In this document: positions 1-35,084 of the stretch, piece after piece
How positions within the stretch are numbered: position 1 is the first letter of the stretch
Layout of the letters: each line of letters opens with the position of its first letter
DNA from: a virus
Length of the DNA stretch: 35,084 nt
Virus record (IMG/VR): IMGVR_UViG_3300019776_000110
Span: 1-35,084 of that record
Strand: one strand, 5' to 3'
Notes under the pieces: model-generated
Seen by the model: the letters and a program-made list of their open reading frames with translations, nothing else
What the model was told of the DNA's origin: nothing
The model's database searches: none
Translations under genes and position numbers: made by a program

Positions 1-99
1 ATTAGTCGCATTAAAAATGGCGTTAGATGGCAACATGATATTTAACTGCCATACGAAGTGTCAGGAATATTAGCCCAAGAGATAAGCACTTCGCTTGGA
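1..99. repeat. Terminal direct repeat, left copy (circular overlap)
   Basis: Bases 1-99 are identical to 34986-35084. The repeat covers the last codons of the HNH endonuclease gene that starts at 34545 and the end of the minus-strand neck gene. Joining the two ends restores both genes, so this is most simply the overlap of a circular or circularly permuted contig. A length of 99 is a common assembler k-mer, which argues against a biological terminal repeat. Confidence 0.9.
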
Positions 100-944
100 T
101 ATGGAGCAAATGAAAGATTTGGAGAACCTTTGTCGTTTGCTTTGGCTACGCTTAAATAACGGTCATATTCTTGTTGTAGAGATGTCGTATCAAAACCTTT
201 AATCTGCCAATATCTTAGCTTTGTGCCAAGAATCATAATTTGGTCATCAAATACAGTTGTGTCTGTATCAGCAGTAAAGCTGTTCTTAATAACATCGCTT
301 GAGCTTCTTGCCCATCCCTTAGAACGGTACTCAAAGCCTAAATATTCCTGAGTTGTAGGCATTGGCCATACTTGGAAATAACCGCCAAGAATACGCCAAC
401 GAATACGAGGGCCAGTTGAAATATAGCCAGACTTTAACCATTGCCATTGTTGAGCATCTTCAGGCCCTAACATCATCCAATGCTTAGTTTTATCCCATTG
501 AGTGCGGTCTGTAATGGTTTCGTAATCAGGTGGTAAATCATACTTAGTTTGGCAAAAGTTAATAGTTCCAGTAGCAGTTGCGCTAGATTTCTGATTAACT
601 GTTACTTGCGTAGCGCTATCAACGCTAACAATAGTCGTGTCTTGATTGATGCCTTCGCCTTGCAACATGAACTTATCGCTAAGTCCTTCTGTGCTGCTTA
701 GACCTGTAATCTGGTAGCTTCCCTCAGTTGTCGTGCCTGTGTATGAATAAGCCTGTGTATAAAAGCGATATTCGTACTCTAATGCTCTCCAGTCATATTC
801 TTTGGTCAAGTTATACCCTTGACGATTCATAAGCGCTAAAAGCTGAATCGTGTCTTGGTTGGTATTACCAGCAACATAAGTAGGAGCGACTAATCCAAGT
901 TCATTAGAAACTTCTTGAATTAGGGTTAGCATCGTAGATGACAT
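42..944 (-). CDS. Head-tail adaptor / neck protein (probable P22 gp4 / tail tubular A type)
   Basis: A 300-residue protein that probably closes the head-to-tail junction below the portal. The N-terminal 60 residues (helical, with LMNRQGYNLTKEYDWRAL) resemble adaptor proteins of short-tailed phages; the middle is beta-rich with Ser/Thr stretches. It lies directly before the gp10-like stabilisation protein when the circle is closed, which is the order expected for neck genes. The ATG at 944 has AAAGGA just upstream. A strong TATAAT promoter and a hairpin precede it. Its stop codon overlaps the stop of the convergent HNH gene by two bases (TTTAA at 41-45). The family assignment rests on position and general resemblance, not on a diagnostic motif. 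Confidence 0.6.
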   Translation of the reverse strand: MSSTMLTLIQEVSNELGLVAPTYVAGNTNQDTIQLLALMNRQGYNLTKEYDWRALEYEYRFYTQAYSYTGTTTEGSYQITGLSSTEGLSDKFMLQGEGINQDTTIVSVDSATQVTVNQKSSATATGTINFCQTKYDLPPDYETITDRTQWDKTKHWMMLGPEDAQQWQWLKSGYISTGPRIRWRILGGYFQVWPMPTTQEYLGFEYRSKGWARSSSDVIKNSFTADTDTTVFDDQIMILGTKLRYWQIKGFDTTSLQQEYDRYLSVAKANDKGSPNLSFAPYPSEVLISWANIPDTSYGS

Positions 945-971
945 GGGGAATCCTTTACTTTAGTGGTTTGC

Positions 972-1005
972 ACCCTAAGTAATTAAGGTTTTCTTAATTA
1001 TAGCA
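972..1005 (-). promoter_or_regulatory. Promoter with 5' stem-loop for the neck gene
   Basis: On the minus strand a perfect TATAAT (1002-997) is preceded by TG at the extended -10 position (1005-1004); no clear -35 is visible. Seven bases further on, 989-972 form ACCTTAATTACTTAGGGT, a 7-bp stem (one G-U pair) with a TTAC loop placed at the expected transcript start. It sits just downstream of the terminator at 1021-1042, so it would restart transcription of the neck and tail genes. Confidence 0.65.
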
Positions 1006-1020
1006 ATTACTACATAAAAG

Positions 1021-1042
1021 AAAAGAGGGTTTCCCCTCTTTT
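1021..1042 (-). terminator. Rho-independent terminator
   Basis: A perfect 9-bp stem (AAAAGAGGG against CCCTCTTTT) closed by a four-base loop reading GAAA on the minus strand, followed by CTTTT. It begins directly after the stop of the 209-residue gene and would end the capsid-side transcript. It is nearly symmetric, but no gene on the plus strand needs it. Confidence 0.8.
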
Positions 1043-1043
1043 G

Positions 1044-1673
1044 TCATTCTTCTACTTCTTCTTTTACTTTCTTAGCTCTTGGCTTCTTTTCAGTTGCTAT
1101 TGCTAATAAAGCTTGCATTTGAGCTTGCATCTCTGCGAGCTTTTTATCGGTTTCTTCTTTGATTTTGGCGTTTTCTTCACGCAGTTGAGCCAATTCTTGC
1201 TCTCTCTTAGCTACTTCTGCTGAATCATCAGCAAGACTTAGGAAAGCTTTGGCTTTATCTCGTAAAGCATAACCAGAACTACCAGCAACCATGCCTAGCT
1301 TTTGTAGTTGTTGGTCATTAGCGTTAGCCAAAAGTTCTACTGTATAAAACTTAAGGGCTTTTAATTCTTCCGCTTGAGCAGATGTCAATAATGGCCACTC
1401 AGTTACTGGAGTACCAACCATTTTTACATCATTAGCGTGTTTGTTCATAAAGTGCGCCCAATGTTTAGGGAATCTAGCTTTATGGTCATCTCTAGCAATC
1501 GTATCAATAATGGTTAATTGATCGCTAGGTGTGTGAATTTTGACATAAACCACATCTTCAAATATGGGTCTGCCAGCTTCTTGTGAAGCAAATTCCTGTT
1601 TAACAGGTTTTGAGTAAAACTCAACATACAGATTTTCATCTGCGCTGCGTGTATCGCTTTCGATTCTTGCCAT
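1044..1673 (-). CDS. Probable virion-associated protein with C-terminal coiled coil
   Basis: A 209-residue protein of no recognised function. The N-terminal half is a mixed domain containing HWAHFMNKH; residues 150-200 are a heptad-like Glu/Lys/Gln coiled coil (AKREQELAQLREENAKIK), ending in a Lys/Glu-rich tail. Similar proteins commonly sit between the capsid and neck genes of short-tailed phages, which suggests a head-completion or minor structural role. The ATG at 1673 has GGAG eight bases upstream. It lies between two terminators, so it may depend on read-through. Confidence 0.55.
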   Translation of the reverse strand: MARIESDTRSADENLYVEFYSKPVKQEFASQEAGRPIFEDVVYVKIHTPSDQLTIIDTIARDDHKARFPKHWAHFMNKHANDVKMVGTPVTEWPLLTSAQAEELKALKFYTVELLANANDQQLQKLGMVAGSSGYALRDKAKAFLSLADDSAEVAKREQELAQLREENAKIKEETDKKLAEMQAQMQALLAIATEKKPRAKKVKEEVEE

Positions 1674-1706
1674 TTTAATTCTCCAAGTATTTGGGTTATT
1701 AAGGTT

Positions 1707-1742
1707 AAAAAAAAGGGAATCCCCCGATTAAGGGGAACTCCC
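1707..1742 (-). terminator. Strong rho-independent terminator after the capsid genes
   Basis: On the minus strand GGGA and TCCCC pair with GGGGGA and TCCC as a two-part stem (1742-1715), followed directly by eight U residues (1714-1707). It lies 17 bp after the stop of the 98-residue head protein. It probably lowers expression of downstream genes relative to the abundantly needed capsid proteins. Confidence 0.85.
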
Positions 1743-1759
1743 ATTACTGCATTACTTGA

Positions 1760-2056
1760 TTAAACAGATGTAGCTGCAAACCAAGCGTAATCGCCAGAAG
1801 CCATAGTAGTCGCTGGGCTTGTGTAAGAACCGCCAGAAGCAGTTACTACAAAAGTTGAAGCGTTAATAGAGCAAGTAGCTGTTGAAGCTGTAATAGCTGC
1901 GCCAGCCTTAGCGAAAACATAACGCTTACCATCAGAACCAAACACTTCAGCACCTAAAGGGCCGAATGTTGGAACTGTTGTACCAGCGCTGTTTGGGTTA
2001 GTCGTAGTTAAACCAACAAGGTCTACACCAGACAAAGGGGTAATTGTATATGCCAT
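1760..2056 (-). CDS. Small head protein, possible capsid decoration protein
   Basis: A 98-residue protein, almost free of charge and rich in Ala, Thr, Ser and Gly, with alternating beta-type segments (AAITASTATCSINASTFVVT). It directly follows the major capsid gene and is cut off from later genes by a strong terminator, so it is co-expressed with the capsid protein at high level. That position and composition fit a capsid decoration or head-stabilising protein, but no family motif was recognised. ATG at 2056 with AAGGAAAA upstream. Confidence 0.5.
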   Translation of the reverse strand: MAYTITPLSGVDLVGLTTTNPNSAGTTVPTFGPLGAEVFGSDGKRYVFAKAGAAITASTATCSINASTFVVTASGGSYTSPATTMASGDYAWFAATSV

Positions 2057-2083
2057 GATAATTTTCCTTAAATGTTAGTTCGA

Positions 2084-2995
2084 TTAAGCAATCAAAACGC
2101 CCTGTAAGAAGCTGTTTGATGTAGTAAGATTGCCGGCCCAGCCAAATAATTTGACGATGGCGTCTTGGTTTATCGACTGACGCTCACCACCGATAGGCAC
2201 AAAATTACGCTCTTTATGTGGACGTAAGAAGATGTAGTTAGTGTTCAAGAACCACATATGGTTAGCTGTAGCTTGTGAGCCATAACCACCACCAAGAACC
2301 ACATCAGCAGATGTACCACCACCGTAGAACTTCAATGAAGCGAAACCAGCAGCTGCTGATTCTTCAGAAGTGATACGTTGGATAGCTTGCAATGACTGAA
2401 CATACAATGAGTAGTAGTTATTGTCAGCTACGATTAAGTCAGCTTTGTCTGTACCACGAACTAATTGGATAGCCAAAGAAGTCATGTATTTCTGAATGTT
2501 AGTGTAAGCAACAGCAGCACCACCATCAGCAACACCAGCATACTTCTTAGATTGCCAGAAAGCCCAGTTAGCACGGTTAATACCACCGTAAGTACCAGTA
2601 GTCGGATCATCAGGTACAGCGGCTGCTAGACCAGTAATGTTCTTACCACCGTTACCAGTACCGTCAAGGTACAAGTCACCAGAAATGCGGTTTAACAAAC
2701 GAGCTTCAGAAACTTGCATACGACCATCTAACAAGTCGATGATTGCTTCTTTAGAGCTGTTTTGTAACATTTCTAGACCAGACATAGTAACCGCATCAGC
2801 GTACTGAGTAATTGAATACTGAGCAGCAGAAATTGGGCTATCTGGTTGAATATTGATAACTTCGTAGCCAGAGTAGCTATTTGCGTTATTAGTATTCGGG
2901 TCGTTATACATAATCTCTTCAAGAATTACGTTACCGCCTGAGAATGGGCGAATGTTGCCTTTTTTCTCAAGTCTTTGAAGAATTGCGTTGTTTTG
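2084..2995 (-). CDS. Major capsid protein, exon 2 (residues 29-331)
   Basis: The second exon of the major capsid protein: join 3833-3750 and 2995-2084 gives 331 residues. It starts CAA AAC AAC, continuing the exon-1 frame into ADNLT-QNNAILQRL, a sequence like the conserved N-terminal ADNxTxNNALL of one family of about 330-residue phage capsid proteins. Further segments such as FSGG, YSGYE and the region after VTMSGLEMLQNSSKEAIIDLL also fit. An HK97-type fold is assumed from the family. The in-frame GTG at 2998 is not a real start: its last G (2996) is the terminal G of a group I intron. Scaffold lies upstream and a small head protein downstream. Confidence 0.85.
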   Translation of the reverse strand, partial: QNNAILQRLEKKGNIRPFSGGNVILEEIMYNDPNTNNANSYSGYEVINIQPDSPISAAQYSITQYADAVTMSGLEMLQNSSKEAIIDLLDGRMQVSEARLLNRISGDLYLDGTGNGGKNITGLAAAVPDDPTTGTYGGINRANWAFWQSKKYAGVADGGAAVAYTNIQKYMTSLAIQLVRGTDKADLIVADNNYYSLYVQSLQAIQRITSEESAAAGFASLKFYGGGTSADVVLGGGYGSQATANHMWFLNTNYIFLRPHKERNFVPIGGERQSINQDAIVKLFGWAGNLTTSNSFLQGVLIA

Positions 2996-3749
2996 CACTT
3001 TTTTACGTCTTCGGCTCTTTATCCGAAGCTCCTGAATATTCCTATTCAGAGAAGACTATATCATCAAGTCTTATATCTCAATTCACAAGCCCTTTTACCA
3101 CCTAATGATGCTGCTTCTAGTGATGGTTTTTGACCAAGACGCTTTTTTGTTGCACTAATCTTTGCGCCATGATTTTTAGGCTTGCCTAACTGAGCAAGTC
3201 TACGCTTTTCTATTTCCTCAGGGCTTTGTTTTCTACCTTTATTGGAGTAGCTTCCAAAACCTTTTTTAACAGCCATAAACGAATTCAGATTGGTGTTGTA
3301 TAAGCGTTTTTGTTCTTCAAAAATCTTAAACCATTTCAATTCTGCTTCTCGTTTCTCTATTACTGAGGCAGTAGCTGGTAATTCTTCTAGCACCATGATG
3401 TTAAATGCATCTTTACCGTATTTATCCCATCCTTCTTGCAATCCCTTTTCGTTGTGCTTGTGATTATTAAGCAAACAACGGTGTTCTCGCATCCGTTTGA
3501 GCAAATTGGCTGAAGTACATCCAACATATGCCATCCCATCTACTGTATTACCTAAAGCGTAAATCTTAATCATTCGGGATTCCCCTCTGTAATTTATAAA
3601 ACCTGTCGGGCGCTCGTGTCAGGATTATTCTTTCGTCACCTGTTAGTCGTTACACCTTCCAAAGACCTTTTACATTCTCTGGCTTGGCTCGGTATTGTCC
3701 GTTCTGGATGTCCACCGAATTCACCCGATTTTATACTTGGCCCAAATTA
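2996..3749 (-). ncRNA. Group IA self-splicing intron in the major capsid gene
   Basis: The 754-nt intron begins TAATTTGGGCCAAGTATAA, much like the T4 td intron start, and ends with G (2996). Visible core, in minus-strand order: P1 pairs exon CUUGACU with intron GGCCAAG including the U-G at the splice site; P3 TCGGGTG (3728-3722) pairs with CGCCCGA (3612-3606); P4 uses CGGT and ACCG; P7 GACTA (3648-3644) pairs with TAGTC in GATATAGTC (3058-3054). Extra hairpin sequence between P7 and P3' (CAGG...CCTG) marks subgroup IA. After P7' come two short hairpins, CTGAATA/TATTCAG and CTTCGG/CCGAAG. The P8 region holds the GIY-YIG gene. Exact ends are inferred from the pairing and the protein frame. Confidence 0.92.
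3064..3573 (-). CDS. Intron-encoded GIY-YIG homing endonuclease
   Basis: 169 residues. The N-terminal GIY-YIG nuclease domain shows KIYAL (3-7), AYVGCTS (15-21) and RMREH (27-31); the first Gly of GIY is Lys here. Residues about 100-165 hold repeated NUMOD3-type DNA-binding segments (GRKQSPEEIEKRRLAQLGK and a similar GAKISATKKRLGQK). Such enzymes cut intron-less alleles so that the intron is copied in; the target here would be the capsid gene near the exon junction. The gene lies in the P8 region and its last codons run up to the P7' strand. GAGGGG is its ribosome-binding site, but GGG/CCC within GGGGAATCCC can pair, partly hiding it. ATG at 3573. Confidence 0.9.
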   Translation of the reverse strand: MIKIYALGNTVDGMAYVGCTSANLLKRMREHRCLLNNHKHNEKGLQEGWDKYGKDAFNIMVLEELPATASVIEKREAELKWFKIFEEQKRLYNTNLNSFMAVKKGFGSYSNKGRKQSPEEIEKRRLAQLGKPKNHGAKISATKKRLGQKPSLEAASLGGKRACELRYKT

Positions 3750-3833
3750 AGTCAAGTTGTCTGCCAATTCACCGCTACGAGATTGAATAGTCGTTGCGAT
3801 GATGTCGGTAATCGCTGAGTTAGCAAATCCCAT
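3750..3833 (-). CDS. Major capsid protein, exon 1 (residues 1-28)
   Basis: ATG at 3833 with AAAGGAT seven bases upstream; encodes MGFANSAITDIIATTIQSRS then GELADNLT, after which the genomic frame meets TAA at the first intron bases. The 28 codons are 84 nt, so exon 2 continues in phase. The last exon base is U (3750), which pairs as the U-G wobble typical of group I 5' splice sites. Without splicing only a 28-residue peptide is made from this start, so capsid production depends on the intron. Confidence 0.85.
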
Positions 3834-3857
3834 GATTTCATCCTTTATTAAAAGTTA

Positions 3858-4937
3858 TTAAAGCCTGTTATTCAGATTAGATAAAACTTGTTCTTCTAAT
3901 ACTGAACGCCTGTCTTTCTTGTCTGTTGCTACAACTTGTCCACTAGGTGTAATGGATCGAGGGCTGACGGCAGCAGATTTAGCTTTCTGAACACGCTGTT
4001 GGTTTTGCACTTGGTTCTGGCGAGCTTGAGTTAGTGTTTTTAACTCTAGTTCCCGTACTTGAGGGTTTAACCATCTAGCAGTTTCATAAGCTGATGCAAG
4101 GTCTTGGGCTTTTCCACTCTCAAGTAATTGAGCCATTTCTTCCCGTAACGCTTCAAAATGCGGATATTTTGCATCCGCAGCAAACTTACTTATTTCGCTC
4201 TGCAAGATTTGATTCTCTTGCTGTTGTTTCCAACTACCAACTTGCTGAACTTGTTGCTGTAAAGCGTTGATTTGTTGAGCCAACATTTGAGCCTGTGGGT
4301 CTTGGTACTGTGTTGCACCATTACCCGCATAAGCTAAGTTTAAATCTATTCCATAGCTTTTTGCAAGGTCATTAAACATACTTAATTTTTGTTCATATGG
4401 AGCTTGCGTTAAAACCATGTGCGCTCTGCCTAAGTTATTTACCCAAGCAGCTGGATGGATGCCATTCTTTTGTAATTCAGGCACAAAAGGGGCAATCGCT
4501 TCCGTTAAATGTTTAGCATTGTCGGCTTCTGCCTTATAAGCAGATACGCCTTTTTTAAATTCGTTTTCTCGTTGGACATTGTATTGAAGCAACTGGCGAG
4601 CTTCATCTTGTGACAAGCCTTCGCCTTTATCCAACTTATCCCATAATGGTAGGTATTCTTTCTTCCAAGTCGTAGGTCTAGCTACGGTTGGTACATATTC
4701 TTTAGGTTCTTCGATTACTTCTTCAGTTGTATCTTGGCTTGCAAAACGCTGTTCCTGAGCTTGTTCTTCCTCTTCAACTGGCGCAGCTTCCTCTTCAGAT
4801 TGGCGACTAACGAACTGTCCTTTTTCGTTGCGTATAGGGTCATCATTAACCTCAATTTCTCGTTCTACAGGGGTTTCCAATGTGCCTTCTTCGGCTTTAG
4901 ACATTGCTTCTTCTAGTGCGCTGCGTAAATCTGCCAT
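3858..4937 (-). CDS. Scaffolding protein
   Basis: 359 residues, highly charged and predicted mostly helical. Residues 1-90 are acidic (runs of Glu such as EEEAAPVEEEEQAQEQ), the middle is helical, and residues 205-260 are Gln-rich coiled coil (QMLAQQINALQQQVQQ), with a basic C-terminal third (QNQQRVQKAKSAAVSPRS). This composition and its place directly before the capsid gene fit a head scaffold, which templates capsid assembly and leaves before packaging. ATG at 4937 with TTAGGAG nine bases upstream. Confidence 0.75.
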   Translation of the reverse strand: MADLRSALEEAMSKAEEGTLETPVEREIEVNDDPIRNEKGQFVSRQSEEEAAPVEEEEQAQEQRFASQDTTEEVIEEPKEYVPTVARPTTWKKEYLPLWDKLDKGEGLSQDEARQLLQYNVQRENEFKKGVSAYKAEADNAKHLTEAIAPFVPELQKNGIHPAAWVNNLGRAHMVLTQAPYEQKLSMFNDLAKSYGIDLNLAYAGNGATQYQDPQAQMLAQQINALQQQVQQVGSWKQQQENQILQSEISKFAADAKYPHFEALREEMAQLLESGKAQDLASAYETARWLNPQVRELELKTLTQARQNQVQNQQRVQKAKSAAVSPRSITPSGQVVATDKKDRRSVLEEQVLSNLNNRL

Positions 4938-4961
4938 CTTGCTCTCCTAAGTAATCAGGGT

Positions 4962-5348
4962 TTATCGGTATCTAAGTTTTGAATAAGTCGCTTCTGCGAT
5001 TGCTCGCTTTCTTGCTTCTTGGGATTGTTTGCTAATTTCTTGGGTTTTTTGTTGAGTTGGTACGTCATTACCAAGCTCTACCATGCCATGTCTTTTTAGG
5101 TGGTCACGATGCTTACTACGGCTTTCGATCCATGAGCCATCAATTTGGGAAATATAACCGCCAATGTCAGAAGAAACCATGTGAGATTTACGGATATTTT
5201 CTTTTTGTTTTTCTTCCCATGAAGCTTCGGCAGCTTCTTTGCCTATTGTTGGCGTCCACCAGTCAATAAAGCGCTCTTTATCTGACATTTGAGCCACATC
5301 AGTTTGTTCATATTCACTTTTGCATAAAGGGCAAATATGTTTAGCCAT
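4962..5348 (-). CDS. Small phage protein with N-terminal CxxC motif
   Basis: 128 residues, function unknown. The N-terminus starts MAKHICPLCKSEYEQ, a possible metal-binding knuckle, with His residues later (KHRDHLKRHGM) that could complete a site. The C-terminal third is charged and helical. It sits between the glycosyltransferase-like gene and scaffold in the head operon. ATG at 5348 with GGGAG upstream; its start is one base after the glycosyltransferase stop codon. Confidence 0.55.
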   Translation of the reverse strand: MAKHICPLCKSEYEQTDVAQMSDKERFIDWWTPTIGKEAAEASWEEKQKENIRKSHMVSSDIGGYISQIDGSWIESRSKHRDHLKRHGMVELGNDVPTQQKTQEISKQSQEARKRAIAEATYSKLRYR

Positions 5349-6257
5349 CTACATTCTCCCAAGTAATTCAGGTATCTTATTGTATTCGTTTGGTCTTAAA
5401 CAGACAACGCTGTCATACCATCTAGCGTTTTTCCATCGCCAACAAACAAACGATTCCTCTGGCAATAAGACAATACATTTAACGCCTAAAGCACCAGCTA
5501 AATGTGCCGTTCCTGTGTCTACAGTTACAACACCTTTCATGGCTTTCATGTGTGATGCTGTTTTAGACCAGTCTTTTTTCCATCCATCATCAGGTAATGG
5601 GTAAAACATGGCATCTGTTTCGGGATTTAAGGAATATGCGTCATCACCGACTAATTCGTTCATGTGTTCCGCAGAAATAGACTTAATCCAATGCAAAGTA
5701 CCCTTAGATGCGCTCCAATTTACCCCTATTCTTTTAGGAATATTGCTAGGAATTGCTTCAAAATAGCCCTCTGAACCTACAATTTTCTTTTTATTGATAG
5801 GAAATAGTTGTTTTACATAGGGCATTGAGCAATCTATGTAATAAGGTAGTGACATTGAGCCTATCCAATAGTCACATTCATTGGCTGGGCCTTCTTCTGT
5901 CATATTGGTTAGCTGATCAATGCACTCCATCTGCCCTAAAAGTGGAATAAGTGCTGGAACGGCTAAAACAACTAGCTTTTTAGCGCCCATAACCTTTAAA
6001 GCTGGTAAAAATCGAGCATATTGGAATATATCCCCGAATCCTTGCTCCATTTGAACGACAATAGTCTTGTCAATTAGCGATTCACCAGACCAAGGGCGTG
6101 GCCACATTGGCTCTCTTTTATAAGGGATAACCTGATTGGCTAAGATAGCTGGATGCCATCTGTATTCAAATAGCCTAAATCCAGCTTGGTATCTGCCGTT
6201 ATGTAAATGGTCGTATGCCTTCTTGTATTCGGCATGAGGGTCTACATTAGTAATAAT
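5349..6257 (-). CDS. TPR-type glycosyltransferase-like protein, apparent non-AUG start
   Basis: A GT-B (heptosyltransferase/GT9-like) fold is suggested by MEQGFGDIFQYARFLPALK near the N-terminus of the core and TVDTGTAHLAGALGVKCIVL near the C-terminus, the donor-site region. Such proteins occur in phage structural operons and may glycosylate a virion protein. The first ATG (6107) lies inside the domain: the frame upstream encodes the usual N-terminal part (LHNGRYQAGFRLFEYRWHP), and is open back to stops just before 6265. No ATG, GTG or TTG exists there; two ATT codons at 6257 and 6254 follow GAGGA by 6 and 9 bases, so an AUU start is proposed (302 or 301 residues). It overlaps the upstream gene end. 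Confidence 0.65.
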   Translation of the reverse strand: MITNVDPHAEYKKAYDHLHNGRYQAGFRLFEYRWHPAILANQVIPYKREPMWPRPWSGESLIDKTIVVQMEQGFGDIFQYARFLPALKVMGAKKLVVLAVPALIPLLGQMECIDQLTNMTEEGPANECDYWIGSMSLPYYIDCSMPYVKQLFPINKKKIVGSEGYFEAIPSNIPKRIGVNWSASKGTLHWIKSISAEHMNELVGDDAYSLNPETDAMFYPLPDDGWKKDWSKTASHMKAMKGVVTVDTGTAHLAGALGVKCIVLLPEESFVCWRWKNARWYDSVVCLRPNEYNKIPELLGRM

Positions 6258-7021
6258 ATACTTTCCTCGTCATCAAGTTCTTCTGCTCTAACTTTGGCTT
6301 CGTAAATAGCTAATTCAGTTTGAAGTCTAGCTAATTCTTGGCGTACAGCTACAGCTTGTAATAGTTCCTGTTGTTTGGCTTCTAAACGTGCTATTTCTGC
6401 ATTGACTTTCTCAATGTCGATAACAGGTTTAATTACCTTAACAGATTCTACTTTAGCTTGATTAACTTGGTCAATAGGTTCTGGTGATACTTCAGCTTTA
6501 ATAGCTGCTTTGCGTTGCATACGCTTATCTAAACGAGCTTGAATTCGTTTAGCTTCTGCAATCGCTAATTTCTTTTGTAATTTTTTCCAGCGTTTGATTT
6601 CATCTTTAGTGAAACCATCGTGGGTGTCGATATTGTCAGGAATTGGAACGACATTACCTGTGATATTGGCTGTATCGTTTTGGTCGGTAACATCGATTGT
6701 TCCGATAATTGATGATGCGCCTACTAAATTAGCTGTGTCTGTGCCATCTGTAGCGCTCAATACGCCAGATATAACAGTTGCACCAGTTAATGTGGCTGTA
6801 TCAGTTCCGTCTGTGGCTAGGATATAACCATCAGAACGCTCAGAACCGCTAATAAAGGCTGTGTCTTCCCCATCAGTAACAGAGATGCTACCTACAACTG
6901 CAATTGCCCCTGTAATCGTTGCTGTGTCATCAGAATCAATTACATAAATCGTACCTGTAATGCGTTCTAACGGAGCAATGTCCGATATGGGGTGTTGCGA
7001 TATGGGGTCAAAACCTAGCAA
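6242..7021 (-). CDS. Structural protein with five 21-residue tandem repeats
   Basis: 259 residues. Repeats begin at Gly 23, 44, 65, 86 and 107, each about GxIxVTDGxDTAxITGAxxI, an exact 21-residue period suggesting a beta-solenoid or stacked beta module. Residues 135-250 are Lys/Glu/Ala-rich helical coiled coil. The layout resembles accessory fibre or head-surface proteins, and the gene lies between two other beta-rich virion-type genes and a glycosyltransferase that could modify it. The start is TTG at 7021, directly after the upstream stop (TAATTG) with GGGGGG before it; no ATG occurs before the repeats. Confidence 0.6.
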   Translation of the reverse strand: MLGFDPISQHPISDIAPLERITGTIYVIDSDDTATITGAIAVVGSISVTDGEDTAFISGSERSDGYILATDGTDTATLTGATVISGVLSATDGTDTANLVGASSIIGTIDVTDQNDTANITGNVVPIPDNIDTHDGFTKDEIKRWKKLQKKLAIAEAKRIQARLDKRMQRKAAIKAEVSPEPIDQVNQAKVESVKVIKPVIDIEKVNAEIARLEAKQQELLQAVAVRQELARLQTELAIYEAKVRAEELDDEESILLLM

Positions 7022-8083
7022 TTAAGCCCCCCAGATTCCAACGGTTGTAATGGTAATTGAGCCATTTGTTCCATTGGTAATTGTTACTCCAGTTCCAGCT
7101 GTTAGGTTTACGTTCTTCCAATAGGCACTTACTTGGTCATAAGTTAATAACTGACCGCCAGTAGGGCTTGTGATTTGTACGTTTGAATCAGTACCGCCCA
7201 AAGTTGAGCCAGCATTGATGCGAATAAGAATTGTGCCACCACCAAATGATCCACCGTTAATAACCGCAGCCATCTGAACTTTTACGTTAGGAGCAACTGG
7301 TTTAGTCTTGGTTAATCCACCTGTTACTGATGGGTCATACCAAAGAATATCGCCATCTGAATATCCAGTTGTATTGATGTTTCTTAGCGTTCCAAAGGTT
7401 TGAATTAAACCAAATCCATTTAATGCAATAGATTCAGCTGCAATACCCATGATATAAGTACCATCGGTAATGCCTGTGGCTGGTGCGCCTGTTGGAACTC
7501 CACTAGCGCCAACTGCGCCTGTGAACATCACAACTTGACCTTTGGTTATTGCTGATGATGCTTTGCAATAAAAGAACTGGTCTTCGCCAATGTGTTGCGT
7601 GACGTTGCCACCAGACATCCCTAAACCTAGGCTATCATTACCATCCCACCCTAATTGCCCAGCGCTCAATGCTGTTGCATAGCTAGTGTTAAATTGAATG
7701 TAATTAGGACTAGAAATAGCTCCAGTAATACCAGAAATATTGCCAATTGTTTCAGAAATATTACCGCTTGCATCTAAAAATACAGCTTTAGACGCTGGAT
7801 AGTCTACCCATACAGACTTTTGACCAGCTGAGAAATTAACTGCACTACCTGAATTGCTAGATGCCAATACAGTTGTTCTAGCTAATGTACCAGCCGCTAC
7901 CGTTCCAATGCCAACTTCCCATTCAGATCCACCATTTAGGTAGATACCATAAAAAGTTGTGTTGCCATTGCCGATAGCAGAGCTAAACGATTGATAGCCT
8001 GTAACTGCGCCAGCAAGGGTTAAAGTTCCAGTTCCCGTAGTGGTGCTGGTTTCTTGAACCCTGTCTTTAAGAACTAGAGCCAT
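7022..8083 (-). CDS. Beta-rich tail or fibre-type structural protein
   Basis: 353 residues. The N-terminus (MALVLKDRVQETSTTTGTGT) is of a type seen in many phage structural proteins annotated as tail or baseplate-fibre proteins. The whole chain is low in charge and rich in Gly, Thr, Ser and Asn, as expected for a trimeric beta-fibre, ending in a Gly/Thr repeat region and GIWGA. No enzymatic motif is seen. ATG at 8083 with AAGGC upstream. It follows the 134-residue protein by nine bases and is coupled to the TTG-started repeat protein. Confidence 0.6.
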   Translation of the reverse strand: MALVLKDRVQETSTTTGTGTLTLAGAVTGYQSFSSAIGNGNTTFYGIYLNGGSEWEVGIGTVAAGTLARTTVLASSNSGSAVNFSAGQKSVWVDYPASKAVFLDASGNISETIGNISGITGAISSPNYIQFNTSYATALSAGQLGWDGNDSLGLGMSGGNVTQHIGEDQFFYCKASSAITKGQVVMFTGAVGASGVPTGAPATGITDGTYIMGIAAESIALNGFGLIQTFGTLRNINTTGYSDGDILWYDPSVTGGLTKTKPVAPNVKVQMAAVINGGSFGGGTILIRINAGSTLGGTDSNVQITSPTGGQLLTYDQVSAYWKNVNLTAGTGVTITNGTNGSITITTVGIWGA

Positions 8084-8092
8084 GATTTAGCC

Positions 8093-8497
8093 TTATTGGT
8101 TAGCTCGAATAATAGTACCTGAAGAAATGCCTACTACCTGAGTAGTTGCAATGCTTGTGTTGTTTAGGTTTAAGTCACATCCGCTTACGCCTACTGAACC
8201 ATCCATAATGACTGTTGAATTGTCAGATTTAGTAATGCGGAAGAACTCGGCAGTTCCCGTAGCTACAGCCGTACCATCAGTTACTGTACCTAATGTCAAA
8301 GTACCGTTTGAATCTGTACCAAAACCACCAGAAATTACTAAAGAAACTAGCAAAGTTTGTGTAGAAATCGCTGTATTAGCATTAGATGGCTGTGTTCCAC
8401 TATAAATGTGAATAATTGAACCAGAACCAGCGTAAGTAATTAAACCATTTTGCTGTGCGTCACGAGTACCGTTTGAATATTTAAGATTTGATGCCAT
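8093..8497 (-). CDS. Small virion-type protein, unknown function
   Basis: 134 residues, beta-rich (SGSIIHIYSG, GTLTLGTVTDGTAVATGTAE) with a hydrophobic, Thr/Ser-rich make-up typical of phage head or tail surface proteins. Similar small genes often follow the portal in short-tailed phages. Its ATG shares a base with the portal stop codon (TAATG), so the two are translationally coupled. No domain was recognised. Confidence 0.55.
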   Translation of the reverse strand: MASNLKYSNGTRDAQQNGLITYAGSGSIIHIYSGTQPSNANTAISTQTLLVSLVISGGFGTDSNGTLTLGTVTDGTAVATGTAEFFRITKSDNSTVIMDGSVGVSGCDLNLNNTSIATTQVVGISSGTIIRANQ

Positions 8498-10749
8498 TAT
8501 TGAACTCCAATGATTTTACCGTCAGCCCCACGAACTACTTGCTTAGGTCTGTTATGGTTTTGGTTAATTGTATCTACTAATCCAGTAATTGCTTGAACTG
8601 TTTGTTGGTTGCCTTGCATGATTGCATCAGCAATCGGTTGCATTGGGTGTTCCATAGCTTTAGCCATACCTTCTTCATACAAGTAAGCTTCTTCGCCATC
8701 ATCTGTAGATGCGCCAATACGAGCCACTTCAATCTTAGCCCCGTTGTTGATGTGAGCTAACATAATCTGAGTGTTGCGCTCAGTCATCATCTTCATTTGA
8801 CCTAGCTTCATCTCCATCTCAGCTTGTCTTGCATTGCGCTGCTCTTCCAACTGTGTGCGTAGTTGAGTTTCTTGAGATTGATACTCTTGTTTAGCTCTTT
8901 CCATCTCAATCTGAGATTGCATCTTTTGTTGTTCAAGCTGTGACTGCATTTGCATCTTAGCTTGTTCAAGTTGCATTTGAGCCTGTAGTTTCTGCATTTC
9001 TGGGCTAGGTGGTTTAGGTTGATTAGCCATACCTCTAAACTTGTCGGCTGTTTCATCCAAAATACCCTCTAACTGCTTGCCAGCTTTAAATGCTGTAACG
9101 CCAAACTTGAGCATCTCCATAAGAGCTGGGATAAGTTCAGGTACATTTTGACCGAGCTGTGTCGCTGTAGCCATATATTGACTAACGGCTTGTAAGAAAG
9201 CTACTCGATCCTGTTTCTCTTGTTGCTCATCCTGATAAATCATTGAATCGCTAGTAACTTCAATGCGGAAGTTCTTAGCTGACTCTGACTTTAATAGCTG
9301 TAAAGCTTGAGGAATTAACTGTTGATCCTGTGGGCTTAATTGCTGTGCGCCAGAGATTTGTAGGATAGTTTCATCGCTATAGTGGTTGCAGACAATCTGC
9401 GCTCTGATACATAACAAAGCAGTAGCAAAGTTCACTACATTATGTTGCATAGTCTTTAAGCGACCAGCAGCGTTGTTTGACTTAATGATTTGCGCGCCAA
9501 GCGTTTCATTCGGGTCTGTTTGACCACGCTGAATGTCAGCAATACCCATAATCTCGTAGATTTGACCTTTAACTTGATCCATAGCTTGATAAGCCATCAT
9601 CAAAGCTTGGGCAATCGGTTGAATATCTACTAAATCAATAGCGCCTTTCATGCCTTGCTTTTCAGCAAAAGCCGCCCAGTTCTTAACTGGAATCAATGCG
9701 TTGTTCTCACCTTCAGAGAATAAGCGCTGTAATTCTGGTGCAGAAGCATCGTAAACACCACGAACTTTAAGGGCTTGAATCAATCCATCAATACGGTCTG
9801 CCAAGGTGTCAAGCTCTCTAGCTTGGTCTTGGTACATCGTAAAGTCAGGGATTGGTTCTAAGTTATCAGTTGTAAGATTAGAGTAAAGTGGCTTTGGACA
9901 TGGCCAAAAGTTCTCTAACTCTAATGGATCAGGGCGCTCATCAACAATTTTGCCTAATGATTTGCTAATCCAAAGTGCTGTGCCTGTTTCCTTATCCCAA
10001 ATCTCATAAATAACGGCTTGATTAGGAATGGCTTGTTGTTTTGCATAAGTCTTAGTATCTTGTGGCGTTGAATCCAATGGGATTTGATAACCTAAATCTT
10101 CACCAAAGCGCTCAACAAGAGCTGGGCGGTTCATAAATACTTTACGAGCTACCCATGTAACCTCTTCCCAAGTACGGGCTGGGCTATGCAAAAAGTCTTT
10201 CCAATGCACATAGTCAATAGGACTGCACTCGTACTCAATGCGTTCTTGAGATTCGTCTTCTAAGCCTTCTTTGGTTTCGTCAGCTTCGTCAATATCTTCA
10301 GAAACTTGTACGCCATCTTCCGGCATTGATTCGGTTGGAGTTGAATCAGCAACAATATGTGGCTCATAACGTACCCATGCTGTACCACGACCACCCATTA
10401 AACGGTCAAATACGGCAGCATCCATCGCTGACTTGTAATCTGTGTAATGTTCTAGCTCAAACTCTAAAGCACGTTCAAGCATCATAGATGCAACACGACC
10501 AACAGGGTCGTTATCTCTAAATCTACGGCTTACGTCTGGTCTTGGAAGTCTAGCGAATATTGCTGGAGTAATCGTTTGGACATTGGAATAGAGAATATTG
10601 AACTTAGCGTTAGGGTTGTTCTGATAACGCTGGTCATCACGATACTTTTTGACGATTCTTTCTGCTCGCCCTTCCCATGCTTTAAAGGTGCGCTCATAGG
10701 CGGCAATCTTATTAAACCAGCCTTCGTATGTATGTGACGAATTTTCCAT
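8497..10749 (-). CDS. Portal protein, P22-like
   Basis: 750 residues, close to the 725 of P22 gp1. The dodecameric portal forms the DNA entry vertex and binds terminase. Recognisable features are the N-terminal helical region, a central core with GQIYEIMGIADIQRGQTDPN, a region rich in Glu/Asp around residue 160-190, and a Gln-rich C-terminal coiled coil (MQKLQAQMQLEQAKMQMQSQ) like the P22 barrel. It directly follows the terminase large subunit. The chosen start is ATG 10749, with GGAAG upstream and just beyond the terminase stop; the frame runs 14 codons further up but overlaps terminase. Confidence 0.85.
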   Translation of the reverse strand: MENSSHTYEGWFNKIAAYERTFKAWEGRAERIVKKYRDDQRYQNNPNAKFNILYSNVQTITPAIFARLPRPDVSRRFRDNDPVGRVASMMLERALEFELEHYTDYKSAMDAAVFDRLMGGRGTAWVRYEPHIVADSTPTESMPEDGVQVSEDIDEADETKEGLEDESQERIEYECSPIDYVHWKDFLHSPARTWEEVTWVARKVFMNRPALVERFGEDLGYQIPLDSTPQDTKTYAKQQAIPNQAVIYEIWDKETGTALWISKSLGKIVDERPDPLELENFWPCPKPLYSNLTTDNLEPIPDFTMYQDQARELDTLADRIDGLIQALKVRGVYDASAPELQRLFSEGENNALIPVKNWAAFAEKQGMKGAIDLVDIQPIAQALMMAYQAMDQVKGQIYEIMGIADIQRGQTDPNETLGAQIIKSNNAAGRLKTMQHNVVNFATALLCIRAQIVCNHYSDETILQISGAQQLSPQDQQLIPQALQLLKSESAKNFRIEVTSDSMIYQDEQQEKQDRVAFLQAVSQYMATATQLGQNVPELIPALMEMLKFGVTAFKAGKQLEGILDETADKFRGMANQPKPPSPEMQKLQAQMQLEQAKMQMQSQLEQQKMQSQIEMERAKQEYQSQETQLRTQLEEQRNARQAEMEMKLGQMKMMTERNTQIMLAHINNGAKIEVARIGASTDDGEEAYLYEEGMAKAMEHPMQPIADAIMQGNQQTVQAITGLVDTINQNHNRPKQVVRGADGKIIGVQ

Positions 10750-10751
10750 AG

Positions 10752-12101
10752 TTATATTCTTCCGATGGTTTTTGTTGGGGCAGAACGCCACATTTCTTCT
10801 AATGTAACATCGTTATGCCCTACTGCAATACCCCGAATGGAGTTGTCCTTCGGAATCTTATGTTCTTCTTCTCGCCATGCAATAGACAACATTCTGAACG
10901 CATCAGCACCATGAGAAGTCCAGTCGTGTCTAGGTTTATCCCTAAATACTTTCTTATCCTCATCGTATTCACGCTGATATTGGCGTAAACATTCAATGCC
11001 GTCTTTGCACTTTTCAGCATCAAACCAGCTTCGCATCAATGCAAGTCTAGTGGCTTGAATACCGTCTTGTAACGATAAACTTGGTACGATTTTAAGCGAT
11101 TCTAAGGGAATTTGGGAAGATATTTGTTCAATAATTGATTTTCCACCACTCGCCAAAGTTTTAGCTCTTGCATCATGCGGTAGCCAATGTGTGCCGTATT
11201 TGTATCCTTTAGACTTAATCAGGTCGGTGTAATAGCTAACTTGATGGCCATTAGAACTGTGATAGTCCAATACTCGTATCTCGCCATGAACGACTTGATA
11301 CCACCAAATAGATGTATCGTCTGAATATCCCAAATCCCATGCGGTATGAACTGGGAAGTATGTATCGTACTCAATCTCCCTGATTCTTCCACCATCAGTA
11401 AGAATACGCATTTCTTTACCGTAGAACGCACCCATAATGGCAGCTTCAAAGCTACATTCGAACTCTTGCTCGTATTGGTCTTGGCTCATTGAAGCTTGAG
11501 CATCTTCTAGCTCTTCGTCTGCAAGTAGTTTAGTTTGGCTTGCTCTAAGCGTTTTAACGAACCAATTTGATAGCTTTGTGGCATTTTCATAGACTTCATA
11601 GAAGCTATTGTGGCCTTTAGGTGTTCCAATAAATACTGCCCATCCTCTTCGATCCGCTAATAATGGTCGAATAACTGCACCCCAAATGGATGGTTTCATA
11701 TCAGCATATTCGTCTAAAACTACGCCATCAAGGTACAAACCACGCAATGAATCAGGTGAATCACCACCAAATAAACGGATTCTTGAGCCGTTATGTAGTT
11801 CTACCCATAACTCAGACTGGTTAGCTTTAGTGGTTGCTGGTTCTGCGTATCGCTTTAGGTAATCCCAAGCAATCGTCTTAGCTTGTGCATAAAATGGAGC
11901 AACATAGGCATAGCGCCCATTTTCTTTGTTTTCTTCTAATGCTCTACGGATTAAATCGTTAATGCAAGCAACTGTCTTACCGCATCTACGGTGAGCAACA
12001 ATCACCGCCCATCGTTGTTGGCGCTCATGGAAATCTTCAAATACTGGTCTGGATTCGTAGTCAAAGGTATGTATTACCTCTTCGTAATCTACTTCTTCCA
12101 T
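10752..12101 (-). CDS. terL: Terminase large subunit
   Basis: 449 residues. ATP-driven DNA packaging motor and nuclease. The Walker A is the variant AHRRCGKT (36-43), common in this family; Walker B is GVVLDEYAD with D130-E131. The C-terminal RNase H-like nuclease shows AWDLGYSDDTS (first acidic cluster), WLPHDAR, and a final DAFRM. Length is usual. The ATG at 12101 overlaps the end of the small-subunit gene by 13 bases, and the portal follows two bases after its stop, the normal packaging order. Confidence 0.93.
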   Translation of the reverse strand: MEEVDYEEVIHTFDYESRPVFEDFHERQQRWAVIVAHRRCGKTVACINDLIRRALEENKENGRYAYVAPFYAQAKTIAWDYLKRYAEPATTKANQSELWVELHNGSRIRLFGGDSPDSLRGLYLDGVVLDEYADMKPSIWGAVIRPLLADRRGWAVFIGTPKGHNSFYEVYENATKLSNWFVKTLRASQTKLLADEELEDAQASMSQDQYEQEFECSFEAAIMGAFYGKEMRILTDGGRIREIEYDTYFPVHTAWDLGYSDDTSIWWYQVVHGEIRVLDYHSSNGHQVSYYTDLIKSKGYKYGTHWLPHDARAKTLASGGKSIIEQISSQIPLESLKIVPSLSLQDGIQATRLALMRSWFDAEKCKDGIECLRQYQREYDEDKKVFRDKPRHDWTSHGADAFRMLSIAWREEEHKIPKDNSIRGIAVGHNDVTLEEMWRSAPTKTIGRI

Positions 12102-12448
12102 TGATATATATGCCTTATAGGTTTAGTTTCATCACCAACTACCTCAGTACGGGCTAGTTTTGGCACATGATATTCAGCTATTTTCTGAACTAAATCGATA
12201 GCATCTTTAGGGCTTGGGGGAACTCGATATAAAGGCACATCATCTTTGTAAATAATTTCGCCTTTTTGATTTGTCAATGGAACGCCATAAGCGACCATAG
12301 AAAGCCATTCGTCTAGTTTGTGGGCATTACCATCAACTAGGTGTGCAAAAGCTTCTCTAGCTATCTTTGTAGACTTATTAACAGCACCTTTGGTGCGACC
12401 TACATTCAAGTTAGGGTGTTCGGTATTTTTCGCTTGTTTAGCGGACAT
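12089..12448 (-). CDS. terS: Probable terminase small subunit
   Basis: 119 residues. The N-terminus has a basic GRTKGAVNKSTKIAREAF segment, common at the start of phage small terminases and small DNA-binding proteins of the same position, followed by helical segments. It directly precedes and overlaps the large subunit, and a promoter with a 5' hairpin lies just upstream, so it begins the packaging transcript. Identity rests on this motif and on order. ATG at 12448; TAGGT is a modest ribosome-binding site within the hairpin. Confidence 0.7.
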   Translation of the reverse strand: MSAKQAKNTEHPNLNVGRTKGAVNKSTKIAREAFAHLVDGNAHKLDEWLSMVAYGVPLTNQKGEIIYKDDVPLYRVPPSPKDAIDLVQKIAEYHVPKLARTEVVGDETKPIRHIYQWKK

Positions 12449-12457
12449 ACTATGTTT

Positions 12458-12509
12458 ACCTAAGTGGTTAAGTAAGTTTAAGTATAACTAAATTGTTGCT
12501 TGCTTACAA
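12458..12509 (-). promoter_or_regulatory. Promoter with 5' stem-loop for the packaging operon
   Basis: Minus strand: TTGTAA (12509-12504), 17-bp spacer, TATACT (12486-12481), seven bases, then ACTTAACCACTTAGGT (12473-12458), a 6-bp stem with one G-U pair and a CCAC loop. The stem-loop falls at the expected 5' end of the transcript that begins with the terminase small subunit. Confidence 0.65.
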
Positions 12510-12510
12510 C

Positions 12511-12651
12511 TTAGAAGCGGTCTTTAACAACCTTGTTAAATTCAGCGTTTAGCTTTTCACGTCTAGCTACTCGCTTGGCTTGTTGCTCGTCAAGAGTATT
12601 TTTGTAATCTTTTGGAGCTTTTTCTTTAGCTGGAATTTCACCCTTTTTCAT
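12511..12651 (-). CDS. Small basic protein, unknown function
   Basis: 46 residues, MKKGEIPAKEKAPKDYKN onwards, strongly charged and probably helical, ending in FNKVVKDRF. Its ATG overlaps the upstream stop (ATGA), which supports translation. No family is recognised; small Lys/Glu-rich proteins are common at this place before terminase. The packaging promoter -35 lies just after its stop. Confidence 0.55.
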   Translation of the reverse strand: MKKGEIPAKEKAPKDYKNTLDEQQAKRVARREKLNAEFNKVVKDRF

Positions 12652-12839
12652 TTTGCTTCTCGCTCACCAAGGAAACGGCCATAAGCTTCTTCTAGCTTGG
12701 CTTTGCGTTTGCCTTTAGCATTATCTCTTTCCACATTTAAAGCGATGGCTACGGCTTGTTTTTTTGGCTTGCCAGCTGCCATTTCAGCTTTAACATTTTT
12801 GCCGACAGATTCGGCTGATCCTGATTTATCTAACGGCAT
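12648..12839 (-). CDS. Small phage protein, DUF6496-like
   Basis: 63 residues. The segment MPLDKSGSAESVGKNVKAEM followed by AAGKPKKQAVAIALNV is a familiar small phage family annotated with DUF6496; its function is unknown. The rest is basic and helical (KGKRKAKLEEAYGRFLGE). The ATG at 12839 shares a base with the previous stop (AATAATG), and TTAGGAG lies upstream. Its end overlaps the next small gene by four bases. Confidence 0.65.
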   Translation of the reverse strand: MPLDKSGSAESVGKNVKAEMAAGKPKKQAVAIALNVERDNAKGKRKAKLEEAYGRFLGEREAK

Positions 12840-13195
12840 TATTTGAATCTCCTAAGTTTGTATAAAGTACCATCAATTAGTTGGGCGATTTCATCCACAA
12901 TATTCTGAATTTCAGTAGCTTGCGGTAACGATCCTCTAGATTCCTTAACAAAGCTTTGCAAAGATTCTAAGTAAGCTACTGGTTCTTTGGGGGGATGGTA
13001 CATATTTGGGTACTGAGTAATGATGCCTTCAATACCTTGATAAGTTTCTACTAAACTATCAACTAGCTCGATAATTTCTTCGTAGTATTCGCCAAGAGCT
13101 TTGTGTTTGGCAAAAGAATCGGTCTGGAGATGCAAAAGATGGGCATTTGTACCGCTATGAAGCAGTGTCAATGCGAAAGTTGCCATGTCTTGCAT
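12839..13195 (-). CDS. DUF5856-like helical phage protein
   Basis: 118 residues. MATFALTLLHSGTNAHLLHL with the following HKALGEYYEEIIELVDSL resembles a small phage family (DUF5856) of all-helical proteins with ferritin/Dps-like sequence pattern; the function is not established. ATG at 13195 has GGAG at -10, better than the in-frame start four codons upstream. It is the first gene of the small-protein block after a TATAAT promoter. Confidence 0.65.
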   Translation of the reverse strand: MQDMATFALTLLHSGTNAHLLHLQTDSFAKHKALGEYYEEIIELVDSLVETYQGIEGIITQYPNMYHPPKEPVAYLESLQSFVKESRGSLPQATEIQNIVDEIAQLIDGTLYKLRRFK

Positions 13196-13242
13196 AACTA
13201 TCTCCAAAAAAACGGGTACTTTCTAACGATTTCCCCTAAAAA

Positions 13243-13275
13243 TCACTTCCCAGTAAGGGTGATTTAATTATATCA
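13243..13275 (-). promoter_or_regulatory. Extended -10 promoter with 5' stem-loop
   Basis: Minus strand: TGATATAAT (13275-13267) is an extended -10 with perfect TATAAT; no good -35. Four bases later 13262-13243 can fold as TCAC/GTGA around CC/GG. The promoter overlaps the end of the upstream zinc-ribbon gene and would drive the genes at 13195-12511. Confidence 0.6.
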
Positions 13276-13434
13276 CCTATGATTTCGTTTTTCATAGCAT
13301 TTTTGGCATAACCAACGCATATTTAATCCGTTATTAAATTTCCAATATTGACCAAATTCTTTGGGTTTTTTCTGTTTACAGGCATCGCACTCTCGTCTGG
13401 TTCGATCACCGTTTCTAATATCATGGTTGAGCAT
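13273..13434 (-). CDS. Small zinc-ribbon protein
   Basis: 53 residues with two knuckles, CDAC (16-19) and CQKC (43-46), 23 residues apart, the spacing of a treble-clef or zinc-ribbon fold; the rest is basic. Function unknown; DNA binding or an HNH-like remnant are possible. ATG at 13434 overlaps the end of rusA by 14 bases, so it belongs to that operon. Confidence 0.6.
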   Translation of the reverse strand: MLNHDIRNGDRTRRECDACKQKKPKEFGQYWKFNNGLNMRWLCQKCYEKRNHR

Positions 13435-13783
13435 CTAAATCTTCATCAATCATTATTGTTATTTTTCCGCCTTTTATTATCTTTCCACGCTGAACAAGAA
13501 GCAAATTTATCTGAAAATCATCATCGTAAACTCCAGCATCTTGCAAAGAATCTTCCACAATTTTGATAATGTTTGAAATATCACGCTTTCTGCGGTCTGG
13601 TGGATATACCCAAATTTGTAGCGTAATGGGCGCAGAACCGTATTTTTTTGCGGATTGGTCTATTACTATGTCATGAACCTTTATTTTGTAATCTAGGGCT
13701 TTTTTATTAGGAAATCGCCTACCTCTAGCGTTGATATACATATGGTTTACGCTTGGGGGATATGGAAGTTCAAGTGTTAGCAA
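13421..13783 (-). CDS. rusA: Holliday junction resolvase RusA
   Basis: 120 residues, the normal length. It cleaves Holliday and branched junctions, clearing phage DNA for packaging. The N-terminus has PYPPSVNHMY and the active-site region PPDRRKRDISNIIKIVEDSL (61-80) with D68, N71 and K74, then AGVYDDDFQI (83-92) giving the last acidic residues. The start is TTG at 13783 with GGAG eight bases upstream; it overlaps the end of the Ref-like gene, so the two are translationally coupled. Confidence 0.92.
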   Translation of the reverse strand: MLTLELPYPPSVNHMYINARGRRFPNKKALDYKIKVHDIVIDQSAKKYGSAPITLQIWVYPPDRRKRDISNIIKIVEDSLQDAGVYDDDFQINLLLVQRGKIIKGGKITIMIDEDLDAQP

Positions 13784-14045
13784 GCAATTTCTCCGTTAGC
13801 TCTAAAAGCTCTTCTTGTGTAATTTGAAAGTGTGCTTCAAACCGTTTTCTTCCCATGTGATGGACACCTTCGCCCCCGACATGATGCAAAAAACATAAGG
13901 GAATTGTTGGTGCAAGCTCACGCTTTCCACCGTATTTTCGTATATGGTGCATTTGTGGCTCTGTGTACCCTTTTTGTAGGTGCAAACATAATATGCAGCC
14001 GATTCGGGCAAGCTTTCCGTATCTTTCTCGTTCACTTTTGGTCAT
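13770..14045 (-). CDS. Ref-like HNH nuclease
   Basis: 91 residues. Contains CILC (17-20), MHHIR, IPLCFLHHVG, and GVHHMGRKRFE, the pattern of the Ref family (RecA-dependent nuclease of phage P1) and similar small phage HNH proteins in recombination modules. The Cys pair plus later Cys/His could bind zinc. It precedes rusA and follows small replication genes. It may nick or cut recombination intermediates; the RecA link is known only for P1 Ref and is not shown here. Confidence 0.7.
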   Translation of the reverse strand: MTKSERERYGKLARIGCILCLHLQKGYTEPQMHHIRKYGGKRELAPTIPLCFLHHVGGEGVHHMGRKRFEAHFQITQEELLELTEKLLANT

Positions 14046-14259
14046 AAAACATGGATTGTGCGATATCTTCTAAGCGTTGGCTAATGTCTACCAATGTAAT
14101 GCTTAAATCGTAGGCAGATTCATAGTTTTTAACTAATATGGCCGTTTCGTATGCTTTTATGGCGTGTTTTAGTTCTAATAGGGTTTCAGAATAATCAAAA
14201 TATTGTGGGTTTTTTACCGCAAAATTGATTGATTTTCTTAGTTTATCTTCACCGTTCAT
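14032..14259 (-). CDS. Hypothetical helical protein
   Basis: 75 residues, all-helical by composition, with no recognised domain (MNGEDKLRKSINFAVKN, later HAIKAYETAILVKNYES). It overlaps both neighbours by a few bases, which supports translation as part of the methyltransferase-rusA operon. Confidence 0.55.
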   Translation of the reverse strand: MNGEDKLRKSINFAVKNPQYFDYSETLLELKHAIKAYETAILVKNYESAYDLSITLVDISQRLEDIAQSMFYDQK

Positions 14260-14591
14260 TTTATTGCCCTTTCAAAAGCTCGTTGATTTGCTTGTTCTAC
14301 TTTCCAAGTTTCATGGCGCATTTGAGCGCACAATATTTTCCATTTTAAAAGTTCTACTTTTTCAGTAGCAACCCCAATAGCTACGCAATGATTTTGATAC
14401 TCTTGGCTTGCATAGCTTTCCCTTTCCTGACCGCCTAAACTTTGTTCATTAGACTTTTTCATCATAATTGCTTTTAATGAGCTTTTATAGGCTTCTAGTT
14501 CAGCTAATTCGCCTTTTGCTTTACTGTATTCAGGGGCTAAATCCCATATAGTGTTAATGCACTTGTTAGGGTCTATTTCTTTAATTTCCAT
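14256..14591 (-). CDS. Hypothetical helical protein
   Basis: 111 residues, helical, Glu/Lys/Ala-rich (SKAKGELAELEAYKSSLKAI), probably a helical hairpin or coiled coil. ATG at 14591 overlaps the previous gene by 19 bases and its end overlaps the next start by four. This general type is common between phage methyltransferase and recombination genes; function unknown. Confidence 0.6.
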   Translation of the reverse strand: MEIKEIDPNKCINTIWDLAPEYSKAKGELAELEAYKSSLKAIMMKKSNEQSLGGQERESYASQEYQNHCVAIGVATEKVELLKWKILCAQMRHETWKVEQANQRAFERAIK

Positions 14592-14755
14592 AATTCTAAT
14601 AATCCTTCTTCTAATCGTTTACGGGCTTTTGATCCACGTTTTTGTTCTGCAAGTTCAAGGTATTTTCTGCGTTCAGGTAATATTAAACTTGCTATCCAAC
14701 GTATTTCGCACTCATGCCGATATTGGTCTGAATTTTTATCATCAAATAAGTCCAT
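14573..14755 (-). CDS. Small protein, possibly DUF7696-like
   Basis: 60 residues. The pattern RHECEIRWIA, RRKYLELAEQKRGSKARKRL resembles a small family seen in phages and provisionally matched to DUF7696; the function is unknown. It starts 14 bases inside the end of the methyltransferase gene. Confidence 0.55.
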   Translation of the reverse strand: MDLFDDKNSDQYRHECEIRWIASLILPERRKYLELAEQKRGSKARKRLEEGLLELWKLKK

Positions 14756-15986
14756 CTTCTACCATTTGAATTCGATTGCCTATCCATTTCATTACAGGAA
14801 CTGCCATTGAGTTACCTAATGCTTTGTATCTTGGGCCATCAGGGCAGTTTTCTTTGATATTAGTATAGTTATCAGGAAATCCTTGCAGTCTTTCACATTC
14901 AACAGGAGTTAATCTGCGAACTGCCATGCTTTGAATAACACCACCTACATGATCAATGCAACCTGTTCCACGAACTGTTTGAGTTGTTTTATTGTTTGTA
15001 GTTCCATTGTAAGTATCAACTCCAACTGCTATTTGTTGATCCTGTAAAGTTGATAAAGTAAATGCTTTTTCATCCTGACCAAGATAACCCTTACCGCCAC
15101 CTTCGCAACCCCCTCTGACTTTAAAAGCATGGGCTAATGGCACATTATTTCCACCTGTTCCCCATCTAGCAGTTACAGTAGGGCTAATATCAACAGGTTT
15201 TATTCTGCTATCCGTTCCATGATTTTCATAAACTTGGGCCACCATTTTTGCCATATCTGGATTGCAGTCATCAGCACTAATGCCTTTGTAATCTCTAGCA
15301 GTTAATGGACCACTAATTTTAGTGGCAATCATATTGAATCCATTAGTTTTACTGTAGTCATTATTTGTTGTTTGGAAACCGTTAGCAATGCTTGGTACAA
15401 AGGTGGTGGTAGTTGTTTCCCCCTTTTTTCTGCTCTTTTTAGAATCCCCTGACAAGCTTTCGAACTCAAATAATACTTTTGCGGTAGGTTTCCAATCTCC
15501 AAGATGTCCGACAACAAACACTCTTCTTCTGCGCTGTGCGACTCCGAAGTGTTGAGCATCCAACACTCTGTAGCTGAACCCATACCCGAGTTCAACCAAC
15601 GCCCCGAGGAAGGATCCAAAATCCCGTCCTTTGCCTGAACTGAGGACACCCGGCACGTTTTCCCAAACGAACCACTTGGGTCTAAACTTGTCAAGAATTC
15701 CACAATAGGTGAGTGCAAGATTTCCCCTTGGGTCATCAAGTCCTTTTCTAAGACCTGCAACGCTAAATGATTGACAGGGAGTTCCTCCGACCAAAAGTCC
15801 AATTGTTCCAATTTCCCACTCCTTATATTTAGTCATATCGCCCATATTTGGGACTAATGGATAATGATGTTTTAATACTTCACTAGGAAATTTCTCAATT
15901 TCACTATAAGCAGCAGCTTCCCAACCCATGTCATGCCAAGCAACTGTCGCAGCTTCTATTCCAGAGCATACTGAAAGGTATCTCAT
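14742..15986 (-). CDS. dcm: C5-cytosine DNA methyltransferase (Dcm type)
   Basis: 414 residues from ATG 15986. All key blocks are present: AdoMet-binding YLSVCSGIEAATVAW (3-17), catalytic GGTPCQSFSVAG with Cys71, WENVPGV (108-114, the Glu-Asn-Val block), QRRRRVFVVG (151-160), then a long variable target-recognition region, and at the end RRLTPVECERLQGFPD and GNSMAVPVMKWIGNRI. No cognate restriction enzyme is nearby, so it is an orphan that probably protects phage DNA. The start overlaps the upstream gene as ATGA; the frame runs 11 codons further up, without need. The recognition site cannot be read from sequence. Confidence 0.93.
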   Translation of the reverse strand: MRYLSVCSGIEAATVAWHDMGWEAAAYSEIEKFPSEVLKHHYPLVPNMGDMTKYKEWEIGTIGLLVGGTPCQSFSVAGLRKGLDDPRGNLALTYCGILDKFRPKWFVWENVPGVLSSGKGRDFGSFLGALVELGYGFSYRVLDAQHFGVAQRRRRVFVVGHLGDWKPTAKVLFEFESLSGDSKKSRKKGETTTTTFVPSIANGFQTTNNDYSKTNGFNMIATKISGPLTARDYKGISADDCNPDMAKMVAQVYENHGTDSRIKPVDISPTVTARWGTGGNNVPLAHAFKVRGGCEGGGKGYLGQDEKAFTLSTLQDQQIAVGVDTYNGTTNNKTTQTVRGTGCIDHVGGVIQSMAVRRLTPVECERLQGFPDNYTNIKENCPDGPRYKALGNSMAVPVMKWIGNRIQMVEDGLI

Positions 15987-16351
15987 GCCATCGCTTTCTT
16001 TGCCATAACTAGCAAACATTTTTCTTTTAATTGATGAAAAGTAAGACCTACACTATGAACTCCAAGTTCGGCAGCTTTAGCAACGATGCCAGCTTCTGTA
16101 GCCATCCATGATTTGTCTTCTTTGACTTTAACAGTCATGTCTAGCTCATCTTCCCAACGACCTTGATTGATCCATGTGGTTGCATGAGGTATGTATTCTG
16201 TTTCGGTGTTTTTTAGTTTCCAGTATTGGATATGGTTTGGTAATGCTTCTAAAGCATCTGCCTGTTTTAGCTTAGATAAGCGGTTCCACGCTTTTTCTGC
16301 CATTTTTTTACTTACTTTTCTAGGGTATAACTTCCAAAATTCATTAAACAT
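15983..16351 (-). CDS. Replication-protein C-terminal-like domain protein
   Basis: 122 residues. FWKLYPRKVSKKMAEKAWNR and YIPHATTWINQGRWEDEL are the hallmark of the C-terminal domain found in many phage replication initiators and DnaT-like proteins, where it binds DNA or partners. Here it stands alone without the usual N-terminal winged-helix. It may load host replication machinery, since the phage has no polymerase or helicase. It is the first gene of its operon, just after a promoter with a 5' hairpin. Confidence 0.75.
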   Translation of the reverse strand: MFNEFWKLYPRKVSKKMAEKAWNRLSKLKQADALEALPNHIQYWKLKNTETEYIPHATTWINQGRWEDELDMTVKVKEDKSWMATEAGIVAKAAELGVHSVGLTFHQLKEKCLLVMAKKAMA

Positions 16352-16359
16352 ATTTGCTC

Positions 16360-16410
16360 ACTTAAGTAGTTAAGTCTAGGTAGTTTAATTAAGCAATCTT
16401 AATAATGCAA
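16360..16410 (-). promoter_or_regulatory. Promoter with 5' stem-loop for the replication-methylation operon
   Basis: Minus strand: TTGCAT (16410-16405), 17-bp spacer, TAAACT (16387-16382), six bases, then ACTTAACTACTTAAGT (16375-16360), a perfect 6-bp inverted repeat with a CTAC loop, then GAG, five bases and the ATG of the first gene. Same layout as the two plus-strand early promoters. Confidence 0.7.
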
Positions 16411-16652
16411 GTCTTTTTTATTTATTCTTATATATATATTTTTCCAATTCCTTTTTGGTGAACGAACCTAGCCCTTTCCTAGATTCGCCTTAATCTGTTT
16501 CCTTTTTGGAGCCACAGAACCCGTCAGTCTTGCGTTGAATAGGCACTAACTTCGCCACCTATATTTGAGCTGTTACATCAACTTTCCCCCAGTTGCTCTT
16601 GTATCTCAAATGCTGGTGTCGGTTCCCGCCCATTTAAGACCAAGCAGAAAAG
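16376..16652. other. Non-coding stretch with no supported gene
   Basis: No convincing gene on either strand. Apart from the promoter at its left edge, the minus strand has a 72-codon frame from ATG 16633 to TAA 16418 that is broken by TAG (16561-16559) and TAA (16492-16490), without a clear ribosome-binding site; it could be a decayed gene or chance. The short alternating TATATATATA tract at 16430-16440 is also present. Confidence 0.5.
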
Positions 16653-16740
16653 AAAAAACCCCTTAAGGTTGTTCTAAGGTGAAGTTGCTTTATAAAAGAC
16701 CAGCCAGCCTTTATAAAACACTCAGAACAACCCTAAAGGG
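16653..16740 (-). terminator. Rho-independent terminator downstream of the repressor
   Basis: A 17-bp stem with a 48-nt loop, itself able to form an inner hairpin from two TTTTATAAAG copies, then GGGG and U6 at 16658-16653. It separates the repressor transcript from the replication-methylation operon. Confidence 0.75.
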
Positions 16741-16783
16741 TCTAGGCTGGTAACTTTTGCACAACAGACTTCACTCTGCTTGC
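16653..16783 (-). ncRNA. Candidate structured small RNA or attenuator
   Basis: Bounded by a promoter-like TATACT upstream and U6 downstream. Terminator form: CCCTTTAGGGTTGTTCT (16740-16724) pairs over 17 bp, two of them G-U, with AGAACAACCTTAAGGGG (16675-16659), followed by six U. Alternative form: GTGAAGT (16774-16768) with ACTTCAC (16685-16679), AAAAG with CTTTT, and CCAGCC (16750-16745) with GGCTGG (16705-16700). The two crossed forms exclude each other unless a pseudoknot forms. No open frame of note. It lies downstream of the repressor gene, so it could attenuate repressor-strand transcription or be a free RNA. Confidence 0.6.
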
Positions 16784-16787
16784 TTAA

Positions 16788-16815
16788 AGTATACCAACTT
16801 TTTAAATTACTGCAA
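16788..16815 (-). promoter_or_regulatory. Promoter-like sequence for the candidate small RNA
   Basis: Minus strand: TTGCAG (16815-16810), 16-bp spacer, then TATACT (16793-16788), with TGG before it as an extended -10. It overlaps the 3' end of the repressor gene. The predicted start is near 16781. Confidence 0.5.
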
Positions 16816-17034
16816 CTCAGGCCAAATAAATTTCCATGTTTTAGGGAACATAGCTTTTCTAGTCATCAAGCCGTGTGATTGCTTTTCAAGCTCTGCACCT
16901 AAAAACACTAGCTTGTCATAAGGAATACCATTCGATTTCCATTGACTAACTGCTGGTAGGCTAACTTCGCACATTTTGGCTACTTTAGTAACACCACCAA
17001 GCAAGAGAATAATTTGTTCGTCATTTAGCTTCAT
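16807..17034 (-). CDS. Cro/YdaS-like transcriptional repressor
   Basis: 75 residues. A helix-turn-helix with GGVTKVAKMCEVSLPAVSQW (recognition helix around SLPAVSQWKSNGIP) matches the small P22 Cro / YdaS type. It is the only gene reading left from the early control region and faces the early plus-strand promoter, the position of a Cro-like regulator. No CI-type partner or integrase was found, so lysogeny is unsupported. ATG at 17034 was preferred because the family normally begins here; a TTG 12 codons upstream is possible. There is no good ribosome-binding site. Confidence 0.8.
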   Translation of the reverse strand: MKLNDEQIILLLGGVTKVAKMCEVSLPAVSQWKSNGIPYDKLVFLGAELEKQSHGLMTRKAMFPKTWKFIWPELQ

Positions 17035-17054
17035 GTTAGAAATCTTAACAAAAT

Positions 17055-17083
17055 TAAATAAATTTATCAATACCTATTGACAA
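17055..17083 (-). promoter_or_regulatory. Probable repressor promoter
   Basis: Minus strand: TTGTCA (17083-17078), 17-bp spacer, TATTTA (17060-17055). The -35 overlaps the -35 of the divergent early promoter almost completely. The -10 is weak. A short inverted repeat, TGTTA/TAACA (17050-17034), then runs into the ATG. Confidence 0.4.
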
Positions 17084-17127
17084 TGTAATTTAGATGGCTT
17101 AATCTGTCATTACTGCAATGTTGCAGT
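17077..17127 (+). promoter_or_regulatory. Early promoter with 5' stem-loop or operator
   Basis: TTGACA (17077-17082), 17-bp spacer, TAATCT (17100-17105), six bases, then ACTGCAATGTTGCAGT (17112-17127), a perfect 7-bp inverted repeat, followed by GAG. The repeat lies at the expected +1, so it could act as a repressor site or as a 5' mRNA hairpin. Drives the early plus-strand operon. Confidence 0.75.
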
Positions 17128-17143
17128 GAGAATAGGAGTAAAT

Positions 17144-17353
17144 ATGAACCGAGAAGAATTTGAAGGAATCTTAGAGCGTGAAGCTCGTCTAGACCAAGCC
17201 TTAGAACGCATGGAAGCTGGCGATTTTTTGTCAGATGACGATGTATCTATTATCCGTTGGGCTTGCGGAAAAACCAAACACACACCACAAAAAGAACTTA
17301 ATGCCTTGTTTCAAGACTGGGCTACTGTATTTCGTATTAACGGTGCTATTTAA
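17144..17353 (+). CDS. First early gene, unknown function
   Basis: 69 residues, acidic and helical (MNREEFEGILEREARLDQAL), no domain recognised. ATG at 17144 has TAGGAG eight bases upstream and follows the early promoter, so it is the first gene expressed. First-position early genes are often host-takeover or anti-defence proteins, which is only inference here. Confidence 0.7.
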   Translation: MNREEFEGILEREARLDQALERMEAGDFLSDDDVSIIRWACGKTKHTPQKELNALFQDWATVFRINGAI

Positions 17354-17364
17354 AGGAGTAACAA

Positions 17365-18000
17365 ATGATTATCAGAGAAATTAAGAACGAATCCACTTTT
17401 AAACTACCGCCATCAGGATCACATCTTGGGCGCTTGTATCGAGTTATTGACTTAGGTACACAAAAGATTGAATGGCAAGGTGCTATCAAAATGCAACGCA
17501 AAGTTATGTTTAGCTTTGAGTTACATGGTGAGGACAATGATGGCCAGCCATTAACAACTAATGACGGTAAGCCGTTAATCATCTCTAAACGCTACACAAT
17601 GAGCCTTGGTGAGCAATCTACGCTACGCAAAGACCTTGAGTCATGGTCTGGCCGTAAATTGACCGCAGACGAGCTATTGGGTTTTGATGTCAGCAAATTA
17701 TTAGGCAGGTTTGCTATGTGTAACGTCACTCATAACGATAGAGATGGCAAAACATACGCTAACTTGTCAGGTCTTAGCCAAGTGCCGGCAGCTATTAAGA
17801 AATTGCCTGAACCAGTTGGTGTAAACCCTTTATTTATTCTTAGCCTTGATGAGTTCGATCAATCTAAGTTTGACAGTCTTTCAGATGGACTTAAGGATAT
17901 TATTAAAAAGTCCGCTGAATGGCGTGGCACTAACGGTGATGACATTGAAAAAGTCAATTCCGCTATTGCTGATATTGATAACGATAGTATTCCTTTTTAG
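17365..18000 (+). CDS. SSB-like single-stranded DNA-binding protein
   Basis: 211 residues. The N-terminal 150 residues are beta-rich with conserved-looking blocks (ESTFKLPPSGSHLGRLYRVI, KLLGRFAMCNVTH); the tail is acidic and ends DIDNDSIPF, the same type of tip (acidic plus IPF) by which bacterial SSB recruits partners. It lies in the early block with exonuclease. This suggests a phage SSB or DUF669-like replication accessory protein; the OB-fold is not proved from sequence alone. Start ATG 17365 has AAGGAG upstream. Confidence 0.7.
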   Translation: MIIREIKNESTFKLPPSGSHLGRLYRVIDLGTQKIEWQGAIKMQRKVMFSFELHGEDNDGQPLTTNDGKPLIISKRYTMSLGEQSTLRKDLESWSGRKLTADELLGFDVSKLLGRFAMCNVTHNDRDGKTYANLSGLSQVPAAIKKLPEPVGVNPLFILSLDEFDQSKFDSLSDGLKDIIKKSAEWRGTNGDDIEKVNSAIADIDNDSIPF

Positions 18001-18125
18001 TTAATTACGGGGCAAAAGCGGATGCTGGCTAGTAAAGGGTGAGATTCCCACGAGATGACCACTAAGGTTTTTTTAACACCAAAACAGTCCTCTAGCAGTG
18101 CAGCGAGTAGCCCCACCTTATATAT
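18001..18125 (+). other. Intergenic segment with possible RNA structure
   Basis: No gene. The RNA can pair GGGGC (18009-18013) with GCCCC (18110-18114), and GCTG-GCTAG (18024-18032) with CTAGC (18092-18096) and CAGC (18101-18104), enclosing a GGG/CCC hairpin (18037-18049). An alternative stem puts CTAGT (18029-18033) against ACTAAG (18061-18066), followed by seven U (18068-18074), like a weak terminator. Either would lie between the SSB-like gene and the small-gene cluster. Confidence 0.4.
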
Positions 18126-18263
18126 ATGAAATTTTGCGTATCTTGTAATAGAAGTAAACCAGCTAACGGATTTAAATTAGTTACGACTGGTAAGGTCAGA
18201 AGATGGAAGTGTGCGGATTGCCTTAACAGAACATCCACTACTTTTTATGGAAAACAAAAATGA
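18126..18263 (+). CDS. Small zinc-ribbon protein
   Basis: 45 residues with CVSC (4-7) and CADC (29-32) knuckles and basic residues between, a compact zinc-ribbon; function unknown. It is the first gene after the structured gap and ends in an ATGA overlap with the next gene, which supports translation. It resembles, in layout, the zinc protein at 13273-13434. Confidence 0.6.
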   Translation: MKFCVSCNRSKPANGFKLVTTGKVRRWKCADCLNRTSTTFYGKQK

Positions 18264-18490
18264 AACCTGTTGCATGGACTGATGATTTGTGGAACATTTT
18301 TCTAAATGACGAATACTGTATGTTAGATGACGGCATGAAAAAAGATATGATTCCACTCTACACCGCACCAAGAGAGTTAAGTGGAAGCGAAATTAATAAT
18401 CTTTGGTCTAAATATGGATGGGGCAGTGTTGATATAGAAGAATTACATACTTTTGTTCAAGAAATACTAAAAAAAGCGAGTGAGAAATGA
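18260..18490 (+). CDS. Small accessory protein, junction-cassette family, copy 1
   Basis: 76 residues. The start MKPVAWTDDLWNIF and the middle IPLYTAPRELSGSEI follow a layout common in small early phage proteins (Eae-like). The C-terminus ILKKASEK is encoded in a 25-bp junction repeat shared with several neighbours. Function unknown. Confidence 0.65.
   Translation: MKPVAWTDDLWNIFLNDEYCMLDDGMKKDMIPLYTAPRELSGSEINNLWSKYGWGSVDIEELHTFVQEILKKASEK
18466..18490 (+). repeat. 25-bp gene-junction repeat, copy 1
   Basis: ACTAAAAAAAGCGAGTGAGA followed by AATGA. It encodes the end of one gene (KKASEK), a weak ribosome-binding site and the overlapping stop/start ATGA of the next. Further copies lie at 18729, 18845, 19002 and 19158. 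Confidence 0.8.
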
Positions 18491-18753
18491 AAGAAGAAGC
18501 ATTGAAAGTTGCGAATAGGTTACAGGATGTAATAATTTATTTAAGCGAAATGGACAATGTGCCAACTGAAATAACAGACAGAATATTGCAAGCGGGTTTG
18601 ACCATTTGTTTATTAGCTACTTCACCAAGAGAGTTAAGCATGGAAGAAATTGAAGATTGTATGCCTGATGGTGCTACTCCTGATTTTGTTCCTCATAATA
18701 AATGGTTTAAAGAATTCGCCAATAACATACTAAAGAAAGCGAGTGGAAAATGA
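18487..18753 (+). CDS. Small accessory protein, junction-cassette family, copy 2
   Basis: 88 residues. SPRELSMEEI and the end ILKKASGK match the preceding protein (APRELSGSEI, ILKKASEK), with 16 identical bases (CACCAAGAGAGTTAAG at 18366 and 18623), so the two C-terminal halves are probably paralogous. The N-terminus differs. Function unknown. Confidence 0.65.
   Translation: MKEEALKVANRLQDVIIYLSEMDNVPTEITDRILQAGLTICLLATSPRELSMEEIEDCMPDGATPDFVPHNKWFKEFANNILKKASGK
18729..18753 (+). repeat. 25-bp gene-junction repeat, copy 2
   Basis: ACTAAAGAAAGCGAGTGGAA followed by AATGA; one base differs from the commonest form in GTGGAA. Confidence 0.75.
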
Positions 18754-18869
18754 AAATCGTTAATTTAATTGGTGCTACTTACCAAGTTATTGATGAAGAA
18801 GGTGATGTTATTTTTCAAGGTTCTTATGCTGATTGTTTTGCAATACTAAAGAAAGCGAGTGAGAAATGA
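18750..18869 (+). CDS. Very small accessory protein
   Basis: 39 residues: a short beta-type segment (IGATYQVIDEEGDVIFQG) joined to the common C-terminus ILKKASEK. ATGA overlaps both neighbours. Function unknown. Confidence 0.55.
   Translation: MKIVNLIGATYQVIDEEGDVIFQGSYADCFAILKKASEK
18845..18869 (+). repeat. 25-bp gene-junction repeat, copy 3
   Basis: ACTAAAGAAAGCGAGTGAGA followed by AATGA; the form from which the other copies differ least. Confidence 0.8.
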
Positions 18870-19006
18870 TTAATTATTTTAAAGAATTATTAGCAACATT
18901 AAAAAGCATTGATTCAAGTTTAAAAAAACTTGCAAGCACTACAACAACAGCAAGAGATGGTTATTCTAAATGTATAAATACAATTCAAAAATTTAGTAAT
19001 TACTAA
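18866..19006 (+). CDS. Very small accessory protein
   Basis: 46 residues, helical and Ser/Thr/Lys-rich (MINYFKELLATLKSIDSS), ending FSNY. Here the reading frame meets TAA inside the junction repeat, so it lacks the shared C-terminus. Function unknown. Confidence 0.5.
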   Translation: MINYFKELLATLKSIDSSLKKLASTTTTARDGYSKCINTIQKFSNY

Positions 19007-19026
19007 AGAAAGCGGGAGAGAAATGA
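19002..19026 (+). repeat. 25-bp gene-junction repeat, copy 4
   Basis: ACTAAAGAAAGCGGGAGAGA followed by AATGA. It is read in another frame, lying after the upstream stop, and serves only as leader for the next gene. GGGAGAG gives a better ribosome-binding site than the other copies. Confidence 0.75.
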
Positions 19027-19178
19027 CTTATATATCAAAGTGCAAACATGGTAAATATTTAGATATGTGTCGTATATGTTTTCCATTGCCTGAGCCATCT
19101 GAAGCCATAAAAAAATTTGCTGAAGAAATGACCAAAGTATATGTTGAAGAAATGAATAAGAAAGCGAGTGAGAAATGA
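19023..19178 (+). CDS. Very small protein with CxHG and CxxC motifs
   Basis: 51 residues. CKHG (7-10) and CRIC (16-19) could bind one zinc; the rest is helical and ends MNKKASEK from the junction repeat. ATGA overlaps the DpdA-like gene. Function unknown. Confidence 0.55.
   Translation: MTYISKCKHGKYLDMCRICFPLPEPSEAIKKFAEEMTKVYVEEMNKKASEK
19158..19178 (+). repeat. Gene-junction repeat, copy 5 (partial)
   Basis: Last 21 bases of the repeat (TAAGAAAGCGAGTGAGAAAT then GA), at the start of the DpdA-like gene. Confidence 0.7.
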
Positions 19179-20053
19179 CTATTGAAGAATACTTTAAGCT
19201 TCATGCGCCACAAACTTATCAAGCTTGGTTAGTTTATAAAAAAGAACATCAATCATGCCCACCTTGTCATGGTGATTGCAATCAAGGTAGGAATTGCCCA
19301 CTTAGAAAGAATGAAATGATTCATTATCATGGATTACCAATAACACCAGCTACAGTAGCTAATTATGCTGTGCAAGCTGGCCATGCTTTTGTTTCTTATG
19401 CTCATCCTGATCAAATAGGAACTGCTATAGAAATATGTCAATCATTTGCAATAGATAATGGAGCTTTTTCAGCATGGAAATCAGGAAAACCAATTACAGA
19501 TTGGACAAATTTTTATGATTGGGCTTTAGAACTTAAAAAAGTACCTTCTTGTGATTTTGCAGTAATCCCAGATGTCATTGATGGAACAGAATCAGATAAT
19601 GATGCTTTGCTTGAAGATTGCCCATTTCCTAAATGGTTTGGATCTCCTGTATGGCATATGCACGAATCTATGGAAAGATTAGAAAGATTGGCTAATAACT
19701 ATGTCAGGATTTGTATTGGTAGTTCTGGTGAATATGCAACTGTAGGTACAAATGCTTGGTGGTCAAGAATGGCAGAAGCTATGAGAATAGTTTGTGATGA
19801 CAAAGGAAGACCAATTTGTAAATTGCATGGATTAAGAATGTTAGACCCAGCAATATTTACAAAGTTTCCATTTAGTTCTACTGATAGCACCAATATTGGT
19901 AGAAATGTAGGAATTGATAGCAAATGGAGAAATGGCAATTACCCAGCTCCAACAAAAGAATCAAGAGCGCAAATTATGAGAATAAGAATTGAATCCCATA
20001 ATGCACCTTCTGTATGGAATTTTATGCAAATTGAACAAAAGGAATTATTTTGA
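19175..20053 (+). CDS. dpdA: DpdA-like 7-deazaguanine DNA transglycosylase
   Basis: 292 residues, resembling the TGT-related DpdA family that exchanges guanine for preQ0-type bases in DNA. FAIDNGAFSAW (91-101) matches the DSGGFQ/DSGAF-type motif with D94; AVIPDVIDG (129-137), RICIGSSGE (178-186) and KLHGLRML (216-223) fit the barrel core; SSTDST (234-239) places D237 where TGTs have the nucleophilic Asp. The first 45 residues add a Cys cluster, CPPCHGDCNQGRNCP, not expected in the core. queD follows with a stop/start overlap, strong support for the pathway. Start at ATG 19175 overlaps the preceding gene; a shorter form from Met48 is possible. Family assignment is by motif, not by a search. 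Confidence 0.75.
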   Translation: MTIEEYFKLHAPQTYQAWLVYKKEHQSCPPCHGDCNQGRNCPLRKNEMIHYHGLPITPATVANYAVQAGHAFVSYAHPDQIGTAIEICQSFAIDNGAFSAWKSGKPITDWTNFYDWALELKKVPSCDFAVIPDVIDGTESDNDALLEDCPFPKWFGSPVWHMHESMERLERLANNYVRICIGSSGEYATVGTNAWWSRMAEAMRIVCDDKGRPICKLHGLRMLDPAIFTKFPFSSTDSTNIGRNVGIDSKWRNGNYPAPTKESRAQIMRIRIESHNAPSVWNFMQIEQKELF

Positions 20054-20436
20054 AACTAACTCAAACATTTGTATTTGAAGCAGCACACACATTAAAAGGT
20101 AGGTCTATAAATGTCCTAGACAAATTAAATTCTGAGAATATTCATGGGCATACTTATTATGCAAGCATTTCTTATGAAGGAGATGTTAATAAAGATGGCA
20201 TGGTTAAAGATTTTGGACATATTAAATGGGCTGTTGATGTCATCATAAGAGAGCTTGATCACAAATTTTTAGACAATATAGAAGATTTGGGAAGACCAAC
20301 AATGGAAAATCTTTGTTTGTTTATAGCTAAAAGATTAGAAAAAAGTGATTCTAAATTGTGCGAAGTTACTGTTGAAAGAAAAGCAACTGGCGATAAATGC
20401 ACTTATGAATTAAAAAAGGAAAAAAATGATAATTAA
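20050..20436 (+). CDS. queD: QueD-like 6-carboxytetrahydropterin synthase
   Basis: 128 residues. QueD makes 6-carboxy-tetrahydropterin for preQ0, the base inserted by DpdA. Zinc ligands H13 (FEAAHTL) and H32, H34 (IHGHTYY) are present, as are the LDHKFL Asp-His pair, GRPTMENL and the late VERKATGDKCTY with Glu. The Cys that normally lies four residues before HGH is Ser28 here. FolE, QueE and QueC are absent, so precursors must come from the host. The start is TTG 20050 with AAGGA upstream and a TTGA overlap with dpdA. Confidence 0.85.
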   Translation: MKLTQTFVFEAAHTLKGRSINVLDKLNSENIHGHTYYASISYEGDVNKDGMVKDFGHIKWAVDVIIRELDHKFLDNIEDLGRPTMENLCLFIAKRLEKSDSKLCEVTVERKATGDKCTYELKKEKNDN

Positions 20437-21175
20437 ACAAAAAAATTCAGAGAGTTCACATTGGTACACAAAAACTGGTGAATCAGCCTACCAAGTTGAA
20501 GCTAAAAATGGTGAGATGCGAGCTACTACCCTTAGAGATGCTCGTAAGCTTGATTTAGTTCCTAGTGTAACCACTATCTTGGGTGTTGCAGCTAAACCAG
20601 CGCTTAATACATGGTTACAAACTCAGGTTTTATTGTCAGCTTTGACATTGCCCAGAGAACCTAACGAACCTGAAAAAGATTGGTTAGAGCGAGTAATGGC
20701 TGATTCTAAGGTTCAGGGTAAACAAGCTGCTGAACGTGGGACTGCTATTCATAGCGTTATTGAAAGCTATTTTGAGCAACAATCACTAAGAGAATGGCCA
20801 CAATATGTTAAGAACGTAGAGAAAGCCCTTTTTGACACGTTTGGAAGCCAACTGTGGAACTCTGAAAAGTCTTTTGCCCATGAGTTAGGGTACGGGGGGA
20901 AAATCGATTTAAGCGCTGATGGCGTGGTTGTAGATTACAAAACAAAAGAAAGCCCCTTAGAAAAGGTAGAACCTTACCATGAGCATATTCTACAACTAGC
21001 TGCTTATAGGCATGGTTTAAATATGCCAAATGCTCGCTGTGCTATTGTTTTTGTAAATGGCACGACCAATGAAGTAAAACTTTGCGAGATACCAGAAGAA
21101 GAACTTAAAGATGGTTGGGAATGTTTTAAGCATTTATTGTCTTTCTACCAAATAAAAAACAAACTGTTGCGCTGA
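20426..21175 (+). CDS. PD-(D/E)XK exonuclease
   Basis: 249 residues. Motifs in order: GTAIH (105-109), GGKIDL with D161, VVVDYKTK with D170 and K172, and HILQLAAYRHG (187-197), the RecB/Cas4-type nuclease core. With the SSB-like protein it probably resects ends for recombination or degrades host DNA. It has no Cas1/Cas2 neighbour and no four-Cys cluster, so it is not a CRISPR Cas4. ATG 20426 has AAGGA upstream and overlaps queD by 11 bases. Confidence 0.85.
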   Translation: MIIKQKNSESSHWYTKTGESAYQVEAKNGEMRATTLRDARKLDLVPSVTTILGVAAKPALNTWLQTQVLLSALTLPREPNEPEKDWLERVMADSKVQGKQAAERGTAIHSVIESYFEQQSLREWPQYVKNVEKALFDTFGSQLWNSEKSFAHELGYGGKIDLSADGVVVDYKTKESPLEKVEPYHEHILQLAAYRHGLNMPNARCAIVFVNGTTNEVKLCEIPEEELKDGWECFKHLLSFYQIKNKLLR

Positions 21176-21176
21176 A

Positions 21177-21213
21177 GCAACACTAAGGGTATATCCCTAT
21201 AAATATTTGTTGC
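21177..21213 (+). terminator. Hairpin after the exonuclease gene, possible weak terminator
   Basis: GCAACA (21177-21182) pairs with TGTTGC (21208-21213) around an inner AGGG/CCCT hairpin; A+T-rich, no clean U-tract. It lies just before the second early promoter, whose -35 overlaps its right arm. Confidence 0.4.
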
Positions 21214-21259
21214 ATTAGTTATTAAGTTAGCTTAATATGTAGTTACTGCATCGGGCAGT
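21210..21259 (+). promoter_or_regulatory. Second early promoter with 5' stem-loop
   Basis: TTGCAT (21210-21215), 17-bp spacer, TAATAT (21233-21238), six bases, then ACTGCATCGGGCAGT (21245-21259), a 5-bp inverted repeat, then GAG. Layout and spacing match the promoter at 17077 exactly; the loop and spacers differ. Confidence 0.75.
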
Positions 21260-21278
21260 GAGTAAATAGGAGAAACAA

Positions 21279-21482
21279 ATGGAAAATTTTGAATATGATT
21301 TTGGCGGTATTAAATTAAACATCGGTTACTTTACCGAGGATGCAGACCCTAGCGTTGGCATCTTTTCAACTCAGGTCTTTATTGAGGGTATTTCCCACAA
21401 GGGTGAAGACATTTACGAATTGATTAGCGATTCGACACGCAAATTTCTTGAAGAACAATTACAGGAGTATGTAAATGCTTGA
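21279..21482 (+). CDS. Small acidic protein, unknown function
   Basis: 67 residues, acidic, probably alpha/beta (YDFGGIKLNIGYFTEDADPS), no domain recognised. ATG at 21279 has AGGAG upstream and is the first gene after the second early promoter, so likely expressed strongly early. Its end overlaps the start of a membrane peptide. Confidence 0.65.
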   Translation: MENFEYDFGGIKLNIGYFTEDADPSVGIFSTQVFIEGISHKGEDIYELISDSTRKFLEEQLQEYVNA

Positions 21483-21555
21483 TATTTTAAAAGGGTTGTT
21501 TTTGGGGGCTTGTTTTATGTTGCCAGTAATTTTATGGGTTTATGGAATCATTTAA
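21475..21555 (+). CDS. Tiny single-span membrane peptide
   Basis: 26 residues, MLDILKGLFLGACFMLPVIL then WVYGII: one hydrophobic transmembrane segment. AGGAG lies eight bases before the ATG and the start overlaps the previous gene by eight bases, so translation is plausible. Function unknown; such peptides may alter the membrane or host proteins. Confidence 0.5.
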   Translation: MLDILKGLFLGACFMLPVILWVYGII

Positions 21556-21565
21556 GGAGAATATG

Positions 21566-22039
21566 ATGAACCAGAAATTTTTACAAGAACTTTTTGAATA
21601 CAAAGATGGTGATTTGTATTGGAAAAACCATAAATACAAAGCTTGGAATGGGAAAAAAGTTGGTACGATTGCCACAAATGGTCGTGTTTACATAGGAGTT
21701 AAAGGAAAATCTTTTTTAGCTCATCGTTTGATTTTTTTGTTCCATCATGGATATTTGCCAAAATTTTTAGATCACATTGATGGAAACCCATTAAATAATA
21801 AAATTAATAATTTACGAGAAGCAACATCTAGTCAAAATGCACAAAACAGAAAAAATCAAAAAAATAATACATCTAATGTTAAAGGCGTTACTTGGCATAA
21901 ATTATCTAAAAAATGGCAAGTAAGATTAGGCGTTGATGGCAAAGAAAAATATTTTGGTTGTTATTACGATTTACAAGTAGCTAAATTCGTTTCAGAAACA
22001 ATGAGATATAAATACCACAAGGAGTTTGCAAAATGTTAA
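21566..22039 (+). CDS. HNH endonuclease with AP2 domain
   Basis: 157 residues (158 if the adjacent ATG at 21563 is used). The HNH core is HRLIFLFHHGYLPKFLDHI followed by DGNPLNNKINNLREAT; the C-terminal AP2-like DNA-binding part includes SNVKGVTWHKLSKKWQVRLG. A free-standing homing endonuclease. AAGGAG precedes it, and ATCAT/ATGAT (21547-21551 and 21563-21567) can pair to cover the start. Its last codons contain the ribosome-binding site and first seven bases of the next gene, typical of insertion between genes. A start at 21542 would lack a ribosome-binding site. Confidence 0.85.
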   Translation: MNQKFLQELFEYKDGDLYWKNHKYKAWNGKKVGTIATNGRVYIGVKGKSFLAHRLIFLFHHGYLPKFLDHIDGNPLNNKINNLREATSSQNAQNRKNQKNNTSNVKGVTWHKLSKKWQVRLGVDGKEKYFGCYYDLQVAKFVSETMRYKYHKEFAKC

Positions 22040-22233
22040 ATCAAAAAGATCAAGTTTTAATGCATTTCCGTAAACACAAATCAATTACAAGTTGGCAAGC
22101 CATCCAAAAGTACGGGATTACTAGACTTGCTGATACGATATTTCAGCTTAAATCATCGCATGACATTGTGACTATTATTGAACAAGCAGATGGTAAGCGT
22201 TGGGCTAGATACGTTTATATGGGGGCAGTATGA
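22033..22233 (+). CDS. Helix-turn-helix protein (HTH_39 type)
   Basis: 66 residues. MLNQKDQVLMHFRKHKSITS followed by WQAIQKYGITRLADTI is the small winged-helix family often found in phage early regions and annotated as HTH_39. It probably binds DNA as a regulator. GGAG of its ribosome-binding site lies inside the end of the HNH gene. Confidence 0.75.
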   Translation: MLNQKDQVLMHFRKHKSITSWQAIQKYGITRLADTIFQLKSSHDIVTIIEQADGKRWARYVYMGAV

Positions 22234-22523
22234 GCAACCCTATTGATAAATTTATAAATTCGTATCAAGGTTATGTCCCTAATCCAACACTTTTTAGAAG
22301 TTTTTTTAATGATGCTATTGAGTATGCAAAAAATAAAAATCAACCATTAAACATGGATTTAAGAGATTATTTTGCTGCTAATGCTACGGAACAAGACATT
22401 GAGAAACATCAATGGAGAACAATTGCTAATACTGGTCATTGTTTGGCAAGAGAACAAGTAATGACAAGAGAAGAAGCTAAATATTCTTATGCAGATGCAA
22501 TGATGGAAGCGAGGAAAAAATGA
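22230..22523 (+). CDS. Conserved small phage protein, unknown function
   Basis: 97 residues. NMDLRDYFAANATEQDIEKHQW and AKYSYADAMMEARKK form a layout known from many early phage proteins (an N-terminal tail, DYFA block and YADAMM end) of unknown role. Overlaps both neighbours by four bases. Confidence 0.65.
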   Translation: MSNPIDKFINSYQGYVPNPTLFRSFFNDAIEYAKNKNQPLNMDLRDYFAANATEQDIEKHQWRTIANTGHCLAREQVMTREEAKYSYADAMMEARKK

Positions 22524-22822
22524 AACACAAACATTGTGAACTAATCAAAGCATGGGCTGATGGTGCTGAGATTGAACATAGATTTAAAAAGAATTATGAA
22601 GATGGGTGGTCTAAGTGGGACTTTTTTGACCCTAACCATCTTAAATGGATTGATGAAGATGAATACCGCATCAAACCTGAACCAAAGCCTGAATCAATTA
22701 AAGGAAATATGTATATTTACAATAATCCAAGTGAAGGAAAAACATGGATTTCACCAATTAAACTACCTTATGCTGATTCAATATATTGTCAATATATAGG
22801 AAAAATTGAGGTAATTAAATGA
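22520..22822 (+). CDS. Conserved small phage protein, unknown function
   Basis: 100 residues. MKHKHCELIKAWADGAEIEH and DEDEYRIKPEP are frequent in small phage proteins from early or ninX-like regions; function unknown. The last third (MYIYNNPSEGKTWISPI) is less familiar. Linked to both neighbours by ATGA overlaps. Confidence 0.65.
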   Translation: MKHKHCELIKAWADGAEIEHRFKKNYEDGWSKWDFFDPNHLKWIDEDEYRIKPEPKPESIKGNMYIYNNPSEGKTWISPIKLPYADSIYCQYIGKIEVIK

Positions 22823-22983
22823 AACGAATTGATAACATCAACTTTAAATATGTACCGGCTGCTAAAACCAACATCTTAGAAACCCTTAAAAAAGCTGGGT
22901 TTGAACCACCAAGTGAATCAGTTTGGTATCAAGAAAAATGGAAACGCTACAGGCACGTTGTAGCTATTAACGAATCTAAATAG
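22819..22983 (+). CDS. Small basic protein, last early gene
   Basis: 54 residues, basic (MKRIDNINFKYVPAAKTNIL, later WYQEKWKRYRHVVAI), unknown function. ATG overlaps the preceding stop. Its last eight bases overlap the end of the convergent endolysin gene, with no terminator between the two transcription units. Confidence 0.6.
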   Translation: MKRIDNINFKYVPAAKTNILETLKKAGFEPPSESVWYQEKWKRYRHVVAINESK

Positions 22984-23437
22984 TTTTAGCGTATTCTTCA
23001 GAAGTCAAAATTCCTGATACATATTTATTTTGCGGTTTAAATATGGTCAGGAATTGGTTTTTCATCTCTGGGGCAAACGATACATGAACCCAACGACCAA
23101 ATTCATAAATTACTTGATCAACTTGAATATTTGAATCTTTTAACGCTTTAGCTACGGTATAAGGGTCACCAAAGCTAGGGCATACAAAGTCAATCGCCCA
23201 GCCATCCATGTGGCTTGATTTAGAAGCCCCACCAATCGCTTGATTGACTGCTGGTAGGCGTAACCATGAACTAACCTTAATTGGTTTGCCTAAGAGCTTT
23301 CTGATGGCTTCCATGCCCTGTGCTGCCTTCTTCATGTTTTCTAGTTGTTGTGGGCTTGGTTCGTTACGAATATCCAAACGCACAGCAGTTTCGCTAAATG
23401 TCGCTTCTTCAAGCGTAAAATGCTCGCTCAGATTCAC
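22976..23437 (-). CDS. Endolysin, peptidase M15 family
   Basis: 153 residues. A peptidoglycan peptidase (D-Ala-D-Ala carboxypeptidase fold) that releases progeny. SSHMDGWAIDF gives zinc ligands H76 and D83; WVHVSF gives H118; S57-R60 (SSWLR) and other core segments agree with the M15_3 subfamily. No signal peptide, so it needs the holin. The start is GTG 23437 overlapping the holin stop (GTGA). Confidence 0.88.
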   Translation of the reverse strand: MNLSEHFTLEEATFSETAVRLDIRNEPSPQQLENMKKAAQGMEAIRKLLGKPIKVSSWLRLPAVNQAIGGASKSSHMDGWAIDFVCPSFGDPYTVAKALKDSNIQVDQVIYEFGRWVHVSFAPEMKNQFLTIFKPQNKYVSGILTSEEYAKTI

Positions 23438-23835
23438 GCCACACCTTTAATCTTGTCTATTGAGCGCAAAGTCCCTAATCCAAGCAAACCACCTAAAACA
23501 GTGAGTAAAGTAGCCATGTCAAAAGGAATAACGATGGCTTGATGACCAAATGCAACGACAAAAATATTACCAATAGGCAATAAAACAAAATGTAAAGCAA
23601 AGGCAGTCGCACAAATCCATGCGGTAAAAGGTCGCCAACCACTTTTAAAAAGATTATCAGACTTGGCTTCTTCAAGGTTAATTTGAATTTGAGCCATTGT
23701 AAGTTGAAAATCTTGGTCATTAACAGCTTTTGCAAGCTCTTCTTTGGCAACTTGCCTAGCATTTGCATCAGGAATAACCCTATCTAATATTTTTCCACCA
23801 ATATCAAGAACCGTAGAGATAGGGTCAAACGCCAT
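23434..23835 (-). CDS. Holin, 3TM (GTA_holin) family
   Basis: 133 residues. An amphipathic N-terminal half, then GWRPFTAWICATAFALHFVL (66-85) and a second hydrophobic run, MATLLTVLGGLLGLGTL (107-123), with the typical RSIDKIKG tail: the family of three-TM holins known from phages and gene transfer agents. It makes the inner-membrane hole for the endolysin. Coupled to both neighbours by one- and four-base overlaps. Confidence 0.85.
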   Translation of the reverse strand: MAFDPISTVLDIGGKILDRVIPDANARQVAKEELAKAVNDQDFQLTMAQIQINLEEAKSDNLFKSGWRPFTAWICATAFALHFVLLPIGNIFVVAFGHQAIVIPFDMATLLTVLGGLLGLGTLRSIDKIKGVA

Positions 23836-24086
23836 TATTTATCTGCCTTTGAATCTAATTTTTCTGAGATTTTGTCTAGTTTTGCAAAAATTACATTAGC
23901 CACTCGATCAAAATCTTCTCTTTTGACATATTCACCAGCAACGACTACTTCAATCTTATTAACTTTTTCGGTTAGTTTTTCGTCAGCTTTACGCAAATCT
24001 CTATGAGAATCGTAAATCCATTTGAAAGCCGCACCTAATATAAGGTTGGCAACACCAAATACCCAATTAAGTGCGGACTGCTCCAT
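23835..24086 (-). CDS. Membrane-anchored coiled-coil protein of the lysis cassette
   Basis: 83 residues: one hydrophobic segment near the start (WVFGVANLILGAAFKWIY), then a coiled coil and EYVKREDFDRVANVIFAKLD. Common next to holins in related phages; it may be a spanin-like or holin-modulating protein, but no Cys lipobox or clear Rz signature is seen. Shares one base with each neighbour. Confidence 0.65.
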   Translation of the reverse strand: MEQSALNWVFGVANLILGAAFKWIYDSHRDLRKADEKLTEKVNKIEVVVAGEYVKREDFDRVANVIFAKLDKISEKLDSKADK

Positions 24087-24298
24087 TATTGCTCCGTTTT
24101 AGTTTCTAAAGATTCTTTTAGCATTTTGATAAATGCTGCTTTACCAACATTAAGTTGATCTAGCGAAAAAGATGCGCCACCAATTTTGCGGTCTAAGTCT
24201 TGAATATGATTAACCATCATTTGTTGATGTTGATTAAGGTCTTCATAAAAATATTCAACTTCATCTAATACGATGGGGGTTTTTTGTTTATTTCCCAT
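24086..24298 (-). CDS. DUF6447-like small phage protein
   Basis: 70 residues. VEYFYEDLNQHQQMMVNHIQ followed by DLDRKIGGASFSLDQLNVGK resembles a family (DUF6447) found beside lysis or tail genes of marine and freshwater phages; function unknown. Good ribosome-binding site (AAAGGAG) before ATG 24298. Confidence 0.7.
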   Translation of the reverse strand: MGNKQKTPIVLDEVEYFYEDLNQHQQMMVNHIQDLDRKIGGASFSLDQLNVGKAAFIKMLKESLETKTEQ

Positions 24299-24324
24299 GA
24301 TTTGCTCCTTTAGTTAAAAAATCT

Positions 24325-24615
24325 TTACTCTGTAATCCAAGGCAATCCACTAGCTTTAGTAGGTGCTTTTTGTTCTGCAATTTGAGCATCCAAAGCAGCT
24401 TCTAATGATTCTAAGTCTAATTTTTCTTTTACCCAATTAGCTACAGTTTCTTCTGTAAGGTTAGCAAAAGGAATAACTGTATCGCCAACTTCTACAGCTT
24501 GAGTGTTATATACAGAAGCTACAAAGTCACCATCAGTTTTAGTGGCAGTCCAATGAATTTCATAAATAACACCATCCGCTACCGTTCTTTTTAAATCATT
24601 AATTTTGAATTCCAT
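24325..24615 (-). CDS. Small tail-associated protein, unknown function
   Basis: 96 residues, beta-type N-terminal half ([20 protein letters not shown]) and a helical, acidic C-terminal half, ending LPWITE. Related small proteins are found after tail fibre genes. AAAGGAG precedes ATG 24615, but this leader is now within the last codons of the upstream HNH gene. Confidence 0.6.
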
Positions 24616-25315
24616 TTTGTACTCCTTTAATTAAATTCCAAGGTAATGCTGAATGATGAATTGTTACTGAATTTTTTACTAGATTTAGTGGCGCATCTTC
24701 CAACTTTGTTTTTTTGGTATTGTTATATTTTGCCGTTGTTATCCTTAGATTCCAAGGTACATGAAGCCCACAAACTTCCTTACCTCTTAATGGAACAATA
24801 TGGTCTACTTGCAAATTAACACCAAAAATCTCTTTATCTCTTACGGAAGTTGCATAAATTCTGTATATCCATTCTTGAATTTCAGCATCATTTTTACATA
24901 TATTAGCGTTAAACAAGGCTTTTCTTTTTGTTGCATTTAACTTTTTATTTGATATTTTTCTACCAATAATTGCACAATCTTTACAGGCATTGTTAGAAGA
25001 ATACCTAATAGTGTTACTACATCTACGACAAGGTGTACCCGTATAAAAAACTTGGTTACTTGCTTTAGCTGATTCTTTGGCTAGTGTTTGAGGAGCTTTT
25101 CCTCTCGGTTTAGCCATAGCATCATGCATACATTTTTTGCATCCGTGCTTGTAATGAGTTGATGGTCTAGTTAAATAATCACCATGTTTAGGGCAAGTAA
25201 TGGTTACGGCTACATTTTGAGTAGTGTAAACAGCCTTATCATAAGAATACTTATTGCCATGCTTTTTTCTAGCTTTGGCTATAAATTGTTCCGTAGTTAA
25301 GGCTGTTGTTTTCAT
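24599..25315 (-). CDS. HNH endonuclease with zinc-finger N-terminus (DUF723-like)
   Basis: 238 residues. The N-terminus has the DUF723-like repeat pattern ([20 protein letters not shown], then CPKHG and CKKC), a second zinc ribbon CRRC/CKDC around 97-118, and the HNH core [19 protein letters not shown] followed by PWNLR. It cuts DNA as a free-standing homing endonuclease. It starts with an ATGA overlap after the tail fibre and its end overlaps the next gene by 17 bases, so it was inserted between two coupled genes. Confidence 0.85.
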
Positions 25316-26688
25316 TTGCTTTCCAATGCTTCTAGTCTTGCTGTTAATGATTGAATGATTGCTTGTTGTTCTTGAGCCAAAGCTACTAAGTCGGCAATAG
25401 TTTCTGAACCACCAGCTTGCATACCTTGATATTTGGGATTTCCCTTTTCATCTACAGCATCTTTTTCGCCACTTACTAAAGTAGGATATTGAGAAGCAAA
25501 CTCATGGGCTAGGAAACCTCTAAACTCAGAACCATCAACTTTCCAAGAGCCTTGCTTTGGCTGTAAAGCCATGATTCTCTCTTTGTAGCCAGTTAGATTA
25601 CCTGTAATATCTTTTAGGCGATAATCAGATGAAGTGTTATAAGTAGTGGTTGAGCCTGAAGAATAAATATTACCAGCGGCAGTTCCTCCAGATGTGTAAA
25701 AACCCATCATATAAGAAGCAGAATTTGAAGTTCTAAGATTTATATTTCCTGCAGAAATTGCTGTTCCTGCACTTGTAACTGCTGTAGTTGTAGTACCAAC
25801 TAGTAAATTACCACTAGCATCTAGTGTCATTGCCTGTGTAAAGGATATAGCATTTCCTGCTGTGCCTGATGGGGCGGTTTGCCAAATATGCTGTCCAACA
25901 TCTGATGCAGCAACATATCTAACTGCATACCCATTTGTTTTATAAATAGGAGATACAGATGAGTTTAAATAACCATTTCCCCAAATAATAGTTCCATTAC
26001 CGCTTGCAGAAATTGCTCCAGCCGATGAAATATCAAAAGCTTTCCATCCACTATACCAAGCACTAGGAGTAACACCAAGACCTAGGTTGCCTGATGGGTC
26101 TAGGCGCATATATTCTGCAGCTGTTGAATATGTAGCACCATTAGCCCAAGTAAATGCAGCGCTTGCATCGGTTACAAACTTAAAGTTAGATGATTCAACA
26201 CCAATTGAATAACCTTGAGTTCCTTGGTAGAAACCTACTTTTCTGCCTGTTGAAGAAGCAAAAGTTAAAGGTACATTAGGACTACTTGTTCCAACACCTA
26301 AATTAGTACCATCAAAAGTCAATGCAGAACCGCTTGTAGCTACCTTAGAACCATTTAGATATAGAACTCCATTAGCTGTACCGCCTGAAAATGTTACTGT
26401 AGAAGATGCAGATAATGTTGTAAATGAGCCAGCAGTTGTGCCACCAGTAATTTGACCTAAATTTACAGCGTCTGTAGAAAGAGTACCAGCAGCCAAGCCA
26501 GTAACCTTATTACTACCCATCTGCAAGTTGCCAGTCATAGGAGTTTGACCGTCAGCTGCTACTGATCCTGTTAATGCTGAAGCAATATCACTTAGGGTTG
26601 TATTCGCCCAAGATGATGATATGGTTGTTCCTGTTACAACTGGATTTCCAGCTGGAAGTGAGTACACCCCTGAACCGTTGCGGGACAT
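25312..26688 (-). CDS. Tail fibre with S74 autoprocessing chaperone
   Basis: 458 residues. The N-terminal and central part is Gly/Ser/Thr-rich beta-fibre with repeats of the GNLLVGTTT kind. The C-terminal 110 residues are an intramolecular chaperone of the S74 family: [15 protein letters not shown] (catalytic Ser and Lys), [24 protein letters not shown], and a terminal coiled coil ([19 protein letters not shown]). The chaperone trimerises the fibre, then cuts itself off. This is the likely receptor-binding protein. AAAGGAA precedes the ATG at 26688. Confidence 0.9.
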
Positions 26689-26712
26689 AGTTGCTTTCCT
26701 TTTCTATTTAGT

Positions 26713-26744
26713 GGCATAATCTCTAAAAAGGAGATTATTATGCC
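26713..26744 (+). promoter_or_regulatory. Hairpin over the start of the HNH gene
   Basis: GGCATAAT (26713-26720) pairs with ATTATGCC (26737-26744) and CTC with GAG, with a three-base bulge. The ribosome-binding site AAGGAG and the ATG (26740) lie in it, which would limit translation from long transcripts. Confidence 0.6.
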
Positions 26745-27321
26745 GTTTAAAAATCCACATCCGCTTTACCAAACTTGGCTTGGCATGAAAGCTAGATGTA
26801 CTAATAAAAATTTTCGCCAGTATCCCGATTACGGTGGCAGAGGTATTAAAGTTTGTGACCAATGGTTGAATAATTTTAACCAATTTGTTGCTGATATGGG
26901 AGAAAAACCTGAAGGATATTCTCTTGATCGAATCAATAATGATGAAGATTATTCTCCAAATAATTGCAAATGGTCTAGCAGAAAAGAGCAACAACGAAAT
27001 CAACGCAGAACCCACAAAATTATTATTGAAGGCATTGAATATATTGCTTGTGAAATTGCAGAAAAATATGGTTTTAAATCTGAAACCATTGTTAAAAGAG
27101 CTAAAACAGCTAAAACTTTTAAAGAGTTGATTGATAAAACCCGCAAAGTTTACAAAGAAGGTCTTGCTCTTGGTGGTAAAGCTAGTGGCGCTAAAAAAAT
27201 GGCACTTACGCATTGCAAAGCTGGGCATGAGTTTAACGAAGAAAATACTCGTTTCACTAAAGAAGGTTGGCGCAGATGCAAAGAATGTCATAGGATTAGG
27301 CAATATGTCCGAACTCATTAA
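26740..27321 (+). CDS. HNH-type homing endonuclease
   Basis: 193 residues on the strand opposite its neighbours. N-terminal half: YQTWLGMKARCTNKNFRQYP, YGGRGIKVC, and GYSLDRINNDEDYSPNNCKW, the pattern of phage HNH-like endonucleases related to AP2/HNH proteins; C-terminal part: a zinc-ribbon-like CKAGHEF...CKECH. The hairpin at its start suggests tight translational control. It lies between the ejection-type protein and the tail fibre. ATG 26740 with AAGGAG. Confidence 0.8.
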   Translation: MPFKNPHPLYQTWLGMKARCTNKNFRQYPDYGGRGIKVCDQWLNNFNQFVADMGEKPEGYSLDRINNDEDYSPNNCKWSSRKEQQRNQRRTHKIIIEGIEYIACEIAEKYGFKSETIVKRAKTAKTFKELIDKTRKVYKEGLALGGKASGAKKMALTHCKAGHEFNEENTRFTKEGWRRCKECHRIRQYVRTH

Positions 27322-27336
27322 ATCCGTTACGGGACA

Positions 27337-29280
27337 TTATTTCTCTCCTTGAGTTAATCTGTTTGCTTCTTGCATCATTAGCATTTTAGCTAATTGTGCT
27401 TGCTCTGTTGGTGTTATTTTTTTACCTAAAACAGTTGGACTAAATCCACCGGCCAAAGGTTTTACGGCATTTTGCATAAGTCTTGCTGCTTCTTGAGGAT
27501 TAGCAAAAGCTTGAGCTAATTCAGATGCTAATTGTTTGTTTGCGTTGCCATAAACGACATCACTTGCCCTAGCTGCTAAGTTGCCAACAGTTTCAGACAA
27601 ACCATGTCTACGCAATAGGCTAGGCAAATTGATGGTATTTAACATATTTGTATAAGCTAATTTCTGAGCAGTATCAGAACCCACCCCTTTACCAGCCGTA
27701 TTTGCAAATACAGAACTTTGTAAGTCTTGATTAATTGCTTCCAAACGATTAAGTTGCTGTGGCGTTAATTTGCCTTCATTTTTTAACGCTTGAAGATTAC
27801 GAGCAAATTGCTGTGGATAAATAGCATCAGTAGCTGGGTTGATTGAGCGTTTAGCGACATTTTGTATCAACTCTAATTGCTCAACTGGCTTAGATAAACG
27901 AGCATAAGTTTCTCTAGCTGTCTTATATTCAGGGCTAACTGTTTCAATAAAGCCCAATAATCTGTCTTTAGCGGCTTTTAAACCATCTAATTCAGCGCTT
28001 GTTGCGCCAGCTTGATCCCTTTGAAGTTTAGCTTTAACAGCGTTAATTTCTTGGTCTAAAGCCATTTTGGTTTCATGTAAACCTTGTAATGACCCATTAG
28101 GGCTACCAATGTCATAACCTTTATTTAAAGCATTTTCTCTAGCCTGACTCATAGCTCGTTTAATAGCTGGGGTATTTGCTAAAGATTCAACTTCTTTTTG
28201 CATTGGCTTAGATAAAGCTCTAAAGTCCATTGCTGTATTTAGCGCTGGCGTATATAGTTCATCGCCTAATTCGTTTCTCAAAGAAGAATATTTATTTACT
28301 CTTGTTGGAGATACAATTTTGTTTAAAGCTTCAGTTCTAGCAGCGTTTTGTTCAGCTTGACGGGCTGCTAATAGGTTTGTAGCTTCTGGTGAAGTAGCCA
28401 TTACTGAGCGTTCAGCCGCTGCCATACTTGGAACTCCAGCGGCTTGCCCTACAGTTGGCATTGAGCCAGCAACTTTAGGCTCTGCATTTAATAAGTTATT
28501 AATTGCTTTTTCAGCATCAGAACCAGCATAAGCTCTTAATGCTTTACCTAAAATTTCTTCACGACCACCTTTGTAAAGTGGTTCAACAACAGCTTTTCCA
28601 ATGTCATAGCCTTTTTTAGCTAACCATCCTAAAGGTTGAGCTACAGCTGGGATTGCTCCACTAATTGCTGCGGTAGTTCCAATATCGCTTAAGTTTGATT
28701 CAGGATTAGCAGCTGCCGCTACACCACCCAAAGCTGTATTGCCAAGAATGTTTTTAGCATAACTTGGTAAAGCTGGAATCTTATTTGCAACATTCATTAC
28801 TTTGTCAGAAATAGATGTAGTTCCCAACGGAGAGCCACCCATACCACCCATAACAAATGGGGCAGCTTGACCAACAATGTTTGCACCTTTTTGTAGGTAT
28901 TCACCACCTTGTTGTTCCATGCCTTTTTCTATTTGACCTAAAGCTTGAGTGCCTTGATCCCCAGCGCCTAATATCTTACCTACCAGTTGAGGAATACGAG
29001 CAGCACCAGAACCTCTAGCAACACCTGTGGCCACTGAAACGGGCAAAGCAGCAGCACCAGTTAATACATTTTGAGCTGTTTTTGTTGCTCCTGTAGCTTC
29101 AGGGCCATAAGATGGGCTAGACAATGGCAATCCACTTAAAGGGTCGTAAATGGTTTCTTCTGTATGAATAGTTTGTTTTGGCTTTGGAAGCTTAGATAAA
29201 GCTTGAGCCATAGCTTCCTTAGACATTCCATCAGGAAACTCAACATTACCTACGCCAACAACTTCAACAATTTGCGCCAT
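27337..29280 (-). CDS. Ejection / internal virion protein, probable
   Basis: 647 residues. N-terminal region followed by Gly/Ala-rich hydrophobic stretches (GVARGSGAARIPQLVGKILG, AAPFVMGGMGG) and long helical segments thereafter, like DNA-transfer proteins such as P22 gp16-type proteins that form a channel on injection. Not homologous by an obvious motif. It is the last of three Gln/Ala-rich proteins after the neck genes, the usual site of ejection proteins. Good start (GGGAG) at ATG 29280. Confidence 0.6.
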   Translation of the reverse strand: MAQIVEVVGVGNVEFPDGMSKEAMAQALSKLPKPKQTIHTEETIYDPLSGLPLSSPSYGPEATGATKTAQNVLTGAAALPVSVATGVARGSGAARIPQLVGKILGAGDQGTQALGQIEKGMEQQGGEYLQKGANIVGQAAPFVMGGMGGSPLGTTSISDKVMNVANKIPALPSYAKNILGNTALGGVAAAANPESNLSDIGTTAAISGAIPAVAQPLGWLAKKGYDIGKAVVEPLYKGGREEILGKALRAYAGSDAEKAINNLLNAEPKVAGSMPTVGQAAGVPSMAAAERSVMATSPEATNLLAARQAEQNAARTEALNKIVSPTRVNKYSSLRNELGDELYTPALNTAMDFRALSKPMQKEVESLANTPAIKRAMSQARENALNKGYDIGSPNGSLQGLHETKMALDQEINAVKAKLQRDQAGATSAELDGLKAAKDRLLGFIETVSPEYKTARETYARLSKPVEQLELIQNVAKRSINPATDAIYPQQFARNLQALKNEGKLTPQQLNRLEAINQDLQSSVFANTAGKGVGSDTAQKLAYTNMLNTINLPSLLRRHGLSETVGNLAARASDVVYGNANKQLASELAQAFANPQEAARLMQNAVKPLAGGFSPTVLGKKITPTEQAQLAKMLMMQEANRLTQGEK

Positions 29281-29283
29281 GAT

Positions 29284-30549
29284 TTACTCCCATGCTCCAG
29301 TTTGAGGATTCCATTTAAACGCTGGAGTTGCTGCTCTAGATTGTGATTTGGCTTCAGGTTTAGCTTCTGTCTTTTCAGTAGCAAAAACTTGTTGCAAGTT
29401 AGCTGGGACTGGCTTCTGATGTGTTGCATAAGTAGAAGCAATAGTATTTTTAGCAAACTCTTTTTGACCCTCTGTCGTTGCTTTAATCGTATCTTTAAAG
29501 CCAGTAATGTTGTTAAAGTTAGGCACTAATCCAGCCAATATACGCTCATCACCACCATTAAGAACACCTAAAGAATGGGCGTTTTTACCAGTCAATACAA
29601 CTGTATTGTATTTTTCTTGCACTAATTGTCTAGTTTGCGGATTAGCAATATCTTTTGTAGATAAGTCTTTAATGGCGTTGTAGTAATTATTTAAAGCTTT
29701 TTGATAATCGAGTGCGCCAGTAACAGATTTGGCCGCTTCTCCCGTTAATGGTTCAGCTTGTTTAGCTCTCCATTCTTGCTGCTGTTTAGGACTTAAACCA
29801 GCTGGCATAGGAATAGATGTATCAGGTTTAGCTAATACAGGACTAGTTGGGCTAACTGTTGGGTAATTAGGTTGCCCATTCATAGCTGGTGCAGCAGTAG
29901 CTCCACCAATGCCACCAATTCCAGACGGTACAGGAATCCCCTCAAATTGCAATCTAGCTAATTCAGCTGGAGCAATAGCTTGCTTACCAACGCCCATTGG
30001 CCTAAATGTGCTTTGAGGATTTGGAGAGTTAGCATCCCATATTCCTCGCATTGTATTCTGAGTTTTAGGATCAACTAAATCGACTTCTTTCCAAGCTGGC
30101 TCTTTGAATTGTTGCTCAAGAAGCTTAGTTCCAAGAGTTGTTTCAATACCTGTAGCATTTGGTCTAAGTAATTTAGCGATAGCCATTTGATTATTGCCAA
30201 CTTGTGCTGGAATAACTGTTTTAGTTGGGCCTTGTTCACCAGCACCATAAACCGTTTCTTCGGGGCTTCCTTTAGCTAATCTTAAAGCTTCTGCAATATT
30301 TGTTTGGGCTAAAGCTTGTTGAGCATTTTGAATTTGTTGCTGTTTTTGTTCTGCATTTTTTTCAATATAAGCGCCTAATACAGGGCTTAAAGAAGATTGC
30401 AATTGTTGAGTCCAAGATGGAGCAACAAATCGATTGCCAATCATTTGACCTTGAGGTTGATTCATGCCAGATTGCAAGAGCATCTGAGCGTATTTTCTTT
30501 GCCTGTCAATTTCTTGAAGACTTTGGTCTTGATTCATCATATCTGCCAT
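29284..30549 (-). CDS. Ejection-type virion protein, unknown family
   Basis: 421 residues. Gln-rich helical N-terminus (MADMMNQDQSLQEIDRQRKY, later AEQKQQQIQNAQQALAQT), then a Pro/Gly linker and helical C-terminal part, ending NPQTGAWE. A likely internal virion or ejection protein by position and composition. AAGGAAT before ATG 30549. Confidence 0.55.
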   Translation of the reverse strand: MADMMNQDQSLQEIDRQRKYAQMLLQSGMNQPQGQMIGNRFVAPSWTQQLQSSLSPVLGAYIEKNAEQKQQQIQNAQQALAQTNIAEALRLAKGSPEETVYGAGEQGPTKTVIPAQVGNNQMAIAKLLRPNATGIETTLGTKLLEQQFKEPAWKEVDLVDPKTQNTMRGIWDANSPNPQSTFRPMGVGKQAIAPAELARLQFEGIPVPSGIGGIGGATAAPAMNGQPNYPTVSPTSPVLAKPDTSIPMPAGLSPKQQQEWRAKQAEPLTGEAAKSVTGALDYQKALNNYYNAIKDLSTKDIANPQTRQLVQEKYNTVVLTGKNAHSLGVLNGGDERILAGLVPNFNNITGFKDTIKATTEGQKEFAKNTIASTYATHQKPVPANLQQVFATEKTEAKPEAKSQSRAATPAFKWNPQTGAWE

Positions 30550-30558
30550 GATTATTCC

Positions 30559-30891
30559 TTAAGGTTTGATGCCAAAACTGCCGCCATAAGGATTAAATCC
30601 TATTTGGCTAGTCATAGAAGTGTCCAAACCATTTAATGAAGGTGATGTGTAACCGCTTGATAAATAGTTTGTATTAGAAGAAGGCATACCTCTTAGCATG
30701 GAAGCTAAAGCCATTGGACTCATTTGAGGTGCGCCACCGCCCATTGAAGGCGGAGTCATATTTTGCTGCATTCTTTGAGCAGCATTTCTTTGATTAGCTA
30801 ATTGATCATTGATATTTTGAACTTTTGCTTGCATATCTTGTTCATTTAAATTCAATGCTTGTGGTGCATATTGTTGTAAGTAAGGATTCAT
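30559..30891 (-). CDS. Small Gln/Met/Pro-rich virion-type protein
   Basis: 110 residues: a helical Gln/Asn-rich N-terminus (NPYLQQYAPQALNLNEQDMQ), a Met/Pro/Gly-rich middle (GGGAPQMSPMALASML) and a flexible end. ATG 30891 overlaps the previous stop (ATGA) with AGAAG upstream; a TTG five codons earlier is less likely. Unknown function. Confidence 0.6.
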   Translation of the reverse strand: MNPYLQQYAPQALNLNEQDMQAKVQNINDQLANQRNAAQRMQQNMTPPSMGGGAPQMSPMALASMLRGMPSSNTNYLSSGYTSPSLNGLDTSMTSQIGFNPYGGSFGIKP

Positions 30892-31196
30892 AATCTTCTT
30901 ATCCAAGGTAGTTCTTCAAAAAATACATATAAATGCCGCCAGTTTTCTGTGTTTATTACATCTTTATTTTTAGGATAAAACTCAACAGCATCAAAATTAG
31001 AAAATCCACAATCATCTTTTATTTGTTGCAAATCTTCCCATTTAATACCATCTTGCTTATCTTTTCTTTTAATATCCAATCTTAAAGTTCCATTATCTTG
31101 AAACCCATAAACTTCATAAACATCAGATTCCCAGCAACCTACAGAGTCTTCTAAAAAGTATGATTTAACCTTTTTATAAACTTTTTTCATTACCAT
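30888..31196 (-). CDS. DUF7694-like protein
   Basis: 102 residues. DGIKWEDLQQIKDDCGFSNF followed by DAVEFYPKNKDVINTENWRH is a recognisable phage family (DUF7694) of unknown function, often beside structural genes. The N-terminus is basic. Coupled to both neighbours by overlaps. Confidence 0.7.
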   Translation of the reverse strand: MVMKKVYKKVKSYFLEDSVGCWESDVYEVYGFQDNGTLRLDIKRKDKQDGIKWEDLQQIKDDCGFSNFDAVEFYPKNKDVINTENWRHLYVFFEELPWIRRL

Positions 31197-32311
31197 CCAC
31201 TCATAATTGCAGCGCCACCTAACATACCGCCAAGACCCATAAGACCGCTAGTAAAAGAAGATTGCCTTGCAGCAGCAGCATTAGCAGCAGCCTGTTGTTG
31301 GGCTTGTTGATTTGTATAAGCTCCAAGAACATCAGCGCCAGAAGTAGTTGCTTGTTGATTTACTCCACTAAAAGTGGGATTTGTAACTTGCGATCCAGCT
31401 CTTAATTGTTGCAATGTATTCATTGGCAAATTGTAAGCAGTTAAACCTTGACCAAGGTTGGCTTGCAAAGCAGCATTATTAGCAGCTTGTTGAGCAAGTT
31501 GATTTGAATATTGTTGCTGTTCTGCTGTATTTCCAAATTGACCTGCTTGCAAACCTTGACCAAAGAATTGATTTTGAGCGTTTAATCCAGTTAATTGAGC
31601 TTGATTCATTAAATCATTTTGCTGTTGAGCTAACTGTTGTTTTGCGTTGTTATATGCTTCTGAACCTTGCATAATGCCTTGGTTAGCTAACTGAGCATCT
31701 AGTTGCTTAGATTGTCTATCCATTTGTGGCTGAAGTCTTTGCATAACCAAATTAGAAGCTTTATCCCAAGCTTGCATACCTTGATCGCCTAAAGATGTTT
31801 GTAATTCAGGGCCACCACCAATCATCTGTTGTTGATATTGAGATACATCAAATGGTTGTCCATAAGCATTTTGAACTTGCCCAAGAACTGTATTTCCTAA
31901 ATTGCCAAGACTAATACTTTGTTGATTTTGTAAATCTAAAAGTTGTTGTTGCTCTGGAGAAAGATTGGTAGCAGATGACCAAATAGGATTGCCAGAGGCA
32001 TCTGTTCCAGTAATTTGATACTGAATATTTCCATAAGGATTATATTGATTTACACGATTAGCAGCAGTAGATGTTTGAGTAGCAGCTAAGTTGCCTTGAG
32101 CTGTTAATTTAGCTGCTTTTACAGCATCAGAATCTCCTGACTGAACATCCAAAGAACTTCCATAATTGCGATAACTACCCGTATATGGATTTAAGGTAAC
32201 ATTTCCAGAATTATCTGTTGTTACTGGTTGATTAGATTGACTATAATTTGGAAGGTTTGGTGTCCAACCAGATGTATTCCAATTGCCATTTATTAAATTA
32301 CCGCCACCCAT
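31190..32311 (-). CDS. Gln/Asn/Ala-rich ejection or internal virion protein
   Basis: 373 residues, unusually rich in Gln, Asn, Ala and Gly. An N-terminal beta-type part (NPYTGSYRNYGSSLDVQSGD) and a long helical stretch (LQNQQSISLGNLGNTVLGQV, YSNQLAQQAANNAALQANLG) end in a Gly/Met-rich hydrophobic tail (LMGLGGMLGGAAIMSGW) that could enter a membrane. It comes after the neck genes where ejection proteins are found. AAGGAG before ATG 32311. Confidence 0.55.
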   Translation of the reverse strand: MGGGNLINGNWNTSGWTPNLPNYSQSNQPVTTDNSGNVTLNPYTGSYRNYGSSLDVQSGDSDAVKAAKLTAQGNLAATQTSTAANRVNQYNPYGNIQYQITGTDASGNPIWSSATNLSPEQQQLLDLQNQQSISLGNLGNTVLGQVQNAYGQPFDVSQYQQQMIGGGPELQTSLGDQGMQAWDKASNLVMQRLQPQMDRQSKQLDAQLANQGIMQGSEAYNNAKQQLAQQQNDLMNQAQLTGLNAQNQFFGQGLQAGQFGNTAEQQQYSNQLAQQAANNAALQANLGQGLTAYNLPMNTLQQLRAGSQVTNPTFSGVNQQATTSGADVLGAYTNQQAQQQAAANAAAARQSSFTSGLMGLGGMLGGAAIMSGW

Positions 32312-32312
32312 T

Positions 32313-32750
32313 TCATGCTCCTTGTAAACTTGATGAGGGCTTTAGTTTTAACCATTTACAGTCTTCAGCTCTCATCGACATAATCATTAAATCGCCATGT
32401 TCGTGGGCATCTTTAATAACCGTTTCAACTCTGAAACCAAGGTGTCGGTTCAATCGGATGGCATCTTCGTTTGATGCTTCCAATGACACTACTATAACCT
32501 TTTTTTTCAGTTTGTTAAAGGGGTAATCGAAAGTAGCCCACAATAAATCTTTACTCATCCAATGCTCGCCAACGCTACCAATGTGCATACCACAAGCATT
32601 TTCTACAAAATTACAATAAGCCACGACTGCGACTAATTGCTCATCCTTTTTTTGACCTATAAAAGTAGATTGTTCTGGCATCTTTTGGAACAAAATACGC
32701 TCGATCCATTGGCGTAGTTCCTCTTGATTATCAGTAACAATCTTCCTCAA
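32313..32750 (-). CDS. GNAT-type acetyltransferase-like protein
   Basis: 145 residues with the GNAT order: an N-terminal helix, beta strands with LVAVVAYCNF, and the late motif VSLEASNEDAIRLNRHLGFR before the C-terminal strand. GNAT-like proteins occur in this place in T7-like phages (gp13-type internal virion proteins); acetyltransferase activity is not certain, since the CoA-loop (usually Q/RxxGxG/A) is poor. The start is TTG at 32750 overlapping the stop of the gp10-like gene. Confidence 0.7.
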   Translation of the reverse strand: MRKIVTDNQEELRQWIERILFQKMPEQSTFIGQKKDEQLVAVVAYCNFVENACGMHIGSVGEHWMSKDLLWATFDYPFNKLKKKVIVVSLEASNEDAIRLNRHLGFRVETVIKDAHEHGDLMIMSMRAEDCKWLKLKPSSSLQGA

Positions 32751-34507
32751 ATAACGCCCCCACGCTCCATCGTGAAATCAGTTGATGCCCAGTGAACATC
32801 AATCCCTTGTGAAGCTAAGTTCAAGCTAATACTTCCGCAATAGCCAATACCTGTAACACTTTGCCAGTCTTTATTAACGGTTAATGTTCCACCCCAAACG
32901 GCTTGATCCCATAAACTGCTTCCCCAAGTACCAACCGCATAAGCAGATGGACTAAATGCCACTTGTCCTAACTGGTTTTGAGTAGCAAAGTCTGTATTTA
33001 AAGCAACAAAAATAGATGGAACACCATTATCTGTTAAAAGAATAGGGCGAACCATCATAAAACGCTTGTTTTGACCTCTGGAATCAAAGTAGTTGTACGC
33101 TTGTTGAACTGTCGCTGTAATATTGTTGCCATCATCAGCAAAAGTATCGTAAAAATGACCTACAAATCCATTACCACCAAAATACATTTGGTTTTTGTCG
33201 TGGACTTCCCAGCAATAAGCTTCAATATTGGTAAATCTAGCCCAAGACTTTGTAATGGTGTGCATGACAAATTGCTCCATTCCTGTAGATGTAGGAATGG
33301 ACAAAATAAGCATATTTTCACTAGCAAAATAGTTGATTTGCCAACCATCTAAATCATAATAAAGCGTTGCAGCTTGAGAAACTGCGTAGAAAATCTTATC
33401 TGTAAGGTTTACCCTAGGGTCTAATCGGCTAGATTGCAATGCAGAAGCCAATGGCACTAAACCATCTTGAGTTAGCAATAGAAGGTCGCCAGCCCATTTA
33501 AAGAAGCATCTACGGTTAAATGTTTGACCCATTTGCCAAACGCCTTTTAAAGCCCATGTAGCAGCATCTGAAGGGTCTGTACCGTTATAAACGATAACTT
33601 CACCCATATTAGTTACAAATACTGCGTAATCGTCTGCGCCTTGACCAGCATCTAGCGTCCAAGTACCCATTGCTTGTAAGAATCCACCATTTCTAGCAAT
33701 CCCACCAAAATCTAATGCGCTTGCAGTACCAGCAATTGAATTAACAGGTAAATACCAGCACTTAAGCGTGTCTTTTTGCGTGAAATATAGGCGATTTTTA
33801 AATAGATTGACGTTAATAAATGTAGAGTTATCAACACCGCCAATGCCTAATGGGTCATAAACGCCTGTAACCGTTGGATCAGTAGCTGGCGCTGATGCCA
33901 TTACATAAGTAAATGTATCTGCATCTACTCTAGTAATGATAAAAGTACCGTTATATTGACTAGGTGAAAACCCTGTAACTGTTACAACATTACCCGTTAC
34001 TAAACCATGAGCTACGCTAGTGTTTACTGTGGCAGTAGTAGTTGAATGGGTTACAGAGCTAATAGTCTGAGCTGTATCAGTCGTAGCAATCGTGAACCAA
34101 TTTGTGCCATCGTACACTTGAACAGGGTCTGAACCATTACAAGCTACCAAATATTTACCGCCAGCAGTTGATACATTGACGTGCTGAAACTTGTCATTAG
34201 CCAAACCAGTTACTTTTTCAACGGCTGGGCCATCATCAGCTTGATAAATCTTAGTTCCAGCTGCTGCAAATAAAGTTTGACTTGTTGCACCAGCATAATT
34301 CATTAAAGAATGAACTGCGCCTGTAATGCCTGTTGAATACTTGGTGTAGCCTTTTCTAAGGGTTACATCAGTAGGCGTTGGAAACCAATTCACCATCTGA
34401 ACGGCATCCATTGGATCCATGTTAGCTAATGAATCTCTAGCGTTCCAACCACCCAAAGGAGCTGGAACGGATGCAGTTACCGCATTTCTACGCTGTGGGA
34501 TAGCCAT
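32747..34507 (-). CDS. Packaged-DNA stabilisation / tail tubular B-like protein
   Basis: 586 residues. The N-terminus, VPAPLGGWNARDSLANMDPM followed by VNWFPTPTDVTLRKGYTKY, is typical of short-tailed phage stabilisation proteins (P22 gp10 or T7 gp12-like), followed by a propeller-like beta domain (repeats around DGTNWF, KNRLYFTQ, GDLLLLTQDGL) and the end segment WGSSLWDQAVWGG. It would close the tail hub after the neck adaptor. An Ig-like insert (about 160-215, SVTHSTTTATVNTSVAHGLV) may be an accessory domain. The HNH gene lies directly upstream on the opposite strand. Confidence 0.75.
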   Translation of the reverse strand: MAIPQRRNAVTASVPAPLGGWNARDSLANMDPMDAVQMVNWFPTPTDVTLRKGYTKYSTGITGAVHSLMNYAGATSQTLFAAAGTKIYQADDGPAVEKVTGLANDKFQHVNVSTAGGKYLVACNGSDPVQVYDGTNWFTIATTDTAQTISSVTHSTTTATVNTSVAHGLVTGNVVTVTGFSPSQYNGTFIITRVDADTFTYVMASAPATDPTVTGVYDPLGIGGVDNSTFINVNLFKNRLYFTQKDTLKCWYLPVNSIAGTASALDFGGIARNGGFLQAMGTWTLDAGQGADDYAVFVTNMGEVIVYNGTDPSDAATWALKGVWQMGQTFNRRCFFKWAGDLLLLTQDGLVPLASALQSSRLDPRVNLTDKIFYAVSQAATLYYDLDGWQINYFASENMLILSIPTSTGMEQFVMHTITKSWARFTNIEAYCWEVHDKNQMYFGGNGFVGHFYDTFADDGNNITATVQQAYNYFDSRGQNKRFMMVRPILLTDNGVPSIFVALNTDFATQNQLGQVAFSPSAYAVGTWGSSLWDQAVWGGTLTVNKDWQSVTGIGYCGSISLNLASQGIDVHWASTDFTMERGGVI

Positions 34508-34509
34508 GT

Positions 34510-34540
34510 TATAATATTCCCATAGTTAATATACGGGGAT
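34510..34540 (+). promoter_or_regulatory. TATAAT and RBS-covering hairpin before the HNH gene
   Basis: TATAAT (34510-34515) is followed at once by ATTCCC (34515-34520), which can pair (one G-U) with GGGGAT (34535-34540), the ribosome-binding site of the HNH gene. ATTCTT and AAGAAT also flank the ATG itself (34539-34554). No clear -35. Confidence 0.45.
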
Positions 34541-34544
34541 TCTT

Positions 34545-35030
34545 ATGGAAGAATGGAAAAATGTAGTTGGTTTTGAGGAATTGTATGAAGTTTCTAATCA
34601 TGGACAAATACGATCCAAAAAAACAAATAAAATTAAAAAGCCAACTTACAGCAAACAAGAAAAGCGACTTTATGTTGGATTGTGGAAAAACAATAAAATA
34701 AAAATTTGCAAGCCACATAGGCTTGTTCTTGAAGCTTTTATTGGTCAATGTCCGCAAGGAATGGAAGGCTGTCACAATGATGGAAATTCCATAAATAATC
34801 ATATTTCCAATCTTCGCTGGGATACTCCAAAAAACAATCATGCCGATAAAATTAAACATGGTACTACTAATCGTGGTGAGCGTTGCGGAACTGCAAAATT
34901 GACTCTTGAACAAGTTAGAGCAATTCGTAAAGACGATAGACTTCAGCGGATTATTGCAAAAGAATATCAAGTTCAACAAAGTCTTATTAGTCGCATTAAA
35001 AATGGCGTTAGATGGCAACATGATATTTAA
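34545..35030 (+). CDS. HNH homing endonuclease with NUMOD4 domain
   Basis: 161 residues. NUMOD4 part: EEWKNVVGFEELYEVSNHGQ; HNH core: HRLVLEAFIGQCPQGMEGCH followed by NDGNSINNHISNLRWDT; a C-terminal helix-turn-helix (AKLTLEQVRAIRKDDRLQRI) for specificity. It is inserted between the neck adaptor and the gp10-like gene. The gene crosses the contig end: bases 1-45 repeat its 3' part. Its stop overlaps the convergent neck gene stop. Confidence 0.9.
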   Translation: MEEWKNVVGFEELYEVSNHGQIRSKKTNKIKKPTYSKQEKRLYVGLWKNNKIKICKPHRLVLEAFIGQCPQGMEGCHNDGNSINNHISNLRWDTPKNNHADKIKHGTTNRGERCGTAKLTLEQVRAIRKDDRLQRIIAKEYQVQQSLISRIKNGVRWQHDI

Positions 35031-35084
35031 CTGCCATACGAAGTGTCAGGAATATTAGCCCAAGAGATAAGCACTTCGCTTGGA
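34986..35084. repeat. Terminal direct repeat, right copy (circular overlap)
   Basis: Exact copy of bases 1-99. Positions 35027-35084 repeat the 3' end of the neck-protein gene annotated at 42-944. Treat one copy as redundant; the unique circle is 34,985 bp. Confidence 0.9.

Follow-up and report, generated by a model that had tools for sequence, protein, structure and literature searches.

Our analysis of a 35,084-nt viral sequence (IMG/VR record IMGVR_UViG_3300019776_000110, positions 1 to 35,084; hereafter the window) indicates, at a probability that we put near 95%, that its major capsid gene is split by a mobile group IA intron, which would splice itself out of the message and encode the endonuclease that cleaves intron-free alleles and drives homing. 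The minus strand of the window carries a phage head module, where the capsid ORF opens at ATG 3833 and its frame is split by 754 nt (Table 1). The second exon matches the major head protein family phrog_9953 in a profile search (E 3.6e-95), with positions 30-328 of the 329 in the profile aligned to residues 2-304 of the ORF.

When T3750 is joined to C2995 the protein reads ADNLT|QNNA, and the capsid reads through ADNLT(Q/N)NNA without a break in all 80 of the closest relatives listed among viral contigs (the best 80 matches listed, 79-91% identical over exon 2). The full N-terminus is visible in 79 of these 80, with residues 1-28 near-invariant; the contig end cuts the N-terminus of the remaining one (L033), where LADNLT|QNNA is still present. 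At the DNA level, relatives have TTGACACAAAACAACGC or similar where the window has TTGACT, the insert and CAAAACAACGC. In 155 fetched loci, counting some contigs that were fetched twice, the capsid match is unbroken, starting no later than residue 20 and extending at least to residue 300. When isolated genomes were searched for prophage hosts, only two metagenome-assembled genomes matched, both with intron-free capsids. Empty sites in relatives thus define where splicing should occur, with no recourse to an RNA model, and joining the predicted exons restores the capsid protein exactly. This comparison with intron-less relatives had been proposed as a check in the original prediction, and it bears out the boundaries given there, the first exon of 28 codons, the join and the choice of a major capsid gene as host.

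Table 1. Coordinates of the split capsid gene, of the predicted intron and of inserts in related capsid genes (window positions unless a locus is named)
Feature	Position	Strand	Basis or remark
Capsid exon 1, MGFANSAITDIIATTIQSRSGELADNLT	3833..3750	-	28 codons; N-terminus contiguous with exon 2 in relatives
Capsid exon 2	2995..2084	-	303 codons and stop; begins QNNAILQRL at C2995; phrog_9953 match
Predicted group I intron, 754 nt	2996..3749	-	Empty-site comparison, RF00028 halves, R1 model, L125
P1	3736..3756	-	Exon CUUGACU with intron GGCCAAG, read from sequence
Core 5' half: P3, P4, P5, P6, P6a, P7 5' strand, P7.1/P7.2, P3 3' strand	3606..3728	-	R1, RF00028, covariation
P8 stem CAGGUUUUAUA / UAUAAGACUUG	3065..3605	-	Sequence and pairing; endonuclease ORF in loop
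J8/7, P7 3' strand (TATAGTC), P9 hairpin	3032..3064	-	RF00028 3' half; P9 covariation
P9.1-like hairpin CUUCGG AUAAAGAG CCGAAG	3007..3031	-	Sequence
Predicted GIY-YIG homing endonuclease ORF, 169 aa	3573..3064	-	PF01541, phrog_314, 1mk0
Leader AGAGGGGAATCCCGAATG, ending in the ORF start codon	3571..3588	-	Common to L420 (247-264)
Compact group I-like insert, ~240 nt	L303 2573-2811, L307 2573-2814, L304 126-367		ACGACTA and GATAGTC core strings

The first codon past exon 1 is an in-frame TAA, and the last base of the insert is G2996 (omega-G). P1 contains one A-C mismatch, and U3750 opposite a G gives a U-G pair at the 5' splice site; UUUG pairs with CAAA of exon 2 to form P10, as read from the sequence. 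All seven pairs of P3 (UCGGGUG/CGCCCGA) are formed. The hallmark of subgroup IA is an insertion of P7.1/P7.2 between P7 and P3; these helices are CAGG/CCUG in the window and have different pairs in relatives, and both covary (helices 6 and 7 of alignment A1). The predicted P3-P9 core, the U-G pair, the terminal G and the uninterrupted exon join place the insert in group I, and the extra P7.1/P7.2 helices place it in subgroup IA. The P1 and P3 pairings described at the outset are therefore present, P1 with its single mismatch, and the group IA class holds as well. An intein was considered and dropped, given the in-frame stops within the insert.

A pattern search of the viral collection for the ADNLT codons followed immediately by TAA returned L125 (IMGVR_UViG_3300035188_000148) as sole match, which makes the element a rare one at this precise position. 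The L125 intron lies in the same capsid gene (capsid ~75% identical), interrupts it at the identical nucleotide and likewise has a stop codon directly after exon 1. It shares with the window intron the P3-P9 layout and the P9.1 loop GGATAAAGAGCC, which is also found in L420, L222/L226 and many other introns, and core stretches of the two are 82-88% identical. Yet it spans only 241 nt and is ORF-less, its P8 being a short closed hairpin, whereas in the 754-nt intron of the window the P8 loop holds the endonuclease ORF. Relative to the window, pairs 1-2 of its P3 (CAGGGUG/CUCCCUG) are compensated and pair 6 is a U-U mismatch. The occurrence of an intron at the same nucleotide in an independent contig, together with junctions that yield exactly the protein of the relatives, makes it hardly credible that an intron fragment was fused to the capsid gene during assembly, even if only one viral contig underlies the record. 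P1 of L125 is paired throughout, in contrast with the A-C mismatch in the window, and this might mean that the window intron was once active but has lost the ability to splice, its phage lineage being damaged or dying out. We consider this very improbable, because the core helices that were tested are intact, and the capsid exons and the endonuclease ORF are open.

The covariance models agree with a group I intron opened by a gene. The Rfam search advocated in the original prediction had a mixed outcome: at the gathering score (cut-off 50 bits) RF00028 gave no match in the window, whereas the same-site intron of L125 scored 63.4 bits. Under relaxed limits, the window was matched in two halves, one upstream of the ORF (3731..3605, 30.6 bits, E 1e-5) and one at 3202..3032 (24.9 bits), the latter covering P9 and the genuine 3' strand of P7, with its upstream part running into the ORF. 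The match is split into two sub-threshold halves because a 513-nt loop carries the endonuclease gene. The window resembles in this respect the introns of a Bastillevirinae survey, where long endonuclease loops led to partial covariance matches only (PMC11878797).

We also used a model, R1, made with the P3-P7.2 structure from 17 same-core introns of other genes, leaving out the window and L125. It scored 76.1 bits on the 5' half of the window intron (E 1e-15) and 71.8 bits on L125. The training introns were gathered via a 20-nt motif that is also in the window, and hence the sequence part of R1 is not fully independent of the latter, whereas the covarying helices are. The modelled P3-P7.2 structure is retained in 98.1% of the cells of the alignment, cells changed on both sides are in excess (91 vs 29.5 in shuffles, 0/500), and so is the covariation score of alignment A1 (0.488 vs 0.157 shuffled, 0/500). 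A slide of the structure by a single column makes its support collapse. Across 24 introns P9 also covaries (e.g., CUGAAU/AUUCAG vs CUGCAU/AUGCAG).

Two other features of the minus strand were noticed. Rfam identified RF02932 (Betaproteobacteria-1 RNA, 96.6 bits) at 16519-16640, in the gap between the ORFs 16351..15983 and 17070..16807; this is a described RNA family, here in a phage. An ORF of 425 aa (14742-16019) is an apparent C5 cytosine DNA methyltransferase, judging by eye from its PCQSFS and ENV motifs.

The ORF in the P8 loop lies between the two ribozyme halves, and its last codons are part of the 3' strand of P8. It matches PF01541 above the cut-off (31.8 vs 22.6 bits, E 1.8e-7), the phage homing endonucleases of phrog_314 (E 2.9e-15) and, among solved structures, the catalytic domain of I-TevI (1mk0, E 2.4e-4; also aligned to 1ln0). 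The intron was expected to have its own endonuclease, and the predicted product is indeed an I-TevI-type GIY-YIG enzyme. Short peptide patterns of this protein retrieved no relative from the viral contigs; L420, described below, surfaced via the P9.1 motif. An exact search of the fetched loci with 17 nt of the leader preceding the ORF recovered L420 and the loci of the window itself, and no others. The GAGGGG in this leader is likely the ribosome site, and it overlaps a small GGG/CCC hairpin. A translation brake is reported for I-TevI, and the hairpin could perhaps play this role for the endonuclease of the window; we keep this regulatory reading as a lead only, because the fold is no better than that of shuffled sequences.

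The endonuclease might instead be a free-standing gene that cut the capsid gene in two, the capsid being translated from GTG 2998 without splicing. An ORF with this start is present, but no ribosome site is visible ahead of it, and the protein would lack the 28 N-terminal residues that are near-invariant in relatives. A free-standing gene would account neither for the ribozyme halves on both sides of the ORF nor for the intron of L125, which has no endonuclease at all. We thus regard this scenario as most unlikely.

Under the preferred reading, a mobile group IA intron, the element would be transcribed along with the head genes, and the ribozyme core would fold in the pre-mRNA and undergo GTP-dependent splicing, as its structure and family suggest. 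A cut after U3750 and ligation to C2995 would then produce a capsid protein of 331 residues. Since TAA follows the splice site, an unspliced message would give only a stub of 28 residues. Phages generally express their capsid more strongly than most other late proteins, and an intron in its gene must therefore splice efficiently to be tolerated. By analogy with the I-TevI family, the endonuclease would cut intron-free capsid alleles, whose repair would copy the intron into them.

The capsid location is not new. An endonuclease-bearing intron in the major capsid gene of mycobacteriophage LittleE was proven by RT-PCR and N-terminal sequencing, in a study that also cites a capsid-gene intron in the lactococcal phage Tuc2009 (PMC3706429). 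The two systems differ: the LittleE endonuclease is encoded on the opposite strand and is described as LAGLIDADG-like and HNH, whereas that of the window is GIY-YIG, and the LittleE intron is only 'most likely' group I (PMC3706429). The T4 td intron is also of group IA and has a GIY-YIG endonuclease, I-TevI, within it, but its host gene encodes thymidylate synthase and the catalytic domains of the two enzymes are only distantly alike (E 2.4e-4). The close resemblance to td initially claimed for the 5' sequence was not found: the sole notable nucleotide match covers 19 nt around P7'/P9, and we dropped the idea of a close kinship on this account. Introns of Streptococcus thermophilus phages, which we take to be lysin-gene introns, match over a 74-nt core at 79% identity (4% of the query covered) and come from another host. 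The predicted intron is most closely related to phage introns whose core is of the ACGGACAATACCGAGCCAAG family, rather than to td. A search with the exact 5' boundary pattern gave four matches, all in an unrelated gene, which we discarded as chance.

One related element is found in a distant capsid. L420 has a phrog_9953 capsid that is 35% identical to that of the window, with a group I intron that passes the RF00028 threshold at 63.7 bits and lies after residue 27, i.e., three bases upstream of the position in the window, after residue 28. Its GIY-YIG ORF occupies the same place in P8 and is 49% identical to the one of the window, and both ORFs are preceded by an identical leader, AGAGGGGAATCCCGAATG. 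This suggests that a single endonuclease lineage has stayed with, or returned to, the capsid site.

Other capsid genes are interrupted as well. In L303, L304 and L307, phrog_9953 capsids have compact inserts of a different type after residue 53 (Table 1); Rfam matched those of L303 and L304 neither at the gathering score nor at E 0.01, nor that of L307 at the gathering score, the only one applied to it. Further introns of this family fall in the region of residues 58-97 (L347, L374, L382, L422). Introns also occur in a second capsid family, phrog_1005: that of L222/L226, of the same type as in the window, has its GIY-YIG ORF 5' of the core, and the L429 capsid gene (740-2420, minus strand) has three group I introns, two of which sandwich an exon of 18 residues, CYPNKLVLSPDAFNALKR. 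Stretches of ~4 kb around capsid exons contain at least six group I introns identified by Rfam in L415 (281-4251) and eight P7'/P9.1 motifs in L390 (1510-5179). In a third family, phrog_283, an intron core lies just 5' of a truncated capsid frame in L208 and L229, whose first exons were not located. Intron relatives are also present in DNA polymerase-like, portal-like and terminase-like genes, named from reading their translations. Capsid genes had been described to us as less common hosts; with introns in three capsid families here and in LittleE (PMC3706429), they are less rare than suggested. A partial literature collection contained no report of such recurrence across capsid genes.

We lean, with some reserve, towards a joint reading of these observations, in which homing introns would have invaded the major capsid genes of uncultured phages time and again: a single GIY-YIG lineage would track the ADN(L/V) site across capsids that are 35% identical, and other introns would have entered further sites and two unrelated families, with up to three per gene. 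The empty site, the ORF-less intron and the endonuclease-bearing intron at one position, together with the neighbour in a distant capsid, form a natural series that suits tests of endonuclease gain and loss and of the cost of splicing. Gene callers miss or truncate capsids split in this way. If the joint reading is true, virion production in these phages relies on the ribozyme splicing of a heavily used late message.

Follow-up and report, generated by a model that had tools for sequence, protein, structure and literature searches.

The E. coli ompA mRNA begins with a 5'-terminal stem-loop that stabilises it. The papA mRNA and general work on 5' stem-loops are cited in PMC3997798, where a 5' hairpin is described that stabilises bla mRNA and impedes RppH; the 5'-tethered mode of RNase E requires the monophosphate that RppH makes, and 5' hairpins stabilise mRNAs that decay in this way (PMC3997798). 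RppH itself requires that two 5' nucleotides, and preferably three, be unpaired, and favours a purine at position 2 (PMC7144940). The phage leaders described here resemble those of ompA and papA in that the mRNA, here a predicted product of host RNA polymerase, opens with a stem-loop that leaves few or no 5' nucleotides unpaired. However, ompA and papA are single host genes of fixed sequence, whereas these phages carry several such promoters, each with a stem of its own, in which only the pairing is conserved and which is coupled to an operator of Cro type.

Other comparisons come from phages. The leaders of T7 class III promoters phi10 and phi17, which we folded for this analysis, form a hairpin flush from +1 of a phage transcript as well, although T7 relies on a polymerase of its own and on an invariable GGGAGA start, and only some of its late leaders fold in this way (those of phi6.5, phi9 and phi13 do not). 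Lambda boxB and HK022 put are likewise small hairpins in early phage transcripts. Finally, the P22 Cro/c2 operators have the consensus half-sites AAGNNNNCTT, the same as those of a dyad that we find beside the hairpins, and a nearby gene matches the P22_Cro Pfam family; here, in contrast, the operator lies within the promoter spacer, and the likeness concerns this element and not the hairpin. In the open-access literature searched we found no described equivalent of the hairpin leaders, which is weak evidence of novelty.

The stretch of DNA analysed (the window) is a phage contig of 35,084 bases from IMG/VR, labelled G000, which has genes for portal, terminase, major head and tail. Despite being recorded as "linear" it is probably a complete genome, since it carries a 99-base direct terminal repeat (1-99 and 34986-35084). 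The isolates closest to it by terminase share about 43-46% identity with it, HTVC010P-type pelagiphages, Methylophilales phage Venkman and Rhodoferax phage P26218 among them; hundreds of closer relatives exist in IMG/VR, and the phage belongs to a family of uncultured freshwater phages. GTDB genomes searched with the protein encoded at 17365-18000 yielded no related prophages. The sole Rfam match in the window at the gathering score is RF02932 (Betaproteobacteria-1 RNA; 16519-16640, minus strand, 96.6 bits), which lies elsewhere than the hairpins, themselves without a match. This phage-borne sRNA recurs in two relatives, L083 (9569-9690; 99.4 bits) and L143 (3363-3484; 86.8 bits), stands immediately upstream of a hairpin promoter in all three phages, and hints at a betaproteobacterial host. 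A 6-pyruvoyl tetrahydropterin synthase (QueD-like) gene at 20050-20436 adjoins a PD-(D/E)XK nuclease gene, a neighbourhood that possibly points to deazaguanine DNA modification.

Promoters and hairpins in the window and its relatives

A sequence-only reading of the window had proposed that four promoters, at 17077, 21210, 16410 and 12509, share a stem-loop at a fixed distance. Their architecture is borne out: a -35, a 17-bp spacer and a -10 are followed 6 or 7 bases on by a hairpin (D, E, A and B in Table 1), and in A, D and E the hairpin is followed by GAG, as that reading had also stated. Hairpin A has an identical copy at the same gene in L083. Hairpin D shares its loop and inner stem with ACCGCAATGTTGCGGTGA of relatives and is followed by GAG, AGGAG and an ATG at 17144. 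Promoter B lies upstream of the ORF that precedes the terminase gene, and its hairpin ends a few bases 5' of ATG. Some stems are predicted to be weak (A, -2.2 kcal/mol; B, -4.2 kcal/mol). No T-run follows the hairpins, and we rejected them as intrinsic terminators for that reason.

Two further sites had been put forward as related. The one at 1002 (promoter C) has the expected geometry (TATAAT, 7 nt, hairpin), but its sequence is close to that of A and B (TTAA-NYAC-TTA), and when the leader is folded as a whole the bases of the short hairpin, a candidate, pair with downstream bases instead. The one at 13272 (minus strand) we rejected, because its imperfect 24-nt stem begins just 2 nt after the -10; it is possibly a chance inverted repeat. 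Position 5384 (minus strand), where TACAAT and 6 nt precede CCTGAATTACTTGGG upstream of an ORF at 4962-5348, is a possible further late-type hairpin promoter.

Table 1. Promoters, dyads, hairpins and neighbouring genes in the window. Promoters, operators and hairpins are predicted.
Feature	Position	Strand	Details
Promoter D	17077-17105	+	-35 TTGACA 17077-17082; 17-bp spacer; -10 TAATCT 17100-17105
Spacer operator dyad of D	17088-17103	+	ATTTAGATGGCTTAAT; imperfect
5'-terminal hairpin D	17112-17127	+	ACUGCA-AUGU-UGCAGU; 6 nt after -10
P22-Cro/YdaS-like DNA-binding protein	16807-17070	-	Divergent from promoter D; Pfam PF14549, E 3.1e-7
Promoter E	21210-21238	+	-35 TTGCAT at 21210; 17-bp spacer; -10 TAATAT 21233-21238
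Spacer dyad of E	21221-21236	+	ATTAAGTTAGCTTAAT; perfect
5'-terminal hairpin E	21245-21259	+	ACUGC-AUCGG-GCAGU, then GAG; 6 nt after -10
Promoter A	16382-16410	-	-35 TTGCAT 16410-16405; 17-bp spacer; -10 TAAACT 16387-16382
Spacer dyad of A	16388-16403	-	ATTAAGATTGCTTAAT; perfect
5'-terminal hairpin A	16360-16375	-	ACUUAA-CUAC-UUAAGU, then GAG; 6 nt after -10
ORF under promoter A	15983-16351	-	No Pfam match
Cytosine methyltransferase gene	14742-16019		After ORF 15983-16351
Late-type promoter B	12481-12509	-	-35 TTGTAA 12509-12504; 17 bp; -10 TATACT 12486-12481
Late-type hairpin B	12456-12475	-	UUACUUAA-CCAC-UUAGGUAA; 8 bp including one G-U; taken as 12473-12458, it stands 7 nt after -10
Late-type promoter C	972-1002	-	-10 TATAAT 1002-997; weak -35
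Candidate hairpin C	989-972	-	ACCTTAATTACTTAGGGT / ACCUUAAUUACUUAGGGU; 7 nt after -10

The spacer between -35 and -10 holds a further dyad, ATTAAG-NNNN-CTTAAT, which the sequence-only reading had not noticed. It is perfect in A and E (ATTAAGNNNNCTTAAT), has one mismatch in D and is absent from B; in a second clade of relatives it takes the form CTAAAG-NNNN-CTTTAG.

Is the hairpin more frequent at this position than expected? In the window alone, 44 loose promoter matches gave 3 hairpins at offset 6, 2 at offset 7 and 0-3 at other offsets, a small excess, barely beyond chance. A strict scan of 133 related loci, which required a -10 close to consensus and then a perfect dyad of 6 bp or more, was flat, without enrichment, because many real stems are 5 bp long and the -10 itself varies (TAAATT, TAATAT, TAAACT). 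Both results are what would be seen if the hairpins were chance inverted repeats near AT-rich promoter-like sequence. The picture is different when promoters are picked independently of the hairpin. From IMG/VR we collected matches to -35, operator and -10 together, or to -35 and operator only, ignoring the downstream sequence and reading it afterwards; this gave 166 distinct leaders, some from unrelated phages that the loose pattern also picked up. Watson-Crick stems of 5 bp stood at offset 6 in 46 of these leaders and at offset 7 in 31, versus 0.8 and 0.7 in shuffled leaders, with counts near expectation outside offsets 5-8; many of the sequences are related, so that hairpin counts are not independent events. 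In the second clade the hairpin is present at 43 of 44 distinct operator-defined promoters. It is only in this independent collection that the signal is overwhelming, and for the operator-bearing class it refutes the chance explanation, which we now find scarcely credible. The isolated terminase relatives (HTVC010P, Venkman and Rhodoferax phage P26218) show no hairpin enrichment at offset 6 or 7, so within the wider terminase family the feature was not observed.

An RNA structure conserved at the predicted transcript start

Transcription usually starts at a purine preceded by a pyrimidine. The first base of the stem is A, 6 bases after the -10 in 80 of 93 cases and 7 bases in the other 13, and the base before it is a pyrimidine in all 93 (86 T, 7 C), which fits the stem's A being the predicted +1. 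AC at the start of the hairpin and GUGA at its end are nearly invariant (GA follows the hairpin in 83/93) while the inner pairs vary; another leader among the relatives reads ACGGCAACGGTGCCGTGA. Operator-bearing promoters in L214, L234, L249 and L270 have a different start (CATGCCC...GGGTCTTTT) in place of AC...GUGA and possibly form longer hairpins, a third leader type.

A dyad spanning +1 might instead be a DNA operator for one or more repressors: this is a common operator position, and within the window hairpins D and E are alike, as are A, B and C. To leave pairs 3 and 4 free, hairpins of 14-16 nt were picked by AC...GUG alone. The 88 pairs at these positions in 44 distinct hairpins comprise 76 Watson-Crick pairs, 12 G-U, no A-C and no other mismatch, whereas the same pattern elsewhere in the same contigs gives about 27% Watson-Crick. 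Because a DNA dyad would yield G-T and A-C equally, the pattern points to RNA; the 12 G-U cells fall into fewer independent groups (we estimate 6-8), so that this evidence is strong rather than astronomical. Pair types are diverse (GC, UA, UG and CG at position 3; GC, GU, UA, AU and CG at position 4; CG, UA, AU and GC at position 5). In alignments of the relatives' leaders, which also took in the window's own sites, covariation reached 0.684 versus 0.188 after shuffling and 0.802 versus 0.152, far beyond shuffles and slid controls. Leaders with similar downstream sequence differ by 139 two-sided and 49 one-sided changes that keep a pair and by none that breaks one, in comparisons that are not independent of each other. 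Base pairing itself is thus under selection in the RNA.

The stems also differ within a single phage. At least two different hairpins occur in each of 48 loci whose spacer operators are of one type (overlapping pieces of the same contig are among these loci), and no recognition sequence is shared at +1 among the two or three stems of a contig. L084, for example, has hairpins ACGGCAATGTGTCGT, ACTCAATAACGAGT and ACTCCATTGGGGAGT, all with TTAAG-type dyads; L154 likewise has several hairpins, and in L083, the closest relative at the gene under promoter A, promoters with a common spacer dyad are followed downstream by different hairpins. With 12 G-U against no A-C, differing stems in one phage and a separate operator of constant type in the spacer, we reject the +1 dyad as a DNA operator, a reading already largely refuted and very improbable. 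What the sequence-only reading had suspected, that the 5' end forms a conserved RNA hairpin and is not a single operator, is upheld by the covariation, the G-U pairs without A-C, the pyrimidine-A start and the differing hairpins per phage: the RNA structure at the predicted start is conserved, its sequence changing while pairing is kept.

Spacer operators and late-class leaders

Where, then, might a repressor bind? The type of the spacer dyad is constant per phage and varies with the recognition helix of the Cro-like protein, which is mostly SVPAVSMW in TTAAG-type phages and mostly VQAVCQW in CTAAAG-type phages, with some exceptions; for this reason the spacer dyad, and not the hairpin, is the likely repressor site. 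The correlation also follows phylogeny and could arise from phylogeny alone. From sequence we infer that the P22-Cro/YdaS-like protein is a candidate binder of these sites, and the dyad in the promoter spacer is likely the phage's P22-Cro-like operator.

Upstream of packaging genes the relatives have a different leader, in which AANYACTT follows the -10 after 10-16 nt, usually as a short hairpin reaching the start codon. Of the pairs adjoining it on the outer side, 38/45 and 37/45 are Watson-Crick or G-U, versus about one third in controls, with 17 G-U and 2 A-C; RNAalifold supports four pairs only, one of them with two-sided changes. The late-class hairpin is real but weaker than the early one and different from it. 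The earlier claim that early and late transcripts share the hairpin holds in so far as both carry one, but the late form (12509, 1002) is another and weaker element. In the window (12446-12475) and in relatives the AANYACTT hairpin often covers the Shine-Dalgarno sequence and reaches AUG. As the stem can cover this sequence, the late hairpin may have another role, perhaps the control of late translation.

Possible functions of the hairpin

We favour, with a probability of about 0.6, a model in which the flush +1 hairpin blocks RppH and 5'-end-dependent decay by RNase E, alongside a separate Cro-like operator in the spacer. Transcripts of the regulated promoters would begin at +1 with a hairpin of 14-16 nt (5'-AC, 2-4 further pairs, a loop of 4-6, GU-3', then GA); the leader after it would be rich in A, free of structure and provided with a Shine-Dalgarno sequence. 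With 0 unpaired 5' nucleotides and C at position 2, RppH would act poorly; the 5'-end-dependent mode of RNase E would then act poorly too, and phage mRNA would be longer-lived, while the ribosome site stays open beside the hairpin and the spacer operator, with its presumed Cro-like partner, handles transcriptional control. Folding leaves the ribosome site unpaired in the D and E leaders. Among the functions that the sequence-only reading had considered (protection, control of initiation, hiding from host decay) protection seems to fit best. Against the model, many E. coli mRNAs decay without RppH (PMC3997798), and some stems, such as those of A and B, are weak. Moreover, the invariant AC...GUGA frame exceeds the needs of stem protection: the model accounts for the C at +2 by inference only, and not for the trailing GA.

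This surplus conservation is what would be expected if the hairpin instead served a phage or host factor (for antitermination, or a regulator) as its binding site on the nascent transcript, in the way of lambda boxB or HK022 put, with AC...GUGA being recognised. The near-invariant ends around varying inner pairs and the boxB-like size of the 15-nt hairpins speak for such a site. Yet loops and inner stems differ even among promoters of one phage, unlike nutL and nutR; the early leaders of a phage share no boxB- or put-type loop or stem, and neither a paired boxA nor a two-hairpin unit, with a second stem-loop as in put, is seen. We regard this alternative as unlikely, if not lightly dismissed. 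A broader version, in which AC...GUGA is an RNA element bound at the 5' end of every regulated transcript so that operator and hairpin form one promoter cassette, is a doubtful proposition; if true, it would mean control at both the DNA and the RNA level, a new phage RNA-control system.

The hairpin might also insulate or enhance translation by keeping the leader off the ribosome site and setting a defined short leader, in keeping with the A-rich, unpaired sequence and AAGGAG-type sites 3' of the hairpin. But such a role needs neither a stem exactly at +1 nor C at +2, and the stem of late leaders borders on AUG or takes it in, which makes it a rather improbable account.

As for protection of the 5' end, the mRNAs known to carry stabilising hairpins of this kind are few so far. 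In an abundant group of uncultured phages, the sequences suggest that a flush 5' end resistant to RppH has been selected for, in each phage at several promoters of the host-polymerase type. Whether phages protect their own mRNA from 5'-end-dependent decay thereby becomes a testable question, for which the family supplies dozens of short natural leader variants.

Follow-up and report, generated by a model that had tools for sequence, protein, structure and literature searches.

A likely two-gene, host-reliant unit for 7-deazaguanine DNA modification in a phage: a compact DpdA coupled to a serine-type QueD

A pair of overlapping phage genes, dpdA and queD, is likely to form a two-gene unit for 7-deazaguanine DNA modification that relies on its host for the rest of the pathway. 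The genes lie in a viral record of 35,084 bp (hereafter the window, the whole stretch of DNA that was analysed), in which terminase, portal and major head genes are annotated. The record carries an identical 99-bp direct terminal repeat at 1-99 and 34986-35084; it is terminally redundant or circularly assembled, and essentially complete. An earlier note, made from the sequence alone, had described the two open reading frames as a DpdA-like and QueD-like pair, and both frames and their 4-base overlap lie where it placed them (Table 1).

The chemistry of such a unit is known. The phage groups of Hutinet et al. are those with the full pathway, with the preQ0 pathway only, with dpdA alone and with the pathway but no dpdA, and the transporter YhhQ correlated with none of them (PMC6884629). 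A dpdA accompanied by queD and no other pathway gene lies outside these groups; we read it as a new variation on known chemistry. The pairing of dpdA with a single supply gene, queD, which is replaced by a transporter gene in sister phages, appears to be undescribed.

Table 1. Features of the dpdA-queD locus and neighbouring genes in the window
Feature	Position	Strand	Basis
dpdA frame as called, 292 aa	19175-20053	+	
dpdA, conserved 245-aa form, predicted TGT-like preQ0 DNA deoxyribosyltransferase, MED16/phrog_887 subfamily	19316..20053	+	phrog_887, MED16, CAjan profile, TGT fold, Met start of relatives
47-codon in-frame N-terminal extension with CPPCHGDCNQGRNCP, probably outside the enzyme	19175..19315	+	blastp to separate ORFs of sister phages
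IDNGAF Asp (D47 of 245; D94 of 292), counterpart of the TGT DSGGF Asp, proposed general acid/base	19454..19456	+	invariant in 33 relatives; aligns with CAjan LDSGAFSA
SSTDST Asp (D190 of 245; D237 of 292), proposed nucleophile	19883..19885	+	invariant in 33 relatives; aligns with CAjan SCDSSS
queD, Ser-type 6-carboxytetrahydropterin synthase homologue, 128 aa, TTG start	20050..20436	+	PF01242; closest solved structures PTPS/QueD
QueD Ser28, where PTPS-I has its catalytic Cys (SxxxHGH vs CxxxHGH)	20131..20133	+	Ser in 28/28 phage and 80/80 bacterial relatives
Overlap of dpdA stop and queD start, 4 bases, TTGA	20050..20053	+	TTG in TTTGA context in 36/40 loci tested (some loci share a contig)
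C5-cytosine DNA methyltransferase	14742-16019	-	PF00145, 204 bits
PDDEXK exonuclease, 11-base overlap with queD	20426-21175	same direction as queD	
HNH endonuclease, downstream of queD	21542-22039	same direction as queD	

The DpdA enzyme and its length

The dpdA frame matches phrog_887 ('queuine tRNA-ribosyltransferase', E 2e-73), and its product is 41% identical to the DpdA (gp38) of Pantoea phage vB_PagS_MED16 over nearly the whole length. The two proteins share the motifs HxHG.PI, DNGAFSAWK, IPDVI.G, W-H-HES, GSSGEY, HGLRMLD and DSTN. MED16 DpdA has been assigned to the 'DpdA/TGT_1' cluster, and LC-MS of MED16 DNA found dADG at about 0.13% of G, though this phage is without preQ0 genes (PMC8306585). 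From sequence and structural modelling, membership of the window enzyme in the MED16 DpdA subfamily is well supported. The two phages differ in that dpdA stands alone in MED16, whereas in the window it is coupled to queD.

A more distant link leads to the DpdA of the Enterobacteria phage 9g/CAjan type (Hutinet 2019, PMC6884629). In an hhalign comparison of a window DpdA profile with CAjan DpdA (prob 97.7, E 1.4e-12), 153 residues could be aligned, and the two Asp and the KLH His fall at matching positions. The DNA modification of CAjan is preQ0-based (dPreQ0). CAjan differs from the window in the length of its DpdA (306 aa), in a genome with FolE, QueD, QueE and QueC plus a transporter, and in a QueD of the Cys type. 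A conserved His, position 196 in 9g, is absent from DpdA2 (PMC6884629). Its likely window counterpart, H171, is invariant and lines up with the His of the KLH motif in CAjan, whose DpdA is of the 9g type; this disfavours membership in DpdA2.

Among 33 diverse DpdA sequences (31-87% identity to the window) 25 residues are invariant, including D47, D86, H171 and D190. An AlphaFold model built on the alignment of 33 relatives has a predicted TGT fold (pLDDT 86.2, pTM 0.86). The best Foldseek match in the PDB is archaeosine TGT (1j2b, E 1e-3), which appears among other barrel enzymes. After structural realignment this match reaches Z 15.3 over 223 residues, a value also reached by the type IV CBASS protein Cap10 (Cap10-CdnD, 9ntn). 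With VIA-align, the 50 matches listed consist entirely of TGTs and TGT-like Cap10 (Z 13.6-15.3), bacterial and human TGTs scoring about 14. The predicted fold is thus shared with archaeal and bacterial TGTs over 212-223 residues (Z about 14-15), whereas identity is just 8-11% and the 245 aa of the window enzyme cannot accommodate the additional tRNA-binding or Zn parts.

Direct sequence searches were less informative. The frame has no match in Pfam, NCBIfam or PADLOC; against PDB sequences, phmmer gave a chance match only and a profile search gave none. A direct hhalign comparison with bacterial TGTs also failed to connect them, so the link to TGT rests on the fold and on DpdA intermediates. 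The reading of the product as a TGT-related DpdA with IDNGAF and SSTDST motifs, put forward in the earlier note, is borne out by the family HMM, the MED16 and CAjan alignments, the predicted TGT barrel and the invariant Asp pair that these motifs contain.

The same note had suggested that a short, 292-residue DpdA might represent a lesser-known subfamily; this part does not hold. Close relatives (about 76-87% identity) begin at the Met at window residue 48 or one residue earlier, and the frame upstream of their dpdA has in-frame stops in most. The 47-residue extension was not found in the dpdA of these close relatives. In blastp, window residues 1-47 match free-standing small Cys-rich ORFs (CPPCHGNCNQGRTCPARK) in four sister contigs (L063, L064, L066 and L081). 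Judged from these comparisons, the called length reflects either an unrelated small ORF fused in frame or a mis-set start, and the enzyme itself is predicted to have about 245 residues. The length of 292 residues is therefore no subfamily trait.

The serine-type QueD

The queD product matches the PTPS family (PF01242, E 1.5e-25, 90 bits). Like QueD proper (PTPS-I, TIGR03367) it has the Zn His triad (H13, H32 and H34) and the pair Asp70-His71, all invariant, and Glu109, which is kept in the phage set. Unlike QueD proper it has Ser where the catalytic Cys would stand, and it scores 71.8 bits against the NCBIfam TIGR03367 equivalog cut-off of 89.25. The CxxxHGH motif is the signature of QueD/PTPS-I, and ExxHGH that of PTPS-III (PMC5041015). 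Because the CxxxHGH signature is absent, the label 'QueD-like' is given on genomic context only.

The substitution is uniform, with SxxxHGH in 28 of 28 phage relatives. It is also found in all of the 80 nearest bacterial homologues, a set collected with search patterns that skip the Ser position and biased towards the window's own clade by nearness to it. A queE gene lies near 75 of these 80 bacterial genes and queC near eight, six of the queC loci also having a DpdA homologue. Broken down by locus, 70 have queE, three have queE, queC and a DpdA homologue, three have queC and a DpdA homologue, two have queE and queC, and two have none of these. In 15 of the 26 genomes tested no PTPS other than the Ser-type protein was found; all 15 have QueC, and TGT is present in 9/9 genomes tested.

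In a tree the phage QueDs form a single clade (support 95), and the nearest branches are one QueD from a dpd island and one chromosomal QueD. An annotated phage collection held no close relative of the window QueD; it gave two matches (34-41% identity), the better of which sits within a dpd-like island. Ser-type QueD also occurs in bacterial Dpd islands, e.g. MT835580, where it lies beside QueE, QueC and a DpdA-like protein. These islands, unlike the window's pair, are large and multi-gene, and the 443-aa DpdA-like protein of MT835580 has no BLAST match to the window enzyme. In MT835580 ('Bacteriophage sp.') the bacterial-style island spans 1984-6079, and its ORFs, assigned by eye, encode this 443-aa protein, DGQQR (DndB-like) proteins, QueE, Ser-type QueD and QueC.

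A loss of Cys might suggest a dead or a folate enzyme. This idea was dropped, given that the bacterial census shows Ser universally, mostly beside queE. Since Ser is universal in phage and bacterial kin, most of the latter beside queE, the Ser-type protein is most simply taken, from sequence and gene neighbourhood, as a functional natural variant of QueD rather than a dead enzyme. Our literature search found no paper on a Ser-type QueD. The clade suggests that a substantial set of natural QueDs, most of them in Burkholderiales, goes undetected by the CxxxHGH signature, and it makes the role of the QueD catalytic cysteine testable. Neither the change of Cys to Ser nor the replacement of queD by a transporter gene, described below, was part of the earlier note.

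The slot after dpdA and the missing pathway genes

Custom profiles were used to take a census of the slot after dpdA over the close clade. In 85 related contigs the gene in this slot is queD in 31 (a count that includes the window and L085, which is too short for the tree), VUT/YhhQ in 42 (one of them a truncated gene, in L043) and neither in 12; none has both. On the DpdA tree, queD versus VUT needs one change. The mutual exclusion therefore amounts to few independent events, as it is nearly a single switch. That said, VUT stands beside dpdA in the cultured phages AB3P2, Phleasolo, Pam5 and Vibrio 1.173, and in the latter three the adjacency recurs on distant branches. Each of the phage QueD relatives that were found shares its locus with a dpdA, which in almost every case immediately precedes queD. 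A second pathway gene was found in a single case, a run of dpdA, queD and queE (L061:3394-5087), which extends the unit within its pathway.

YhhQ transports preQ0 (PMC5372724, PMC6884629). Because queD, the transporter gene and the neighbouring queE share a connection to preQ0 supply, the position after dpdA looks, from gene content, like a preQ0-supply slot. Its occupation by either a synthesis gene or an importer points to the supply of precursor as the limiting factor for DNA modification in infected cells, a testable idea.

A further small gene is found at this position in some sister phages. A protein of about 79 aa, phrog_37496, begins exactly at the end of dpdA in L037:6735-6974 and in about 20 sister loci, often between dpdA and VUT. 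Its invariant features are C12, H48-E49, GG and HxGVxIxTxR, and Pseudomonas phage Epa33 also encodes the protein, upstream of dpdA. By eye it resembled a mini-QueF (CPxN, FHE, GVxIxTER), an idea that searches with Pfam QueF and a PDB profile did not support.

Searches for the FolE, QueC and radical-SAM (QueE) families found none in the window or in 27 related contigs; a single sub-threshold QueC match, in G014, lies away from dpdA. Eight of the contigs in this search (the window and the 27) have VUT/YhhQ, and none of the eight has queD. The 99-bp terminal repeat rules out a contig-end effect, so the absence of FolE, QueE and QueC is meaningful. The earlier note had listed these three genes as missing and expected dependence on host precursors; the first point stands, and it implies that the phage draws on FolE, QueE and QueC of its host. 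The presence of QueE and QueC in the host is assumed. Prophage copies of the window DpdA were searched for in 399 genomes of one order (centred on Limnohabitans lacus), with no positive control, and none was found.

Proposed function and its alternatives

QueD is the enzyme at the branch point of folate and queuosine. On pathway knowledge, this position is why carrying queD alone would make sense. In the mechanism that we propose, host FolE would make dihydroneopterin triphosphate for folate, and the phage's Ser-type QueD would convert it to 6-carboxytetrahydropterin (CPH4), the committed step to preQ0, drawing flux away from folate and towards queuosine. Completion of preQ0 would then fall to QueE and QueC of the host. 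At certain guanines of the phage's DNA, the presumed substrate, the Asp pair of DpdA would cleave the N-glycosidic bond and preQ0 would be inserted; conversion of the inserted base to dADG is possible, as in MED16. In sister phages the YhhQ-type transporter in the same slot would import preQ0.

Escape from restriction may be the benefit, and the earlier note had stated that such modification protects phage DNA from many restriction enzymes. This has to be tempered, as the dADG of MED16 (about 0.13% of G) had no noticeable effect on the enzymes tested (PMC8306585).

The low level in MED16, with no noticeable restriction phenotype (PMC8306585), could also mean that the TGT-like enzyme acts mainly on host tRNA or on protein, as with CBASS Cap10, and that the DNA signal of MED16 is a minor side reaction. 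The tie between Cap10-CdnD and archaeosine TGT as the top structural match (both Z 15.3) fits this idea. However, the sequence kinship of the enzyme is with DNA-modifying DpdA (CAjan, E 1.4e-12), its 245 aa are too few to hold the Zn site and the additional domains found in tRNA TGTs, and the annotated parts of the window showed no CBASS genes. We consider a main role on tRNA or protein unlikely.

It is less probable still that the QueD homologue serves the phage apart from DpdA, whether as a PTPS-III-like folate or pterin enzyme or by boosting queuosine in host tRNA, with its position due to chance operon packing. The missing catalytic Cys and the window's ExxHGH, the PTPS-III signature (PMC5041015), would suit such an enzyme, but the Glu of this motif is not conserved, being K, T or N in relatives. 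Moreover, the tight coupling of dpdA and queD is kept in 36/40 loci, the phage relatives share their loci with dpdA, and the bacterial kin adjoin queE. It is very improbable that the two genes are functionless relics in decay. At first sight the 47-aa N-terminal fusion and the lost Cys resemble damage; yet Ser is shared by the whole QueD clade, the catalytic residues of DpdA are invariant, and both genes are under purifying selection. Against relatives, dN is about 0.10-0.12 and dS about 0.9-2.1 for dpdA, and about 0.17-0.18 and 0.9-1.5 for queD (dN/dS about 0.05-0.2 for the two genes).

A host-reliant dpdA-queD unit is thus our preferred reading. A broader proposal we put forward tentatively, and with some doubt: a modular minimal system may combine a compact base-exchange enzyme with one swappable supply gene (Ser-QueD or a preQ0 importer), in some phages with phrog_37496 as a possible tailoring enzyme, and Ser-QueD may be a CPH4 synthase that does without the textbook Cys.

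With both dpdA and a C5-cytosine methyltransferase gene, the phage may carry out two kinds of DNA modification. In Pseudomonas phage Epa33 a C5 methylase gene lies directly 3' of dpdA. In the window, queD is followed by genes for a PDDEXK exonuclease and an HNH endonuclease (Table 1).
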